Origin: Stentor roeselii
Lineage: Eukaryota; Ciliophora; Heterotrichea; Heterotrichida; Stentoridae
Reading direction: 5' to 3'
NCBI GenBank assembly: GCA_006503475.1
Contig: RSEH01000177.1
Location: 34,809 to 98,808 of the forward strand
Length of the DNA: 64,000 bases
In this document: in pieces, positions 1-64,000 of the stretch
Position numbering within the stretch: the stretch's first letter is position 1
Layout: the number at the start of each line of letters is the position of its first letter
Notes under the pieces: model-generated
The model's input: the letters and a program-made list of their open reading frames with translations, nothing else
Told to the model about the DNA's origin: nothing
The model's database searches: none
Translations under genes and position numbers: made by a program

Positions 1-1
1 A

Positions 2-853
2 GGAATTCAAGATGTAGTCGTCGCTGGAGGTGTTGATATTATGTCTAATGTTCCTCATTATATGGCTCGAAATAGTACTACTAAAGGAGATACCAACCTT
101 GTTGATGGAATGATTAAAGATGGACTCTGGGACTCCAGGTATAATGTGCATATGGGCGAATGTGCTGAAAGATGTGCAGATAAATATTCGATTTCTAGAC
201 AAGATATGGATACTTTCGCTGTTAATTCTAATACTAAAGCTGTTCAGGCATGGGCAAATGGCAAGTTCAATAATGAAGTCATTCCACTTAAAGACCCTAA
301 AAATCCAGCTGTGACGATTTCAAAAGATTCTATCAAGGGACCTTCTCAAAAATTCACCGAAATGCGTCCCGCATTTCGGAAGGAAAAAGGAAAAGTAACA
401 GCAGGGAATGCTTCTCCTCTAAGTGACGGTTCAGCAATGTTAGTCCTAGCATCTCGAGCAAAAGCATCTGAGATGGGTTGGAAAGTTTTAGCAACAATAG
501 AAACCTTTGCAAATGCCGAGCAAAATAACATCGAATTCACAACTTCTCCTAATCTTGCAGTGAGAATAGCAGCAGAACGTGCAGGTCTCGATCTTCAAAA
601 AGTAGATTATTTCGAGTTAAATGAAGCTTTTGCAGTTGTTGGAATTGCGAACACCCAACTTCTAGGAATCGATGCAAATAAAGTTAATGTTTATGGAGGA
701 GCTGTCGCCCTTGGCCATCCTTTAGGCTGCTCTGGAGCGAGAATAGTTGTGACTTTGATTAATGTGCTGAAACAAGAAGGTGGAAAAGTAGGAATTGCAG
801 GGATTTGTAATGGGGGAGGAGGAGCGACTGCTGTGGTGGTCAGGGTAGAATAG
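2..853 (+). CDS. Acetyl-CoA acetyltransferase (thiolase), 3' part
   Basis: The reading frame is open from base 2, so the gene starts before the window; the ATG at 41 is internal. The visible protein covers the second half of the thiolase N-terminal domain and the whole C-terminal domain. The C-terminal catalytic motifs are present: GHPLGCSGAR (catalytic His, about nt 715-745) and the CNGGGG loop carrying the second catalytic Cys near the end. The nucleophilic Cys of the N-terminal domain lies off the left edge. Thiolases condense or cleave acyl-CoA with acetyl-CoA, in fatty-acid oxidation or in the first step of isoprenoid/ketone synthesis. No targeting sequence can be judged from a partial gene. 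Stop is TAG. Confidence 0.93.
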   Translation, partial: GIQDVVVAGGVDIMSNVPHYMARNSTTKGDTNLVDGMIKDGLWDSRYNVHMGECAERCADKYSISRQDMDTFAVNSNTKAVQAWANGKFNNEVIPLKDPKNPAVTISKDSIKGPSQKFTEMRPAFRKEKGKVTAGNASPLSDGSAMLVLASRAKASEMGWKVLATIETFANAEQNNIEFTTSPNLAVRIAAERAGLDLQKVDYFELNEAFAVVGIANTQLLGIDANKVNVYGGAVALGHPLGCSGARIVVTLINVLKQEGGKVGIAGICNGGGGATAVVVRVE

Positions 854-862
854 TTAATAAAA

Positions 863-1000
863 ATGTTTACCAATTTTATGGTCTTTGCTGGAGGAGTCGC
901 TTGTGGCGTGTGGTATATGAGCTTTACTTTCAAGAGCCCTGCTGGAATTTCGAAGGAAAAAATCGATGAGTTGAGGATGAATGTCACTCGAAATAGTTAG
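863..1000 (+). CDS. Small ORF with one membrane segment, 45 aa
   Basis: The ORF starts at ATG 863, 10 nt after the thiolase stop, in a typical taataaaaATG context, and ends at TAG 1000. Residues 1-22 are hydrophobic (MFTNFMVFAGGVACGVWYMS), followed by a short polar tail. It could be a small single-pass membrane or mitochondrial protein. No family was recognised, and a chance ORF is possible. Confidence 0.4.
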   Translation: MFTNFMVFAGGVACGVWYMSFTFKSPAGISKEKIDELRMNVTRNS

Positions 1001-1040
1001 ATAATTGAAGAAGTGGTTAAAGTTAGTATTCATTAACATT

Positions 1041-2033
1041 ATGAACATCTTCTTACCTCGACTTAAACAACGAAGCACTTCAAGGACTAAACTCGTTTTA
1101 ACTCCTCATAAAATCTTTCAAATGCAACCGATTCATAACAAAAGTGCTGATCTTCACAAGTCCTCTCAAATCACACTGAAAGGAAAACTGGTCTCTAAAA
1201 ACAACTCATTCGAAAAACGACCTTCTTACTTTTCTCGGTCTCCAAAAGCTGCCCGTTTGAAAGTTTTCCGGAAAATCGATCCACTTTTCGTGACTTTTGA
1301 CAAGACCCAGATAAAAGAAAGTTTCAATCCAAAAGTACTTAAATCCAAGTATCAGCTTTATTCTGAGGTGATAAAAGGACTGCTCTCAATGTCACCAGGT
1401 TCTAAAGAAGTTTCAGGGACTTGCCTTCTGGACTTGTTTTTAGACCTCGGGTATAGTTCAGATAGTAAAACTCTTGAATTAGTCTTAAGAGCTGCCTGCT
1501 CGAATCCCTTTCTTTGCTCATTCAGCAAGTCAGACCTTAAAAGTTTTCTCTTCGAAGACAAACAAGAAAGTTCTTTTCTCACAATTTTAAAAGAGCTAAA
1601 AGACTTAAAAGACCTGAAAAAACCACCTGGTCAAAATTTCGACTCTTATATAAAACTGTTGAAAAGGTGGTGGGCTCAGATCTGCTCAGCAAAAAACGGC
1701 TTTGCACCATCTGAAGCAGTTTGTAACTTTCTGGTAAAAATCAGTGTATTTTCCTCTTCATCTGAAGTGAAAAAGGCTTTTGAGAAAATTTCTCAATATA
1801 TGAATTTTAGTCAGTTCCTTGGAATCTTTTCCAGAGGTCTGTTCAAATTTTTACTTCTAAGTCTTTGTGAAGACTTCATCGGGCAGAAGGTGGTTCCAGC
1901 TGATATCGAGTTGAATGCTTTAAGAAGAGAAAGAATGCTGAATACTCTAAGCAGCCTCAACAGTCTTACCCCAAAAAGTTCCATCAACGAGTCAACCGTC
2001 ATCGACCGACTCAACCCAAAAGGAAAAAGATGA
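1041..2033 (+). CDS. Hypothetical protein, 330 aa, basic N-terminus
   Basis: The frame opens further upstream, but the first ATG is at 1041 (MNIFLPRLKQ). The protein is rich in Lys, Ser and Leu and has no recognised domain. Its last ~60 codons (about 1850-2033) recur as a decayed fragment at about 5570-5826, where motifs such as LCEDFI and SSLNSL can still be read. This stretch is therefore the left edge of the tandem segmental duplication. The stop is TGA, which supports the standard code. Function unknown. Confidence 0.7.
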   Translation: MNIFLPRLKQRSTSRTKLVLTPHKIFQMQPIHNKSADLHKSSQITLKGKLVSKNNSFEKRPSYFSRSPKAARLKVFRKIDPLFVTFDKTQIKESFNPKVLKSKYQLYSEVIKGLLSMSPGSKEVSGTCLLDLFLDLGYSSDSKTLELVLRAACSNPFLCSFSKSDLKSFLFEDKQESSFLTILKELKDLKDLKKPPGQNFDSYIKLLKRWWAQICSAKNGFAPSEAVCNFLVKISVFSSSSEVKKAFEKISQYMNFSQFLGIFSRGLFKFLLLSLCEDFIGQKVVPADIELNALRRERMLNTLSSLNSLTPKSSINESTVIDRLNPKGKR

Positions 2034-2063
2034 CTTTAATAAATTTGCAAATTTTAATAAATA

Positions 2064-2840
2064 ATGAGATACTCCCCTGATCAAGCAGCAAGAATCATTC
2101 AAAGAGCCGTCAGAAATCGCAGGTCAAGAAAAACTCCTGCAGTTCTTGATGAGATGAGAAGAGCTGAGTTGCAGATCATCAAGGAAAAACATCGAGAACG
2201 TCTTGAAGCTAAAGAAAGAGAATATCTTTTTTTAAGTAAACTTCCTGCCGATGCTGTTTTAAAACTTTACCTTCGAAAACAACATCAAGCCGCTATCGTC
2301 ATTCAAGCTTTTTGGCGCGGCAGAGCCGCGCGGAGGAAGATTAAAAACATTCGGAAAGTAGAACCACCCGCGAAAGTTGAAAAAATTAGGACTTATAAGT
2401 TGCCTCCTGACTCTTTTTACTCAAAAATCAGTGAAGAACGACATGCGGAACTTGTTAAAAGGGTCAGACTTAAAGGAAATGGAGATTTAGAAGAATATAA
2501 AGAAAAGTATTCAAAGTTCTTGTCGAAACAAGTCGCATGGGAAAAACTTAGACAACAACGTCGAGGGGATCGGTTGGAAATACAGAGGATTATTAAGGCA
2601 CTCATTGAAAGCAAGAGTCTTAATAAAAATTTGAATTATTTTGTTGAGAATCCTACTGGTGAAGAACTTTTGAAAGCAAGGAAGATACATAAGAGTAAAA
2701 TTGTTGACCCGAAGAAATGGTGGATGAATCTTGATTGGGATGATGATATTGAAGCTGTTGGGTCTAATATTTTGGAACAGATTCAAGAGTATAAACTTAA
2801 TTTGTATAGGGAAAGACGACTGGAATTTGCTAAGTTTTAG
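2064..2840 (+). CDS. IQ-motif (calmodulin-binding) protein, 258 aa
   Basis: Two IQ-type helices are visible: residues ~8-25 (AARIIQRAVRNRRSRK) and ~76-95 (AAIVIQAFWRGRAARRK), so calmodulin or centrin binding is likely. A charged, probably helical region follows, ending with a Trp-rich patch (KKWWMNLDWDDD, residues ~217-228). The start lies in aataaATAATG, 30 nt after the preceding stop. A decayed copy lies at about 5845-6680. The second IQ motif is encoded across a perfect GC-rich hairpin at 2315-2331. The architecture recalls small ciliary or basal-body IQ proteins, but no specific family is claimed. Confidence 0.8.
   Translation: MRYSPDQAARIIQRAVRNRRSRKTPAVLDEMRRAELQIIKEKHRERLEAKEREYLFLSKLPADAVLKLYLRKQHQAAIVIQAFWRGRAARRKIKNIRKVEPPAKVEKIRTYKLPPDSFYSKISEERHAELVKRVRLKGNGDLEEYKEKYSKFLSKQVAWEKLRQQRRGDRLEIQRIIKALIESKSLNKNLNYFVENPTGEELLKARKIHKSKIVDPKKWWMNLDWDDDIEAVGSNILEQIQEYKLNLYRERRLEFAKF
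2315..2331 (+). repeat. GC-rich perfect hairpin within the IQ gene
   Basis: The stems GCGCGGC and GCCGCGC are perfect reverse complements (7 bp) around the loop AGA. In strongly AT-rich surroundings this is a conspicuous GC island. The same stem, with loop AAA, is kept at 6100-6116 inside the decayed copy, and a related palindrome occurs at 36606-36626. Confidence 0.8.
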
Positions 2841-2862
2841 GAGTTTTTATGGTTTATATTTA

Positions 2863-4090
2863 ATGGATGATGGTTTCGAAGGGTGTTGGATGTGGTTTGA
2901 TGATGAGTTCAAGGATTAGAATTTTAAGTACTTTTAGAAAGGTCACCAAAGCCTTCACTGAACTTAAACTTGAAGAAAAGAGTTCACAGAACGAAATCAG
3001 AAAAACATTCATGAGCCACTTATGCCGATTATAAGAGGAAATATTAAAGAAGTCAAAAACTAATCAACCAGTAGATGACTCCGTTGAAAGCTACTCCAGC
3101 AATCTAAAAATCTGATTTGAAAACTTTACATCATATTCAATCACTCCATGAATAGTTTATTCACTCAAGATCGAGCTTGCAGGGAGACATCAGTGAAAAT
3201 TTGTAATTTGATAAGAAAAATATCACTTCAGGCCTTTATTAAGTCAACTCTTGATAAAGACCTGGCATAGGAGGAGAGAGATAAAATGTTTTGACAGAAA
3301 TGATGATAATGATATTGACGAAATATTAAAAATTAATTTCTTTTAATATTCATCATCACTAGCTTTAGTTTCGACAAGGAAGAAACATCCTAGATAATAT
3401 TTTAAATAATTTTCATAAATTAGAATCAGAAAAACGACTATTTTTTTTTTGAATTCAAAAACAACTGAAGTAACTCTTAGAATTGTAATAAATTAGTCAA
3501 GCTCTCTAAGTTAGCTTCTTTTAAAGCCAGACAGTCTAAATAAGGTCATAATTTGAGATCATGGGTCAGTTTGTCTTAATGAAGAGACATAGAATATGTC
3601 TAAATGAACTATTTATCTTCTGCGTATTAAATATTTAACCAAACATCATTGGCATCAACTCGATTTTCAATCAATTAAAAGGAAGTAACACCTTTAACTA
3701 ATGAAGGCCTATCAAAATTGCTTAAGTCAACAGCAAACACGACTTGACAGAATTTCTGAAGTAGTGATGAATTCAATTTCAAGAGTTTTTCTTCTTATTT
3801 GAAAGAACTTCTTGACTTTAATATCAGAGGCTATCGTGCTCAACTTGAAACTAGAGGAAAGTCCTTATAAAGCCTTAAAATCCTCAATTTCTTAGTCTTC
3901 AAATTATCTGGTGTCAATGAAGAGTCTTTAAATACCTAAATAAAACAGTGAAGTACGCTTTTCAGTTGGAAACAAGAAAGTTAGTCTTAAAAAAGTATTA
4001 TTCGTATTTAAATCCAATATTCTCTAACATTAGAGCTACCAAAGGCATCATATCGAAAATACTGATAAAAATTATTTTGAAGTAAGAAAA
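2863..4090 (+). pseudogene. Decayed copy of the 503-aa gene at 6696
   Basis: From the ATG at 2863 this stretch can be aligned by eye with 6696-8207. Shared words include a near match to the segment encoding KVTKEFTEFKLE (about 2940-2975) and the region encoding the LDKEE segment near 3370. It has many in-frame stops and indels. It sits in the same place in its unit, between the IQ gene and a GGPPS gene, as the intact copy does. No functional product is expected. Confidence 0.85.
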
Positions 4091-4115
4091 AAAACGCATA
4101 TATCGATAAATTATA

Positions 4116-5171
4116 ATGTTAGTGTTTCGATGGTCATCTACAAAGTTTTTGGATAATTACCTGCAGCTACTGAAAACAACTGGATTCGAAATGATTCTTC
4201 CAAAAGAAGTTAATCACTCTAATATGGGTTTTTCCAGTGATTTCGACACTGCAGCAATAACCAAAAGTTTTGCAATCCCCACCTACGATATGCTTGAAAG
4301 AGGTGGAAAAGCTTGGAGGGCCAGCTCATCCATAATGATATCTGATATGCTCGGCCTTCCTCGAGACGAAATGCTTCCTCTTGCCCAATGTGTTGATTTC
4401 ATTCATAATGCGACGCTAATCCATGATGACCTAGAAGATAAAAGTCTGAAAAGAAGAGGCAAGCCTTGCACTTATTTATTATTTGGGGTGGATAGGACAG
4501 TTAACACTGGAAGTGCCTGTTATTTTGCAGCTTTGAGTTACTTTTATAAGACAAGTTTCAGTAAAGAAGTCAAAGATGAACTTATCAAGGCGACGATTGA
4601 CGAGATGATGATGATACATTTGGGACAAGCAACTGATATTGAATGGAACAACAGCGACTATATCCCCACTCAAGAGCAGTATATTAGAATGATCTGCAAC
4701 AAGACCGGAGTCCTTTCTCGACTTGGAGTAAGGTATCCTCTCATTGTTGCTCAGTCCGATTCTCACATCAGCTCTGCTGTAATTGAACATGCAAACAACG
4801 TTGGCATAAGTTTTCAAATTATCGACGATTTGATCAATCTCAGATCTGAAGAATATGCCAAAGGACGCAGCTATGTCGGAGAGGATATCACTGAAGGCAA
4901 AAAAACCTTGATGGTCATTCGTGCCATTCAACAAAGACCTGAAAAAGCGGAAAGACTTAAAGAGATCTTGAGTATGAAGACTAATAACATTGAATTAGTC
5001 AACGAGGCTCTTGATATCATCAAGTCAACTGACGCTTTTCAGTATTGTGAAGACTTTGGATTTGACATCATTCAGAAAAGCTGGAAAAAAGTCGATGAAA
5101 TCTTTCCTGAGTCTCAGGCAAAGCAAGATTTACATGATTTAACTTTTATGCTTAGTAGCAGGAAGGCGTAA
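4116..5171 (+). CDS. Geranylgeranyl diphosphate synthase-type prenyltransferase (copy A)
   Basis: A 351-aa type-1 trans-prenyltransferase that would join isopentenyl diphosphate units to allylic diphosphates. The first Asp-rich motif is DDLED (residues 104-108) followed by RRG. The IPP-site motif GGKAWR is at ~63-68. The second Asp-rich motif reads IDDLIN, the DDxxN form typical of eukaryotic GGPPS, followed by the GGPPS-like segment GEDITEGKKT. The product would be C20 diphosphate for protein geranylgeranylation or for quinone or dolichol precursors. The ATG lies directly in AATTATAATG. A second intact copy at 8233 is about nine-tenths identical by eye. Confidence 0.93.
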   Translation: MLVFRWSSTKFLDNYLQLLKTTGFEMILPKEVNHSNMGFSSDFDTAAITKSFAIPTYDMLERGGKAWRASSSIMISDMLGLPRDEMLPLAQCVDFIHNATLIHDDLEDKSLKRRGKPCTYLLFGVDRTVNTGSACYFAALSYFYKTSFSKEVKDELIKATIDEMMMIHLGQATDIEWNNSDYIPTQEQYIRMICNKTGVLSRLGVRYPLIVAQSDSHISSAVIEHANNVGISFQIIDDLINLRSEEYAKGRSYVGEDITEGKKTLMVIRAIQQRPEKAERLKEILSMKTNNIELVNEALDIIKSTDAFQYCEDFGFDIIQKSWKKVDEIFPESQAKQDLHDLTFMLSSRKA

Positions 5172-5215
5172 ATAAAGAGTTTAGGGTGATAAGGAGTTTA
5201 TTGGAGTATTGGCAC

Positions 5216-5570
5216 AAATAAAGAGGTGATTTTATTGAAGGTAAAATTCAAAAGTTTATTTGATCAGAAACAGCTATTTCTAAATCTAGCCAAAAGTCTG
5301 AAGGCATGATTGTAGCCTCAAGTCTGAATTAACCTGGAAAATTTTCAAATGTGACCATCACCCTCAGGACCACCAAAAATATATAAAATTGAAAATCTTT
5401 CAAGTGAAACCACCTTGATAGGAAAATAGAATGGATCGAGTTCTAAAAGGATCTAAAAAGTTCAAAATTACTAATAATGAATTTTAATTAGAATACTTAG
5501 AATTGTCTTTCTGTCGTTATTTGTATCGTAATCATAATATAATAAATAAAACGAATCATTTTTTTTTTTC
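5216..5570. other. Spacer between duplication copies
   Basis: Similarity to the 3' flank of copy B (9291-9335) fades at about 5215. Similarity to the 3' end of the 1041 gene resumes at about 5570. Nothing coding is recognisable between these points. It may hold remnants too decayed to see. Confidence 0.5.
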
Positions 5571-5826
5571 AAATGGAATTTCACTCAATTATATTTTTCT
5601 GAGATATCAGAGTTTAACTCCAAAACTTTATCAAATAATTCTTTCATTTCTCATTCTTTGTGAAGACTTCATTGCGCAGAAGGTGATTTCTGCTAATATC
5701 GAACTAAATAAGTTAAAACTAGAAAGAATACTGAATTCGCTAAGCAGTCTCAATAGTCTTCTTAATCCAAAAGCTCAATCAGTATGTCAAACGTTTTCAA
5801 CCAATAAACGAAAAGCGAAGAGATGA
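5570..5826 (+). pseudogene. Truncated 3' fragment of the 1041 gene
   Basis: An open frame here encodes a C-terminal stretch closely matching the end of the 330-aa protein at 1041-2033 (LCEDFIAQKV and LSSLNSL segments, ending in TGA). Only about the last 60 codons are recognisable and the N-terminal 80% is missing. It is the left part of duplication copy B. Confidence 0.8.
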
Positions 5827-5844
5827 AATTAATAAACTTGCGAA

Positions 5845-6680
5845 TTTATCAATAATCAGAAATCCTTAGAAAAAATTGAAAGAATCAAAGAGCTGTCAAA
5901 ACTGTGCATAAAGAAAAACTGCTACCGTTCTTGATGAGATGAGTAGAACTAAGTTGCAGATTATTAGGGAAAAGTATCGAGAACGGTTATAAGCGAAAGA
6001 AAGAGAATATCTTTTCTTAAGTAAATTTCTTGTTGATGCTGTCTTGAAACTTTACTTTCGAAAACAACATCAGAATTTTATTGATACTCAAGTCTTCTGG
6101 CGCGGCAAAGCCGCGCGGAAAAAGAAGAAAAATTTAGATGCTCGAGAAGGTTGCAACAATCAAGACCTTTAAGTTGCCCCCTGACTAGTTTTACTTAAAA
6201 ATCATGAGAAGGATACGCTAAACTCGTCAAAAGGTCAAACTAAAGGAACTGGTGATGTGGAAGTAAAAGAAAGCATTCAAAGTTTCTCTTGAAAAAATTT
6301 ATTTGGGAAAAACTACGACAACAATATTGAAGGGACCATCTGAGATTTAGAGAATTATCTAGAAAATAACCGAAAGAATATTTATTAAAATACGAACTGT
6401 TTTGTTGAGGACTCCACTGCTGAAGAACTTGAAAGATGCATTAGAGTGAATTTTTTGACACGAAAATGGTGAATAAATCTTGAATGGGGCGATAGCATTA
6501 AAGCTTTTGGGTGTGATATAATTAAAAGATTCAAAGAATAAACTCTAATTTTTTAAGAAAGAAAAACACTCGAAGGATAAAAGGAATAATTTTACAACTA
6601 TCAATGTGTCTGCTGAATTGATTCATAGATGACTTTTCCTTCTTACATACACCTGTAATTCGCTAAGTTTTAGGAATATT
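5845..6680 (+). pseudogene. Decayed copy of the IQ-motif gene
   Basis: Aligns with 2064-2840 through several blocks, for example the segment encoding EREYLFLSK (about 5996-6022), the IQ/hairpin region (6060-6125) and the segment encoding EELLKA. The ATG is lost, and there are multiple stops and frameshifts plus about 60 extra bases near the 3' end. The downstream link sequence (gctaagttttagga) matches copy A. The GC hairpin at 6100-6116 is perfectly kept. Confidence 0.88.
6100..6116 (+). repeat. GC-rich perfect hairpin kept in the IQ pseudogene
   Basis: Stems GCGCGGC and GCCGCGC surround the loop AAA. Both 7-bp arms are unchanged from the functional copy at 2315-2331, although the flanking pseudogene has many substitutions and indels. 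Confidence 0.8.
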
Positions 6681-6695
6681 AATAGTCTATATTTA

Positions 6696-8207
6696 ATGGA
6701 TAAACTTTTTCAAGATATAGGCTTTTGTTCTGATATGAAGTTTCAGGCTTACGGGGCGAATTATTACTTTTGGAAAGTCACCAAAGAGTTCACAGAGTTT
6801 AAACTTGAAGACAAGAGTTCACTAAACGAAATCATAAAAACATTCATCAACCACTTCAAACAATTGAAAAGAGGAAACGACAAAGAAGTGAAAAAATTAA
6901 TCAGCCAATTCATGATAAGCATTAAAAGTTACTTCCGCAACCTAAAAATCGGATTTGAAGACTTTACAAATCATGTTCAATCACTTCATGACGAGTTTTA
7001 TTCACAAAAGATCGAATTAGTAAGAACAACATCAGTGAACATTTTAGAATCCGCTAAGAAAAAATTCCATTTCACGCCTTTACTAAGTCGTTTCTTGATA
7101 AAAGACGTGACATTAGAAGAACGAACAGATATATTTTTGACAGAAGCGATGATGATGGAAGTAATTAACCCTGAAAAAATCTCTACTTTATTTTTTGATA
7201 AATTTTCTTCATTCATCACTGGCTTCAGTCTCGACAAGGAAGAAATCATTTTAGAAATAATAAAGACCAACATGAAGAAATTTGAAGCAGAAGAAACAAC
7301 AATTTTATACGGAATTGAAAGGCAACTGAAGCAAACCCTTATAAATTCAATTAACTCTTTAAAGCCCTGCAAATCAACTCTTTTAATAAAACAACTGCCA
7401 GGTGTTAACAATCAGATCACAATGTGGGAAGTCTTGAGCGAGTTTGTATTAAATGATGAGGACCTGGAACTCAAACAAGTTCTTTCATTAGGTGGAAATG
7501 AAGTCCTTGCAACGATAGCCTTGAAAGAAACTAACCAAATCATCTGCGTGTTTTCGAAAGAACTGATTACTTTGATGAGTTCCACTACTATTGACGATTT
7601 CAGCACAGTCTTCGCTGATGGGTCCACTCGCGATAACCTGGTTTACTTCAGCAACTCAATCAGAAAAGCATTCATTGGTTATGAGCATGAAAATCAGGTG
7701 ATAGTCCGAAAAGAAATCAACTTTTTCAACCCTAGCATACCTGATATCAAGTCAGTTGTTTTAATCAACTCAAAGGAAGTCGCGTTTTTAACTCGTGAGA
7801 ACCAGTTTCGACTTGCTTTAATTGAAAGTAAAGCCGAGTCGACTGATGCTTCTGAAGTTATAATGAAGCCTTATTCAGACATCTTAATTTCCACATGTAA
7901 GAACTTCTTGATCTTAACTTCATATTCAGAAGTTTTCGTTTTCAACTTGAAACTAGAGCCAGTGTTGATCGAGACCTCAAGTCCTCGATTTGTCCTTTTT
8001 TCAAAAGACTTACTGACTTGTGTTTTCAATGAAGAGTCTGGAGATACCTACGTAAAACAAGTGAAGTACCCATTTCAACTAGAAACTAAAGAACAGTCAT
8101 CAAGTAGTGCTTCTAGAATTTCAGTTCAATATTCCCGGACCTTGCAACTTGGCCGAGGCATTCTGAATGATTTGCTTACCGAGAAAAAGTTTTCAATGAA
8201 GAACTAA
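6696..8207 (+). CDS. Hypothetical protein, 503 aa (intact copy)
   Basis: The start ATG sits in atatttaATG. The N-terminal ~230 residues are Lys/Phe-rich and look helical. The C-terminal half is rich in short beta-like stretches (for example EVLATIALKE, IICVFSKEL, NLVYFSNS, EVAFLTRENQ), which could form a divergent beta-propeller. No signal peptide or membrane segment is seen and no family was recognised. The matching gene in copy A (2863-4090) is a pseudogene, so this is the only functional copy in the window. The stop lies 25 nt before the next GGPPS start. Confidence 0.75.
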   Translation: MDKLFQDIGFCSDMKFQAYGANYYFWKVTKEFTEFKLEDKSSLNEIIKTFINHFKQLKRGNDKEVKKLISQFMISIKSYFRNLKIGFEDFTNHVQSLHDEFYSQKIELVRTTSVNILESAKKKFHFTPLLSRFLIKDVTLEERTDIFLTEAMMMEVINPEKISTLFFDKFSSFITGFSLDKEEIILEIIKTNMKKFEAEETTILYGIERQLKQTLINSINSLKPCKSTLLIKQLPGVNNQITMWEVLSEFVLNDEDLELKQVLSLGGNEVLATIALKETNQIICVFSKELITLMSSTTIDDFSTVFADGSTRDNLVYFSNSIRKAFIGYEHENQVIVRKEINFFNPSIPDIKSVVLINSKEVAFLTRENQFRLALIESKAESTDASEVIMKPYSDILISTCKNFLILTSYSEVFVFNLKLEPVLIETSSPRFVLFSKDLLTCVFNEESGDTYVKQVKYPFQLETKEQSSSSASRISVQYSRTLQLGRGILNDLLTEKKFSMKN

Positions 8208-8232
8208 AACGGATATATTAGAATAGATTATA

Positions 8233-9288
8233 ATGTTTTTGTCTCGAAGGTCATCTATGAAGTTTTTGGATAATTATCTCCAGCTATTGAAAAACACTGG
8301 CTTCGAGATGATCCTTCCTAAAGAAGTTACTCATTCGAATATGGGATTTTCCAGTGATTTTGATACTGCTGCCATTACCAAGTGCTATGCAGTACCCACT
8401 CATGATATGCTAGAAAGAGGAGGAAAAGCTTGGAGGGCCAGCTTATCCATGATGATCTCTGATATACTCGGCCTTCCTCGAGAGCAAATGCTTCCTCTTG
8501 GCCAATGTGTTGATTTCATCCACAATGCAGTGCTGATCCATGATGACCTTGAAGATAAAAGCTTAAAAAGAAGAGGGAAGTCTTGCACTTATTTACTTTA
8601 CGGTGTTGACAGAGCAGTTAACTCTGGAAGTGCTTGTTATTTCTCAGCTTTGAGCTATTTATACAAGACAAGTTTTAGTAAAGAAGTCAAAGATGAACTC
8701 ATCAAGGCAACTATTGATGAAATATTTTTGATGCATTTAGGACAAGCAACTGATATTGAATGGAACAACAACGACTATATCCCCACCCCAGACCAGTATT
8801 TTAGAATGATTTGTAATAAAACTTCAGTCCTTTCTCGACTTGGAGTCAGGTATCCTCTCATTGTTGCTCAGTCTGATTCTCGTATCAGCTCTGCAGTAAT
8901 TGAACATGCAGACAACATTGGCATCAGCTTTCAAATCACTGACGATTTAATCAATCTCACATCTGAAGAATACGCTAAAGGACGTAGTTATGTCGGAGAA
9001 GATATCACTGAAGGTAAAAAAACTTTGATGGTCATTCGCGCCATGCAGCAAAGACCTGAAAAAGCAGCAAGACTCAAGGAAATCTTGAGTATGAGGACTA
9101 ATAACATTCAACTAGTCAACGAGGCTCTTGACATCATCAAGTCAACTGACGCTTTAAAGTATTGTGAAGACTTTGGAAATGAAGTCATTCAGAAAAGCTG
9201 GAAAAAAGTCGATGAAATCTTTCCTGAGTCTCAGGCAAAACGAGATTTACATGATTTAACTTTTATGCTAAGTAGCAGAAAGGCGTAA
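8233..9288 (+). CDS. Geranylgeranyl diphosphate synthase-type prenyltransferase (copy B)
   Basis: A 351-aa paralogue of the 4116 gene with the same motifs: GGKAWR, DDLEDKSLKRRG, and a second Asp-rich motif TDDLIN followed by GEDITEGKKT. Differences from copy A are scattered conservative changes. Both proteins have the same length and no frameshift, so both appear functional. The start context (gattataATG) and ~45 nt of 3' flank are also shared with copy A. The GGPPS assignment rests on the DDxxN second motif; other chain lengths cannot be excluded. Confidence 0.92.
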   Translation: MFLSRRSSMKFLDNYLQLLKNTGFEMILPKEVTHSNMGFSSDFDTAAITKCYAVPTHDMLERGGKAWRASLSMMISDILGLPREQMLPLGQCVDFIHNAVLIHDDLEDKSLKRRGKSCTYLLYGVDRAVNSGSACYFSALSYLYKTSFSKEVKDELIKATIDEIFLMHLGQATDIEWNNNDYIPTPDQYFRMICNKTSVLSRLGVRYPLIVAQSDSRISSAVIEHADNIGISFQITDDLINLTSEEYAKGRSYVGEDITEGKKTLMVIRAMQQRPEKAARLKEILSMRTNNIQLVNEALDIIKSTDALKYCEDFGNEVIQKSWKKVDEIFPESQAKRDLHDLTFMLSSRKA

Positions 9289-9365
9289 TTAAGAGTTTAG
9301 GGTGATAAGGGATTTATTGGAGGATTAGAGGATTGAAGTGTTTAGATTTTTTTAGGTTAGAAAAA

Positions 9366-9725
9366 TTATGATGTTGAAGAATAGGAAATTCCTTCTTCGA
9401 TATCCAAGCAGAAGGCTTCAGGGTCTGCTTCGGTATTTTCTTCGAAAGAAATCGCAGCATTAGTTTCAAAATCTGCCAGATCAGAAAGTGTTTGCGATTG
9501 CAAAGCACGACTGAGAGACAGCATCGTCTCAGAGACACTATCGGAACCATCAGTACTGGTCCAGCCTGGAAAATCTTTGAAACAAAGATCAGCTTCTGTA
9601 GGGGTATTAAAAGGGATGGCATTTTCAGATGATTGAAAAAAGTCCCAAAACTCATGTTTTATTGTCTTTGATTCGAAAAGTCTTTCAATAGTCTCAGCTG
9701 TTGTTATCTGTATGGTACTCGTCAT
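9366..9725 (-). CDS. Acidic hypothetical protein, 119 aa
   Basis: Starts at ATG 9725 in a taataaATG context, divergent from the F-box gene at 9811 with 85 bp between starts. It is Ser/Thr/Glu-rich and acidic (for example EENTEADPEAF), with no recognised domain, and is probably disordered. An overlapping minus-strand frame (9314-9655) is less likely because it lacks this start context. Function unknown. Confidence 0.5.
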   Translation of the reverse strand: MTSTIQITTAETIERLFESKTIKHEFWDFFQSSENAIPFNTPTEADLCFKDFPGWTSTDGSDSVSETMLSLSRALQSQTLSDLADFETNAAISFEENTEADPEAFCLDIEEGISYSSTS

Positions 9726-9810
9726 TTATTATGATCAAAATATTACCAACTATTAAATCAATATCTCAAAAGCTTTCTTGTTCCATTCCTTCCTCTAAAA
9801 TTTTACAATA
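9726..9810. promoter_or_regulatory. Divergent intergenic spacer, 85 bp
   Basis: The only non-coding DNA between the starts at 9725 (-) and 9811 (+). It must hold both 5' leaders and any shared promoter. It is AT-rich, with no recognised motif beyond ATTATGATC and TTTTACAATA next to the ATGs. Confidence 0.4.
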
Positions 9811-11013
9811 ATGGACAAATTCTCTATTTTCCTGATTCGAGAAGTCCTGTCTTACCTGGACTTATCAGAAATCCTAGAATGTTCTTGTTTGAATAAAAAA
9901 TTCAAGAAACTTATAAAAAAACCTGACTTCTGGAATTTCTTATTCAAAGCAGAAAAAACCAGTTCTTACCACTCAGGACCTTTCTTCGACTTTAACAAGG
10001 CTTCGAAGTTGTTTCGAAATCTTTCTCTTGCGAACTCAGAGTTTTCATCTTACGAAGAAATGATAAAAATTTACTCATTCTTGCAAAATCCAGAGAAACT
10101 TGAGATAGTTTCAATATCTTCTTCAAGTCCAAGCTTTAAAGATACAAGTAAAAACTTTATCCACTATTGCAACTTGTTTCGTGTTTCAGTTTCAAGTGAC
10201 TTAGAAGACAACGAGTCAGAGATTTTATTGGAACTTTCCGAGTTTTGCTTTATTTTTTCATTTAGCTTTAAAGTTTTCAGACTTATCAGTAATCTGAGTG
10301 TGTTATTTGCGCCGAAACATGTAAAAGTATTGATTGGGGAGACTTCAGATAGTTTTAAATGGGAGTCTGAGACGTATGAAGTAGATTTATCAGAGAACTA
10401 TAACACGATTTTGGTACTTCCTACACTGGTCACAGGAAAGTTCTTGAAAATAATTTTATCAGGTCATCAGTCAAAACACCTAGAAAGTAACTTATTCCAA
10501 ACCACTCTTCAACATATCGAGTTGACAGGCCACCCCACGTCATTTAAAGGTGAATCGATTGTTTCTATAATAAAATCTCAGCAATTTTTCAAGATTTTAG
10601 CAAAAACTGAGCTTTTATCTCCTTTTTACTATGAAAGAGCTCTTCACTGTGGACTTCTGAAGAATTTTTTCGATGTTCTTCCTGAGTATAATACAGACAT
10701 CGAGGCTTATTTTTACTTTAAATACTTTTCTAGTCTTGAACTCAAGACAAGAAGTTTCAGTAGCTTTGAACTTGTGGGAAACTACTTCTTTGATCAAGGC
10801 GATTTACTTGCAGCTGAGAAGATTTTTTTTGATATTCGAGACCTGCGAAGAATGTCTCGATGCGAGCTGTTAAAACGGAAGTTCGAGAAACTGAAGCTGA
10901 TAACAAAAGAAAATGATTCCAGATATCCAGACAAGAAGTTTCTTTTATTAGAAGCGAGAAAATTGGGAGGGCTTGAACTGGAAGATGAGCTTGTCATTCA
11001 GTTGCAGTTTTAA
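9811..11013 (+). CDS. F-box protein with jelly-roll-like middle domain, 400 aa
   Basis: The N-terminus (residues ~1-45, FLIREVLSYLDLSEILECSC followed by LNKKFKKL) fits an F-box, the Skp1-binding motif of SCF ubiquitin ligases. The middle (about 85-240) alternates beta strands and ends with GKFLKIILSG and ELTG. This resembles galactose-binding/APC10-type jelly rolls, which would form the substrate-binding part. A paralogue of similar length lies at 27425-28630 and shares the GPFFDF/GPYFEF and SFKVFRL/NFKVARL segments. The jelly-roll reading is inference. Confidence 0.72.
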   Translation: MDKFSIFLIREVLSYLDLSEILECSCLNKKFKKLIKKPDFWNFLFKAEKTSSYHSGPFFDFNKASKLFRNLSLANSEFSSYEEMIKIYSFLQNPEKLEIVSISSSSPSFKDTSKNFIHYCNLFRVSVSSDLEDNESEILLELSEFCFIFSFSFKVFRLISNLSVLFAPKHVKVLIGETSDSFKWESETYEVDLSENYNTILVLPTLVTGKFLKIILSGHQSKHLESNLFQTTLQHIELTGHPTSFKGESIVSIIKSQQFFKILAKTELLSPFYYERALHCGLLKNFFDVLPEYNTDIEAYFYFKYFSSLELKTRSFSSFELVGNYFFDQGDLLAAEKIFFDIRDLRRMSRCELLKRKFEKLKLITKENDSRYPDKKFLLLEARKLGGLELEDELVIQLQF

Positions 11014-11036
11014 ACTAATCTCCCATTTACTCTTAC

Positions 11037-12227
11037 TTACCCCCACCAGCTGGGCTTCACGTTTACCCGGTTGTAAACTGGACGAATCGGTGGAAGACTA
11101 GCAGGCAGTTTGTCATACTGTTCTTTAAGCGCCTGGACTTGTTTTGCCACAGTATCTTGCTTAAAAGGGTTATGATAAGCAATATACGGTGGATTATCTA
11201 ATTTTTTCTTACATTTTTCATTTCGCCGGTCAATTCTATTAAGTCGATCAATTCTTTCAATAGGTTCCGTCACACTTTTCGGAGGACTATGAAAAGCTTC
11301 TGGGTACTTATGACTTATTTTCTGAGAGTTATAATTCGAAGCAGGAAGACTTTTCGTAAGAGCATTGATTTGCTTTGGAATTTTTATAGTATTGAGTAGT
11401 TCATTTTGAGCTAGAGGCTCAGAAGTCTCACAATGTTTCAAAACAATCGGGTTAATCAACAGCTCTTCACAACTCGGACGATTCCTGGGGTCGACCTTTA
11501 ACATCAACCGAATAATCCTTGAAAGATCTTCAGAGTACATATTTGGTATCGCTGGGTAATCGCCACTTATCACTTTCCTATACAAGCCCTTCATGTCCAT
11601 TGCCTGAAAAGGCGGACAAAGTGCAGCGACTTCATAAATAACGCATCCAAGGCTCCAAATATCCGACTTGGAATCATAAGGTTTGTCCTTCCACACCTCA
11701 GGACTGGCGTAATAAGGAGTCCCTGTCTGAGTGTAAAGCAATCCCATCTTCGCCACTTTCGAAACATTCATATCTCCGATTTTAATGCAACCGTTTTGAT
11801 TCAAGTAGACATTGGCGCATTTGATATCCCTGTGCAAAATACTCAAATCATGCAAAGCTTTCAGACCTTTTAAAGTCTGCACGAAGATGTCCCAGATTTC
11901 AGCTTCTGCGAAATGAGTTCGGCGCTTTTTTATCAATGAAATCTTTTGAAGTAGGTCTCCACCGTCAGCGAATTCAGTTATAAGGCAAAGCTGGTTGGAA
12001 CCCTCGTCAATAAAAGCCTCTTTGAAGGTGATCACGTTGGGATGGGCGATAGAAGCTAAAATTCTGATTTCATTTACTGAATTTTCTCTTTCTTTTTCAG
12101 TCAATGATCCGAATTTCACCTTTTTTAAAGCGTAGATCATCCCGTCGCTTTTTCGTCGGACTTTGTGAACTTCTGAATAGGCTCCTTCGCCGATTTTGTT
12201 TAAAATTTCAAAACTTTTGAGTGACAT
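11037..12227 (-). CDS. NEK-family serine/threonine kinase, 396 aa
   Basis: The kinase domain spans residues ~5-260: Gly loop GEGAYSEV, VAIK-type Lys in YALKKV, catalytic loop HRDIKCANV and activation segment GTPYYASPEVW. The Mg-binding motif reads DMN instead of DFG. DLN/DMN followed by VSKVAK is typical of the NEK subgroup that includes algal FA2-type kinases, which act at basal bodies, in cilium severing and in the cell cycle. The tail is short and basic. It is divergent from the CDPK with 56 bp between starts; its stop lies 23 nt from the F-box stop (convergent). Confidence 0.92.
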   Translation of the reverse strand: MSLKSFEILNKIGEGAYSEVHKVRRKSDGMIYALKKVKFGSLTEKERENSVNEIRILASIAHPNVITFKEAFIDEGSNQLCLITEFADGGDLLQKISLIKKRRTHFAEAEIWDIFVQTLKGLKALHDLSILHRDIKCANVYLNQNGCIKIGDMNVSKVAKMGLLYTQTGTPYYASPEVWKDKPYDSKSDIWSLGCVIYEVAALCPPFQAMDMKGLYRKVISGDYPAIPNMYSEDLSRIIRLMLKVDPRNRPSCEELLINPIVLKHCETSEPLAQNELLNTIKIPKQINALTKSLPASNYNSQKISHKYPEAFHSPPKSVTEPIERIDRLNRIDRRNEKCKKKLDNPPYIAYHNPFKQDTVAKQVQALKEQYDKLPASLPPIRPVYNRVNVKPSWWG

Positions 12228-12283
12228 GTTTTTTATTTAGTTTTAATTGTATTTAATGAAGGGTGATTTGGTTTTAGATAATT
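12228..12283. promoter_or_regulatory. Divergent spacer between NEK and CDPK, 56 bp
   Basis: All non-coding DNA between two divergent start codons. It is AT-rich with no clear element, and both promoters must fit here or extend into coding sequence. Confidence 0.4.
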
Positions 12284-13741
12284 ATGGGCTGTGGGAATTC
12301 AACAGCGATGAATAGCACTGGAAAAAAATTGAAAATTTTACCTGAAATTATTGTTGACCCGAATAATTTTATTGCTACGAACTCTAAACCTTTTCAAGAT
12401 GTTTATAAAATCGGAAGGCTTCTTGGAAGTGGAAGTTTTGGGGATGTTAGGATTGTCACTCATAAAGAGACTGGAGATCATCGGGCTGTTAAGATATTCA
12501 AAAAGGACTTGGCTAATACTGATGGAATGAAAAAAATGCTGGTTGATGAGTTGAATATTTTGAGGACTCTTGACCATCCAAGTATAATCCGAATCTTCGA
12601 GTTTTTCGAAGACGATAAAAAGTACTACATTGTGATGGAGCACTGCGAAGGTGGCGAGCTATTCGAAGAAATTCTAAAAAAAGAGTACTTCGACGAAAAC
12701 GTGGCAGCGTCAATTCTTCATCAGTTATTCTCAGCAGTAGCTTACCTCCACAGCAAAAGAATCGTGCACCGTGACCTGAAACCTGAGAACATTCTTCTCG
12801 AGGACAAAAACGACCTTCTCAACCTAAAACTAGTCGACTTCGGTCACGCGACACGTTTAAACCCAGGTTCTCGGATACGAGTTCCAGTGGGCAGTTCTTA
12901 TTACATTGCCCCAGAGGTCCTAAAAGGTTCTTACACAGAAAAGTGCGACTTATGGAGCTGCGGGGTCATCACTTACATGCTCTTATCCGGAAAGCCGCCT
13001 TTTGACGGCAAGTCCGACGATGAAATCATAGAAAAAGTAAAAAAATGTTCTTATCATTTCAAAGATGAGGTTTGGAAAAGTGTCTCTAATGAAGCAAAAG
13101 ATCTTATTTTTAAGTTACTTGCTCTTCCTGATGTCAGGATTTCTGCTCAAGAAGCATTAGAAGACCCTTGGCTCCAGAGAAGGGTAAAAAAGGAAAACTT
13201 GTCGAAAAAAATTGTCACTCATGCCTTGGATAACTTGAAAGGCTTCAGCAAGAATAATAAGTTGAAGGAAGCTGTTAATAGTTTTATTGCTACTCAGTGT
13301 TTGACTGTCGCTGAAAATAAAGAGTTGAGAAATGTTTTCAAGGAAATGGATGGTAATGGAGATGGAAAACTTAGTCGCAAGGAACTTATTGATTATTTTA
13401 TTAGGGAAATGGGAGAAGATGAAGCACAGAATGAGGTTAATCGCATTTTTGCTCAGGTTGATACTGATAATAATGGATATGTGGAGTATACTGAGTTTTT
13501 GAAAGCTAGCTTGGATGGAAAAACTAGAAACAATAAAGGGTATCTTAAAAGAGCTTTTGATATGTTTGATAAGAATGGGAGTGGAACCATCACAATTGAA
13601 GAACTTAGAAAAATCCTTGCTGGAGGAAGTGTCAGTAGTGATGGAATCTGGGCTCAAATAATTCAAGACGTAGATAAAAACGGGGACGGAGTAATCGACT
13701 TGCAAGAATTTGAGAGCCTCCTAATGAGCAAGATTAGCTAG
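12284..13741 (+). CDS. Calcium-dependent protein kinase (CDPK), 485 aa
   Basis: MGCGNS at the start is an N-myristoylation signal with a palmitoylable Cys3, predicting membrane attachment. The kinase domain is at residues ~41-300: GSGSFG loop, VKIFKK Lys, HRDLKPEN, DFGHA and APEVLKG. An autoinhibitory junction follows, then four EF-hands with intact loops: DGNGDGKLSRKE, DTDNNGYVEYTE, DKNGSGTITIEE and DKNGDGVIDLQE. Calcium binding by the EF-hands would relieve autoinhibition. CDPKs occur in plants, apicomplexans and ciliates, where they link Ca2+ signals to ciliary beating and secretion. Confidence 0.97.
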   Translation: MGCGNSTAMNSTGKKLKILPEIIVDPNNFIATNSKPFQDVYKIGRLLGSGSFGDVRIVTHKETGDHRAVKIFKKDLANTDGMKKMLVDELNILRTLDHPSIIRIFEFFEDDKKYYIVMEHCEGGELFEEILKKEYFDENVAASILHQLFSAVAYLHSKRIVHRDLKPENILLEDKNDLLNLKLVDFGHATRLNPGSRIRVPVGSSYYIAPEVLKGSYTEKCDLWSCGVITYMLLSGKPPFDGKSDDEIIEKVKKCSYHFKDEVWKSVSNEAKDLIFKLLALPDVRISAQEALEDPWLQRRVKKENLSKKIVTHALDNLKGFSKNNKLKEAVNSFIATQCLTVAENKELRNVFKEMDGNGDGKLSRKELIDYFIREMGEDEAQNEVNRIFAQVDTDNNGYVEYTEFLKASLDGKTRNNKGYLKRAFDMFDKNGSGTITIEELRKILAGGSVSSDGIWAQIIQDVDKNGDGVIDLQEFESLLMSKIS

Positions 13742-13991
13742 GATCTCACCCATACATTAAAAATCACTAAATTATATCAAAAAATCTGCTCTTGATATCA
13801 AATTCTTAGCCAATCAAAATCTCTCTTTTCAAGAAAAAATCCTCACTTCAAAAAACCCTCATTCCTAAAAAAAACCAATTCTAAATCCTAAAATTCTTAA
13901 AAAAAACTAATTTCAAAATCTCCAGTTTTCACATCTTTAACCATAGAACATTCTAATATAATCTATTCACACAAATCTTTTATAAATAAAT

Positions 13992-15266
13992 ATGATCATC
14001 AGTAATAATCCAGCACAAAGATTAGGATACGAACTGCAACGAAACAAAGAGGCAGTTCTCAGCCAGGTCTTGATCTGGTGTGAGCACTTCTTGCATTTGG
14101 CAGTGTTTTTCCTCTTTACTATTCTATGGTTAAGCGGTTTGGTTCCTCAGCCAGTGCCCTTCGCGGCGGCATCTCTTGTCCAATTGCTTCGAATAGTGAA
14201 GCAAATGACGACACTAGCAAAGACCCAGGCCCTCGGAAGCAAAAAATTTTTCATCAAAGAGCTTCTGCTAAGTTTTTTTTCATTCCTGTTCATTTTCTAT
14301 TTGATGTTCATAAGTTACGTGCCAGAAGCTCAGCTGGTCATAAGCCTCTGCCCTCTGCTGGCAAATATGATGGTTTTTCTATTGTTTAAAGTGAAAAATT
14401 ATCATAGAATCAACTATTTTTCTTCTAAACTAGAGATTTGTATACAACTTGTCGCTTTTATGGCGGTTTTGTTCGCAGGGCTTAAGGATATTCAAGTCAT
14501 TCAGATGGACTGGATTTTTGTTTTTTGGTCTGTTTGGATTGAAATTTTGGTTTTTTTGGTCTTTGGAGCTCTGCAGCTTGCTAAGGGCTTTAAGAAGATA
14601 TTTTATAGGAGAAATAGAGAAGATTTTAATGAAGCTGTTGGAAGGATTTGGATCGGCGCTGCTTTGATTTGCGCAGGGTTTTGTGGATTTTACTTGTTTT
14701 TTTGTCTTTCTAGGGAATTGGATATGGATAAGTGGAATGGGGTTAAGGTTGCTATTTTGGTGTTTTTGTTGTATTTTGTTGTTCTTGCTATTTTCACATG
14801 GATTCTCAGAAATCTTTTGACGTAATTTATAAAAAGGGACTGGCTAGTCTGCCACTTCAGCACTCCAAGCTTTCAATTTTTCACCGAATCAAGAAACTCC
14901 TTACTCAACCTCGATCAACTCCAAATCACTCTAATCGACGTTGAAAATTTCCCATCAAGACTAAAGCATTTCTCCTCCAATTTCTTCCTAGTTCAAAGTG
15001 AAGACCCAGAAGAACTCCAAAATTTTTCCCACGATTCAAGCCTTGAAATTTCTAAACTCTGTTTAATTTGCTGTATAAACCCTCCAAACTCCATCTTCAT
15101 GAACTGTGGTCACGGAGGAGCCTGTTTCGAGTGTTCTTGTCAGACCTGGGCAAAGAACCAAAAGTGTTTTTACTGCAGAAGTCCAGTTCAAATTCTTTTA
15201 AAATACGAAAGCGAGTCAGAAGGGGTAGTCGAAGTGACTCGAGCAGTGAAAGTAAAGTTAAATTAA
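13992..15266 (+). CDS. Multi-pass membrane RING-finger protein (spliced), 419 aa
   Basis: Exons are 13992-14821 and 14837-15266; removal of the 15-nt intron 14822-14836 restores the frame. The first ~277 residues contain about seven hydrophobic segments. The C-terminus carries a C3HC4-type RING: CLIC, then CGHGGACFEC and CFYC, with a short tail. This layout (TMEM185/Fragile-X-F-like membrane part plus C-terminal RING) occurs in plants and protists and suggests a membrane-anchored ubiquitin ligase. The family name is tentative; the RING and the membrane segments are clear. Confidence 0.85.
14822..14836 (+). other. 15-nt spliceosomal intron
   Basis: GTAATTTATAAAAAG. It begins GTAA, has TAA at positions 9-11 (likely branch-point A) and ends AG. 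It contains an in-frame TAA, and its removal fuses the membrane ORF to the RING frame. Confidence 0.88.
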
Positions 15267-15277
15267 TAACATTTTAA

Positions 15278-17119
15278 ATGGACTTCAAAGGAATTCTTGA
15301 CAAAGACATTCCTGAAGCCCTTCAAGTGAACTCGAAGTTCGCCCGTTCATTCGAGGCGAAAAAGCGTCGAGAAGAGATTCAAAAGGCGAAGGAGCGTGCA
15401 CAAGAACTTCATCTTTACTCAGGCTCTGAAGTCTCATCATCGGAAAGTGAGGACTCTTCAGCGGAGCTGCTGACTTCGAAGGCCAACTCCAAGTTTTTAA
15501 AGCTCATGACAATGATAAAGACGAGTGACCCGGCACTGAAAGACCCGGACTACAAAGCTTTCAGTGACTCTGACTTTGAGACTTCTTCAGAGAAGTCCTT
15601 AAAACAAGGAAAAGAAGGGAAACAAGTGAAGCCTGTCAGGTACAAAGACCAACTCAGGCAAAGTCTTTTAAACCCGACGACTGACAAGCCAAACACTGAA
15701 GTCCAGAAGCAAAGAGAGCTGAAAGATGACTTTTTGTCTGCAGTCAGTCAGTGGGAAAACCTTGATAAAGACCAGGACCTGCTCAAGCCTCGCAAGCAGG
15801 ACTCAAAAAAGGACTCAGAAGATGATTTAATTGAAGCTGTGCAGGAAATCACTAAGGACAAGAAAGAACTAAAAAAGTTAAAAGAATTCTGGGGAACAAG
15901 TGAAAGTCATGATGACCAGTTCTTGAAAAACTTCGTTTTGAAGAAGATGTGGCAGGAACCTGATGAAAAGTTACTTACTTATGATGAGATTGTAGAAGAG
16001 GAAGATGAGAAAAAGACAAATGAAGCTGAAAAATTCGAAACTGCTTACAACTTCCGATTTGAAGAAGAAGGTTTCGATAAACTAAAATGTAACCTTTAAA
16101 CAGCCTACCCTCGAAACATCGACCAATCAGTACGAAAAAAGTCAGAAACCCGAAAAACTCAGCGAGAACTAAAAAAAGAACGAAAAGAACAAGAAAAACT
16201 TTCAAGAGCCGAAGAAATAAAACGTTTAAAAAACCTAAAAAAAGCTGAAATCGCTTCAAAACTTTCCCTAATCGAAAAATTCGCCGGTACTAAACCCTTA
16301 ATGCAGGCAGAAACATTTGAAAAAGACTTCGACCCAGCAGAGTACGACAAAGAAATGTCTCAGATGTTCAACGATTCTTACTATCAAGTCGAAGACCGTC
16401 CTATGGTAGACCCAGACGACATTGAAAAGGTTCAAGAAAACGACGTCGACGTTCTAAGAATCGAGCAAACCGCTGAAATCCCTGCAAGTCTCAAGGAAGG
16501 CACCCAGGGCACCTGGTGGTTATGCGACGGCTGCGAAGAAGGCATTCCTGAAAATCGCTGGCGCTTTGACTGCCTTGAATGCCCGAATTTCACATTGTGC
16601 GAGGCTTGCCGGGCGAAGGTCGTTCATGAGCATCGATTAAAGCGCTTGAAAGTACCTCTTGGCTGTGCACCGCCTTCGAATGTTGTTAAAGTTTTGTGTG
16701 ATGACTGTGGAAAAGACATTTCTCGTGAAATGCAGTTTGACTGCACACAATGTGATGACTTTAGTGTTTGTGAACAATGTCTTGAAAGCACTTCTCATCC
16801 ACATCAGCTGAAAAGTGTTCAGGACTTGTGGAAAGAACTTGAAGCTCTTGATTATGAAGATATGGTCGCTGGGGTACCTTGTAGATTCAAGTATCGGCAG
16901 GTTAGACCTCGGGACTATGGACTCACCACTGATGAGATCTTTGAGTGGGAGGATAAAAAGTTGAATAAACTTGTCAGTCTTAAGAAAATCGCTCCTTATC
17001 GAGAAGATGACGAAGTCAAAGTCACCAAGAAGAAAAAGAAATTCGTCGAAAAATCAAAAGAAAAAAAGAAAAAAGATAAAAAAATTACTAGAGAAGAAAG
17101 TTATAAAACAGGTAATTAG
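15278..17119 (+). CDS. KRI1: KRI1 ribosome-biogenesis protein with two ZZ zinc fingers (spliced), 608 aa
   Basis: Exons are 15278-16088 and 16104-17119. KRI1 hallmarks: the YNFRFEE segment followed, across the intron, by YPR and SVRKK; then MFNDSYYQ; and the C-terminal KRI1 domain (ALDYEDMVAG, RFKYRQV, YGLTTDEIFEWEDKKLN, LVSLKKIAPYR). KRI1 is a nucleolar factor for 40S subunit assembly. Between the KRI1 core and C-terminal domain are two ZZ-like zinc fingers: CDGCEEGIPENRWRFDC with CPNFTLCEAC, and CDDCGKDI with FDCTQCDDFSVCEQC. The first intron-less reading would truncate the protein just after FRFEE. The start is 11 nt after the preceding stop. Confidence 0.92.
16089..16103 (+). other. 15-nt spliceosomal intron in KRI1
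   Basis: GTAACCTTTAAACAG. GTAA start, TAA at positions 9-11, AG end. Removing it rejoins the conserved KRI1 segment YPRNIDQSVRKK in frame. Confidence 0.95.
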
Positions 17120-17874
17120 AATTCGATTGAATATTTAATACTCCATTGTTTATATAGTTCCTCATGGATAATTCTTAATTTTTCTGATCTTTTATAACCC
17201 ATTTCAGGGTATTTCCAACGTTTTAAGTAGGTGTCGTTGGTGAAGTACTTGTTTATTTCCAATACTAACTGGTCAAAATTGCTTTGATCTCCTTGTCTCA
17301 CCTCAGTCAATGCAATAGTAGTGCAGGTCTTAGTCCCCGTGAGTTTACCCAATCGGTCTTTATTTTTTATGATGCAGTAAGGAACTGACATCGCTTCACA
17401 GAGAGATGGAAGCCAGACTACAAGTTCAATTGGATCCACGTCCCAAGCGATCACTACCAGCTTTGCAAGACCTTTTTCAACGAGTGAAGTCACGTGTTTC
17501 AGTCCAAATTTCAAAACAACTGGCTTTGGAGATGATGAAGGGACCTTTTTTGAAATGATAGCTTCGGATAAAGCTTTTAAACGCGCGCATTTTGATGAAC
17601 GAGTCTCGGGTTTGTATTTTCTTAGTAGTCGGAATAATGAATAGGTCGTGTTTATACCCAGAGGACTGTAGAACGGGTTCAGTGCTGGAGGAATTTTCAA
17701 ACTTTTTAGTAAAAGTTTACGTTTTCGCTGGATTTGGATGTATTCTGCCCATCGCACGTAAAATCGTAGGTTCCGACGAGGCTGGATTGAACCGATTCTA
17801 GAAAGTTTTACTCGGGTTGTGAATAAAGGGTTTTCATTTGGTGGAGGTGAGGCTGGCGGGATTTTTTTTACCAT
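17116..17874 (-). CDS. 60S ribosomal protein eL8 (L7a), 252 aa
   Basis: A full-length eL8: NPLFTTRVKL near the start, then the RNA-binding L7Ae/L30e core with GLKHVTSLVEKGLAKLVVIAWDVDPIE split over residues ~125-155, PYCIIKNKDRLG, and CTTIALTEV. It is a structural protein of the large subunit. Its TAA stop (17116-17118) overlaps the TAG stop (17117-17119) of KRI1 on the other strand, so two genes serving ribosome synthesis meet tail to tail with no spacer. Confidence 0.96.
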   Translation of the reverse strand: MVKKIPPASPPPNENPLFTTRVKLSRIGSIQPRRNLRFYVRWAEYIQIQRKRKLLLKSLKIPPALNPFYSPLGINTTYSLFRLLRKYKPETRSSKCARLKALSEAIISKKVPSSSPKPVVLKFGLKHVTSLVEKGLAKLVVIAWDVDPIELVVWLPSLCEAMSVPYCIIKNKDRLGKLTGTKTCTTIALTEVRQGDQSNFDQLVLEINKYFTNDTYLKRWKYPEMGYKRSEKLRIIHEELYKQWSIKYSIEF

Positions 17875-18129
17875 TTATAATTTTTGTGATTATTGCAGTA
17901 ATTAATAGAAGTTATGAAATGGTGAGTATAGGGTTTAATATTGGATTATAAATTGTTTGATTAAAAATTTCAAATTTTGAAGATTCAAGGAAAAGTGATT
18001 TAAGAATTTTTCGAAATTTGATATAAATTTTATTGAAGTATAATAATTATCAAGTGCTTTGATATTAGGATATTGAATGAATCGCTTTTATGAAGTAATT
18101 ATTTAATCAGTAATCACTTATTTTTTTCA
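17875..18129. other. AT-rich 5' flank of eL8
   Basis: Upstream region of the minus-strand eL8 gene. It is AT-rich, and no element was recognised. Confidence 0.4.
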
Positions 18130-18720
18130 CTATAGACTTTCATTAAAACCAAAAACAATGTCCCAGCACTCAATTATGTTCCTTGATTCAACATTAGGGT
18201 CTAGAATAACTAATTCTTTAATATATGCTTCATCCATATTCTTTATTAGCCACTTGGCTTTAGATTGAAATTCTGTTCACTATAGAAAATATCTTCACCT
18301 AAAATTATTGTAAGTGACTTGATAGTGATTGGGTATTAATTTGAAAAAGGTGTTCTAAAACTCTTCAACATAATTGGGACTTTTAAATCACATTTGATAT
18401 CGCGTGAGTATTACAATAGTCAAGACTGCATTTAATATTCTCAAGTATTAGAATCAAGTTTCTTTACCTTTAAATGGCAAAAATGTTATAAAGAGTATCA
18501 AGTAATTGATTTGAGATTATACTACTGCAGAATATTCTTCTTCATTTTCTATTGAGTTTAAACCATTTCATCAATTGTAAAAAAATTGATTCACTGCAAA
18601 CAAGGCACATAGTCTGGGAATTTCTATTAAAATTCTGATACAGCTCAAACAAAACTTACGTCCTTACGAGTTTGCAATAGACACAACCCTCTAAGTATCA
18701 CACTAGAAATAAATCAGCTT
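18130..18720 (-). pseudogene. Decayed copy of the RING/PHR-like gene at 19067-20011
   Basis: Three blocks align with the intact minus-strand gene in the same order: 18190-18240 with about 19224-19275, 18285-18345 with about 19322-19395, and 18610-18700 with about 19915-19975 (the RING-coding end). The copy is shorter (internal deletion) and full of stops. It is a tandem duplicate that has lost function. Confidence 0.7.
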
Positions 18721-19066
18721 CTCCAATTATTTAGTTTATATGAGAAAGGGATCATTACCTTAAAGCAGATGTTAATTAAAGATTATATTTAAGCACATCG
18801 ATAGATGATAACAAACTAAAAATGATTTAGATAAGATACTAATCATAAGTGATAATTGAACCTCATACTATGATTCGCAATAAATCAAAACAATCTATAT
18901 CAGTATTTGGAGGTCATGCGATTTTGAAAAATAAAGAATTAAAAGCTTTTATTATTATTTAATAAACCTAAGATATCAAGAAGCTATAAATTAATAGTAT
19001 TTTTTCTTTCATCGTGTTATTATTTAAAATTTTAGGAGCTGAAATTATAAATAGTTGTTAACTCAA
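18721..19066. other. AT-rich spacer
   Basis: No gene is recognised between the start of the decayed copy and the 3' end of the intact copy. Confidence 0.4.
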
Positions 19067-20011
19067 TTATTTACTCTTATCAAATACTAAAAAAATGCTC
19101 CAAACTCCTCCAGAATCATTTGCGATTTGTATTGAATAATCCTTATAAACAAAATTATTCTTTGTTTCTGATAAAAGATAAATAGTCTTACCTTCTATTT
19201 GATATCTTAAAGTATATTCAACATCAGAGTCCAAGATAATAGATTCTTTAAAAATATGCTTTATCAACAACCTGGGTTCTTCTGTGAGTTTTGGGTTAAT
19301 TTTTTCATCAACAAAAACAATTTTTTCACCCATGAATATTGTAAAAGACGTAATTTTAAGAGAATTTGTTTTAATATAAGATGCTCCGAATCCGAACCCC
19401 TTAAGTAAAATAGGTTCATTAGAAGTAATCTTTAACTTATCATCACAATATCCTGCTTCATGAGTCAAAGTGCAAAAACTTATTTTTGTTCCAAGCCAGC
19501 AAACATCTTCATTAAAAAACGACTCTTCTCTCGCAAAAATAATATCAGATATACTCTCAAGACATTGACTCGCCAAAGAGCAATTCACGTAATCAAAATT
19601 ATGTTTACTGTCAAATTCAACTAAATTATATTTCTTCACAAGGTTCAAATGATCAAAAATATCTCCATTCAAATTCATTAAAAGTTCATTAGAAATATTT
19701 TCAGCATTAGCATAATCCAAACTGCATCGAATACATTCAAGTACCTCCAAATCAAAATCCCTCTGACTAATCAATCCATTAAAAACACTTTCGATCATCT
19801 GAGGCCTACTCTTCTCATCTTCCTCCTCAACCTTCCAATCATCTCCTTTAAAGCTCTCTTGATCAATAGTCAAAAACATTGAATCAACACAAATAGGGCA
19901 CTTTTGAACTGAATTCCTTTCTAAAAACTGAACACATTTCAAACAAAACCAATGTTCACAAGAATTAACAAGGCACTTATTTTTTTCCCCTTGACAATAA
20001 CAGCAAATCAT
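19067..20011 (-). CDS. RING-finger protein with PHR-like C-terminal domain, 314 aa
   Basis: Residues 3-43 form a RING: CCYC, then [12 protein letters not shown] and CPIC, predicting E3 ubiquitin ligase activity. An acidic linker follows. The C-terminal ~150 residues (from [15 protein letters not shown] through [12 protein letters not shown] to GVWSIFLVF) look like a PHR-type beta-sandwich, as in Highwire/BTBD proteins. The PHR assignment is by pattern only. The gene is divergent from the Fused kinase with 31 bp between starts. A decayed tandem copy lies downstream. Confidence 0.75.
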
Positions 20012-20042
20012 AATAATACCCCACTTTCATATCAATACAAAA
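20012..20042. promoter_or_regulatory. Divergent spacer of 31 bp (RING / Fused kinase)
   Basis: All non-coding DNA between the start codons at 20011 (-) and 20043 (+). It contains TAATAATACC and CATATCAATACAAAA and is too short for two conventional promoters with leaders. Confidence 0.45.
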
Positions 20043-23000
20043 ATGGACAACTATCACGTCCTTCACCCAATCGGCGAAGGTTCCTTCGGAAAAGTATTCA
20101 AAGGTCGCAGGAAATACTCAGGGCAGATCGTGGCTTTAAAGTTCATCACAAAGCGAGGAAAGACGGAAAAAGACCTGAATAACCTTCGTCAAGAAATCGA
20201 CATTCTCCGCGGGCTGCACCACGAAAATATCATTCTTCTGCTTGATTCATTTGAAACTCCACATGAGTTCTGTGTAGTTACTGAATTCGCGCAAGGAGAA
20301 CTGTTTGAAATCTTGGAAGATGACCACAACTTGCCAGAGTCAGAAGTGAGAAAAATCGCTCAACAACTGGTGCAAAGTCTTCATTACCTTCATAGTCACC
20401 GTATCATCCACCGTGATATGAAGCCTCAAAATATTCTGATATCAGCGAATGGAACAGTGAAGCTATGTGACTTCGGCTTCGCTAGAGCGATGAGTTCCTC
20501 AACAATAGTCCTGACGTCAATAAAAGGTACTCCTCTTTATATGGCTCCAGAGCTGGTACAAGAGATGCCATACAACCACACCGCTGACTTATGGAGTCTC
20601 GGTGTAATTATCTACGAACTCTACGTCGGCCAGCCTCCATTTTACACGACTTCAATATACACTCTCATAAACCTAATCGTGAAAGACCCAGTAAAGTTCC
20701 CTGAAAACATGTCCCCTGACTTCAAAAGCTTTTTAAAAGGTCTTCTAAATAAACTTCCCCAAGAAAGACTTGCCTGGCCTGACTTGCTCGACCATCCATT
20801 TGTAAAAGAAACCGAGGAAGAAAAAGTGAAAAGACAAATGAGGACTGACAAGTACTTAAAATGGGCAGGTATTGAAAATTCAACTTCAGAGCCAGCAAAG
20901 AAAATGACAAGCGCTGTGAGCGACTCACCCGATCTTTGGACTCGTTTCGAGGTTTTAGCTTCAGATGACGGAGGATGTAGCAAGTTACGTCATGATCCTG
21001 GCTTTTTAGAGAAATTTGTAGCTTTACTTAACTCCACTGCTGATTTACGTAATGCAAAAGAAAGGAAAAATCAGGTCGTGCTTAGTTTGAAGATTTTATT
21101 ACAGGTCATGAGCAGGTCTAAAAGCGAAGACCCGAATCTGGACATTTTAAAGTCGCCGAGTCTTGCAACGAGTTTGATCGGATTTATGAAAAGATGCATT
21201 AAACAGGACCAGAACTCTTCTTCAGCTGTTCTTATCGATGTGGTAGGGGACTGCATTAAATCAATCGGTCAGATGCTCAAGTCGACCTTTAACAAGTCCT
21301 TAGGTCTCGACAACACCTTAGTAAAAAGTGTGATTCCAGTCATTTCTCCTCTTTTGGCTTATCCCAACGCTTCCGACGTGTTAAGTCTTCAGATGAACAC
21401 AGTGAAAACCTTAGGAGTCATCTTATCACAAGCAGGGACAATTCCAGTCCGTTGTCTTTACGTCTACAAAGAAATGAGCGACTCTTCCATCTTCAAAGAA
21501 CTGATCAGTCTTCTCAAGACAAATCAAAACCTCGGCCTTCATCGTCTCATTATCCAGACCTTGTCCTTCGCAGTGCATCCAACAAATGGCGAAGTCTTTT
21601 TATTCCCTTGGAAGCGAAATCGAAGTGAAATGGTTTCTGAATTCAACGACGCCTTCAGCGTCTTCGATGGAGTCCGTCAGTTGATCTGGTCAAATCTTAA
21701 TGAATTTTCCTGGCTTCCACTGTTCATGGACGTGTTTTCCACTGAAGACGAGGGAAACTTGACGAAAATTTCAGTCCTTCGAATTATTTTACAGATGATT
21801 CGAGTTTCTCGAGATGCTTTAGATGTTTTAACGTCTTATCGAGGGTTTATATCGATAGTCACTAGTCAATTACGACATGAAGACGTGACTATTGTTGGGA
21901 TTTCATTGCAGATCTTGACTCATCTGCTAAAACAAATGGCGGCGCTTAGAAGAAAAGTGACTGACCTCGACATCGACGTGACTCTCGTCATGGACTTGTT
22001 TGAATCGTTCTACGCGCCTTGTGATCGACAAGTAATAGCAATGGAAGCTCTTTGCTTGACGGCAGAACTGATCCAATCAGGGAATTCCAAGACTGCTGAT
22101 TTGATTTTAAATAAATTCACATCAGCTTCTACTCTTCGAATGCTTGCAACGCTTTTATCTCCTAGTTCTCGTCAAGAAGAACTTAAAAAAATAGAAGGCA
22201 GTGGATACGGCTGCTTGTTTATGGGCTTCGCAGATGGACCTGTGTTGTTAATTCAAAGAGTTCTTGCGAAATTAATGCAGAACCAAGCAGCTTTAGCTGA
22301 TTTTCTCTTGACGAGTGCTGAAGTGATTCCAGATCTAGTGATTTCAATAATCAACTCTTTAAGTCCTCGATGTGAGATCTCTCCAAAGGGAGTGATTTCG
22401 CTTTTAACTTACATTCACGACGCGATTTACTCTGACTTTCGAGTGTTACTTCAAAAAATGATGCAAGAGGGGATATTAAAGAGCATGGCTGCTCTTTTAA
22501 AAGAAAATCAACTTTTAAGTATCCAAGAATGGCCGATCATCTGTGGGGGGGGCCCTTCAGCTGTAGGTCTCATTGTGGCTCAAGTCCTGCGAATCTTCAA
22601 CTTGCCCTACACGACTCAGTCCTACGCGCGGGAGATCGAGTCGATTAATAAAGAGTTTTCGAGCTGCGAGGTGATCAGCATTACGTTGAACATCATGAAG
22701 CATCTGAGCAAGGAACACTTGAGCATCGCTGTTAGTCTTCTGGCAAGACTGGTGCTGAATAATGACCCAGGAAAGCCTTTTGCCCAACAGTTTATCCAAG
22801 CAGGGGGAATGAGTTGTATTAACAAGTACAACTTGCTGGCACAGGACAACTCGATCCACACTATTATCGACACCTTGTCACTTATCAGTCAGTTAGCAAG
22901 ACTACAGAAGGAAAATTATGAATTAATTCATCAAATCGGAATTTACTCTGACCTTGCAAGGCTTATTGAACATCGTGATTCGGGAATAAGGAGCAAAGTT

Positions 23001-23537
23001 TGCAATTTAATTGGAAATATTTGTAGGCACTCGTCGTTTTTTTATGATTTGATTTTGGAACATGGGCTTGTCGCTGCTGCTATTAACTGCTGTAAAGACC
23101 CTGATAGAAATACTAGAAAATTCGCTTGTTTTGCTGTTGGAAATGCAGGGTTTCATAATGCTAAACTTTATGAACATCTTAGACCTTGTGTTAAGTTACT
23201 TGTTGATTTGCTTAATGATAGTGAAGAAAAAACTAGGGCTAATGCTGCTGGAGCTCTTGGAAATTTTGTTAGGAACTCGGATTTGCTTTGCTCGGAACTT
23301 ATTAAACATGGAGCGCTTAAACAACTGCTGGAAGTCGTCAGGAATGACCCTGGACCTAGTCAAAGTCCAAGACAAGTTGCTTTGTTTTCTATTGGGAATT
23401 TATGTGTTTATCATCAGTGTAAGGAAGAGTTTGAAAGTCTTGGGTTGAGGAATATTGTTGAACATCTTTTGAATTATAGAGATACTCAAGTTTTGAAATA
23501 TTCTACAAGGATTTTGCAGAAGCTGGGGAATAACTAA
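20043..23537 (+). CDS. Fused/STK36-type kinase with armadillo-like repeats, 1164 aa
   Basis: N-terminal kinase domain, residues ~4-256: [40 protein letters not shown] and the Fused-like [12 protein letters not shown]-type segment. The remaining ~900 residues are helical repeats. The clearest armadillo-like units are near the C-terminus ([20 protein letters not shown], then AVGNAGFHN and [13 protein letters not shown]). This layout matches STK36/Fused, needed for central-pair assembly in motile cilia and for Hedgehog signalling in animals; a ciliary role is the likely one here. It is the longest gene in the window and has no introns. Confidence 0.9.
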
Positions 23538-23623
23538 TTGACTATCTATAGATTAATTTAAGCAAGAGCAACTCATTTTTAGTTAAATTTTAGAATTCCT
23601 TACAATCATTCAATAAGTTAAAA

Positions 23624-24571
23624 ATGACATCTCAAGAACTCAGAATCGCAAAACTTTCAAAAATCCTAAACAACTCATCTCTAAATAAAGACGTGGGCAG
23701 CCCAGTGATTCAAGCTGCTTACAAACGAGCCTACGACGACCTTCAAGACAAAATAAAAGGAGAAAAAGCTTATCACCAAGAAACCGAAGCACGTCAACGA
23801 GTCCAGCACTCAATCGAAAAACAAGAAGAACAGCTAAAGGAAAGTATGCGAAAACATCATTTTAACGTCCTCAAAAAGCAAATAGAAGACCGAAAAAAGC
23901 GAAGAGAAATTAACGAAGTAGAAAAATTGTTAGAAAGACCCAAAAGTCTTCCTAAAACTCCTCCTGAACCTCCAAAGTTCTTCATTCGTGAAGGACTTAA
24001 GGACCAGATTCGAGAAAAACGCAAAAGAATTAGAGAAAGTCAGAAGACTGAATTGGATTACGACAGGTTTCTTATAAAAGTTGCGAAAAATTCACTTGAA
24101 GATGATATCAGGAAAAAAAAACAAGCGAAAAATGAGGTTTTTGAAGAACTTAAAGAAAGTTGGAATGATGCAAGGGTTATTAATGGATTAAAAAAACAGG
24201 CTGATAGACTAAAGTACTTCGCTAATACAAGTGTGAACCAAACAACGAGCCCCAAGAATAAAGTTAAATATTTTTCTAGAGGTAAAAACAAAACAAGTGA
24301 AAATTCACCTGTTAAAGAAACTAAAGCAAATGAAAAAGTCTTCAATACTGAGCAAAAACAACTTGAAAATAAAAATAACGGAAAGCAAGACCCTGAAAAA
24401 GAAGAGATTTTAAAGAAACTTGAAAAAATTGATGAACGCAGTAAAAAGATAGAACAACAAAAGGAAATATTGAAGAAAATACAAGAAATTGAAGAATATG
24501 AAAAAAATCTTGGCAAGGAAAAGAAAGCTATTATTGAATATTTGGCATCTAAGGGCAAAACATTTGAGTAG
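23624..24571 (+). CDS. Charged coiled-coil protein, 315 aa
   Basis: Highly charged, with Lys/Glu-rich helices predicted over most of its length (for example residues 60-105 and 255-310, including KKLEKIDERSKKIEQQKE) and a Pro-rich break (KSLPKTPPEPPKF) near 110-122. There are no membrane segments. It may be a cytoskeletal or axonemal component; no family was recognised. Stop is TAG. Confidence 0.72.
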   Translation: MTSQELRIAKLSKILNNSSLNKDVGSPVIQAAYKRAYDDLQDKIKGEKAYHQETEARQRVQHSIEKQEEQLKESMRKHHFNVLKKQIEDRKKRREINEVEKLLERPKSLPKTPPEPPKFFIREGLKDQIREKRKRIRESQKTELDYDRFLIKVAKNSLEDDIRKKKQAKNEVFEELKESWNDARVINGLKKQADRLKYFANTSVNQTTSPKNKVKYFSRGKNKTSENSPVKETKANEKVFNTEQKQLENKNNGKQDPEKEEILKKLEKIDERSKKIEQQKEILKKIQEIEEYEKNLGKEKKAIIEYLASKGKTFE

Positions 24572-24603
24572 TTAGTAAAGATTGAATTGTTGCATAATAA
24601 TAT

Positions 24604-26478
24604 ATGAACCAAATTTTTACTACAATGCCACGTATTGATGAGGAAGATGAATTACAAGCTAATGACTCGATTATTTCATCTTCTCAACCAAATCATCATT
24701 TCGTATCTTCCAGTTTAACAGAGTTCCACGAAAGATCCTCACAAGGTGATTTTTCATCATCAAAGTCGACAATATCAGTTTTCTCAAGCGAGTTCTCACA
24801 AGCCGAGCGTAGCTTAAACATAAAGCTCTGGGAGTCAATCGAGCGAAACGACGTAGAAACAATAAAAAGTCTATTAGACAAGTCAAAAAACAACTTAATA
24901 AGTGCAAGTCCAAACGCTGCAGGTCTAAACGATTGGACAGCGCTTCACATGTCCTCAGCCTACGGTTTGAAAGAAATCTGCGAAGTGCTTCTTTACAACA
25001 GTTCATCCACGAACATAAACGCGCGAACGTCAATGAACAGGACGCCTCTTCACCTTGCAACAATTCACAACCACATCTCAGTAGTGAAGCTTCTTGTTCA
25101 CGAGGGAGCGAAGCTAAACTTAACAGACAACGACAACAACACAAGTCTTCACTACGCCTCGACTCAAGGATACACAGACATCGTCGACTGGTTATTAAGA
25201 AAAGGACCGAATTTGACTATAAAGAACTTAAAAGGTCGAACAGCTGCTGACATCGCCTTGAATTTCGAAACTTTTCAAGTCTTTCTTGAATATTGCAAGA
25301 AAAATAAACTGGAACTACCTGTCACTGGCTATACCCGGTCAGTCATTCATCATACACTTCTTCATAACTCTCGAGAAGACCAAATCAATAAACTTCTTCT
25401 CAAAGCTTCGAAAAATCCTAGTTTAAATGATTTAAAAGTTTTTGAATCAAGACCTAAACTTAGAACTTTTAGCCAGAAAAAAAAAACTAGTTTCTTTAAA
25501 ATCGAACTACCTCCTTGCAAAGTCACCCCCAGTGACTTTCGAGGACTTTTACAACTAGGAAAAGGCAGCTTTGGCGAGGTTTACCTCGTTGAAAAGAAAG
25601 ATACTCTTGAGCAGTTCGCTTTGAAAGTATTAAAAAAAGATAAAGTCCTTGGAAACAACCTAGTCCGATACGCATTCACTGAAAGAAACATTTTAATGAC
25701 GATATCTCATCCATTCATAATCAAGTTAATTTACGCCTTTCAAACCCCAGAGAAACTAGCAATGATTATGGACTTCTGCCCAAATGGCGACTTAGGCACA
25801 CAGCTAGTGCGCGAGAAGAGATTCTCAGAAGAAAAGGCAAGATTTTACCTGGTAGAGGTCTTGTTAGCTCTACAAGAGCTTCACAGTCACGGAATCATTT
25901 TCAGGGACCTGAAACCCGACAACGTCGTTTTAGACCAAGACGGCCACGCGCGACTCACAGATTTCGGCCTCTCAAAAGAAGGTCTCGGCGACGAGCAGAT
26001 GACTCGGTCCTTCTGCGGGTCAGTCGCGTACCTCGCCCCAGAAATGCTGAGAAAGTCAGGACATAGCAAGTCAGTCGACTGGTACCTCTTCGGAGTTCTT
26101 ATGTATGAACTTCTCATCGGCTCACCGCCTTATTACTCTTCAAGTCGAGAACAGCTTTTTAACAATATTCAAAGAGGAAAACTCAAACTTCCTGGAGGTC
26201 TTTCTCCTGATGCGAAAAATTTAATTAAGCAACTTCTTCAGAGAGACCCTAGTAAAAGATTAGGAGCTTCGAAGAAAGATGCTGAGGAAGTTAAAAATGA
26301 CCCGTTTTTTAAAGATGTTGATTGGAATGCGTATTTGAATAAACAGGTCAAACCTCCTAATTTTCACCCTGTTAGAAGGGTTTTTAAGGAGATCAGTTTA
26401 GAGAAAATGTTTGGGAAACTTGAAGATGATGTCCCTGCACCGAGACTTGAGGGATGGTCGGTTTTGCAGCCGAGTTAA
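24604..26478 (+). CDS. Ankyrin-repeat AGC-family kinase, 624 aa
   Basis: The Ser-rich N-terminus is followed by about four ankyrin repeats (residues ~75-225; GLNDWTALHMSSAYG, RTPLHLATIHNH, NTSLHYASTQGY). The AGC kinase domain runs from ~300 to 560: GKGSFGEV, FALKVLKK, IFRDLKPDNV, DFGLS and the AGC-type FCGSVAYLAPEML with SVDWYLFG. An AGC C-tail follows (DPFFKDVDW, VKPPNFHPV). No hydrophobic motif is visible before the stop. ATGs at 24604 and 24625 are both possible starts. The ankyrin-AGC fusion suggests scaffold-directed kinase signalling, as in several protist kinases. Confidence 0.92.
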   Translation: MNQIFTTMPRIDEEDELQANDSIISSSQPNHHFVSSSLTEFHERSSQGDFSSSKSTISVFSSEFSQAERSLNIKLWESIERNDVETIKSLLDKSKNNLISASPNAAGLNDWTALHMSSAYGLKEICEVLLYNSSSTNINARTSMNRTPLHLATIHNHISVVKLLVHEGAKLNLTDNDNNTSLHYASTQGYTDIVDWLLRKGPNLTIKNLKGRTAADIALNFETFQVFLEYCKKNKLELPVTGYTRSVIHHTLLHNSREDQINKLLLKASKNPSLNDLKVFESRPKLRTFSQKKKTSFFKIELPPCKVTPSDFRGLLQLGKGSFGEVYLVEKKDTLEQFALKVLKKDKVLGNNLVRYAFTERNILMTISHPFIIKLIYAFQTPEKLAMIMDFCPNGDLGTQLVREKRFSEEKARFYLVEVLLALQELHSHGIIFRDLKPDNVVLDQDGHARLTDFGLSKEGLGDEQMTRSFCGSVAYLAPEMLRKSGHSKSVDWYLFGVLMYELLIGSPPYYSSSREQLFNNIQRGKLKLPGGLSPDAKNLIKQLLQRDPSKRLGASKKDAEEVKNDPFFKDVDWNAYLNKQVKPPNFHPVRRVFKEISLEKMFGKLEDDVPAPRLEGWSVLQPS

Positions 26479-26521
26479 TTTAATAATGAAGGTTTTTCTA
26501 AAGGTTATGGTTGTAATATTT

Positions 26522-26863
26522 ATGGGAAATAAACAGGTCACTACTCCGATTGTTGCGGATTCTTTTGGCAAGGAGCCTGTCAATCTACAGGGTGGAAATA
26601 TTGTTACGCCTCTTGCTGAGAATTCTGATGCTGTTGTTTATTCTACTTCTGTTAAGGGACTCTACTCGTCGAAGTCTAAAGAAGTTAGATCCATTGATAG
26701 CGTTTTAGGACAGAATCATGGAAGATATTTGGTTAGGCCCAAGAATGTCATGAATGATGGAAAAATTTTGCAGGTTAAGTCGATTAACCCTGAACCTGGG
26801 AAACTTTATTATATTGTCAGAAAGCAGGAAGGGGCTGACAAATGGATTAATAATTCTAGCTAA
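26522..26863 (+). CDS. Small protein with possible N-myristoyl start, 113 aa
   Basis: The frame is open from before 26486. ATGs lie at 26486 (taataATG, giving a hydrophobic leader) and at 26522 (MGNKQVTT, a possible myristoylation site). I chose 26522 with low certainty. The body is polar and ends with KLYYIVRKQEG and KWINNSS. No domain was recognised. It follows the AGC kinase on the same strand at very short distance. Confidence 0.6.
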   Translation: MGNKQVTTPIVADSFGKEPVNLQGGNIVTPLAENSDAVVYSTSVKGLYSSKSKEVRSIDSVLGQNHGRYLVRPKNVMNDGKILQVKSINPEPGKLYYIVRKQEGADKWINNSS

Positions 26864-26884
26864 GGGGTTAATTTTCTAATTCTA

Positions 26885-27418
26885 TTAAGCCTCGTTACGT
26901 TTACTTTTGAGCTCTAGCATCTGGTTTGTGCTTAGGTGGTTGATTGAAATGCTCAGCTTTACATCATAAATCAAAATCCCGATTTCAGAAAGCATGACAA
27001 AGCACTGAAACACAATATAGGCAGTTCCACCCAGCACAGCCATCACAATGATTTGAATTATTAGGATCATGCAGAGGTAAACCAGGTAAAAGCGAATCAG
27101 GCATAAGTGAAATTTGTGTGCGCCGATGAAGCCGAGAATAGGAAAGACGAATGTCAAGACAAGTGGCCAGGCGCCTGCGAGTAAGTAAATAAAGCAGCAG
27201 ACAGATAAAACTAATGACGTCCATTTCACTATTTTTGATTGCAAAATGATTGAGTCGAAGTTGGATGGAGTTTGGTCTGTGGGGGGACCCTGGACTTCCA
27301 AGGGACCTGGACTAAAAATGTTCTGTGCTTGTTGATCATCTTTCTTTGAGTAGTCGACTATGATGTCATTGAAGCCTGAGTTATTTTGATTTTTATCTGC
27401 ATCTTCTGAGTAATTCAT
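26885..27418 (-). CDS. Multi-pass membrane protein, 177 aa
   Basis: An acidic cytosolic N-terminus (residues 1-60, Pro-containing) precedes about four hydrophobic segments (residues ~67-160: WTSLVLSVCCFIYLLAG, LVLTFVFPILGFIG, YLVYLCMILIIQIIVMAVLG, YIVFQCFVMLSEIGILIY). A short basic tail ends the protein. No family was recognised. Its start codon is only 6 nt from the divergent F-box start at 27425. Confidence 0.78.
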   Translation of the reverse strand: MNYSEDADKNQNNSGFNDIIVDYSKKDDQQAQNIFSPGPLEVQGPPTDQTPSNFDSIILQSKIVKWTSLVLSVCCFIYLLAGAWPLVLTFVFPILGFIGAHKFHLCLIRFYLVYLCMILIIQIIVMAVLGGTAYIVFQCFVMLSEIGILIYDVKLSISINHLSTNQMLELKSKRNEA

Positions 27419-27424
27419 TATAAT
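27419..27424. promoter_or_regulatory. Six-base divergent spacer TATAAT
   Basis: CAT (start of the minus gene), TATAAT, then ATG (start of the plus gene). The two start codons are separated by this AT hexamer alone. Neither ORF has another early Met, so any promoter must lie within coding sequence. Confidence 0.6.
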
Positions 27425-28630
27425 ATGAATGAAGATAAGAAATTATTTCGTATCAGGGATTTTAGTTCTTTTATAATTTCTGAAATTTTTTGTTTTTTAG
27501 ACATCCGGTCAATTTTTGAATGCCGAAAGACCTGCAAGAAATGCCATAAAATCATAAGTTCAGGTATTTTTTGGGACCAAAAATTCAATAAAACTTCTGA
27601 AGGCAGTCATTTCGAAGGACCATATTTCGAATTTCCAGATCCTTTCAATATCCTAGAAAAAATTCATCAATCATCACATTTCGAGTCTCATCAAGACATA
27701 TCAAAAGTCCTTCAAATTCTAAAAAACCCAAGAAAGCTGTTAATCGAATCAATAACTTCATCATCATCCGAATCCGGGTACCCCTCAACAAACTTGTTAC
27801 TTTTCAACAACCTTCTCTGGAAATCATCACCAAGTGACTCAAGCGACTCATCAGACTTTCTTCTTCTGACCTTAAAAGAAGAATCTTTAATTTTTTCAGT
27901 AAATTTCAAAGTTGCAAGACTGAAAATCAAAGAATATAATCTTCCCTTTCCTCCTGTTTCATTCAAAGTCCTAATCGGTTCATCAGAATTTAATTTTCAT
28001 TATGAATCCAAAGAATTTCAAGTGAGTTACTCAGAAAACTACAACGCTTTCCTGGCTTTACCTGAAATAGTTAAAGGAAAATGTATTAAAATTTTACTTA
28101 TAGGGAAAAAATGTAAGGATGTTGATGGTTGGCTCTGTTGTTTAAGGTTTTTAGAAGTGGTCGGATTTGATGGCGGTGAAGATGAAGGACTTAAAATGAT
28201 TCAAGAGTCGAATTTTTCTGGAGTTGAACTTTCGCCTTTTTATGTGGAAAGAATTCAGAAAATTGGAAAATTGAATGAATTGTTTCAGGTGGTCACTGAT
28301 TATGAAAATGATGTCCTTGCTTATTTTTATGAAGTTTTTAGATTTGAATTTCAAATGTCTTTTAATTTTTATTACACTGAAATGGCTGCTAATTATTATT
28401 TTAAGATTGAAGATGATTTCAGGGCTTTGAATTTTTATAGGAGTATTCAGGATCCTTTCGGAATTGTTAAAATTTTGATTATTTTGAAAAATTTTGAAGG
28501 CATTCGGAAGGTTTTAAAGGATGTTGGAGAAAATATCAGTTTGGATGTTGTTTTTGATATTGCTTGTGGAATTAAAGGAAAGAAATTTGCACAGAAAGTT
28601 TTAATAGAATTAAGTAATTATATTGGTTGA
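27425..28630 (+). CDS. F-box protein, paralogue of 9811 gene, 401 aa
   Basis: F-box at residues ~13-55 (FIISEIFCFLDIRSIFECRKTC). The middle domain matches the 9811 protein in order: HFEGPYFEF, PRKLLIESITSSSS, SLIFSVNFKVARL, FKVLIG, YSENYNAFLALPEIVKGKCIKILLIG split over residues ~195-220. A substrate-adaptor role in SCF ligases is inferred. The 5' half is A/C-rich and the 3' half G/T-rich on the coding strand. Stop is TGA. Confidence 0.72.
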   Translation: MNEDKKLFRIRDFSSFIISEIFCFLDIRSIFECRKTCKKCHKIISSGIFWDQKFNKTSEGSHFEGPYFEFPDPFNILEKIHQSSHFESHQDISKVLQILKNPRKLLIESITSSSSESGYPSTNLLLFNNLLWKSSPSDSSDSSDFLLLTLKEESLIFSVNFKVARLKIKEYNLPFPPVSFKVLIGSSEFNFHYESKEFQVSYSENYNAFLALPEIVKGKCIKILLIGKKCKDVDGWLCCLRFLEVVGFDGGEDEGLKMIQESNFSGVELSPFYVERIQKIGKLNELFQVVTDYENDVLAYFYEVFRFEFQMSFNFYYTEMAANYYFKIEDDFRALNFYRSIQDPFGIVKILIILKNFEGIRKVLKDVGENISLDVVFDIACGIKGKKFAQKVLIELSNYIG

Positions 28631-28724
28631 AATTTATAAAATTTTAATGAAATTTAAACTAATAATTAAATTCCCATGAAAACAATCGAGTTTTAAACTA
28701 GTTTCGTATGAACATCTATTTTTG

Positions 28725-29735
28725 TTAATACAACCCAGAGTAGCTTTTATTTTTCGAGAAGATCTTCTCAGACTTTTTGTTGATCTGAGGGTAAAAAAAA
28801 CATTGAGTATCTTCAATTTCAATAAGATTTTTCCTAGGCGACATCAGTCTTTCCGAGCTTTTTCCCAGTTTTTTCGCAATCAAAATAGTTTTCTTGCTAA
28901 GTTGAGGACTAAAAGAGTACTGCCTTTGACTAGTCCAAAAAGCCTTGGTCCTTAAAAGACGGTCCTGAACACTCGGGTCTCTCTTAAGCTGAGTTTTTTC
29001 ATCCTTTTTGTAGAACTTTTCATTAAGTTTTTCTTTATTCCTCTCATAAATCCTTGAATAAGCCAAAAGTCTTTCAGTGACATTTCCTTCTCGATTCATT
29101 TTCTGTGCAAAGGGGCTGATCTTAGGCACAGAAAAAATAGACTCACTTAACTCCTGAGCAGCTTTAACCATCACCTGCTTATCTCTGTAAAGTTCTCCAA
29201 ATTCAAGTAATCGATTTTCAACTTTTCCACAAAATCCTAATTTTTTCACGATTTTTTCAGAATTTTTACAGATTTCTGGACTTTTATTTAAAGACCTTTC
29301 TTGTTCAATCTTTAAAATCCTCTGTTTTTCCAAGTTTTTCGCATAAATACTTTGAAAACTTTTAAGTCTTTTAAGAAATTCCGAGTTTTTAGGTCGATTA
29401 GGCATGACAGGTTTAGAAATTTTTTCAATTTCTTCTTTTTCCTTTCTTATTTTTTCAAGTTTCGAGTTTTTATTGATTCCGAAGTTGATAAGTCTATTTT
29501 CCACCTTTTCAAAAGTTTCACAAGAAGAGTTGATATTTGGTGAAAAAGTTGCATTTGCAGCTTCTTTTTCATTTTTTTGGATGATTTTTTCGATTTTCTT
29601 GATCTGGTATTCTCTTCCTTTTTCAAGCAAAAAGAGTTCCCTAGGCTCACGATTTGATGACTGTGTTGAAGCACTTTGATTGATTTTTCTAATAAAGTGG
29701 TTGAGTAGGTGGTTATGTTCATTAGGTTTAAACAT
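28725..29735 (-). CDS. Protist repeat protein with F-x-P-x-[IL] motifs, 336 aa
   Basis: Basic, Lys/Glu-rich protein with three short motifs of one type: TFSPNINSS (residue ~63), SFSPQLSKK (~275) and FFYPQINKK (~315). Between them are two VENRL-I/L-FG-type repeats. Such TFxPxIN motifs are common in ciliate and trypanosomatid cytoskeletal proteins, and the 50246 gene has one too. Probably a microtubule- or cortex-associated protein; function not known. Confidence 0.72.
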   Translation of the reverse strand: MFKPNEHNHLLNHFIRKINQSASTQSSNREPRELFLLEKGREYQIKKIEKIIQKNEKEAANATFSPNINSSCETFEKVENRLINFGINKNSKLEKIRKEKEEIEKISKPVMPNRPKNSEFLKRLKSFQSIYAKNLEKQRILKIEQERSLNKSPEICKNSEKIVKKLGFCGKVENRLLEFGELYRDKQVMVKAAQELSESIFSVPKISPFAQKMNREGNVTERLLAYSRIYERNKEKLNEKFYKKDEKTQLKRDPSVQDRLLRTKAFWTSQRQYSFSPQLSKKTILIAKKLGKSSERLMSPRKNLIEIEDTQCFFYPQINKKSEKIFSKNKSYSGLY

Positions 29736-29778
29736 TTATACACTAATGGATGTTAAACTTTAGCTGATATCTGAACAC

Positions 29779-30594
29779 TCAAGGATTATGACTCATTTCA
29801 ATAGCAAGTTTCAACATGTCCTCTTCACTCATATTTTCCGGGTCCAAACTCATGGCGATGGCCTGTTGAAGCATTTTTTCAGGGTCTTCTTCTTCCTGCA
29901 TTATTTTCTCAACAGGGTCTTTCCCTCTACTGATTTGAATCGCTTGTTGCAAGTCGTCTTCAAAGCTTCCAAGGCTATATCCAGGTGCTGAGCACTTGCT
30001 GATTTCAATCGCTTTCAACAGTTCTTCCTGTTCATTATAAGAATATCTGTCCTTTTTATGCTTGATGCTTCTCACCTGGTCCACCGTCATTCTCATCTGA
30101 ACAGGACTTAACTGAGGGTAACTGCCGTAGTCTGGAAAAGCGCCACGAACAGTGAAGATGCTGAAGCCTTTATAAGAAAGTTCAGAAATCCATGCGGAAA
30201 GTCTGAATTCTGAAATGATTTCAGGACCTTCTCCTAAACTGTTCAGGTCGAACCAAAGACCTTCGATTTTTCGAAGACTTATCCAGTGCAGTTGGTAGTT
30301 GCAGATGAAGGCGGATTCGATGCACGGGTCTGAGGATTTGTTGAAGTACTCTATTGTTAAACTCACTGCTTCTAATGCTCGGCTTATTGTTTGTAATGAA
30401 AAAAAACCATCTTCTCGCACGTTTAGGTTGGTTATTTCAGTGTTTGTTAAATGGCTTTCTTCAATGTCTAGGTCTCGACCGATTTTTCCCAGTGTTACTG
30501 CGTCCCAGAGAGGGTATTGGATTAATGAGTTCAATGCGTGAACTGCGCACATCATGTCGGAATCTTGCATTTCCCAGTAGATTAGTTGAGACAT
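29779..30594 (-). CDS. Josephin-domain deubiquitinase (ataxin-3-like) with UIMs, 271 aa
   Basis: Josephin domain at residues 1-180 with the cysteine-protease triad: Cys16 (MMCAVHALNSL), His103 (CNYQLHWISLR) and Asn118 (WFDLNSLGEGPE). Residues ~187-270 contain four ubiquitin-interacting motifs with the A-x-x-x-S pattern (LLKAIEIS, LQQAIQIS, LQQAIAMS, LKLAIEMS). It should trim polyubiquitin chains, as ataxin-3 does in protein quality control. There is no polyglutamine tract. It ends in TGA, evidence for the standard code. Confidence 0.95.
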   Translation of the reverse strand: MSQLIYWEMQDSDMMCAVHALNSLIQYPLWDAVTLGKIGRDLDIEESHLTNTEITNLNVREDGFFSLQTISRALEAVSLTIEYFNKSSDPCIESAFICNYQLHWISLRKIEGLWFDLNSLGEGPEIISEFRLSAWISELSYKGFSIFTVRGAFPDYGSYPQLSPVQMRMTVDQVRSIKHKKDRYSYNEQEELLKAIEISKCSAPGYSLGSFEDDLQQAIQISRGKDPVEKIMQEEEDPEKMLQQAIAMSLDPENMSEEDMLKLAIEMSHNP

Positions 30595-31026
30595 TTATAT
30601 GAGATTAGAAAATGATTTTGAATTAGGGTTGATGAGGGGTTGAAATGATAGATTTTTTATTGAGGATGTATTTTGATATTTTCATATAAGTTTAAATATC
30701 AAGGGAAGATATGAAGAAGTTTATATTGATACCCTTCTGTTCCTTTTATACTCTTAGATCACTTTGTTTTATTAAGGAAGTATTATTCTGCTATTTTCCT
30801 ATGGGCTTGAATATCAAGGCAAGATATGAAGAAGTTTAATATTAATAGATTCCTGTTCCTTTTATTCTTTAAGATCACTTTTATTCATTAAGAAATTATT
30901 ATTCTTCTATTTTCCTCTAATCTTAAATATCAAGGCAAGATATCAAGAACTTTAATATTAACACCTATTCCTTCAATTCATTAAAATCACTAATTCCCCA
31001 GTCAATCAATATAAAGAAAACTCTCA
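30595..31026. other. Divergent intergenic region with tandem repeat
   Basis: Region between the Josephin and PTEN-like starts. It is largely filled by the repeat at 30677-30992. The rest is AT-rich, without recognised elements. Confidence 0.6.
30677..30992. repeat. Imperfect 115-116 bp tandem repeat, ~2.7 copies
   Basis: Copies begin at about 30677, 30792 and 30908 with TATTTTC. They share the words AATATCAAGG, AAGATATGAAGAA and TTCCTTTTAT with AGATCACTTT. The third copy is truncated and most diverged. The repeat lies in the shared 5' region of two divergent genes. Confidence 0.85.
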
Positions 31027-32100
31027 ATGTCCAGGTTCTTTTCAACCATCCTAAAAAAAATCTCAGGTCCAGATGAAAAGCCATTGCCAAAGCCTCCAAC
31101 AGTACCCGAGCAAGTATTTTTTTACACAAATCGTTTGATCTTAATTCCTTTTCCCTCATCTGAAATCCAAGAGTCACTTTTCAGACACTTAGAAAGTGAA
31201 TGTCGAGGCTTTTACAAGATCTGGAACTTAAGTGAATACAGTCATGAAAGTGAATTATTCTCAGGAAAATGCATCGAATTCCTTTATTTAGGTTATCCAA
31301 ATGCTCATCTTTCTGCTTTTTACTTGATTTTTCAGTCGATTCAGGCCTGGCTCGATCAAGACGAGCGAAACATGGCTTGTCTTCATTGCCAGTCAACGAA
31401 ATGCAGAAGTTTTATGACTTTGGCTGGGTTTTTGTTGTGGAGCGGAAAAGAAGTTGAGGTTCAAGCTGCTCTTGCTAAGATTTGCAAATTGACAAGACAG
31501 AATATTGAATTGCTTCCTTCCCAGATTAGATATTTGAAGTATTTGCAAGATGTTCATGATAATGGCCCACCGAAGTTGAGGAAGATTAGGGTTAGAAGGG
31601 TTATTTTAGATGGAATTCCTAGGATTGAAAAGGAAGGTACTGCTGTTAGGCCTTATTTACAGGTATTTAAAAATTCTCAGCTTATTTTTAACTCTCATTC
31701 GCAAGAGTATCCTCCTGTTTCTTATGATATAGAAGACCTCAGCATAGTTTTTGACATGGAACTCGAGCTACAAGACGATGTCTTCGTAAGATGCAGACAT
31801 TTAGGAAGAAACGGACAAGGAGTAACAATTTTCAGACTAATGTTCCATACATCATTCATACAAAGCGATGTAATCAGATTTACCAAATCAACCCTAGACG
31901 GTGCAAACAACGATAATCGATTCCCAGACACTTTCAGAGTAGACTTCATCTGCGACTTAAACGAAATCTCCTCAAACGACTGCCTTGATCCAAAATCATT
32001 AATATCCGGCGACCATAACAAACCAGAAGAAATAAAGCTCGACAAAGACGACAGCGACCAAGAAATGGATGAATACTTCAAAGAACTCGAAAATAAATAA
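31027..32100 (+). CDS. PTEN-like phosphatase with C2 domain, 357 aa
   Basis: Dual-specificity/PTEN fold at residues ~20-185 with the signature HCQSTKCRS at about residue 119, i.e. C-x5-R is kept. PTEN itself has a Gly-rich loop here; this loop has Gln-Ser-Thr-Lys-Cys and lacks the central Gly. A PTEN-type C2 domain follows (~190-310; YLQVFKNSQLIF, VFDMELELQDDVFVRC, FRLMFHTSFI). The acidic tail ends in KELENK. It may be a 3-phosphoinositide phosphatase or an auxilin/tensin-like relative with altered activity. Confidence 0.82.
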   Translation: MSRFFSTILKKISGPDEKPLPKPPTVPEQVFFYTNRLILIPFPSSEIQESLFRHLESECRGFYKIWNLSEYSHESELFSGKCIEFLYLGYPNAHLSAFYLIFQSIQAWLDQDERNMACLHCQSTKCRSFMTLAGFLLWSGKEVEVQAALAKICKLTRQNIELLPSQIRYLKYLQDVHDNGPPKLRKIRVRRVILDGIPRIEKEGTAVRPYLQVFKNSQLIFNSHSQEYPPVSYDIEDLSIVFDMELELQDDVFVRCRHLGRNGQGVTIFRLMFHTSFIQSDVIRFTKSTLDGANNDNRFPDTFRVDFICDLNEISSNDCLDPKSLISGDHNKPEEIKLDKDDSDQEMDEYFKELENK

Positions 32101-32282
32101 TTTCAAAATTCTTCCCATCTTTCAAAAACCTAAAAAAAAATCCCTCATCATTCAATCTCCTGATCATAACCAAAGCATTCCCTAATCAATTCTAAAGATA
32201 TTCTCAATCTCTAAATAAATGCTTTGAAAACCTCTAATCAACTCCGATGGGTCTAAACACTAGAACTTTTATTGGTTAATAA

Positions 32283-32576
32283 ATGGTAAAAGTTCCTAAG
32301 ACCATAAGGACTTACTCTCCGAAGCTCAAGGCTCACACAGTCCACAAAGTAACCCAATACAAGAAGGGCAAAGAGTCTAAGCATGGGTTAGGAAGACGAC
32401 GCTACGACATGAAGCAAAAAGGATACGGAGGACAGACCAAACCGATTTTCAGGAAAAAGGCGAAGACCACCAAGAAAGTTGTGCTTCGTTTGGAATGCAT
32501 TAAGTCCAAGGTCAGGAGATTGAGAGTCATTAAGCGGTGCAAGACATTCATCATCGAAGATAAGAAGAAGAAGTAA
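32283..32576 (+). CDS. 60S ribosomal protein eL42 (L36a/L44), zinc-site variant, 97 aa
   Basis: Matches eL42 along its length: [48 protein letters not shown] and LRLEC. The usual four zinc-ribbon cysteines are reduced: the C-x2-C near residue 12 reads SPKL, and the partner of the later pair is Lys/Val, leaving one Cys. The C-terminus is shorter than usual. The Pro in GGQTKPIF, whose change gives cycloheximide resistance in yeasts, is retained. It is a structural protein near the ribosomal E site. Confidence 0.92.
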
Positions 32577-32943
32577 ATAACACTTCGTAGATAGGATAAT
32601 CTTTTGATAAGCTGGGAATGATTAGGGTTGATTTTATTTAGGTTGGAGTTTGGGGCATGATGGAGATTTGGGTTATTGTTGTGGAAGGTTAGATTTTAGG
32701 TGAATGAGGTGATATTAGCGTTTTTTTATTATCGCGGTGGTTTTCTGATTTTTCTTGTTTGGGGAGGACTAAAACAGTACTTTTTATTCAAATTAACTAA
32801 TACAAGCTTAATCGAAACCTCAAGTAGTATCTTCATGTAAAATCATGCACATCTCTAAATCACACCAATTAAAACTCCAAATCCCCACTAAACCCTCTAA
32901 ACCCTCACAATTCTTTACCAAACCTTCTCTCTCACTTCCATAA
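32577..32943. other. Intergenic region
   Basis: The left part is G/T-rich (3' flank of eL42). The right part, next to the TAF6 start, is A/C-rich and nearly free of G (CCCTCTAAACCCTCAC). No gene is seen. Confidence 0.5.
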
Positions 32944-34128
32944 ATGGACAAACGCGCGATCCAAGTCATCGCTGAAAACCTTGTCGTTAAAAACATGACA
33001 AACGAAGCAGTGGACACGCTGATAAACGACGCAGAACTAAAAATCCGTTTAATAGTTTCAATGGCGACAACTTACATGAAGAGATCACATCGAAAAGTAC
33101 TTGAATGCAAAGACATTAAAAGAGCGATGAAGACTTTAAACCTTGAGGTACTTTTTAATCAGAACATTTACGGCTTTCCTGCAAGTCAAGTGCTGAAGTA
33201 CAGAAGAATCGCAGGTGATGAAGACGCTTGGTATTTAGATGACTCTGAGATTACTATCACTGAATATCTTAGCAGTAAAGTACCTGTTCCTGAGAATTAC
33301 TCGCTTCATACTCATTGGCTTGCTATTGAGGGAAAAGTTCCGAATATACCTGAAAATGAAGGCGAGGATGTTGAAGATGTGGTTTATGAAAAAGTTGTGG
33401 AAAGTGAAGCGGATATCCATCATCAGTTGTCACTTGAACAGCAGAAGTATTATAATTTTGTACTTATGGCACTTAATTCGGGAGAGAGATTGGAAGAGGT
33501 TTTGAATTCTTTGAATACTGACTCTAGTTTGTCAAGGCTTATTCCTTATATTACGAGAAGTATGTTTACTATGCTACTTGAAGCAGAAGACCTTCCAGTT
33601 CTATTCAGAGGAGTAAAGATCCTAGGAGCCCTTTCCACAAACCAATTCCTAAATCTCGAGCCATACCTCCACCAAATAATGCCAGCCCTTCTTTCAGCTC
33701 TAATGCGAGCAGACCTGTACGAATCCGGTCAATGGCAATTCCGTAAAAGTACAGCTTTAATAATCGCAAAAGTTTGCGATCACTTCGCTGACTACTACGA
33801 AGACTTAAAGTCACGAGTGTTAAAGCTTTACGTAAAAGTCTTAGAAGACAAGACCAAGACCCCTGCAAGTCATTATTCAGCGATTCAAGGAATAAACGCT
33901 TTTGGAGTTCTTTGCATAAAGAATTTATTGGTCCCTTTGCTTCCAATGTACTTAAACAGCATTTTAGCTGAAGGGATGCTCACAGCTGAAGTCGAGATGT
34001 GGTCAATGTGCAAGACTGCCTTGATTGTAACAGATAATTAGGAAGGGTGTAAGATGCTTTTGAAGGAAGACCCTTCGGTGTATAAAGATCTGACCAGGTG
34101 CTTCACAGACGAGTTTTTAGAAGGATAA
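32944..34128 (+). CDS. TAF6: TAF6, TFIID/SAGA histone-fold subunit (spliced), 389 aa
   Basis: Exons are 32944-34026 and 34042-34128. The histone fold is at residues 1-70 (IQVIAENLVV, MKRSHRKVLECKDIKRAM), followed by the TAF6 signature LNLEVLFNQNIYGF and the HWLAIEGKVP segment. The C-terminal HEAT region (180-389) includes LEPYLHQIMPALLSALM and YSAIQGINAFG. TAF6 pairs with TAF9 in TFIID and SAGA. The first exon's frame would stop at the intron; splicing adds 28 codons. Only 3 nt separate its TAA from the next ATG. Confidence 0.95.
34027..34041 (+). other. 15-nt spliceosomal intron in TAF6
   Basis: GTAACAGATAATTAG: GTAA start, TAA at positions 9-11, AG end. It carries an in-frame TAG; removal extends the C-terminal helices in frame. 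Confidence 0.9.
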
Positions 34129-34131
34129 TAA

Positions 34132-34623
34132 ATGGACTTCGGGAACAAATCGAAATATAAGAAGGGAGAAGGTTTCACATCGACTAGGTTGAGAAGTTTT
34201 GTTTTGGAGGTTGAATGTAGAGATGAGAGTTTTGGATTTGAAGGGGGAAGGGAAAGGGATTATAAGATGAAAGGATTTGATGGTGGGAGAAGAATGAGAT
34301 GTTTTAGTCAGTCGAGTCTTTCATTTCGAGATAAAAACACGGAACTTACTTTAGATACTTTTGAGGTGTACGAAAGAAGACACTATTTATTGAGAGATAA
34401 GTTAAAAGTTATTGAATGGATTTCAGTTTTCATTCAAATTGAACTGGATGATTCTAGTTGGACTAGGTTTTATAGAGAAAAAAGAGAAAGTGTTGATGAT
34501 TTGTCACAGGATGAGAGGGGCAATCAGCTTGAACTTGAATGCTTGTCTTTAATGGAATGTGATGCTACTGCTTTCAACTTATCAACTGAAAGTCATGTAT
34601 TTCATTTCAAAGATTTAATTTAG
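34132..34623 (+). CDS. Hypothetical protein, 163 aa
   Basis: ATG lies 3 nt after the TAF6 stop. The protein is charged, with Gly/Arg/Phe-rich first third (GFEGGRERDYKMKGFDGGRR) and an acidic end. No domain was recognised. The tight coupling to TAF6 could reflect a shared transcript or simple compaction. It might be a 5' fragment of a longer gene, because the DNA beyond 34624 looks decayed. Confidence 0.55.
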   Translation: MDFGNKSKYKKGEGFTSTRLRSFVLEVECRDESFGFEGGRERDYKMKGFDGGRRMRCFSQSSLSFRDKNTELTLDTFEVYERRHYLLRDKLKVIEWISVFIQIELDDSSWTRFYREKRESVDDLSQDERGNQLELECLSLMECDATAFNLSTESHVFHFKDLI

Positions 34624-35231
34624 ACACTAATATGTAGTCTTTATTAGTGTGAGTTATTAAAATAAGTAAATTTTAAAAAATCTGTCATGATTTCATCGAA
34701 TAACAAAGACCAGAACTTCATAGGAAGACATTATTTTAAAGGAAAAAGTCTTCAAGAAAATTGAAATCAATTGAAAATATTTCATAATTCACAGAAAGAA
34801 GGTCTTAAAGTCTTCTTAAGAATTTGAGTTTACCTGATTGGACCAAAGGTCTTCATCATCTAAAAGACTTTATCAGATTATTATGCAGAGCTTTAAGATG
34901 ATAAGGTTTCTTTTGATTTATGTAAAATTATCAAGATTGAAGAACAGGTTCTGGTTTCGAATTGTTCCAAGTTGATTCAAGAGCGAAAATTTTGCGCATG
35001 ATGAAAGAATTTTTTTAACTCATGTTATTCCCAAAATATCAGTGAATATATTGTTTACTATCGGAAAAAAGAGTGAAAACTACTAATTGTTGGCAAAAAA
35101 AAGGCAAACCTTGGAGAAACTTCACTTCAAGATATCTTACTCATCGTTTGTTCAGAATTTGAATATTTCGGCGGCTGTCCATATTTATTGTAATAATTTT
35201 GTATAAGAGATTTATAAAAATTTTTTATTAG
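34624..35231. other. Coding-like but broken stretch
   Basis: Words such as aaggtcttcatcatctaaaa and gattgaagaacagg read like decayed codons, with frequent stops in every frame. It may be a pseudogene whose source is not in this window. No intact gene is seen. Confidence 0.35.
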
Positions 35232-35387
35232 ATGGGAAATCTATGTTGCAAGAAAAGATCAGATGAAAACAAAGGACTTACTGAAAGCAGAGATATTGAA
35301 CCTGAAACTATTCAACTTAACACCTGCCCACCGCCTAAGTACTTGGAAACATTACCAATTTCAAAACTTTCTAATTTACTTATTTAA
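35232..35387 (+). CDS. Small dually acylated-type protein, 51 aa
   Basis: The ORF begins MGNLCCKKRSDEN: Gly2 with neighbouring Cys5 and Cys6, a classic myristoylation-plus-palmitoylation signal, followed by basic residues. The remainder is polar and ends PISKLSNLLI. It could be a short membrane-tethered protein or the surviving 5' end of a decayed signalling gene. Confidence 0.4.
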   Translation: MGNLCCKKRSDENKGLTESRDIEPETIQLNTCPPPKYLETLPISKLSNLLI

Positions 35388-35820
35388 GAGTCTAGTCTAA
35401 TTCTAAAATTTAAATTAACATTTTCCAGTGTTTTAATAAATTTTATCTTAGGTCTGATCGTCTTTTCAATTCATAAAAATTTAAAATCATGGAATATTTA
35501 CAAAAATAATGCATGTTCATGATAATGACCTAACACTCCTCTAATTAGAAAACTAAAACTCATTAATTTTTGAGCCAGCTTTTTCAGTTCACCTATCCTC
35601 ATTCATCAACAAAAACTTTTCATTAAAAAATATGATCACAACAATAATATTCAAACCTCTAACAAGAGCGTTTCAACTTTTTCAAAATTTTGCTTAAACC
35701 AATTCCAAAAAATAACTAAATTCAAAACCATTAAAAAACTAATCCTATCAAAGTTTCAAAAACTCACTTAAAACTCATTCCTCAACAATTAAATGAAAAT
35801 TTGAATATAATAATAAGATC
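35388..35820. other. Intergenic region, G-poor 5' flank
   Basis: No gene is seen. The last ~200 nt before the next start are A/C/T-rich with very few G on the sense strand, as before many plus-strand genes here. Confidence 0.5.
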
Positions 35821-36495
35821 ATGGATAAAACTTTTCCAATACTTATCTCATCAGAAATTCAAAAATCCCTTCTTCCAAAGGTAGAAAATCTCAACTTTTC
35901 AAAAGAATTCGAAAAATTCTCTGAAACTTTCCGCAAATCAACAGAAACTGACAGTTCTTTCAAAGATATAAAAAAAACCAAAAAATCAAATCACAACCAA
36001 AAGTCTAAAGACTACAAAACTTCTTCATTTCTCTCATCCTTAAAATCTCCAGATGACTTAAGAGACCCTTCCTTCGACTTCGAATTGATATTAAAGTCAA
36101 ATATAGAAACTCCTTTATGCAAATGTAAGTATTTCCAGTTCCAAATCGCTTTAAAGCAATTAAAAACTTTAGAACTTCCAAGATCCGAAACTCTCGAAGT
36201 CAAATTAGAAGTCCTAACAAACGACGGTACCGTGATCACAAAAAACATGAGAGGTTCAGACATCTTAAAAGGCGGAACCAGTAGAATAATGCATTATTTT
36301 GATCCAGAAAATAGTCATGTGGCTTATTTTCGCATTCAACTCACAGAAGTCTCCTCTTACTACAGTCAAAAGTCCTTAAACCTAAGACTAGTCCCTCAAG
36401 ATTCAGCCTTCCTTTCATCTACAGGGTGCAAAGTCCGGTCCTTGCTCATTCCAAGACTGAAAATCCGCGCGAAAAGATCATCAAAGGACTGTTAA
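35821..36495 (+). CDS. Hypothetical protein, 224 aa
   Basis: The Ser/Lys-rich N-terminal third (KTKKSNHNQKSKDYKTSS) is followed by a beta-rich region (~90-215: FDFELILKSN, LEVKLEVLTNDGTVIT, VAYFRIQLTEVSSYY) that could be a C2-like sandwich. The end is basic (IKRAKRSS-like). No family was recognised. Confidence 0.65.
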   Translation: MDKTFPILISSEIQKSLLPKVENLNFSKEFEKFSETFRKSTETDSSFKDIKKTKKSNHNQKSKDYKTSSFLSSLKSPDDLRDPSFDFELILKSNIETPLCKCKYFQFQIALKQLKTLELPRSETLEVKLEVLTNDGTVITKNMRGSDILKGGTSRIMHYFDPENSHVAYFRIQLTEVSSYYSQKSLNLRLVPQDSAFLSSTGCKVRSLLIPRLKIRAKRSSKDC

Positions 36496-36534
36496 ATACT
36501 GAGTAGTTAGTAATTCTTCCAACACCCGGAATAA

Positions 36535-37782
36535 ATGTCGACAGTGCTTAAAGGAGTTGTTCTGGGAGATGAGAATACTGGAAAAACATCTTTTTTTCAC
36601 TCACTCTGCCCGGCAAAGCCGGGCAGTATTGAATTGACTGACCCGAGCAGCAATAATAAGATCAAGTTTTTGCTTGAGGAAAGCCTTTTGATCAAGCCGA
36701 AGACCGTCTGCGCCTTTTTGGTTTATTCGATTGAGTCTTTTGATAGTTTTGAATCTGTTCAGAACAAATGGCTAAAAGTCGCACAGACTTCTATGAACTT
36801 GAGTAATAGCTTCATTATTATCATTGGAACTCATAGTGACTCTAGTCATCGAGAAGTTGATCCTCATGAAGCTGAGGAACTTGCCGCTTCAAATGGAGCT
36901 TTTCATATGGAAATTTCGAATGTTAGTAAGAGGAATGTTGAATTGACTTTGAAACTTGTTAGGATTCGAGCTTTTTATTTGATTAAAAAACATCCGGAGA
37001 TTAAATGTGAAGATGAAGAAGGATCAGTATCACTTGAAACAGGTTCCTCACTAAACATGGACATTCCTCTCCCCTTCAAAGACTTCAGTTCAATCCAAAG
37101 CAGAAAAAACCGATACGAAGGTCGTAGTTTCGCCGAAAGCGTATACGGAAGTAAAGAAGTCCTAACCGAGAAAAACATGAGCTTCGCCGACATGCAAGAT
37201 TCAATGCAAAGTTCCGACTACTGCGAAAACGACTCAGAAGAGCCATTAGAAATTTCAATAGACACGTTAGGAAGTCCAAGTTGGCATCAAAAAGTTCCTC
37301 CTCTTTCATTTTTTCCATCCTCTTTAAATTCCCATCCTCAAACGGAAAGAAGCAGCCACAGCAAACTCCTTGAAAGTGGAAGTTCAACAGAAAGAAACCG
37401 AAAAGAGCCTTTGCTGGTTTTAGACATTCAACTCGATAACTGTTTGAAAAAAGTAGAAGTGTATCCAGAAGACAACGCTTACACCCTGGCAGAGAAGGCC
37501 TTAAACAAGAGTTATTCTCATCATCACATTGAAGACCTGGCTGAAATCATCTCAAGAGCCATAAACGACTACATCTCTCAAGTAAGGAACTATAACCTGA
37601 AGAAACCACTTTATAAGGTGAAAATCGCCATTGGCAGTAAATGGGGAGAAATAGTTGTTCATGAAGGAGACTCTTTAGAAGAAATCGCCAGGTCTTATGT
37701 TGTGGAAAATTCTTTACCTAAGAACTATGAACAGAATATTTTGAAGTTGCTGTTGGAAGCTGGAGAGAAATATTATTCTTAA
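36535..37782 (+). CDS. GTPase-like protein with two C-terminal repeats, 415 aa
   Basis: Residues 5-150 resemble a Ras/Rab fold: P-loop GDENTGKTS (11-19), FLVYSIESFDSFESV and IIIIGTHSD. The last sits at the NKxD position but lacks Asn and Lys, so nucleotide specificity may be altered. A Ser-rich linker follows. Two related ~55-residue modules end the protein (from LVLDIQLDNCLKKVEVYPED and from YKVKIAIGSKWGEIVVHEGD), each with an acidic-turn ubiquitin-like look common in ciliate proteins. A GC hairpin lies just after the P-loop codons. Confidence 0.65.
   Translation: MSTVLKGVVLGDENTGKTSFFHSLCPAKPGSIELTDPSSNNKIKFLLEESLLIKPKTVCAFLVYSIESFDSFESVQNKWLKVAQTSMNLSNSFIIIIGTHSDSSHREVDPHEAEELAASNGAFHMEISNVSKRNVELTLKLVRIRAFYLIKKHPEIKCEDEEGSVSLETGSSLNMDIPLPFKDFSSIQSRKNRYEGRSFAESVYGSKEVLTEKNMSFADMQDSMQSSDYCENDSEEPLEISIDTLGSPSWHQKVPPLSFFPSSLNSHPQTERSSHSKLLESGSSTERNRKEPLLVLDIQLDNCLKKVEVYPEDNAYTLAEKALNKSYSHHHIEDLAEIISRAINDYISQVRNYNLKKPLYKVKIAIGSKWGEIVVHEGDSLEEIARSYVVENSLPKNYEQNILKLLLEAGEKYYS
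36606..36626 (+). repeat. GC-rich perfect hairpin, 9-bp stem
   Basis: Arms CTGCCCGGC and GCCGGGCAG with loop AAA, inside the GTPase-like gene about 15 nt after the P-loop. It shares the core CGGC-AAA-GCCG with the hairpin at 6100-6116. Confidence 0.85.
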
Positions 37783-37809
37783 TGTATTTATGGTTAAATT
37801 GATTACTAA

Positions 37810-38568
37810 TTAAGTTGAATTTCTTGCTTGGCTTTTCACTTTTGATAGTCTTCTTCGGTGAAATGTTAAGGATACCCCTTCAAATGAAAAGCTCACTATT
37901 GGCAAAAGGATTGAAATGAATAAAGCTAGTCCTGGTCCATCCCCTGCACAGAGGTTCATTTGATTTCCACTGTGAAATGGAAAATACTTGCAGTTCAAGT
38001 TGAAATTCGTACGCGTTATCACCATGTAAGCGATAAAAACTCCTATATGCAGACAGGAGCTCAAAAAAGACAAAATGATTGAAATGAATATCATAAAGGC
38101 AGACTTGATACGAGTAGAGATTATTGTGCAGAGCAGCCAAGCGATCATCAAACAGATTGAAAATGATTCAATCACCAAGTAAAATATCATCGAAGTGTAA
38201 AGAGACTTGAAAGTACTACACAACGTCTTCGCTTCATATCCAAATGTATAAGTAGCGTAACTTTGAACGTCGATATACTCTTCTAGAGAATCAAATTCAT
38301 CTTCGAAATCGCACCATTCGTCTCGAAGATATTTGTAAGATTTATCGCAGCTTTTTAAACATGAATAAAGATTTCCTTCAAAACTAGAGAAGTATACAAT
38401 TGCATTGTAAGCATCGCTATCTTCGTTTGAAGCGTAAGTATTGCTTCTGGTGTATACCCAAGTTTGACTTCCGAGAGTTCCGAGCATCATGCATATAATC
38501 AGGGATTGGAAAAACACGAAGATTTTCACCCAGCTCTTCCATCCTAAGTTTAAAAGAGTTGATACCAT
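37810..38568 (-). CDS. Tetraspan membrane protein with Cys-rich loop, 252 aa
   Basis: The frame extends to 38631, but the first ATG is at 38568 in tataaaaATGG. There are four hydrophobic segments: one near the N-terminus (VKIFVFFQSLIICMMLG) and three in the second half. A long acidic extracellular-type loop after the first segment has several Cys (SCLKSCDKSY, DEWCDF). The pattern is like claudin/PMP22 or tetraspanins, but the signature motifs are absent. It lies convergent with the GTPase-like gene, 27 nt apart. Confidence 0.72.
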   Translation of the reverse strand: MVSTLLNLGWKSWVKIFVFFQSLIICMMLGTLGSQTWVYTRSNTYASNEDSDAYNAIVYFSSFEGNLYSCLKSCDKSYKYLRDEWCDFEDEFDSLEEYIDVQSYATYTFGYEAKTLCSTFKSLYTSMIFYLVIESFSICLMIAWLLCTIISTRIKSAFMIFISIILSFLSSCLHIGVFIAYMVITRTNFNLNCKYFPFHSGNQMNLCAGDGPGLALFISILLPIVSFSFEGVSLTFHRRRLSKVKSQARNST

Positions 38569-39115
38569 TTTTATAGGATTTATCGAGCGAAGTATTTTCA
38601 GTTGAGAGGAACTGTTGAAAGGATTTAGCAATTTGATATCTTACCTTGGATAAAAATTTGAGAGAATGGGGTTAGTATGATTAGAGATTTTAAATTTTAA
38701 GGATTTTTTAATTAGGACATTAGAAGTGATTATTTTTTAAGTTTTTTAATAATGAGGCTGTATTTATGAATAAAATGTGAATGAATGATAGATAATGTAT
38801 AATTAAATTAAAGTTATATTCTTGTAATTATAAGATATTGTATTAAGGATTATTAATTAATGGACTATAAGTAACTGGATTAATGAACGAAATACTACTT
38901 AAAAGCTTCAATATTCGTCCCAAACAAACACGAAGTCTTTGTTTTCACTCCAGATCATACATCTAAATGAAATCTCAAATTGAAAACAAAAAAATCTAAT
39001 CTCAATCCAATAACATCATCTTAAAAGAGTTAAAAAGTTAGTCCTAAAAAACATCTACCTCAAAAAAATAAAACCAACTAAAATCTTCAAAAAAACCAAA
39101 AAATTAATAATAATC
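38569..39115. other. Divergent intergenic region
   Basis: AT-rich region between the tetraspan and RecQ starts; the left part is G/T-rich and the right part A/C-rich, mirroring the two gene directions. No gene is seen. Confidence 0.5.
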
Positions 39116-41170
39116 ATGTCAAGAGTGCCCCTAAGTTCCGCAATGATAGACTTAGCTAAAAAGCGAGCAAGTAAATCCTCAAATTCCCATCTCTCTCCAA
39201 AACCCGACAAAATTCCTCCAAACTTCTCAAACCCGATTACTTTCCGATCTCTATCAAATTTTCCAGAGTACCATTCCCAAGCGAAACTTTTAGGTTCTCC
39301 AATTCCATTAAAGCCTGAAGCTCGTCATTTTTCAACTCAAATCTGGACAATTCACTTAAATCAAATCCTTTCCTCAGTCTTCGGGCATTCCTCATTCGGT
39401 CCTCTTCAAGAGTCAATAATAAACTCATGCCTTCAGGGCGACGACTTAATCGTGATCCTTCCGACAGGTTCAGGGAAGTCGTTGACTTACCAGCTGCCTT
39501 CTCTTCTCACTCGAGGAGTGACAGTCATTGTTCAGCCACTTCTTTCCCTGATGCAGGACCAAGCAAGTAAAATGACTTCTCTTCAGCTAAAAACAATTCA
39601 ATTCAACAGCAACCTAAACTTAAACGAGCAAAGTTCAGAACTTCAAAGACTTTATCAAGACAAAGAAGTGAAAATGCTCTTCACTTCTCCAGAGATGTTG
39701 AAAAAATCAGAAAAACTTTTAGAAACTCTTGAAAATCTTTATCATGAACAAAGACTTGCAAGACTTGTGATTGATGAAGCTCATTGTATCTGTCAATGGG
39801 GAAAAGACTTTCGACCTGATTATTTGAAAATTTCTCAGTTTAGGGAAAGATTTCCTAGAGTTCCTATCATGGCACTTTCAGCAAGTTCCACAAATGAGTC
39901 GATTTCAGAGATTGCGAAAAATCTGAAGATGAAAGACCCGGTTTTGTTTAGTTTAGGTTACAATCGACCGAATTTGTTTTACGAGGTGAGGACGAAAAGG
40001 AAGACTGTTAATTCTGATATTGGGAATTTTATTGTCGCGAATCATGAAAATGATGCAGGGTTAGTTTACTGCAATTTTAAAAGCGACTGTGAAGTACTGA
40101 CGAAGGTGCTCAAATTCACTTTCAAACTTAAAGCAGCCACTTATCACGCTGATATGACAAAAGAAAAAAAAGAAGAAGTTTATAGAAAGTGGATGGGTGG
40201 TGAAGTTAATGTTATTGTTGGAACCTTGGCTTTTGGACTTGGTATTGATAAGTCTAATGTCAGGTTCGTTGTTCATTACTCGCTTCCTGAATCACTTGAA
40301 AGGTTTTATCAAGAAACTGGCAGGGCTGGAAGAGATGGAGTTTCTTCTAATTGTTTATTGTTTTACTCTTATGATGATAAACCTAAAGCTTTGAATATGA
40401 AAGAGTTTGCTAAAGTTGACTGCTATAAAATGATTGAGTTCTGTGAAAATCAGTTCTTGTGTAGAAGGAAAGTCTTGATGGAGTTCTTTGGACAACCTTT
40501 TGATGCCAAAGAATGCAAAAATATGTGTGATAATTGCAAAAAACCTAAAGAGTTTAAATGTGTTGATTTTACTTCTGAGGCTAAAGCACTTGTTTATGAT
40601 CTTGGAAGGAATAGAGATGGGTTTTCTACTGTTAGGCAAATTGTTGAAGTGATTAGGGGAAGTGCTAGTCGAAACTTAATTGAGGTTAAGGATTTGAAGT
40701 CTTTTGGAATGTTTAAAGGATGGAGTGAAAAAAATTTAGAAAGGTTTGTTAGGAAATTGATTTTTAAGGAAGTTTTATCAGAAGTACCAGTTAAAACACA
40801 ATATGGATCCTATTCAAAACTAATTCCAGGACCTCTTTCCCGTAAATTAAAAGAAGGAAGTTTATCTTTTGAGTTTTTTATAAAAGACTGGGAAAATAAA
40901 AACTCAAAACTTCAAACAATAAAAAAAAGTGAAGTAAAAAATTTGAACCTCGAACAAAATTTTGAAGCAAGGTTAGATGACATCGATATTGAGCAACTGG
41001 GTCTTTTGACATCAGGAGAAAACTCGAAAATGCTAAAAAAACAGAAAAATCATCTGGATGAAGGTTTTAATGTGGAATTTTGTGATCTGTCTGATGAAGT
41101 TTTGCAGAATATCGGAATTAAGAGAAAATTTGAGGATTTGCCTAGATTATCTAAACAAATAAGGAAATAG
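39116..41170 (+). CDS. RecQ-family DNA helicase, 684 aa
   Basis: SF2 helicase motifs: LPTGSGKS (Walker A, ~residue 115), QPLLSLMQDQ, VIDEAHCICQWGKDFRPDY (DEAH plus the RecQ aromatic loop, ~218-236), GTLAFGLGIDKSNVRFVVHYS and QETGRAGRDG. The RecQ zinc-binding region (C-ENQFLC, CKNMCDNC) and a winged-helix region follow. Motif III reads SASST, not SATA. No HRDC domain is evident. It would unwind recombination and replication intermediates, as BLM/Sgs1-type RecQ does. Confidence 0.95.
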   Translation: MSRVPLSSAMIDLAKKRASKSSNSHLSPKPDKIPPNFSNPITFRSLSNFPEYHSQAKLLGSPIPLKPEARHFSTQIWTIHLNQILSSVFGHSSFGPLQESIINSCLQGDDLIVILPTGSGKSLTYQLPSLLTRGVTVIVQPLLSLMQDQASKMTSLQLKTIQFNSNLNLNEQSSELQRLYQDKEVKMLFTSPEMLKKSEKLLETLENLYHEQRLARLVIDEAHCICQWGKDFRPDYLKISQFRERFPRVPIMALSASSTNESISEIAKNLKMKDPVLFSLGYNRPNLFYEVRTKRKTVNSDIGNFIVANHENDAGLVYCNFKSDCEVLTKVLKFTFKLKAATYHADMTKEKKEEVYRKWMGGEVNVIVGTLAFGLGIDKSNVRFVVHYSLPESLERFYQETGRAGRDGVSSNCLLFYSYDDKPKALNMKEFAKVDCYKMIEFCENQFLCRRKVLMEFFGQPFDAKECKNMCDNCKKPKEFKCVDFTSEAKALVYDLGRNRDGFSTVRQIVEVIRGSASRNLIEVKDLKSFGMFKGWSEKNLERFVRKLIFKEVLSEVPVKTQYGSYSKLIPGPLSRKLKEGSLSFEFFIKDWENKNSKLQTIKKSEVKNLNLEQNFEARLDDIDIEQLGLLTSGENSKMLKKQKNHLDEGFNVEFCDLSDEVLQNIGIKRKFEDLPRLSKQIRK

Positions 41171-41768
41171 ATGTTATAATATAATTTTTTTTAATAAGTA
41201 TGGAAAGTTTAAGGAAGACTTGCTCAGCTACTCCTAAACTTTGATGAATTTTTGAAAACTAATATAAATCAACCACTATCAATTGTAAATAAAAACTTAA
41301 AGGATTCTAAATTATTTAACCCTTGATTCCAATTAAATTTTAAAAGTAATCTCCTATTTGCAGCGAAACTTTGCATACTGAAAAATTTGATTTGAAATCA
41401 GTAAATGCTTAAATCACATAGCCACCTTGGTCTCATTCCAACAAAAAAATACACGACTGATTCCAAAAAAGCTTATCATTAAAGATTCTTATGATGATGA
41501 AATTTGTAAAAACTCGATCTGCGAATAAAATAAAGCATTCAAATCAATAAATTTCAATATATCTAACTAATAAATATATATTATTTTTGTGTTCGGAAAA
41601 ATATATGGAAAAAAATTTTCAATAGATTTTTTCCAAACTTCTATAATTTTTAGTCTAAAAGTTTGATTCTTGATAAATATCCTAAAAAAACTAAAAATTT
41701 TACAAAAACCAGTTTTTCTACGATTTTGCAAAAAATTTGAAAATTTTTGTCTTGTTTTTATTATAAAA
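41171..41768. other. Intergenic region, AT-rich
   Basis: No intact gene. An open frame from 41670 continues into the next gene, but its first ~33 codons are AT-rich and precede the better start at 41769. Confidence 0.5.
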
Positions 41769-44660
41769 ATGGAGTTCGGATTAATTAGTGGACAATCACC
41801 AGTGTATGGGCCTCACTTTACTATTAACAGCAGAGACATTTCAAAGGAATCGAATCATTTTGATCTTCTTACATCTGATTCTTCAGTCATCTCCTATGGC
41901 CTCCATGAAAACCTTAATCATAAGGACTCAGTATCAAGGTTCAAAAGGCAGCAAAATCATCAAAAATGTCCCATATCTGTAACCAAAAGTAACTACTACA
42001 AAAATAATCATAAAAAAATCCCCTCATCTGTATCAAAATCTATCTACTTCAAAGGCAATCATCAAAAATGCCTTCCACCCTCAAAAAACTACAGCCACTG
42101 CAAAAATAATCAAAAAATTCCCTCATCATTAATAAAATGCAACTACTGTCAGAATGATCATCAAGAGCATCTAGTCAAGTGCATATCAGACGAGTGCCAT
42201 CTTTATTTTTGCAATAATATTCCTATTAAAAAATCTCAAATGTCTCATATAATCGCGCATCTTAAAGAATCTAAGCACAACATCATAGAAATTGTAAAAA
42301 AATCAAAAAGTCTTTTCCATGACCTGAAATGTGAATTTTGTGAAAATCGAAATATTTTTTCATTAGGGTTCTGGAAAGGAAATATTATTTGCAGAGTTCC
42401 TTGCTTGGTTAGCATGAATGATGAAAAAACAGAAAATTTTCAACCTTTGATACAAGAAGAAAAATTAACTAGAAAACTTTTTAGCACTGATTCACAACAA
42501 TCAAAAAAAAATAGGGAAAAACAAGATTTTCATGAAATTTCTTTAAAAGTAATAAAAAGGATTGAAAATACAGATTTTGATTCAATGATAAACAAAAAAA
42601 ATTTACTTAGAATTAGAAAAGTTTATCAAAGTCGCTCACAATATTCAAAAATTTTTAAGTTTTTGATTTCTCTTGAAAGTGCTGAAGAAGCCATTAAAAA
42701 TGGTAGACTTTTTTATAATAATGTTCAGCTCTACTTCGGGGAAGATGATGAAGATCTTATCGAAAATAAAAAAATTAATGAAAAATATGAAAATCTTGTA
42801 AAAAATCAACAAATTCGTGAAAAAGGATTTTTTTTCGGATTTGAAATCGGCTGTAAATTCACTGAAAGAGATGATATTAAAGTTATCAGCAAGAGTGGAT
42901 GGGATTCTAAAGCAAAACTAGTTGGAAAAGAATCAGGACTTTTTATCTTGGAATTTGAGGTCCCTGCACCGAAACATATCAAAGAAGTTGACATGTTCCT
43001 TGAAAACAAAAATGGATGTGAAGAGAAACTTATAAATGCTTTGAAAACATTTGAAAATTCGAATAATTACTCGAAAATTCAGAAAATCATCCTGGGACAC
43101 AAGGTTCAATATGAAACTTGTGTTGATCTGAATATTAAGGATTTTACTGTTGGTGGAAAATTTAGATTAAATCAATCACAAATTGAAGCTATTGAAATAT
43201 CATTGAAAAATCATGTTTCGATTATTCATGGACCTCCAGGTACAGGTAAGACTAATACAATAGTTGCACTTGTTTATCATATAGAAAACTTGTGTCGCCC
43301 TAATATCATTGAGTATGAAGATGATTTTTTTGAAAAAGCAACTCAATGCACAGAATTCGATGATAATCCATATGATATCAAAGACTCTTCTTATTTCGCA
43401 AATTCCAGTAAAATACTTGTCTGCGCTCCTTCAAATTTCCCAGTTTTTGATCTACAAGAAAAACTAACAAAAAATGGTCTTAAAACCATTCAAGTTCTCG
43501 CAAGGTCAAAAGAAGATGAATATAAATCAAAACTAGGAACTTTAAGGTACCTGACTGATCTCGAACTTAGAAAAAATCCCGAATATATAAAATTAGAAAA
43601 AAAATTAAAAATAGAGAAGAGTAAAGGACAAACTTCAAATTCTAAAGTGGAAGATATTCAGAAGAAAATGAATAAAATAAAATATAGTTGTGAAGAGCAA
43701 ATACTTAATGGATTTAATATTATTTGTTGCACTTGTACAACTACTGCCAATTTTCTCTTTTCGAAGATGAATTTTGAATTTGTCATTGTAGATGAAGCAA
43801 CTCAGGCACTTGAACCTGAAATTATTATGTGTTTGATTAAAAAAACTAAACATTTGGTACTTGTTGGTGATAAGTATCAACTTGGTTCAATGGTTTCAAG
43901 TGAGACTGCAAAAGATCTGGGACTAGACATATCAATGATAGAGCGTTTTGAAGATATTTCAATTCCCTACAAAATGTTGAATGTCCAATACCGAATGGAT
44001 CCATTAATCTCAAAATTTTCAAACGAAACATTTTACAACAACCAAATAAAAAACTTCCACTCATCAAGAGTGTATAAATCATTCACTTTCCCAAGTCCAG
44101 TAAAAGGGACAACATTTTTCTACAACATCGGTTCACTAGAAGAGTACTCTGGAAGTGGTGGGTCATATGTAAACCGTTACGAAGCCCAATCAATTCTTTC
44201 AATCATCAAATACATGAAAGAAAACCAAGTCCCTGCTGATGAAATCGGAGTCATCACCTTTTATGACGGCCAGAAAGGCTTTTTAATAAATTTTCTTCAG
44301 AAAAATCTTGACAAGGAATACGCAGATGGTGTCGAAATTATGTCAGTCGACGCTTCTCAAGGAAGGGAAAAAGGATTCATTATTTTATCTTGTGTTAGAA
44401 GTAATGAAAGACTTGGAGTGGGATTTTTGAGTGAGTTTAGAAGGCTTAATGTCGCAATGACCAGGGCTAAGTATGGCCTGGTTGTTTGTGGTAATGCTAA
44501 AACTTTACTCGCGAATGAACTTTGGAATTGTCTGGTTCAGTTTTTTAATGACCTTGGACTTGTGTATGGTGGGCCTTTAGAATGTTTGAAACAGGAAAAG
44601 ATGAAGATAAGAAAGGTCAAGAGGTTTATTTTTAATCGGCAGTACAAATATGATGATTAA
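41769..44660 (+). CDS. UPF1-family RNA helicase, paralogue 1, 963 aa
   Basis: Start chosen at the ATG in TTATAAAAATGG. Residues ~110-240 form the UPF1 CH-type zinc region (CNYCQNDHQEHLVKC, SHIIAHLK, CEFCENRNIFSLGFW). The SF1 helicase follows: GPPGTGKT (~486), CAPSNFPV, VDEATQALEP, LVGDKYQLG, QYRMDP, VDASQGREKGFIILSCVRS and NVAMTRAKYG. UPF1 drives nonsense-mediated decay, but DEATQ replaces UPF1's DESTQ, so this is a diverged family member. Just before the zinc region is a fourfold ~17-residue repeat. A sister gene follows in tandem. Confidence 0.93.
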   Translation: MEFGLISGQSPVYGPHFTINSRDISKESNHFDLLTSDSSVISYGLHENLNHKDSVSRFKRQQNHQKCPISVTKSNYYKNNHKKIPSSVSKSIYFKGNHQKCLPPSKNYSHCKNNQKIPSSLIKCNYCQNDHQEHLVKCISDECHLYFCNNIPIKKSQMSHIIAHLKESKHNIIEIVKKSKSLFHDLKCEFCENRNIFSLGFWKGNIICRVPCLVSMNDEKTENFQPLIQEEKLTRKLFSTDSQQSKKNREKQDFHEISLKVIKRIENTDFDSMINKKNLLRIRKVYQSRSQYSKIFKFLISLESAEEAIKNGRLFYNNVQLYFGEDDEDLIENKKINEKYENLVKNQQIREKGFFFGFEIGCKFTERDDIKVISKSGWDSKAKLVGKESGLFILEFEVPAPKHIKEVDMFLENKNGCEEKLINALKTFENSNNYSKIQKIILGHKVQYETCVDLNIKDFTVGGKFRLNQSQIEAIEISLKNHVSIIHGPPGTGKTNTIVALVYHIENLCRPNIIEYEDDFFEKATQCTEFDDNPYDIKDSSYFANSSKILVCAPSNFPVFDLQEKLTKNGLKTIQVLARSKEDEYKSKLGTLRYLTDLELRKNPEYIKLEKKLKIEKSKGQTSNSKVEDIQKKMNKIKYSCEEQILNGFNIICCTCTTTANFLFSKMNFEFVIVDEATQALEPEIIMCLIKKTKHLVLVGDKYQLGSMVSSETAKDLGLDISMIERFEDISIPYKMLNVQYRMDPLISKFSNETFYNNQIKNFHSSRVYKSFTFPSPVKGTTFFYNIGSLEEYSGSGGSYVNRYEAQSILSIIKYMKENQVPADEIGVITFYDGQKGFLINFLQKNLDKEYADGVEIMSVDASQGREKGFIILSCVRSNERLGVGFLSEFRRLNVAMTRAKYGLVVCGNAKTLLANELWNCLVQFFNDLGLVYGGPLECLKQEKMKIRKVKRFIFNRQYKYDD
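41955..42152 (+). repeat. In-frame 48-51 nt minisatellite, four units
   Basis: Units at 41955-42002, 42003-42053, 42054-42104 and 42105-42152. Each encodes a version of N-H-Q-K, Ser/Pro-rich spacer, then K-x-x-Y-x-K. The fourth unit runs into the first zinc knuckle (CNYCQNDHQ) of the CH domain, of which the others look like degenerate copies (NYYKNNH, IYFKGNH, YSHCKNN). Confidence 0.8.
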
Positions 44661-44956
44661 TAGTTAATATTTTACGAAAATTAATAGTTAAATTTTTGAG
44701 AAAAAATTTCTCTCTATTTGCACTATCTTTTAAGTAAATTCTAAATCATCAGAATCTAATTAATCACCATCATTTTAAATTTCTCTAAAGTTCGGAATAA
44801 ATATGGCAGTCCAAAATTTCACCCTCAAAAAATCCCCTAAAAACCCCTCCAAAATCAACAACATCCAAAAAATTCCCAACAAAAATCCCATCTCCTTAAA
44901 ATTCTCTCCAATTCACCTCTTTTCTTCAAATACCAAAAAACAATCTCCTTATAAAA
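44661..44956. other. Spacer between UPF1-like paralogues
   Basis: An ATG-initiated frame (44803-45141) overlaps the start of the second helicase out of frame and is probably spurious. The 5' flank is A/C-rich, ending in CCTTATAAAAATGG. Confidence 0.5.
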
Positions 44957-47713
44957 ATGGACTACGGGTCGGATACAATGAGTCACTATTCCGGAAACTC
45001 TTACATATCCCAACAAGACGTCCATTCAACCTACTCAAAAAATTCCGTAGTTTCATTTCACACAAATGCAAATCCTTCAATCCTCAAATGCGATTACTGC
45101 GCAAACACCCACAGAGCTCATCTAGTGAAATGTGTAAGTGAAAACTGTAATCGTTTCTTTTGTAACAATCGCTTTGTGGCAAACACTCGCACTTCACACA
45201 TAATCAGTCATCTTAAGAATGCGAATCATAATTTCATTGAAATTGACAGTCGAATCAAGGGAGCAAGACATTCACCTAAATGTGATATTTGTCAAACACG
45301 GAATATTTTTTCTTTGGGATTCTTTGGAAAAGGGAAAAATTTGATTTGCAGAGTTCCTTGCTTATTGAAGAAAAAAGATAAAGACCATGCAAATTTTCAA
45401 GCACTGGTTAATGAAGAGAGACTTATTGATCGACTTTTTTTTATGAAAAATAAGTTTAAGCAAAAGAATGGAGCTCAGAATGGAAGGATTTTTAATAGTA
45501 GGCATAGTCAAGTCACTTTACAAGAAATTAGAGAAATTGAACTGGAATTGGCGGGAATTGACCTTAATGAATTACCCTTGAAAGATCATAGTTTACGAAT
45601 TTGTAGAAGATACCAAAGCAAAGAACACTACATTCAAGTTTTCAAGCACCTAATAACCTTAGAAAGTTCAGAAGAAGCCTTAAGAGACCAAAGATCATGT
45701 TATCGAGAGATCCAATTATACTTCGACGACGATAACCCAGAGATAAAAAGACTAATATCAAACCAGCAGATAAAAACAAAAGCAATGTTTTACGGTCATG
45801 AAATAGGATGCAAATTTACCGATAAAGACGAAATCCAAGTCACATCCCCAGGAGGTTGGGACTCTTCAGCAAGACTAATAAGAAAAGACTTCGGAAAGTT
45901 CATCATCGAGACCACCGCTCCAATTCCAAATTTCGTTAGCAAAGTCAGCATGCACACTGAAAGCGACACAAGTGTTTGCACAAGATTAACTGAATCACTT
46001 AAAATATTTAGCAAGACTTCAATAGACCCAGTCATTGAAAACCTGGTCCTTGGACGCGATGTGGACTGCAGCACAAGGTTTAATTTACCGATTATTGACT
46101 ACACAATTAATGGAAAATTCGAATTAAACCAGTCGCAAATAAGAGCGATTAAAAATTCTCTGCAAAATCGCGTGTCTATCATTCATGGACCACCTGGAAC
46201 AGGGAAAACTAAAACTATTGTCACTTTGATTTATCATATTAAAAAACTTTGCAATTCGAATTCTAATGAACAAGAAAACCTTTTGATTTTTTTGAAGTAT
46301 TTGAAGAAAAAGGTTGAAAAGTTGGAAAAAAAACAAGATTCTTTATCTAGAAATAAAATTGAGTATTACAAAAAGAAAGTAGATATTTATGAAAAGGTTT
46401 ATTTTGAAAAATTTAAAGAAAAATCAGAAGTTTCTGATTATTTTACGAAAAAATCGAGAATTCTTGTCTGTGCACCTTCGAATTATCCTGTTTTTGACCT
46501 TAGAGAAAAAATTGAAAAAGCTGGACTTAAGACTATTCAAGTCTTGGCCAAATCGAAAGAGGAAGAATTTAAAAATACTCCTGGAACTCTTAGATTTTTA
46601 ACTGATAAAGAACTTAATTCAAGTCAGCAATATCAGGATTTAATGGATCAAATCTCAAATGAACAAAAGAAAAACTCACCAGATGTTAAGGAAATAGAAA
46701 GACTTCAGGGACTAATTAGAAAGACTATCTATGAAAAACAAAAAGAAATTGTTAAAAGATATGATATTATTTGTTGTACTTGCATCACATCCTCAAACCT
46801 AATTTTTTTAAATGACAACTTCGACTTCGTGATAGTCGATGAAGCAACTCAAGCTTTAGAGCCAGAAATAATAATCTGTTTATTAAAAAAAGCTAAACAT
46901 TTAGTTCTAGTAGGTGACAAGCTGCAACTGGGATCAATGGTAGTAAGTAAATCAGCCAAAGACTTAGGACTCGATGTTTCAATGATAGAAAGATTTGAAG
47001 ATTTAACAATTCCTTACACTTTATTATCATCACAATACCGAATGGATCCCCGCATTGCAGAATTTTCAAATTCGCGATTTTATGAAAGAAAAATTGAAAA
47101 TTTTCATAAAATTCGAGAATTTCCTGGTTTTAATTTCCCTACAATTGTTAATAGTCCTTTGTTTTTTTATCATGTCGGGTCTTCAGAAGAATACGCTGGC
47201 AGCGGGGCTTCTTTTGTTAATCGATATGAAGCTGATGTCATTGTTTCTCTCATTCAGTATATGAAAGATAAAAAAGTCCCTCCTGAAGAAATTGGAGTCA
47301 TCACTTTTTATGATGGGCAGAAAGGATTTTTAATTCAGTATCTTGAAACTCATTTGGATTTAAACTATGCGAATGGGGTTGATGTTATGTCTGTTGATGC
47401 TTCTCAAGGAAGGGAAAAAGGATTTATTATTTTGTCTTGTGTCAGGAGTAATTCAAAAATTGGGGTCGGGTTTTTAAGTGAATTCAGAAGACTAAACGTC
47501 GCAATGACAAGAGCAAAATACGGTTTAGTAGTCTGTGGAAATGCAGGAACCTTACTAACCGACCCTCTTTGGACAGACCTAATAAAGTTCTTCGACGATC
47601 AAGGTTTAGTATTTTCAGGTCCCCTGTCAACCCTAAAAAAAGAAAAGCTGATGATAGGCCACGTTTTAAAATTCAATCCAAAACGTCCAAACAAATACGC
47701 AGACAACGACTAA
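44957..47713 (+). CDS. UPF1-family RNA helicase, paralogue 2, 918 aa
   Basis: CH zinc region at residues ~44-140 (CDYCANTHRAHLVKC, SHIISHLKN, CDICQTRNIFSLGF, CRVPC). Helicase motifs: GPPGTGKT (~410), CAPSNYPVFD, VDEATQALEP, LVGDKLQLG, QYRMDPRI, VDASQGREKGF and NVAMTRAKYG. Between motifs I and Ia there is an insertion of ~70 mainly charged residues (LKKKVEKLEKKQDSL and beyond), likely a coiled coil, not present in human UPF1. It shares all landmarks with the 41769 gene but lacks its N-terminal repeat. Likely roles are RNA surveillance or another RNA-unwinding function. Confidence 0.93.
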   Translation: MDYGSDTMSHYSGNSYISQQDVHSTYSKNSVVSFHTNANPSILKCDYCANTHRAHLVKCVSENCNRFFCNNRFVANTRTSHIISHLKNANHNFIEIDSRIKGARHSPKCDICQTRNIFSLGFFGKGKNLICRVPCLLKKKDKDHANFQALVNEERLIDRLFFMKNKFKQKNGAQNGRIFNSRHSQVTLQEIREIELELAGIDLNELPLKDHSLRICRRYQSKEHYIQVFKHLITLESSEEALRDQRSCYREIQLYFDDDNPEIKRLISNQQIKTKAMFYGHEIGCKFTDKDEIQVTSPGGWDSSARLIRKDFGKFIIETTAPIPNFVSKVSMHTESDTSVCTRLTESLKIFSKTSIDPVIENLVLGRDVDCSTRFNLPIIDYTINGKFELNQSQIRAIKNSLQNRVSIIHGPPGTGKTKTIVTLIYHIKKLCNSNSNEQENLLIFLKYLKKKVEKLEKKQDSLSRNKIEYYKKKVDIYEKVYFEKFKEKSEVSDYFTKKSRILVCAPSNYPVFDLREKIEKAGLKTIQVLAKSKEEEFKNTPGTLRFLTDKELNSSQQYQDLMDQISNEQKKNSPDVKEIERLQGLIRKTIYEKQKEIVKRYDIICCTCITSSNLIFLNDNFDFVIVDEATQALEPEIIICLLKKAKHLVLVGDKLQLGSMVVSKSAKDLGLDVSMIERFEDLTIPYTLLSSQYRMDPRIAEFSNSRFYERKIENFHKIREFPGFNFPTIVNSPLFFYHVGSSEEYAGSGASFVNRYEADVIVSLIQYMKDKKVPPEEIGVITFYDGQKGFLIQYLETHLDLNYANGVDVMSVDASQGREKGFIILSCVRSNSKIGVGFLSEFRRLNVAMTRAKYGLVVCGNAGTLLTDPLWTDLIKFFDDQGLVFSGPLSTLKKEKLMIGHVLKFNPKRPNKYADND

Positions 47714-47747
47714 TCTTAAAACTAAACTCTTCAAACCTCACATTAAA

Positions 47748-48098
47748 TTAAGTAATCGTCTTAGTGGGACTATCAGTGCTTCTCGCAAATGCTGAAAGTT
47801 CATCTCTTCCTGGTAAGAAATTTGCAATAGTTTCCCATTCACCTGTTGGCTTTTTCGTGACAAGGTAAATGATGCAGCCGTCGGAAACTTGTTGGTCGTA
47901 AAGACTTGACTCGTCTTCGAGTAGGCGGTTTTGAAGGTAAAGTTTCATGTCTTCTGTTGGAATACCGGACATTACTTTTAGAACTGTTTTGACGAATCTT
48001 ATGTTGTCTTTTGGTCTGGAGGTAACGAAGTATGTTTCTCTTTTGGAGGTTTTTACACGCACGAATTGGGTGTCACTAAAAACAGGTCTATCAGCCAT
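47748..48098 (-). CDS. Elongin-B-like ubiquitin-fold protein, 116 aa
   Basis: Residues 12-80 fit a ubiquitin-like fold of the elongin B type: VRVKTSKRETYFV, FVKTVLKVMSGIP, LYLQNRLLEDESSLYD and GCIIYLVTKK, where NRLLEDE matches the typical QLL-DD turn. Elongin B partners elongin C in cullin-RING ligases and in transcription elongation. The assignment is by pattern. The stop lies 34 nt from the convergent helicase stop; the start is 6 nt from the stop of the neighbouring upstream gene. Confidence 0.7.
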   Translation of the reverse strand: MADRPVFSDTQFVRVKTSKRETYFVTSRPKDNIRFVKTVLKVMSGIPTEDMKLYLQNRLLEDESSLYDQQVSDGCIIYLVTKKPTGEWETIANFLPGRDELSAFARSTDSPTKTIT

Positions 48099-48104
48099 TT
48101 ATAA

Positions 48105-49430
48105 CTATTTCTTTCTTTTATCTCTCGATGGACTTGGAGTGAGACTGAGCTTTATAGTTGCTCTTTTCTTATACTTCCTTCTAAACTTCGTTTTTTTCTT
48201 ACCCTTGACAGGCATACCAATAAGAACCCAGCTAGAAATAGCAGAATTAGCAAGTTCAATAAGATTCATAACATCACTAACAACAAAAAACCTCAAGAAG
48301 TGTTTTCTATGTGCCTTAAGATTGACCATTTCATCAGCAAGTTCCTGATGTCTTCTTTCCTTCAAAAGCAAGTCAATTTTTTTCTCTCGATACTTTTCAT
48401 AATAATGTGCTTTAAGTTTATCCCTGACATAACAATTGATATAAAAAAGTCTAATATGCTCAGGTGCTAAAATCCTATACTTGTTCAACTTAATCCAAAA
48501 CAAGTCCAAACTCGCCCTTCTTGCTTTAGCAACATTAAGAAAATTCCTCAATTTAACCTGTAACAAATTACAAGCCTTGATCAAGCTATCTTTAAACATC
48601 TTCATCAAAATAATAGTCAAATAATTGTCGAAGCTATTCGAAATAACAGACCTTAACTTTCTTTTATGTTTACTCAGCCAAAATCGCATTCGAATAGGAA
48701 TCAAAGAACGAATTCGACGAATTGCTTTATCTTTTCGTAAGTTCTTCGCCACCATTAAGAATCTTCCTAAAGCCTTTGAAATTGTTGCGATTTTCCCCAG
48801 GACCCTCCTGGCGACGAGGATTCGACTTCGCATTTTTGAATACCTTGAAACTAATGAGTTTGTAACTGAAAAATGCGTCAACATCAAACAAACCATCTTG
48901 CAAATCGAATCTTTAAACAATGCATTTTTTCTGTATTCCGCTTTTTGCACCTTATCTAAAAAACTTTTTAAAAGTCTTTCTCTTTTTTCACTTTCTAGTA
49001 TTTTTTTCGCTTCTAAGTTGATGGCTTTTTCGATATTTTTTGATTTTGGTTCGTTTTTTCTTAGTTTTGACGAGATTTTTGAAGGTTTTGAAGAAGGACT
49101 TGTGATGTTTGGAAGTCTTGTGTAGGAGTTGTTGGAGGCGGCGAAAGATGACGAAAAAGACAGGTCGCCGAACCTGGGAGACTTGGAAAACTTGCAAGAG
49201 GGGACCTTTGGAGGCTGGGGGGTCGGATAACGTCCTGGTCCCAGAGCTCTTTCAGAAGATTTACTGTCTAGGGTGTAAGGTTTGTACTCTGAGGTGACTT
49301 TTGAGTAGTTGTTTAGGACCTGGAGAATTTTTTGAGAAATGAACTTTCCCGAGCGAAGAATGCTGTTTTTCACGATCTGATTAGTGCTTTTCTGACTAGA
49401 AAGATAGAAAAAGTATTCCTGGCTTTTCAT
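48105..49430 (-). CDS. Hypothetical basic protein with SHIPPO-like motif, 441 aa
   Basis: First ATG is at 49430 (taataacATG), leaving 8 nt after the upstream stop. Residues ~60-80 contain a GPGRYPTP motif as in SHIPPO/STPGR microtubule proteins. Long Lys/Arg/Leu-rich helices follow (residues ~150-420) and the end is strongly basic (KRRKYKKRATIK-like). Probably a cytoskeletal or ciliary component; no family was recognised. Confidence 0.68.
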   Translation of the reverse strand: MKSQEYFFYLSSQKSTNQIVKNSILRSGKFISQKILQVLNNYSKVTSEYKPYTLDSKSSERALGPGRYPTPQPPKVPSCKFSKSPRFGDLSFSSSFAASNNSYTRLPNITSPSSKPSKISSKLRKNEPKSKNIEKAINLEAKKILESEKRERLLKSFLDKVQKAEYRKNALFKDSICKMVCLMLTHFSVTNSLVSRYSKMRSRILVARRVLGKIATISKALGRFLMVAKNLRKDKAIRRIRSLIPIRMRFWLSKHKRKLRSVISNSFDNYLTIILMKMFKDSLIKACNLLQVKLRNFLNVAKARRASLDLFWIKLNKYRILAPEHIRLFYINCYVRDKLKAHYYEKYREKKIDLLLKERRHQELADEMVNLKAHRKHFLRFFVVSDVMNLIELANSAISSWVLIGMPVKGKKKTKFRRKYKKRATIKLSLTPSPSRDKRKK

Positions 49431-49438
49431 GTTATTAT

Positions 49439-50224
49439 CTAAACTATCAGACAGTTGCAAACCTCCTTTTCACTTCTCTTGTTTTTGCCATCCAGAGAGT
49501 TTCTAACAGATTTCTCCGAGTCCTTATGCAAAATGCTGGCAACGACACTATTATGCCCGGCAAATCCTTTTAATATCACTTCTGAAAACTGTTTTTTTAT
49601 AAGATTTTTGCAAATTTCACAGCAAAGTAATCGAATCGTCGTGTAAGGCACTCGCTTTTTATTCTTACTCGTCAATTCATTCAACTGATCCGTGAAATCC
49701 ACCAGATCCTCTTGAATCGAACCTACTTCACGCGAGTTGAACTGCAAATCTCGCGTGATTTGTTCACTTTTATCGAAAATCTCCTGAAATCCTTCTTTTT
49801 TCACTTTAACTTCTTGATTCACAATTTCAAATTCTTCCCAGTCAACAGAATTTTCCAGATTTTTCAAATCATTCTCCAAATTTCCCAACTTTTTATCATG
49901 TTTTTTTTTGGTTTTTTTTAGATTCAATGAAAATTCTTCAATTTTTTCTTCACACTTTTCAAGATCGTCTTTACTTTTCTTTAGTTTTGTTCTAATTTCT
50001 CTAAGTTCTGACTTGCAACTAAGAATTTCTGCTTCCATTTCCATGCTGATCTCAAGATGCACTCTTTTTTTCAAGCAGTTTGTGCAAAGTAATGAAAAAT
50101 CGTTTTCATTAAGCCTGACATGATTCTTGCAAAAAGTTTCTCCACAGTCGCTGCAATTTTTTAGTTTTTTCCTTTTAAAGATTTTTTGACATCTGAAACA
50201 TTTTCCTGATTCTCCAGTTTCCAT
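49439..50224 (-). CDS. Zinc-finger/coiled-coil protein with C-terminal CaaX motif, 261 aa
   Basis: The N-terminal 50 residues carry a FYVE-related zinc finger (CFRC, CSDCGETFC, CTNC) without the RRHHCR lipid-binding motif. A coiled coil spans ~58-185. A second Cys pair (CCEIC) lies near 205. The protein ends CNCLIV, whose last four residues form a CaaX box, so C-terminal prenylation and membrane attachment are predicted. This might link it to the GGPPS genes in the window, though that is only inference. Confidence 0.75.
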   Translation of the reverse strand: METGESGKCFRCQKIFKRKKLKNCSDCGETFCKNHVRLNENDFSLLCTNCLKKRVHLEISMEMEAEILSCKSELREIRTKLKKSKDDLEKCEEKIEEFSLNLKKTKKKHDKKLGNLENDLKNLENSVDWEEFEIVNQEVKVKKEGFQEIFDKSEQITRDLQFNSREVGSIQEDLVDFTDQLNELTSKNKKRVPYTTIRLLCCEICKNLIKKQFSEVILKGFAGHNSVVASILHKDSEKSVRNSLDGKNKRSEKEVCNCLIV

Positions 50225-50245
50225 TTAATTTATATGTAAATAAAG

Positions 50246-51151
50246 CTAGTTCGTTATTTTTCGTGAGTTTTTTTTCAGTTCTTTTAACTTGGAAAGACGG
50301 TCTTGGACGATTTTTTGATAAACGGCTGTGTCTTCGGTTTTTAAGCTTGAGTCGGAAATTGGACGGAGAAGAGGACGGACCTCTGTTTTAGGTGGAGGCT
50401 TAGATGATTGAGGATTTTTTTTTGGAAGGGTTTTTGAAAGGATCTTGCTTAGGTCGAATGGCTTTGAAAAATGTGGAACGTATTTTCGGTCTGTTACTGG
50501 AATTGACTCTGAGGTTGATGTTATTAGCTGCTGTTGGCTCAGGGTGTTAACTTGGCTTCTTCTGGAACTCACGTTTTTTGAATGCTTTGAAGATGATCGG
50601 TTTTCGATGTGGTCTGTTGGGGGAGTGGGTAAGGGTTTTGGCTTGGTTTCAAATTTTTGGGATGTGAAGTGACCGGCGAATCCATCATTTTTCTGAAAAA
50701 ATTCCTCTTTATCCCTTCCAAAACTTTCAACTTGAAGTCCATCAAATTCCGCAGGATTGGAATAATCATCATCAGTATAAAAAACCTGTTTATTCTTCTC
50801 AAGTTTCGCTTTTTTCAAGTACTTATTATTAAAAATTTTCAAAGAATTCTGATTGATACATGGTTGAAAAGTCATTTCCGCTTCATTCTCTAATCTTGAA
50901 TTAGACCTGCTGACAATTCTAAGTCTTCCAGTGGAAGAAACCGAAGGAGTCATAGTTCTTAATGCAAATTTTCTAGGAATCGAGTAATTTTCCAATCGAC
51001 TTCTAAGTCTTTTTTCAGTATCTTCTTGAAGTCTCTCAAAAACAGTAGGTCTCATCGAAGACGAACTGGAAGACGTGAACATCTGAGTCATGGGACTGGA
51101 AAGTGAAGGGTAATAAGGACTGCTCAGAGAAGGAGAAGTGAAAAATTGCAT
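50246..51151 (-). CDS. Ser-rich protein with TFxPxIN motif, 301 aa
   Basis: Ser/Pro-rich and probably disordered. It contains MTFQPCINQNSLKIF (residues ~93-107), the same motif class as in the 28725 gene, and VFERLQEDTEKR near residue 38, a pattern seen in protist microtubule-linked proteins. The C-terminal helix is basic (VQDRLSKLKELKK). Function unknown; likely cytoskeletal. Confidence 0.68.
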   Translation of the reverse strand: MQFFTSPSLSSPYYPSLSSPMTQMFTSSSSSSMRPTVFERLQEDTEKRLRSRLENYSIPRKFALRTMTPSVSSTGRLRIVSRSNSRLENEAEMTFQPCINQNSLKIFNNKYLKKAKLEKNKQVFYTDDDYSNPAEFDGLQVESFGRDKEEFFQKNDGFAGHFTSQKFETKPKPLPTPPTDHIENRSSSKHSKNVSSRRSQVNTLSQQQLITSTSESIPVTDRKYVPHFSKPFDLSKILSKTLPKKNPQSSKPPPKTEVRPLLRPISDSSLKTEDTAVYQKIVQDRLSKLKELKKNSRKITN

Positions 51152-51205
51152 TTTTTAAATATTAGAAAGGCTGGAAATAAACCCTTTTAACTTCTAGTTA
51201 ATTAA

Positions 51206-51772
51206 TCAGTCTAAACCAAATTCAAGGTTTTGATATTTCTTTGGCCATTCAGAAATCCTTTCAAGGAAAAAACTGATTTTTTGAAGTTTTTTGTGAAAGA
51301 GTTCTGTATTTGAGTATTCATCTTTGAATAAACATAAAGGTTGCAAGAGTTCTGATCCTTTAAACACGATCTGGAATAATTCTCCTAAACTACCTTCAAG
51401 TGAATCACGGCCACCTTCTTCACAGTAGTCTTGATGCCTGCCTCCAAGAGTACAGCTAACAAGTACTTTTTTCCCAGTCAACCCATTCGACAAGCCTTCT
51501 AAAACTTTAACCCAAAACATCTGCAACAAAGCTGGAAAGTTCTCAAAATAAACTGGAAACTGTAAAACAATTAAATCAGATTCCCTTATTTTTTCCCTTT
51601 CTTCCTCATAAAAACTCAGGGTGTTATTTGAAATTTTTTCTAAGTTCTCATAAATTTGAGTTTCTTTTACCTCGAAAAGGTTTTTTTCTAGTTTTTCCTT
51701 GATTAGAGATTTGAGGTAAAAGTTTAAACTTTTCAGGCAAGGATGGCAAAAAATGATTAAAGCCTTTGACAT
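51206..51772 (-). CDS. Flavodoxin-fold NAD(P)H quinone reductase-like protein, 188 aa
   Basis: Start chosen at 51772 (MSKALIIFCHP, the first beta strand and flavin-phosphate loop). Other markers: DLIVLQFPVYFENFPALLQMFW (split here by function: the Q-FP-Y motif and following helix) and VLVSCTLGGRHQDYC. These match the NQO/KefF flavodoxin-like family, which performs two-electron reduction of quinones with FMN or FAD. Length is normal for that family. Stop is TGA. The start is 5 nt from the divergent gene at 51778. Confidence 0.85.
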   Translation of the reverse strand: MSKALIIFCHPCLKSLNFYLKSLIKEKLEKNLFEVKETQIYENLEKISNNTLSFYEEEREKIRESDLIVLQFPVYFENFPALLQMFWVKVLEGLSNGLTGKKVLVSCTLGGRHQDYCEEGGRDSLEGSLGELFQIVFKGSELLQPLCLFKDEYSNTELFHKKLQKISFFLERISEWPKKYQNLEFGLD

Positions 51773-51777
51773 AATAA
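51773..51777. promoter_or_regulatory. Five-base divergent spacer AATAA
   Basis: CAT, AATAA, then ATG: start codons of the reductase (-) and the Cys-rich protein (+) are separated by 5 nt. If the longer minus frame were used, the two coding regions would overlap instead. Confidence 0.55.
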
Positions 51778-52899
51778 ATGGATTTTGATGATCATCAACC
51801 CGAAGAAGATGTGAAAATTTCACAGGGTTTTAATTCTCAATCCCAGGGGAAATTGATGCATTCTTCTGCAGTAGCAGTTGCAGTAAAGGTCCACTTTGAA
51901 TATTCGACTGAGTTTCCTGTGATTCCTGTCGAAAAAAAGGGAGAACTCATCAACTGGGCACAAATCATTTCAATGAAAAAAGGACCTGGCAGTCAAGTTC
52001 TTGGAAATCAACAAGAAAAAAAAGTCTTTTCAGGAGAAGTTGATAAGTTTTCATTATCTTGTCCAGATGTAGATAATTTGGTCAGACTGATAACAGGCCG
52101 AACTGACTCAATAAAAGTAAAACAAATGGAAAAAACTTTTTTAGATGGAAAAAACCGAAAAGGAAGATTTTCTCGGGTTAATTGCAGAACTTGCAAAAGA
52201 TTATTAGTTCAAGTTGATTTAAAATGTAGACATTTAACTTGCTTCTCTTGCTTTTGTCGAAACGTTAGAAGTCTCTTGCAAAATCCAAATATGATGACTT
52301 TAAAACCTTGCAGATGTAAGACGTGCTTCGAGTTTTACTCTGTTGAAGATGTTCAGAAGTACCTTGAAGGTGATTTGAATGAAATTCAGCAGTTTAAAAA
52401 ACTGGAAATAATGAAAACTTGTTTATGGTGTAAAAGAAATCTCAATGTTTTACAAGAGTTTTGCCCGGAATTAGAATGTTTTCATATTTGCCGACTTTGT
52501 TATACAAATGAACTCTTCATATATGTCAAGTCTTGCCTTGTATGTAACTCTGAATACAAAAATAAAGAAATTTCTTATCAAAGAGAAGCTTCTTGTTTAC
52601 TTTGTGGAAAAAAAGGAAAAATATTAGGAGCAGGGTATTGGTGTTTTCATAAAGATCATTATTTATGCTTTTCATGTAACCAGCAAAATTTAAATCAATC
52701 GATAAAGAATCTGAAATGTCCTGGTTGCCAACAATCTTTTGATAAGACTTCATTAAATATATTTGCCCACTTTATCAATAAAATTTGCATTGGGTGTAAA
52801 GACTCAATCTCTGTTGCTGATGGTGAAAGATGCTCCAATTGCTGCAATTTTTCATGTGAAAAATGCTTGGTTAACCAAAAATGTCTCATCTGTGGATAA
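51778..52899 (+). CDS. Cys-rich multi-zinc-finger (RING-like) protein, 373 aa
   Basis: After a ~130-residue N-terminal part, residues ~135-373 contain a dense series of Cys pairs with His: CRTC, CRHLTCFSC, CRCKTC, CLWC, CFHICRLC, CLVC, CLLC, CFHKDHYLCFSC, CPGC, CIGC, CSNC, CEKC and a final CLIC. The series suggests several RING- or B-box-like modules in tandem, perhaps an E3 ligase. No single family fits. It stops at TAA, two codons after the last Cys pair begins. Confidence 0.75.
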   Translation: MDFDDHQPEEDVKISQGFNSQSQGKLMHSSAVAVAVKVHFEYSTEFPVIPVEKKGELINWAQIISMKKGPGSQVLGNQQEKKVFSGEVDKFSLSCPDVDNLVRLITGRTDSIKVKQMEKTFLDGKNRKGRFSRVNCRTCKRLLVQVDLKCRHLTCFSCFCRNVRSLLQNPNMMTLKPCRCKTCFEFYSVEDVQKYLEGDLNEIQQFKKLEIMKTCLWCKRNLNVLQEFCPELECFHICRLCYTNELFIYVKSCLVCNSEYKNKEISYQREASCLLCGKKGKILGAGYWCFHKDHYLCFSCNQQNLNQSIKNLKCPGCQQSFDKTSLNIFAHFINKICIGCKDSISVADGERCSNCCNFSCEKCLVNQKCLICG

Positions 52900-52949
52900 G
52901 TAAAGAATAGAATATTGATTAAATGGATTTGTTTTCTAACTATTAGGTT

Positions 52950-53648
52950 TCATAAACTGTTTTTCCTCACTATTTTTATTCTTTTTGGAGAAGGAGAATA
53001 AGAAATTGATGAAAAACTAGAAGCTAGGTCGTAACTTCCTGGACCTGGAGTCGAAAGTCGATTCAGGTTGTCTGCTGAGACTCGTGCGCCGAATGAAATG
53101 TTGGAATATCGGCTGTTTTCTACGAGAGTGTGCTTTGGGTTGTAGGCACCTGGAGGTGGTGTGCTGTGTCTGGCTATTGATGAATGACGGCTTTTTATTG
53201 AGCAGGAAAGTCCCTCACCTATGCTAGTCTTTAAATTGTAAGTCCCCGGGCCAGGGGTAGTCCATCGATTTTCATCATTTCTCTGCTTCGACGGTGAGAT
53301 CTTTCCTCCTACAATATAACGTTCTAAACTTCCAGGGATCGAATAAGCCGTTGAAGGAGGCGCATCTTTTCCCCGAGGATTTGACGGCTGCCAACGATTT
53401 CCGAAGCCGAAACCAGCACGTCTTCCTTTGCCGATGACAGAATCGAGTGAAAGAAATTCAGATGAAGGGTCTGGTCTTTTTTGATGAAAGCGATTCGCTT
53501 TGCTGAAGGACCATTTCACGCTTTGCTTACCAATCAAACTGTTTACTAGGTTTATCTCGTTCATGGTCTTTTTGAGTACTTTACTCGCGACTTGTTTCTC
53601 TTTTTTGGAAACTGAGACTGAACGAGTTTTCTTGTGTTTTGCTAGCAT
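52950..53648 (-). CDS. SHIPPO/STPGR-repeat axonemal protein, 232 aa
   Basis: Basic N-terminus, then repeats of the Pro-Gly type: TTPGPGTYNLK (~130), TPPPGAYNPK (~164) and TPGPGSYDLA (~202), plus FGFGNRW-type aromatic links. STPGR/ODF3-type repeats lie along microtubules in cilia and flagella. Stop is TGA. Its 5' flank contains the telomere-like minisatellite. Confidence 0.86.
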   Translation of the reverse strand: MLAKHKKTRSVSVSKKEKQVASKVLKKTMNEINLVNSLIGKQSVKWSFSKANRFHQKRPDPSSEFLSLDSVIGKGRRAGFGFGNRWQPSNPRGKDAPPSTAYSIPGSLERYIVGGKISPSKQRNDENRWTTPGPGTYNLKTSIGEGLSCSIKSRHSSIARHSTPPPGAYNPKHTLVENSRYSNISFGARVSADNLNRLSTPGPGSYDLASSFSSISYSPSPKRIKIVRKNSL

Positions 53649-54359
53649 TTTTATGGGATTTAAATGATTAGATTATTGGACTGAGGGTATATTTTTGAGG
53701 TTCATGAAAAGTTATTTTTTGTGTTTTGAAGGTCTTTTAGGGAATTGAGAGGTGAAGAGAGTTTTTTTTGGATTTGGTAAAAGAGGTGTTGGGTGTTAGA
53801 AAATTTTAGTGGTTTTGAGATCAGGGTGTTAGGGTGTTGAGTTTTTGATATTTTAGGGAATAGGGTGGAAGATTGTTTATTTTTAGGATTTGGGTTTAGA
53901 TGATTTTATGTTTTTGAAGTTTAGGGTGTTAGATGATTTCATATTTTTAGAGATTTGGGTGTTAGAGCGTTTTGAGATCTTTTGGAGATCAGGTGTTAGA
54001 TGGTTTTTTATTTCTAGAGATTTGGGTGTTAGAGCGTTTTTATATCTTTTCGAGATCAGGGTGTTAGATGGTTTTATATTTTGAGAGATTTGGGTGTTAG
54101 AGCGTTTTTATATCTTTTCGAGATCAGGGTGTTAGATGGTTTTATATTCTAGAGATTCGGGTGTTAGAGAGTTTTGATATCTTTTCGAGATTAGGGTGTT
54201 AGATAGCTTTAATATTTTGGAGAATAGTGTGTAAGAGGTTTTGATAATTTTGAAGATCAGGGTGTTAGATAGTTTTAATATTTTTGGAGAATAGGGTGTA
54301 AAAAGTTTTGATAATTTTGAAGATCAGGGCGTTAAAAACTTTAATAATTTGAGAGATTA
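53649..54359. other. Intergenic region dominated by minisatellite
   Basis: Lies between the STPGR gene start (minus, left) and the 3' end of the CnoX-like gene. It is strongly G/T-rich on the plus strand. A frame at 53890-54084 is a by-product of the repeat. Confidence 0.7.
53780..54340 (+). repeat. ~32-33 bp minisatellite carrying GGGTGTTAG telomere-like motif
   Basis: Monomers of ~32-33 bp alternate in two forms (a ~65-bp dimer): GAGATTTGGGTGTTAGAGCG and GAGATCAGGGTGTTAGATGG. About 12 copies of GGTGTTAG are intact, and the right end degenerates. At 53824 two copies of the word run together as GGGTGTTAGGGTGTTGAG. TGTTAGGG is the complement of CCCTAACA, the telomere unit I recall for heterotrich ciliates. 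Confidence 0.85.
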
Positions 54360-55334
54360 CTATGAAAATTTTATGTAAAGACTTTGCATTTTTTTCCTTG
54401 TCGGCTTCGTCAATAGATGATCATTTCCCAAATCATTAATTATCTGAAGAACTGTTTTTTGTCCAAACCCTTTAAAAGACTTTTCCTTTTCAATAATACC
54501 AAGACTAATCTCAATCGCTTGCTCATTCAACCCTGCAGAATGATAAGCAAGTGCAAGTTTCGACAATAATTCAAAATTATCAGGATCTTGACTCAAATCT
54601 CTCTTCAACTCATCAATTTTCCCCTGATTTTCCTGATCTTTTTCAAATTTTTTCAGTACTTTTTCTTCAATTTCAATTATTTCCTGATCGAAAAATCCTT
54701 GATTTTTCGCATTTTCTAGAATTTCCTTCGTTTTTTCAAGATCTCCCATCAAAAAGTAAGCCTGAAGTAATCCTTTAACAATCCTGGCCTGATACTTTTC
54801 ACTAAACTCTTTATACCCTTTCGCTTCTTCAAAGCTTTTAATAGCTTCCAAGAACTTCTTATCTTTCACAAACTCTTCCCCAGCCATTAAAAGTCCTTGA
54901 AAAACGTTTTCATCACTGACAAGTCCAGCGACTAACTTTGCATCTTCAACGATTTCATTAATATTTTCTTCTGTGATGATTCCTTCAACTTTACTGAAAA
55001 CATTTCCTTTATTGATTAAAAAAAGAGTTGGAACCTTGAAAATACTGAGTGCAGAGGCAAGTTCATTCATTTCGTCGATGTCCATTCTTGCGTAGTTCCA
55101 TTTTCCCTCGTCAAGCATTGCCTTTTGCTCTAACACCCTGACAATCTTCCTGCAGGGAAGAGACCAGTTGGCATAAGCTTGTAAAATTACTGGTGAAGGA
55201 CTTTTTAACACTTTGCTTAACCAGACCTGGATTGAGTCTACTTCAAAAATGAAGTTTTTGTATTCTTCCATTGCGGAAAATGCAACTTTTTGGATTTCTT
55301 GATGACTGACGTGCCGAAACACCCTGCTTATCAT
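54360..55334 (-). CDS. CnoX/YbbN-like thioredoxin-TPR co-chaperone, 324 aa
   Basis: The N-terminal ~25 residues (MISRVFRHVSHQ) could be a mitochondrial presequence. A thioredoxin domain follows (~30-140), with the active site WSLPCRK, i.e. S-x-x-C instead of CxxC, and the cis-Pro motif KVPTLFL. TPR-like helices run from ~145. The C-terminal DLGNDHLLTKPTRKKMQSLY matches the LTxxYRRxL-type end of bacterial CnoX (YbbN), a holdase that works with GroEL. The loss of the first Cys argues against a dithiol reductase role. Confidence 0.88.
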   Translation of the reverse strand: MISRVFRHVSHQEIQKVAFSAMEEYKNFIFEVDSIQVWLSKVLKSPSPVILQAYANWSLPCRKIVRVLEQKAMLDEGKWNYARMDIDEMNELASALSIFKVPTLFLINKGNVFSKVEGIITEENINEIVEDAKLVAGLVSDENVFQGLLMAGEEFVKDKKFLEAIKSFEEAKGYKEFSEKYQARIVKGLLQAYFLMGDLEKTKEILENAKNQGFFDQEIIEIEEKVLKKFEKDQENQGKIDELKRDLSQDPDNFELLSKLALAYHSAGLNEQAIEISLGIIEKEKSFKGFGQKTVLQIINDLGNDHLLTKPTRKKMQSLYIKFS

Positions 55335-55360
55335 TAATAAACATTAAACTTATTTATACG

Positions 55361-55783
55361 TTACAATATAAGAACTTTTGAACGAATATGAGAAGGCTTT
55401 TTTAGGATTTTTAGACCTCGAGCGTGGCTTGGTGTCAGAAGTTTGAAGTTTTGGCTTTCCTGTTGGAATACTTCGATGTGGTCGATCAGGGAATGAAGTT
55501 TTGCGCAGCGATGTATTGTTTTTTTGTTTGCTTTTTTAGTTGGGGTTGAACTTGTCGAAGATGTTTTCGGACTTCTTCTTCTTTGAATCTGTATCTGGTG
55601 AGCTTGAGAAGGAAATAAACCTTGATCTTTGATCTTCAGAACTCTTTCACTCCGACGGATAAACAAAAGACTCGGAGCGATAGGAGGCGGTGAGAAGAAT
55701 AAAGGAGGATCAGGTCTAACTTTTAAGATTTCTGATGCATTTTTCATCAGTTTTTCAAGATTCGGCCGGTGTTTTTGGTTCAT
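55361..55783 (-). CDS. Basic hypothetical protein, 140 aa
   Basis: Pro/Lys/Ser-rich and strongly basic (RRRSPKTSSTSSTPTKKANKK split over residues 67-88), probably disordered, ending SKVLIL. The ATG lies in aaaATGAACC. No domain was recognised. It lies on the same strand upstream of the CnoX-like gene, 26 nt from its start. Confidence 0.55.
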   Translation of the reverse strand: MNQKHRPNLEKLMKNASEILKVRPDPPLFFSPPPIAPSLLFIRRSERVLKIKDQGLFPSQAHQIQIQRRRSPKTSSTSSTPTKKANKKTIHRCAKLHSLIDHIEVFQQESQNFKLLTPSHARGLKILKKPSHIRSKVLIL

Positions 55784-55964
55784 TTTTTAAGGTTTGTATT
55801 GATTTAAATGTTTGGCTTGTAGTGGGTTGAATAAGTAAATATAAGGTAAGATTATAATACTATTCCATTATCATTCAAATGAACCCCAAAAAGATTCCAT
55901 CTAATCCTTTTACACTTTCAATCAACCCCTAAAATCTCCCATCCTTTAAAATCATAAATAACTA
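55784..55964. other. Intergenic spacer
   Basis: AT-rich spacer between two minus-strand genes; no element seen. Confidence 0.4.
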
Positions 55965-56885
55965 TCATTTCACCCCTTTTCCTTTATTCTTAGAAGAAAT
56001 CGTTGACTTTAAATACCCAGCAAGTCCTTTAACAGGAGTAACATCCGTTCTTTTTTCCAAATACTTGAAACTTTCCCATTTCCTAAGTGTCTCAAAAGCC
56101 TTCCTATCCTCCTTCATAATTTCCTTCTTTTCACTTCCACTCGTATCAACTCTATTAAAAATCAAAGAACCAACAAAATCCGGACTAGTCTCAAGATTCA
56201 CTTTTTTCCTTTCATCACATTTCAATCCTTTTCCTTTAAAATTTTTTTCCTCATTTTGCATTCCAGGGTCTAAAAAGTCTCTTTTATTCCAAAGTCGATT
56301 ATTTTTAATTCCATGTTTTTCCCGAATTTCTTCCACCCCAAGGCCCTGGCGGATCATTTGAAGCATGAAACTTTTACAGTCTTCATTATTTTCACTTGTT
56401 CTAACTTGAACCTCAGCGAGTCCATTACAAGTTCCAGTGACATTGTCGATGTTTGGATTGATTTTAAAGACATGAAAACCTTTGCAAAGATTTTTTATTG
56501 ATAACAAGTCGGTTTTACTTGAAAGTCCTGAAAGTTTAAAGGTTTTTACTGTCATTTGAGAAGGCTTTGGAAGTAACTTTGGAGTTGATGATGAATTTGA
56601 AGAAGGCTTTAAGGGTTTTGGAGGTTTTTCTGGAGATAAAGCAGAAGATGTAAGTTTTTGGATTGGAGGAGGTGTGAAAGAACCGAATAAGTCACTTGCG
56701 CTGTGGTCTGATGGACGCAAACGGTCTTTTGTTGGAGTGTCGATGCGATGGACTCCGTGACTTGTGATGTCGAAGGAATTGTCTCGCGCTAAACGCTTAC
56801 CTGTTCGAATGCCTTCGAAGGAAAAGTCCTGGGAAAAGCAGGAACTTGAGAGATTTTTTAACTTCGTTTGTAAACTTTGATTCAT
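55965..56885 (-). CDS. Hypothetical protein, 306 aa
   Basis: The Ser/Pro-rich first 110 residues (FGSFTPPPIQKL) precede a compact region (~112-180: MTVKTFKLSGLSSKTDLLSI, GTCNGLAEVQVRTS) that could be an RRM- or ferredoxin-like fold. Charged helices follow to a basic end. Stop is TGA. No family was recognised. Confidence 0.65.
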   Translation of the reverse strand: MNQSLQTKLKNLSSSCFSQDFSFEGIRTGKRLARDNSFDITSHGVHRIDTPTKDRLRPSDHSASDLFGSFTPPPIQKLTSSALSPEKPPKPLKPSSNSSSTPKLLPKPSQMTVKTFKLSGLSSKTDLLSIKNLCKGFHVFKINPNIDNVTGTCNGLAEVQVRTSENNEDCKSFMLQMIRQGLGVEEIREKHGIKNNRLWNKRDFLDPGMQNEEKNFKGKGLKCDERKKVNLETSPDFVGSLIFNRVDTSGSEKKEIMKEDRKAFETLRKWESFKYLEKRTDVTPVKGLAGYLKSTISSKNKGKGVK

Positions 56886-57714
56886 TTAATTTGTAGTTGA
56901 AGTAACTGAATTGATTTAGTTTGGAAAAATTAAGTTGAGGGTTTTGAAATTTGGAAAATTTGAGGTTTTTGGGTTTTTTATGAGGTTTTAGGGTTTTTTG
57001 AAAAATTTTTTGAATGATTTTTGGTTGGGGGATGGATTTTATTTGGTTTGAAGGAGAATTTAAAAATCAGGGTTCATCTTTTTTTATGTTTGGATTAGTG
57101 AATTGTTGAACTTTATCAGTAAATTTTATCAAAGAGATCGATTATAAGTATTAAACTTTAGTGTAGATTCTAGGGAGGTGATTTGATTGAGATAGTGATA
57201 TAGTTCAGCAATTTATAGGTGAAAATAAGATTGATTGTATCTATTTAACTTTATATTCTGAGGAATCATTAAAAATCTATTCGTGGAATATTGTAACTAT
57301 AATTTATAAACATTGGAGAAATTATATACATTGGATAGAAACTGAATAAACTCAAAGATTTTGAATAATCTTCATCATAATATATCTAAATAATGATTAA
57401 ACTTGAGAAAAAGGTAACTAAAATCATTTAATTTAAAATAAATAATTATCATTCCTTATTACTATTTAATCATTTTAATCTTAAGTAGAAATTAGGTGAA
57501 TTATTACCTGAAAATTACCTTATTCTTGAACAACTCACTAAAATTGAATCAAAATCTATCTATAAATAAATCTAAATAATAAATCATAAAATAATTCCTT
57601 ACTAAATTACTTAATCACCAAAAAAACTAAAATTTCCATGAAAAACTTGACTTTATTCAAAAACCAATAACCAAAAACCTGTAAATATCTAATCTTTAAT
57701 AACACAATCAATAA
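56886..57714. other. Divergent intergenic region, no gene seen
   Basis: The left ~180 nt are G/T-rich (TTTGAGGTTTTTGGG), i.e. C/A-rich on the strand of the minus gene. The right end is A/C-rich before the plus-strand acyltransferase. The centre is plain AT-rich. Confidence 0.5.
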
Positions 57715-59337
57715 ATGTCATTCCAAGTTGAAACTCTCCAAGCAGAGCTGGAATCAAGCATAAAGCTTTTAGAAGGTCTAAAATCAAATCCACTTCCTGA
57801 GCCATTCTCAAATTCAAGTCTCAAAAGGTCAGAAATGCTAGAAAACCATAGATCAGAGTTAAAATCCTTGAAAAATCAAATGATTCGCCAAGTTGAAAAA
57901 GAACTGAAATCCTTCAGTATTTCATTTGACAAGAAAGTAGACGAGATAATCGACGATTCAATTCAAGAAAACTCGAAACCTGTTAAAAAAAACATCTTTA
58001 GTCAAAAAGTGCATAAAAATAGGAGTTCATTGTTGATGAAGATGCATAGAAATGAGAATGTAAGAACTGTTTATCATATTTTCATTTCGATCATGGTTAT
58101 TATGTGCGCTGAAGAAATTGTTTCGAATTATATTACAACTGGAGACTTCTTTAATACACCGTTGTTTAAAGTGATTTTTAAGGATCTTCATTTGATTGTT
58201 CCTTTCTGGTTTTTAATGGCGGGATTCTCGTTTTTAATTGTTCCTTTTGTGGTTTTTATACATGTTTACCAGGTCAGGTTTTACTTCTGGATCCTTCCCT
58301 ACACCTCAATGCTAATCTCTCTAAACCTAATCCCATCTTTATTCTGTCTCTACATGGAATTCCCAATGGCAAGCGGTCTAATAGTAACCTGCGAGATGGT
58401 TCGAATGTCTTTAAAACTCCATTCATACCTTCGAGAAAAGCTTTTATTCGGCAACGGTGAAAACGAGTACTCAAATTTCATTCCTCCTTCCCTTTCCCAA
58501 AAAGGTATCTCAATCGAATCATTAAACCTTCCAATAATAAAAATCGAAAATCTTTCAACCGAGCTAAAAAAATTCTTATTTTTCTTCTTCGCCCCGACAT
58601 TGATTTTCCGAGACGACTACCCAAGAACTAATTATCCCGACAGACTTTCTCGAATTTTTTCAAGTCTATTAAACGTTTTAGGTACCATGTCATTTACCTA
58701 CGTTCTTTTTTCACAGTACTGTTATCCTTACTTTCGACAGTCATGGAACAGTACCTGGAGTCTTCACTTTGTGTTAACCAGTTGGTTTAAAGCGATGATT
58801 CCTGGAACTTTATTACTTGTAATGCTTTTTTATGGAATGTTGCACAGTTGGTTTAATCTTTGGGCGGAAATTCTTAGGTTTGGTGATCGTGAGTTTTATA
58901 GGGACTGGTGGAATGTGACTAATTTTGCTGATTATTATCGAAAGTGGAATATTGTGGTTCATGAATGGCTTTTTCATTATATTTATCAGGATACTATTCG
59001 ATTTAGTAAGGGAAAAAGTCCTTATTTTTTAGGGTTTTTTTTAGTGTTTTTTGTTTCTGCTGGAGTACATGAACTTATTCTTACGGTTTCTATGAGGTTT
59101 TCTTATCCTATTCTTATGGTCATGTTTGGAGGACCTGGAGCACTTAACTCTTTGGTCAGGACTGGGGATAAGAGAGCTTTGAATATTATTGTTTGGTCTG
59201 GACTTTTTGTGGGGAATGGACTTTTAGTGGTCTTTTATAGCTGGGAACATTTTGCTAGGCAGAGTCTGGACTTGAGGGAGAAGTATGGGTGGAAAGCGTT
59301 TTTTATACCTCACTCTTGGGGATTTGTTGAACGGTAG
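57715..59337 (+). CDS. Sterol/diacylglycerol O-acyltransferase (MBOAT, ACAT/DGAT1 type), 540 aa
   Basis: The polar N-terminal ~110 residues precede about eight hydrophobic segments. The family signature FYRDWWN is at ~391-397, followed by YYRKWNIVVHEWLFHYIY split around residue 405-425, and the catalytic His in SAGVHEL (~451). ACAT/DGAT1 enzymes esterify sterols or diacylglycerol with acyl-CoA in the ER, making storage lipid. Length and motif spacing are normal for the family; the substrate cannot be told from motifs alone. Codon use switches twice between G/T-rich and A/C-rich blocks. Confidence 0.93.
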   Translation: MSFQVETLQAELESSIKLLEGLKSNPLPEPFSNSSLKRSEMLENHRSELKSLKNQMIRQVEKELKSFSISFDKKVDEIIDDSIQENSKPVKKNIFSQKVHKNRSSLLMKMHRNENVRTVYHIFISIMVIMCAEEIVSNYITTGDFFNTPLFKVIFKDLHLIVPFWFLMAGFSFLIVPFVVFIHVYQVRFYFWILPYTSMLISLNLIPSLFCLYMEFPMASGLIVTCEMVRMSLKLHSYLREKLLFGNGENEYSNFIPPSLSQKGISIESLNLPIIKIENLSTELKKFLFFFFAPTLIFRDDYPRTNYPDRLSRIFSSLLNVLGTMSFTYVLFSQYCYPYFRQSWNSTWSLHFVLTSWFKAMIPGTLLLVMLFYGMLHSWFNLWAEILRFGDREFYRDWWNVTNFADYYRKWNIVVHEWLFHYIYQDTIRFSKGKSPYFLGFFLVFFVSAGVHELILTVSMRFSYPILMVMFGGPGALNSLVRTGDKRALNIIVWSGLFVGNGLLVVFYSWEHFARQSLDLREKYGWKAFFIPHSWGFVER

Positions 59338-62219
59338 GATTGGTAGTTTTGGATTAGAGATAATAGGTTTTTAGAATTTTTTTTAGAAGGATTTTGGATA
59401 TGTTATCAAGATATTTTCATCAATTGAACTGATCAAGCATGCAATTGACTTGATTTATTAGTTTCCTTTCAAAGCTGTTGAAAAAATACACCATTTATAT
59501 GTTAGAAGCATCAACTGAAAAAGCACCCTTCGAATTTCATTTAGCTCACTAAGTTAAATATCTATCCTAAGTACATCTTTTATCAAATCAAAACTTAACG
59601 AAACTTAAATTTTCGATTATTTCGAAGTTTAATTTAAAATTTGTGATTTTTTAAAGATTTAATTTTTCCAGATGTGAATTTTTTAAGCTTTGCATTATTT
59701 GATATAATTAATTGAGGCACATGAAAATTAAAAAAAAATTGAGTTATCTTGGTTTAAACTCTTAATGAAAAGAATCTCTTTTCATTTATCTTATTAGAAT
59801 AACTCTTAAAAATCTAATTATTACGATTCGAAATCTTTCAGATAATCCAGGCTCCTGATGATTTTGGTAAGTTTTGATGAAAGTCAATTATGTTAATTTT
59901 TGAAAGACTATCTTGAAAATAAACAAAGAAGATTATAAACCTTGAATATTTTTTAAAAATCTGATCTATTAAAAAATTGTTTTGAGAGACTTTGTCAAAG
60001 AAAAATTATTTTTCATGTTTTTTGTCTTTGTTGAAATTCTTTTGTTTAAGCGAGTATTGATGGAATGGATAGAAATAATTGGATATAGGTTGTTTTAAAA
60101 GTTAAAAAAGATAAGATATTTAAAGAAAAGGGCTCAAATGTTGCGCGATTTATAGTAAAATAAATCAATTTCTATTCTTTAACAAATTTTGATTAAATTA
60201 TATTTGGTTTGAATTAAGATTCTATCATGCTGTTAAAAATTTAATTTTTTTTAAGTGGATATTCTTTATCTCAGTTTCATAGATATTAAATTGAAGACTT
60301 TTATTCTTTTTCTAGAATTATTTTTATATAAGATCAGGTCTTACTCTTAATTCTTATATGATTCATTTTATGATTTTAATAAATGTATTTTTAAGGTTTA
60401 CATGTGTTTAATATTAGTTTTCTTGGTTTTTTCTTCGATTATATAATTTTTCAAGACCTCACAATAGAATGATTAAACTTAACAACCCAAGTTTACTTGC
60501 CATACGCTAGACAGAAGAATGAGAATGTGTAAATTATGATAAATTAAAAAATTTAGAAATCAAACAATTCAACTTTATCTACAAGCCAGGACTATAAGAG
60601 CTATTTTATTGTTATGTAAATAAATAGCGCTAAAATGAGTATAGATTGTATTTTGATTTTTTTACTTTTGAATCCTCAAATATAATCAAATTTTCTTCTA
60701 TTACTATATCAATATTACGGTAAAAATTGACAGATTTATCAGGAACTATTAATGAATAAAATGTGCGAACTCATGAATTTATTTTGATTCAAAAATTTCA
60801 CAAGTATTTAAAATCATATATGATATCAAATAATTTAAATATTCATTTATAATTTGAATAGTTTTGTAATTTATCAAATCTATAAGAGTTTCATACTTTA
60901 TATCAACAATACAATAGAGTCAAATTTAAAGGCTTTTAAGATATTATATTGTTTGTAGAATAAGAAGAGATAATATCGATCAGTATACTAGAATAGCATT
61001 TTTTATATTCACTTTATTAATCACTGTGAAAAGGTTACCAAAATGAAGTGATTTAAACAATAATTTAAACTGAATATGTATGCCTGTTTAAATTAATAGT
61101 AAGAAAGATCATGATCCTTCAATAATAAACATTTAATCGAAGTTTTACTGTCTTAACAGAAATTCATGCATAAATCCAGTCTAAAATTCGATTTATCATA
61201 ATCCTCAGCATTTTTTGATTGATACATAATTTTAAAATAATGAATAGGGATGTATCTAGATATTGCAAAATATTAGAAAAGATTTTTTTAAAATAATGAA
61301 TAGGGATGTATCTAGATATTGCAAAATATTAGAAAAGATTTTTCGCATGTTTCTTTATTTTGAAATTTTAACGGTTTTAAATTTGTGAACAAGTCCTCAG
61401 TTTAACTTTCACAATTTGATTTTTTCTCACTACTTTAGTGTTTACCAGAGAAAGTAGCTAAAATAGGGAATTCTAAAAAAGCTTCTCTTTGATTAAAAGA
61501 GTATTATATAATCTGGACTCTATACTGAAATATTTGCACAAGTTAATTTACTGTTTTTGTTTTTGGGATTAGTTGATGTTTGCTTAACGGTATCCATTTT
61601 AAATTTACTTAGAATTGATTTGGTTAATTTTTCATATAGCTAATGAAACTTATAAATTTTTAGACAATCTTAAATCCGTTCAGTATTTTTCTAATACTGT
61701 TTAAGTACTAAATTTTAGAGGTAATAAGATATGAAGGACCATTTAATGACCTTATGTAAATATTCTTTATTAACTTTTTTGTGTTTAAAGTTAGATTGAA
61801 GGCTAAGTAATAAACTTGGAAATCTTGGATAGACTTTAGAAACTTAAAAAGTAAGTATAAATATAAAAATTCTAAAAAAAATTACTTAATTCTTCATTAA
61901 AAGTCTATGGGATCTGAAAATCAAATATATTTCATAAAGAAATTTCATATAGATAGTTTTAAAATAACCCAGTGATTTACATTCACACTCTCATTATATT
62001 AAAATGCGAGAAACTTAAAAAGTAAACACAATTAAAAGTTTTTTGTTCAAATAATGAGTTGTAATCTGTCTTGGTTTTATAAATGACATAAAATTTATTA
62101 TTAAAGTATATTAAGTGATAAGGGAATCTTCATGTGAACCTCGCAATATTCTGCAACCCTAAACCTTAAACCACATAAAAATCCCTCCAAAATTCACACA
62201 AAAAAAAATTCAATAAAAA
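59338..62219. other. 2.9-kb gene-poor AT-rich region
   Basis: No ORF with recognisable coding character on either strand and no RNA gene. The only structure I see is the perfect 56-bp tandem duplication at 61231-61342. The last ~70 nt before 62220 are A/C-rich, like a plus-strand 5' flank. Confidence 0.6.
61231..61342. repeat. Perfect 56-bp tandem duplication
   Basis: Unit 61231-61286 is repeated without change at 61287-61342 (begins TTTAAAATAATGAATAGGG, ends TTAGAAAAGATTTT). The identity in a region under no visible constraint points to a very recent event or an assembly artefact. Confidence 0.9.
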
Positions 62220-63128
62220 ATGCATTCAAATCTCTTATCCTACCTCTTAATCAAGCCTCAACTTTCCTCAACCCCCGTTCACCCGAACTTACCCAATCCA
62301 AAAAAAAACAAAATAACTCTAAACACAGGAAAAAAATACAAAATCTCAAAAATCTTTCCAGAATCAACAAAAAACTCAGAAGTCTTCAACTCAATTTCTT
62401 CCTTATTCCAAAGCCTAGATTCCGGTGAAAGTTCAACAATAATAATCTACGGTCCTCCGAATTCAGGTAAAACAAAAACTCTTCACGGTTGCCTAAAAGA
62501 CCCAGGGATCTTAAATCGTTCAATTTCGCAGATCTTTCGTTCTTTAGGTGAAAATTTTTCATATAAATTTCGAGTGATTCAAGTAAAAGGAGAGAAAATC
62601 GTTGACATGCTTTCAGATGAGAAAAAAATGAGAAAAGTTGAATTTCAAGAAAAAAGTTTTAAATTGATTGGAATTAAAAAAGTTGAAGTTTTTCATGATT
62701 TTGATGTTTTTGAATTGGTTCAAAGGGTACTTGATGGAATTGAAGTGAGGCAGGTAGGGTGTAAATATTTTAGTCTTGTTTTTGATTTGGAGGTGAAGGA
62801 AAAAGGATTTGGAAATGATGGAAAAGTTAAAAGGGCTTTTGTTAGGTTTGTTAATTTCAAACCTTTTAACTTTTGTGGTCTTGGATATGAAGGAACTACG
62901 AAGGATGAATATTTCATGGCGTCTTTTCAAGCACGGGTTTTTAATAAAGTTGTCTTTAGGATTGTTAAGAAGAAGAATTTGCCGAATTTTACGGAATCTG
63001 GAATTACGACTTTGCTTCAGAGTAGTTTTATTTGTTCGAAAGTTTTGATTTTGAGTTGTGTTAGGAATGTGGATACGGAAGATAATCGATTTACTTTGAT
63101 GAATGCCGCTAGAATCTCGAATGGTTAG
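62220..63128 (+). CDS. Minimal, diverged kinesin-like protein, 302 aa
   Basis: P-loop IIYGPPNSGKTKTLHG (~76-91) corresponds to the kinesin YGQTGSGKTYTM. The end NFTESGITTLLQSS, KVLILSCVRN and NRFTLMNAARIS corresponds to kinesin NSKLTRLLQDSLGG, ...ISP and TLRFASRA. Switch II (DLAGSE) is replaced by NFKPFNFCGLG, and switch I SSR is not evident. No coiled coil or tail is present. It may bind nucleotide but is unlikely to be a normal motor; a regulatory or decaying kinesin is possible. Confidence 0.72.
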   Translation: MHSNLLSYLLIKPQLSSTPVHPNLPNPKKNKITLNTGKKYKISKIFPESTKNSEVFNSISSLFQSLDSGESSTIIIYGPPNSGKTKTLHGCLKDPGILNRSISQIFRSLGENFSYKFRVIQVKGEKIVDMLSDEKKMRKVEFQEKSFKLIGIKKVEVFHDFDVFELVQRVLDGIEVRQVGCKYFSLVFDLEVKEKGFGNDGKVKRAFVRFVNFKPFNFCGLGYEGTTKDEYFMASFQARVFNKVVFRIVKKKNLPNFTESGITTLLQSSFICSKVLILSCVRNVDTEDNRFTLMNAARISNG

Positions 63129-64000
63129 ATAATTATATTGAAATAAGTTTCATATGGAAGTTAAAAACCTTATTATTTTAAATATAAGAAAATAACTTAT
63201 AGAAAAATTGATAAGTTATAGAAAGAGAAGAAAAAATAAAAAGCAGTTATAATAACAATCCATTTTAAGTAGAATAGAAAAAGGCTTTAAAACTTTTGTC
63301 GATTATGTCTAAAACGTGGATTTTATCATACACCTGAATAAGTGTTGAACTAGTTTAACAAATACATAATTCCTAGTTTTGGCAGTATTATAAAATAATA
63401 TCTTTATTGGTTCATTGAATCAAGAATAGTTTAAGACAATAGCGTCCTAAATGTAATTCATATAATCAACATATTTCCTTTTAAATTACTACTATAACAT
63501 CAGATACTAAAATTTCATAATCTAAACCCAAGATTCCATAGAAAGCATTCAAAATCATGTGAAAAGTAAATAAAGTAGTATTTAAAGCATATGATTTTCT
63601 TAAAATAGATCATTTCTAATTTAATCACTTTTTCAATTTATTCCAGAGAACTAACATGCATTATTTCAAATCCATTTTTTATCCCAACTAAGTCAACAAA
63701 GACTGTCAAATGAATGCTAAAGTTAAATATTAAAAAAAATTATTCAATATTTTCTAGATTTACTTTGGAAAAAGAAAAAAATTCATAAGTTTCTATCTAA
63801 AGATTACTCAAGAAGAATGTAAGACTTCTTTCATTCTAAATAAAACTAGTTATAAATAATGATTTTAAGAATTAATATATGATCGAGGATATTAAAGTTT
63901 TATTGAACCTTTCGATGAGAACCTAATTGATTACCCAGAGTAAGTCTTTATGACTTTTATGATGAGGGTGGCTTTCTTTGAAGTAAATATTTAAACCCGA
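63129..64000. other. AT-rich right end, no gene seen
   Basis: No open frame of coding character on either strand. There are no repeats of note and no telomeric sequence at the edge. Confidence 0.5.

What the first reader, a model, noticed from the sequence alone, without database searches (positions are those of the whole stretch)
53780..54340. Interstitial telomere-like minisatellite (GGGTGTTAG every ~32-33 bp)
About a dozen copies of GGTGTTAG recur at ~32-33 bp spacing in a 65-bp dimeric pattern, and at 53824 two words abut as GGGTGTTAGGGTGTTGAG. TGTTAGGG is the complement of CCCTAACA, the telomere repeat I recall for heterotrichs such as Blepharisma and Stentor. An interstitial, regularly spaced, non-tandem version is unusual. 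It could mark a germline chromosome-breakage or telomere-addition site, an old fused end, or a binding array for a telomere-type protein upstream of the STPGR gene.
Basis: partly seen in the sequence, partly recalled or inferred. Interest (0 to 1): 0.75.

Follow-up and report, generated by a model that had tools for sequence, protein, structure and literature searches.

The report
Minisatellites built on a telomere word
In the genome of what looks like a heterotrich ciliate, about two dozen separate stretches of tandem repeats, lying between genes where this could be checked, share one short word that is a single unit of the organism's own telomere repeat, which hints that the telomere machinery helps to seed or hold such repeats inside chromosomes.

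Summary
The array is real: 17 units, mostly 32-35 bp (67-bp dimers), 11 with the exact word GGGTGTTAG, in a 711-bp gap between two genes. The word is a piece of the assembly's own telomere repeat, (GGGTGTTA)n, which caps contig ends. It is not a lone minisatellite. Scans of the 44.4-Mb assembly for two GGGTGYTAR words (not followed by G) with gaps of 10-71 bp give 181 pairs against 1 for the reversed word. The pairs overlap; they form 47 clusters, 23 with three or more words. Representative spacers from 16 arrays are mutually unrelated (120 pairs, none beating all shuffles). One other telomere phase (TTAGGGTG) gives 5 pairs and no array of its own. In four of four diverged arrays tested the word is better conserved than its spacer, and in seven arrays words abut at the 8-bp telomere period (exactly in six). 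This is a shared-core minisatellite class whose core is one telomere unit. My best model, inferred: telomerase leaves one or two units at a healed break, and the word then anchors tandem expansion. Main rival: a binding array for a telomere-type protein. Breakage-site and fused-end readings are not supported: none of 8 telomere-capped ends has spaced words in the adjoining ~1.5 kb.

The parts
53649..54359 (.). 711-bp intergenic gap holding the array; 53649-53790 is the non-array part (3 C in 142 bases on the + strand)
   Evidence: ORF ends, base counts
53791..54359 (+). Minisatellite of 17 units, one GGGTGTTAG-type word per unit, ending at the stop codon of the thioredoxin-TPR gene; the last three words before the end are mostly degenerate
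53878..54334 (+). Part with 67-bp dimeric higher-order period
   Evidence: TRF 67 x 6.9; the repeat finder
53823..53838 (+).
53924..53932 (+). Example of the exact word GGGTGTTAG; others start at 53791, 53824, 53957, 54024, 54059, 54092, 54127, 54159, 54194, 54260
52950..53648 (-). Flanking gene with sperm-tail PG-rich (SHIPPO/STPGR) repeat; its 5' end faces the array
   Evidence: PF07004 E 1e-09
54360..55334 (-). Flanking thioredoxin-TPR gene; its stop codon abuts the array
   Evidence: PF00085 and PF14561, ORF

Best explanation
The array is one member of a genome-wide class of minisatellites that share a core and little else. The core is one unit of the telomere repeat in a fixed phase, [A/T]GGGTGTTA[A/G]; the rest of each unit is local sequence that differs between arrays. 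Mechanism: (1) inferred: telomerase adds one or two GGGTGTTA units at a broken end exposing (T)A, and the break is then joined instead of capped, leaving a word between genes; (2) inferred: the word, bound by telomere proteins or pairing with other copies, stalls or misaligns replication, so that word plus flank is duplicated; (3) shown: units multiply in tandem, the word is better conserved than the spacer, and words can abut at the 8-bp telomere period; (4) inferred: arrays persist because DNA between genes tolerates them. The class itself I hold at about 0.9; the confidence below is for the class plus the telomerase-seeded, word-anchored origin.
For: Word equals one telomere unit of this assembly. 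89 + 92 word pairs v. 1 + 0 for the reversed word; 23 clusters of three or more words. Spacers from 16 arrays mutually unrelated. A second telomere phase gives 5 pairs and no array of its own. Word v. spacer mean identity: C90 0.88 v. 0.56; C31 0.76 v. 0.44, C290 0.90 and 0.80 v. 0.70, C289 1.00 v. 0.68. Words abutting at 8 bp in C13, C135, C289, C179, C206, C232, nearly in C90; C13 spacings of 45 = 37 + 8. At 8 of 8 telomere-capped ends the tract starts with A before GGGTGTTA, at 7 with TTA, the phase of the word. Telomerase-made internal repeats at breaks with bases in register are argued for mammals (PMC2246262, passages); internal telomere tracts stall replication and rearrange in yeast (PMC11626172, abstract).
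Against: No empty site, sister species or read evidence, so seeding by telomerase is untested. In many arrays the base after the word is A, not the telomeric G (9 of 16 representatives), so part of the word set may not be telomere-derived. Word conservation fits selection on a binding site just as well. Units were delimited by the word (though cut inside the spacer), which favours the word; leaving out the three ragged units of C90 the word ranks 2 of 25 windows, not 1, and in C290 the better word ranks 3 of 67. Only one other phase out of seven was scanned. A tract start at TTA also fits telomerase starting at T.
Confidence: 0.45

Rival explanations
1. Functional binding arrays: a double-strand telomere-type protein (TRF/Tbf1/Rap1-like, recalled names) binds GGGTGTTAR between genes as an insulator, regulatory or replication element, and selection keeps the words.
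For: Word better conserved than spacer in 4 of 4 arrays tested; fixed phase; word separated by unrelated spacers.
Against: No fixed place relative to genes: 5' and 3' of genes at C90, between convergent ORFs at C13, between divergent ORFs at C289, same-strand genes at C135; spacing between strict words 12 to 118 bp; isolated words mostly coding (18 of 20); no protein was looked for.
Confidence: 0.27
2. One dispersed repeat family: all arrays descend from one ancestral minisatellite that spread and diverged.
For: Common word and a bias at the two bases before it (A/T, T/C).
Against: 0 of 120 spacer pairs beat all 300 shuffles, 6 at p<0.05 as expected by chance; unit lengths differ widely; the window array has no full-length relative.
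Confidence: 0.1
3. Chance: an ordinary minisatellite that happens to contain the word; the class is an effect of searching for that word.
For: Any genome with many minisatellites has some containing a given 8-mer, and the search was for this one; the number of minisatellites in the assembly was not counted.
Against: 181 overlapping pairs v. 1 for the reversed word; 5 pairs v. 1 and no separate array for another telomere phase; abutting words at exactly 8 bp in six arrays.
Confidence: 0.08
4. Chromosome-breakage or telomere-addition site, or an old fused end.
For: Telomere word; Blepharisma has 46,705 potential internal telomere addition sites (PMC9942806, passages).
Against: 0 of 8 telomere-capped ends have spaced forward words in the adjoining ~1.5 kb (one end has a lone reverse word with a mismatch); no long or head-to-head telomere tract in the window array. 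Only 8 ends were looked at.
Confidence: 0.07

Closest known systems
Short interstitial telomeric sequences made at double-strand-break repair in mammals (PMC2246262, passages read)
   Same: Telomere units inside chromosomes; bases in register at the insertion point; exact units
   Different: There the insert is a run of telomere units; here one unit (sometimes two) is repeated together with 10 to 70 or more bases of local sequence. Insertion itself was not seen here
Core-sharing minisatellites (Jeffreys-type human minisatellites; recalled, no call)
   Same: Unrelated arrays share a short G-rich core
   Different: Here the core is the organism's own telomere unit in one phase; variability between individuals is unknown
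CEB25-type minisatellites with telomere-protein sites in yeast assays (PMC3486850, passages read)
   Same: Tandem repeats with telomere-like motifs that recruit a telomere protein (Cdc13) and promote rearrangement
   Different: A human array tested in yeast whose resemblance is described as fortuitous; here a native class with the host's own repeat
Alternative telomere addition sites of Blepharisma (PMC9942806, passages read)
   Same: Same telomere repeat (permutation of CCCTAACA); internal sites linked to telomerase
   Different: Those are read ends; no array is mentioned in the passages I saw, and reads were not available here

Membership tests
Core-sharing minisatellite | Tandem units of about 10-100 bp | tested here: met
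   17 units of about 33 bp; 23 clusters elsewhere
Core-sharing minisatellite | Same core in arrays with unrelated spacers | tested here: met
   16 representative spacers unrelated; word common by search design, with reversed control 1 v. 181
Core-sharing minisatellite | Copy number varies between individuals | not testable with these tools
   one assembly only
Interstitial telomeric sequence | At least two contiguous telomere units inside a chromosome | tested here: met
   16 bases at 53823-53838, the minimum; the rest of the array has single units
Interstitial telomeric sequence | Array is a run of telomere units | tested here: not met
   one unit per ~33 bp
Subtelomeric repeat | Lies beside telomeres | tested here: not met
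   array 9.6 kb from a contig end without telomere; 0 of 8 capped ends have spaced words
Chromosome-breakage / telomere-addition site | Telomere-bearing reads end at the site | not testable with these tools
   no reads held
Telomere-protein binding array | Word kept against spacer drift | tested here: met
   4 of 4 arrays tested
Telomere-protein binding array | A protein binds the word | not testable with these tools
   needs gel shift or pull-down

The most novel reading that the evidence does not exclude
Telomerase writes minisatellites: in this ciliate single rounds of telomerase at healed breaks leave one phase-locked GGGTGTTA unit between genes, and that word anchors repeated duplication of its neighbourhood, so that about two dozen unrelated arrays are convergent products of the telomere machinery acting inside chromosomes.
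Probability: 0.35. Interest if true: 0.8.

Novelty: new variant of a known kind. Interest (0 to 1): 0.58.

Why it matters
How minisatellites are born, and why unrelated ones can share a core, is an old open question. Here the core can be named: the organism's own telomere unit, in one phase, in 23 word clusters of one compact genome. That makes a link between telomerase (or a telomere protein) and internal tandem repeats directly testable, by comparing sister species and by mapping breaks and telomere additions during nuclear development.

Tried and rejected
Isolated words as a cis-element: GGGTGTTAGH is 517 v. 73 for the reversed word and v. 50-82 expected from window Markov models of order 1-4; another telomere phase is 79 v. 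73. I first took this as a motif. Then 18 of the first 20 listed sites outside the C13 array proved to lie in stop-free frames of at least 116 codons, so codon use can explain it and I do not count it.

Full-length relative of the window array: only itself. RNA family: none in the window at gathering score. RNA fold of 53924-54230: + strand z -2.75 with an empty centroid, - strand z -0.71; not pursued. Coding array: stretches of 74-82 codons are open on either strand when TGA is read as Trp, but window genes behave as standard-code genes. Strand asymmetry of 16 spacers: G>C in 10, G<C in 5, p 0.11; T>A in 11, T<A in 2, p 0.01; suggestive only.

Literature: the listings showed no title or abstract opening on telomere-core minisatellites in ciliates; the library holds open-licence papers only, and lists were cut at 20 in most searches. 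The Stentor genome paper is not held.

Full report
OBSERVATION. The window is C90:34809-98808 of a 44.4-Mb, 522-contig assembly (G000), the right-hand 64 kb of a 98.8-kb contig. Between an STPGR-repeat gene (52950-53648, minus) and a thioredoxin-TPR gene (54360-55334, minus) is a 711-bp gap. From 53791 to 54359 it holds 17 repeat units, 32-35 bp each from 53891 on, with a 67-bp dimeric period. Eleven units have the exact word GGGTGTTAG. Shuffles of the window give 0.62 copies of GGTGTTAG on average; 13 were found and 0 of 100 shuffles reached that. At 53823-53838 sixteen bases match the telomere repeat without a break. The last, degenerate unit abuts the stop codon of the thioredoxin gene.

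IS IT THE TELOMERE WORD? Yes. (TGTTAGGG)3 has 547 matches in the assembly; the listed places lie at contig ends wherever the contig length is known or the place is in the first bases of a contig; C40 has it at both ends. The repeat is a permutation of CCCTAACA, reported for Blepharisma (PMC9942806, passages). Of the window's 35 stop-free frames of at least 250 codons, 18 end in TAA, 13 in TAG and 4 in TGA; of 12 frames of at least 400 codons open under TGA=Trp, 8 have no TGA at all and the other four have theirs near the frame ends. So the host is probably not Blepharisma, which reads UGA as Trp. A standard-code heterotrich such as Stentor is a guess from memory.

IS IT ALONE? No. The whole window array matches only itself, but the word exposes a class. 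Three words GGTGTTAGH in a row at gaps of 12-42 bp occur only on C13 and C90 (12 matches, 0 reversed). Two words give 20 pairs at 12-42 bp (1 reversed) and 28 at 43-73 bp (1 reversed). The variant GGGTGYTAR not followed by G gives 89 pairs at 10-40 bp (1 reversed) and 92 at 41-71 bp (0 reversed). These pairs overlap: the same words serve in several. Grouping words within 200 bp gives 47 clusters, 23 with three to twelve words: C12, C13, C35, C64, C65, C79, C90, C91, C93, C135, C179, C182, C206, C230, C232, C250, C268, C289, C290, C306, C391, C402, C437. The three-word C35 cluster is the weakest. Of the 24 two-word clusters, one is the far end of the C135 array, one (C288) is a contig-end telomere, one (C357) lies in the first 150 bases of its contig, one (C368) looks coding by eye, and one (C31) is on inspection an array of 12 word-like units; most of the rest were not read.

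ANATOMY. Strict words within clusters are 12 to 118 bp apart. With one representative unit from each of 16 arrays (15 of the 23, plus C31), 0 of 120 spacer pairs beat all 300 shuffles and 6 reach p<0.05, as chance gives. Before the word only A or T stands at -1 (11 and 5 of 16) and only T or C at -2 (11 and 5); the A/G after it was imposed by the search. I aligned whole units of four diverged arrays, cut within the spacer: mean identity of word v. spacer is 0.88 v. 0.56 in C90 (word ranks 1 of 25 windows; 0.88 v. 0.66 and rank 2 without the three ragged units), 0.76 v. 0.44 in C31 (rank 2 of 23), 0.90 and 0.80 v. 0.70 in C290 (rank 3 of 67), 1.00 v. 0.68 in C289 (rank 1 of 55). The units were delimited by the word, which leans towards it. 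Words abut at exactly 8 bp in C13, C135, C289, C179, C206, C232, and nearly so in C90. In C13 the spacing is mostly 37, with 45 (37+8) twice and 44 once.

PLACE. Four arrays were read with ORFs on both sides, and all four lie between them: C90; C13 (ORFs convergent); C135 (HMG-box ORF and a weakly kelch-like ORF on one strand); C289 (divergent ORFs, the right-hand one with a CTLH domain and an ambiguous start codon). C31 lies 5' of an ORF that resembles the start of VPS13 (below Pfam's cut-off), and C290 has no stop-free frame of 45 codons over the array; their other flanks were not read. In 10 kb around C13 the gap with the array is 556 bp, the five other gaps 10-175 bp; near the window array the other gaps are 21-181 bp, but one without an array is 829 bp.

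PHASE. Another cut of the repeat, TTAGGGTG not followed by T, gives 3 pairs at 12-42 bp (1 reversed) and 2 at 43-73 bp (0 reversed): one is a contig-start telomere (C413), one lies in the C402 cluster of the class itself, three are isolated pairs. The other six phases were not scanned. At 8 of 8 telomere-capped ends the tract starts with A before GGGTGTTA, at 7 with TTA: the word is in the phase in which telomeres start here, though a start at T fits as well.

A WRONG TURN. Isolated GGGTGTTAGH words look sevenfold enriched (517 v. 73 reversed; expectation 50-82), another phase does not (79 v. 73). But 18 of 20 isolated sites lie in stop-free frames of at least 116 codons, so codon use can explain the excess. 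The arrays, not the singles, carry the case.

MECHANISM. Shown: tandem arrays, unrelated spacers, one telomere unit as common core, better conservation of the word, 8-bp abutments, one other phase without arrays. Inferred: telomerase puts the word there at a healed break, as argued for mammals, where breaks expose bases in register with the repeat (PMC2246262, passages); the word then promotes expansion, as internal telomere tracts impede replication and rearrange in yeast (PMC11626172, abstract) and a minisatellite with telomere-protein sites does (PMC3486850, passages). The main rival is selection for binding of a telomere-type protein. Against a simple regulatory role: no fixed place relative to genes and no fixed spacing. 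Against breakage sites: 0 of 8 capped ends have spaced forward words in the adjoining ~1.5 kb; one end has a lone reverse word with a mismatch. Reads could not be looked at.

LIMITS. The array controls are the reversed words and one other telomere phase; a tandem-repeat census would be the proper null. The scans need two near-exact words, so decayed arrays such as C31 are undercounted. No sister genome was available.

VERDICT. The finding is larger than reported: a genome-wide shared-core minisatellite class whose core is one telomere unit, a new variant of known kinds.

Noticed in passing
window, whole: Genes behave as standard-code genes (TGA among the stops), while the telomere repeat is that reported for Blepharisma, which reads UGA as Trp.
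   Followed up: partly
window 61230-61343; 30669-30961: Other tandem repeats without the telomere word in their printed unit: a perfect 56-bp duplication and a 116-bp unit x 2.5.
   Followed up: no
window 60001-62000: Stretch of unusually low G+C (0.228 against 0.28-0.42 in the other 2-kb bins).
   Followed up: no
window 53649-53790: The gap next to the array has only 3 C in 142 bases on the + strand (40 G), a strong strand asymmetry that continues in the array.
   Followed up: partly
G000:C40: Telomere repeats at both ends of a 249.8-kb contig, apparently a complete macronuclear-type chromosome.
   Followed up: no
G000:C9, C288, C413 ends: Some contig-end telomeres hold variant units such as GGGTGGTA, possibly sequencing error or true variants.
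   Followed up: no
G000:C250:39223-39497: Densest array of the class: 12 strict words, many 14 bp apart; not read.
   Followed up: no
G000:C402:87448-87787: Array of the class in which a neighbouring variant reads TTTTAGGGTGCTAATG, so the word tolerates a C.
   Followed up: no
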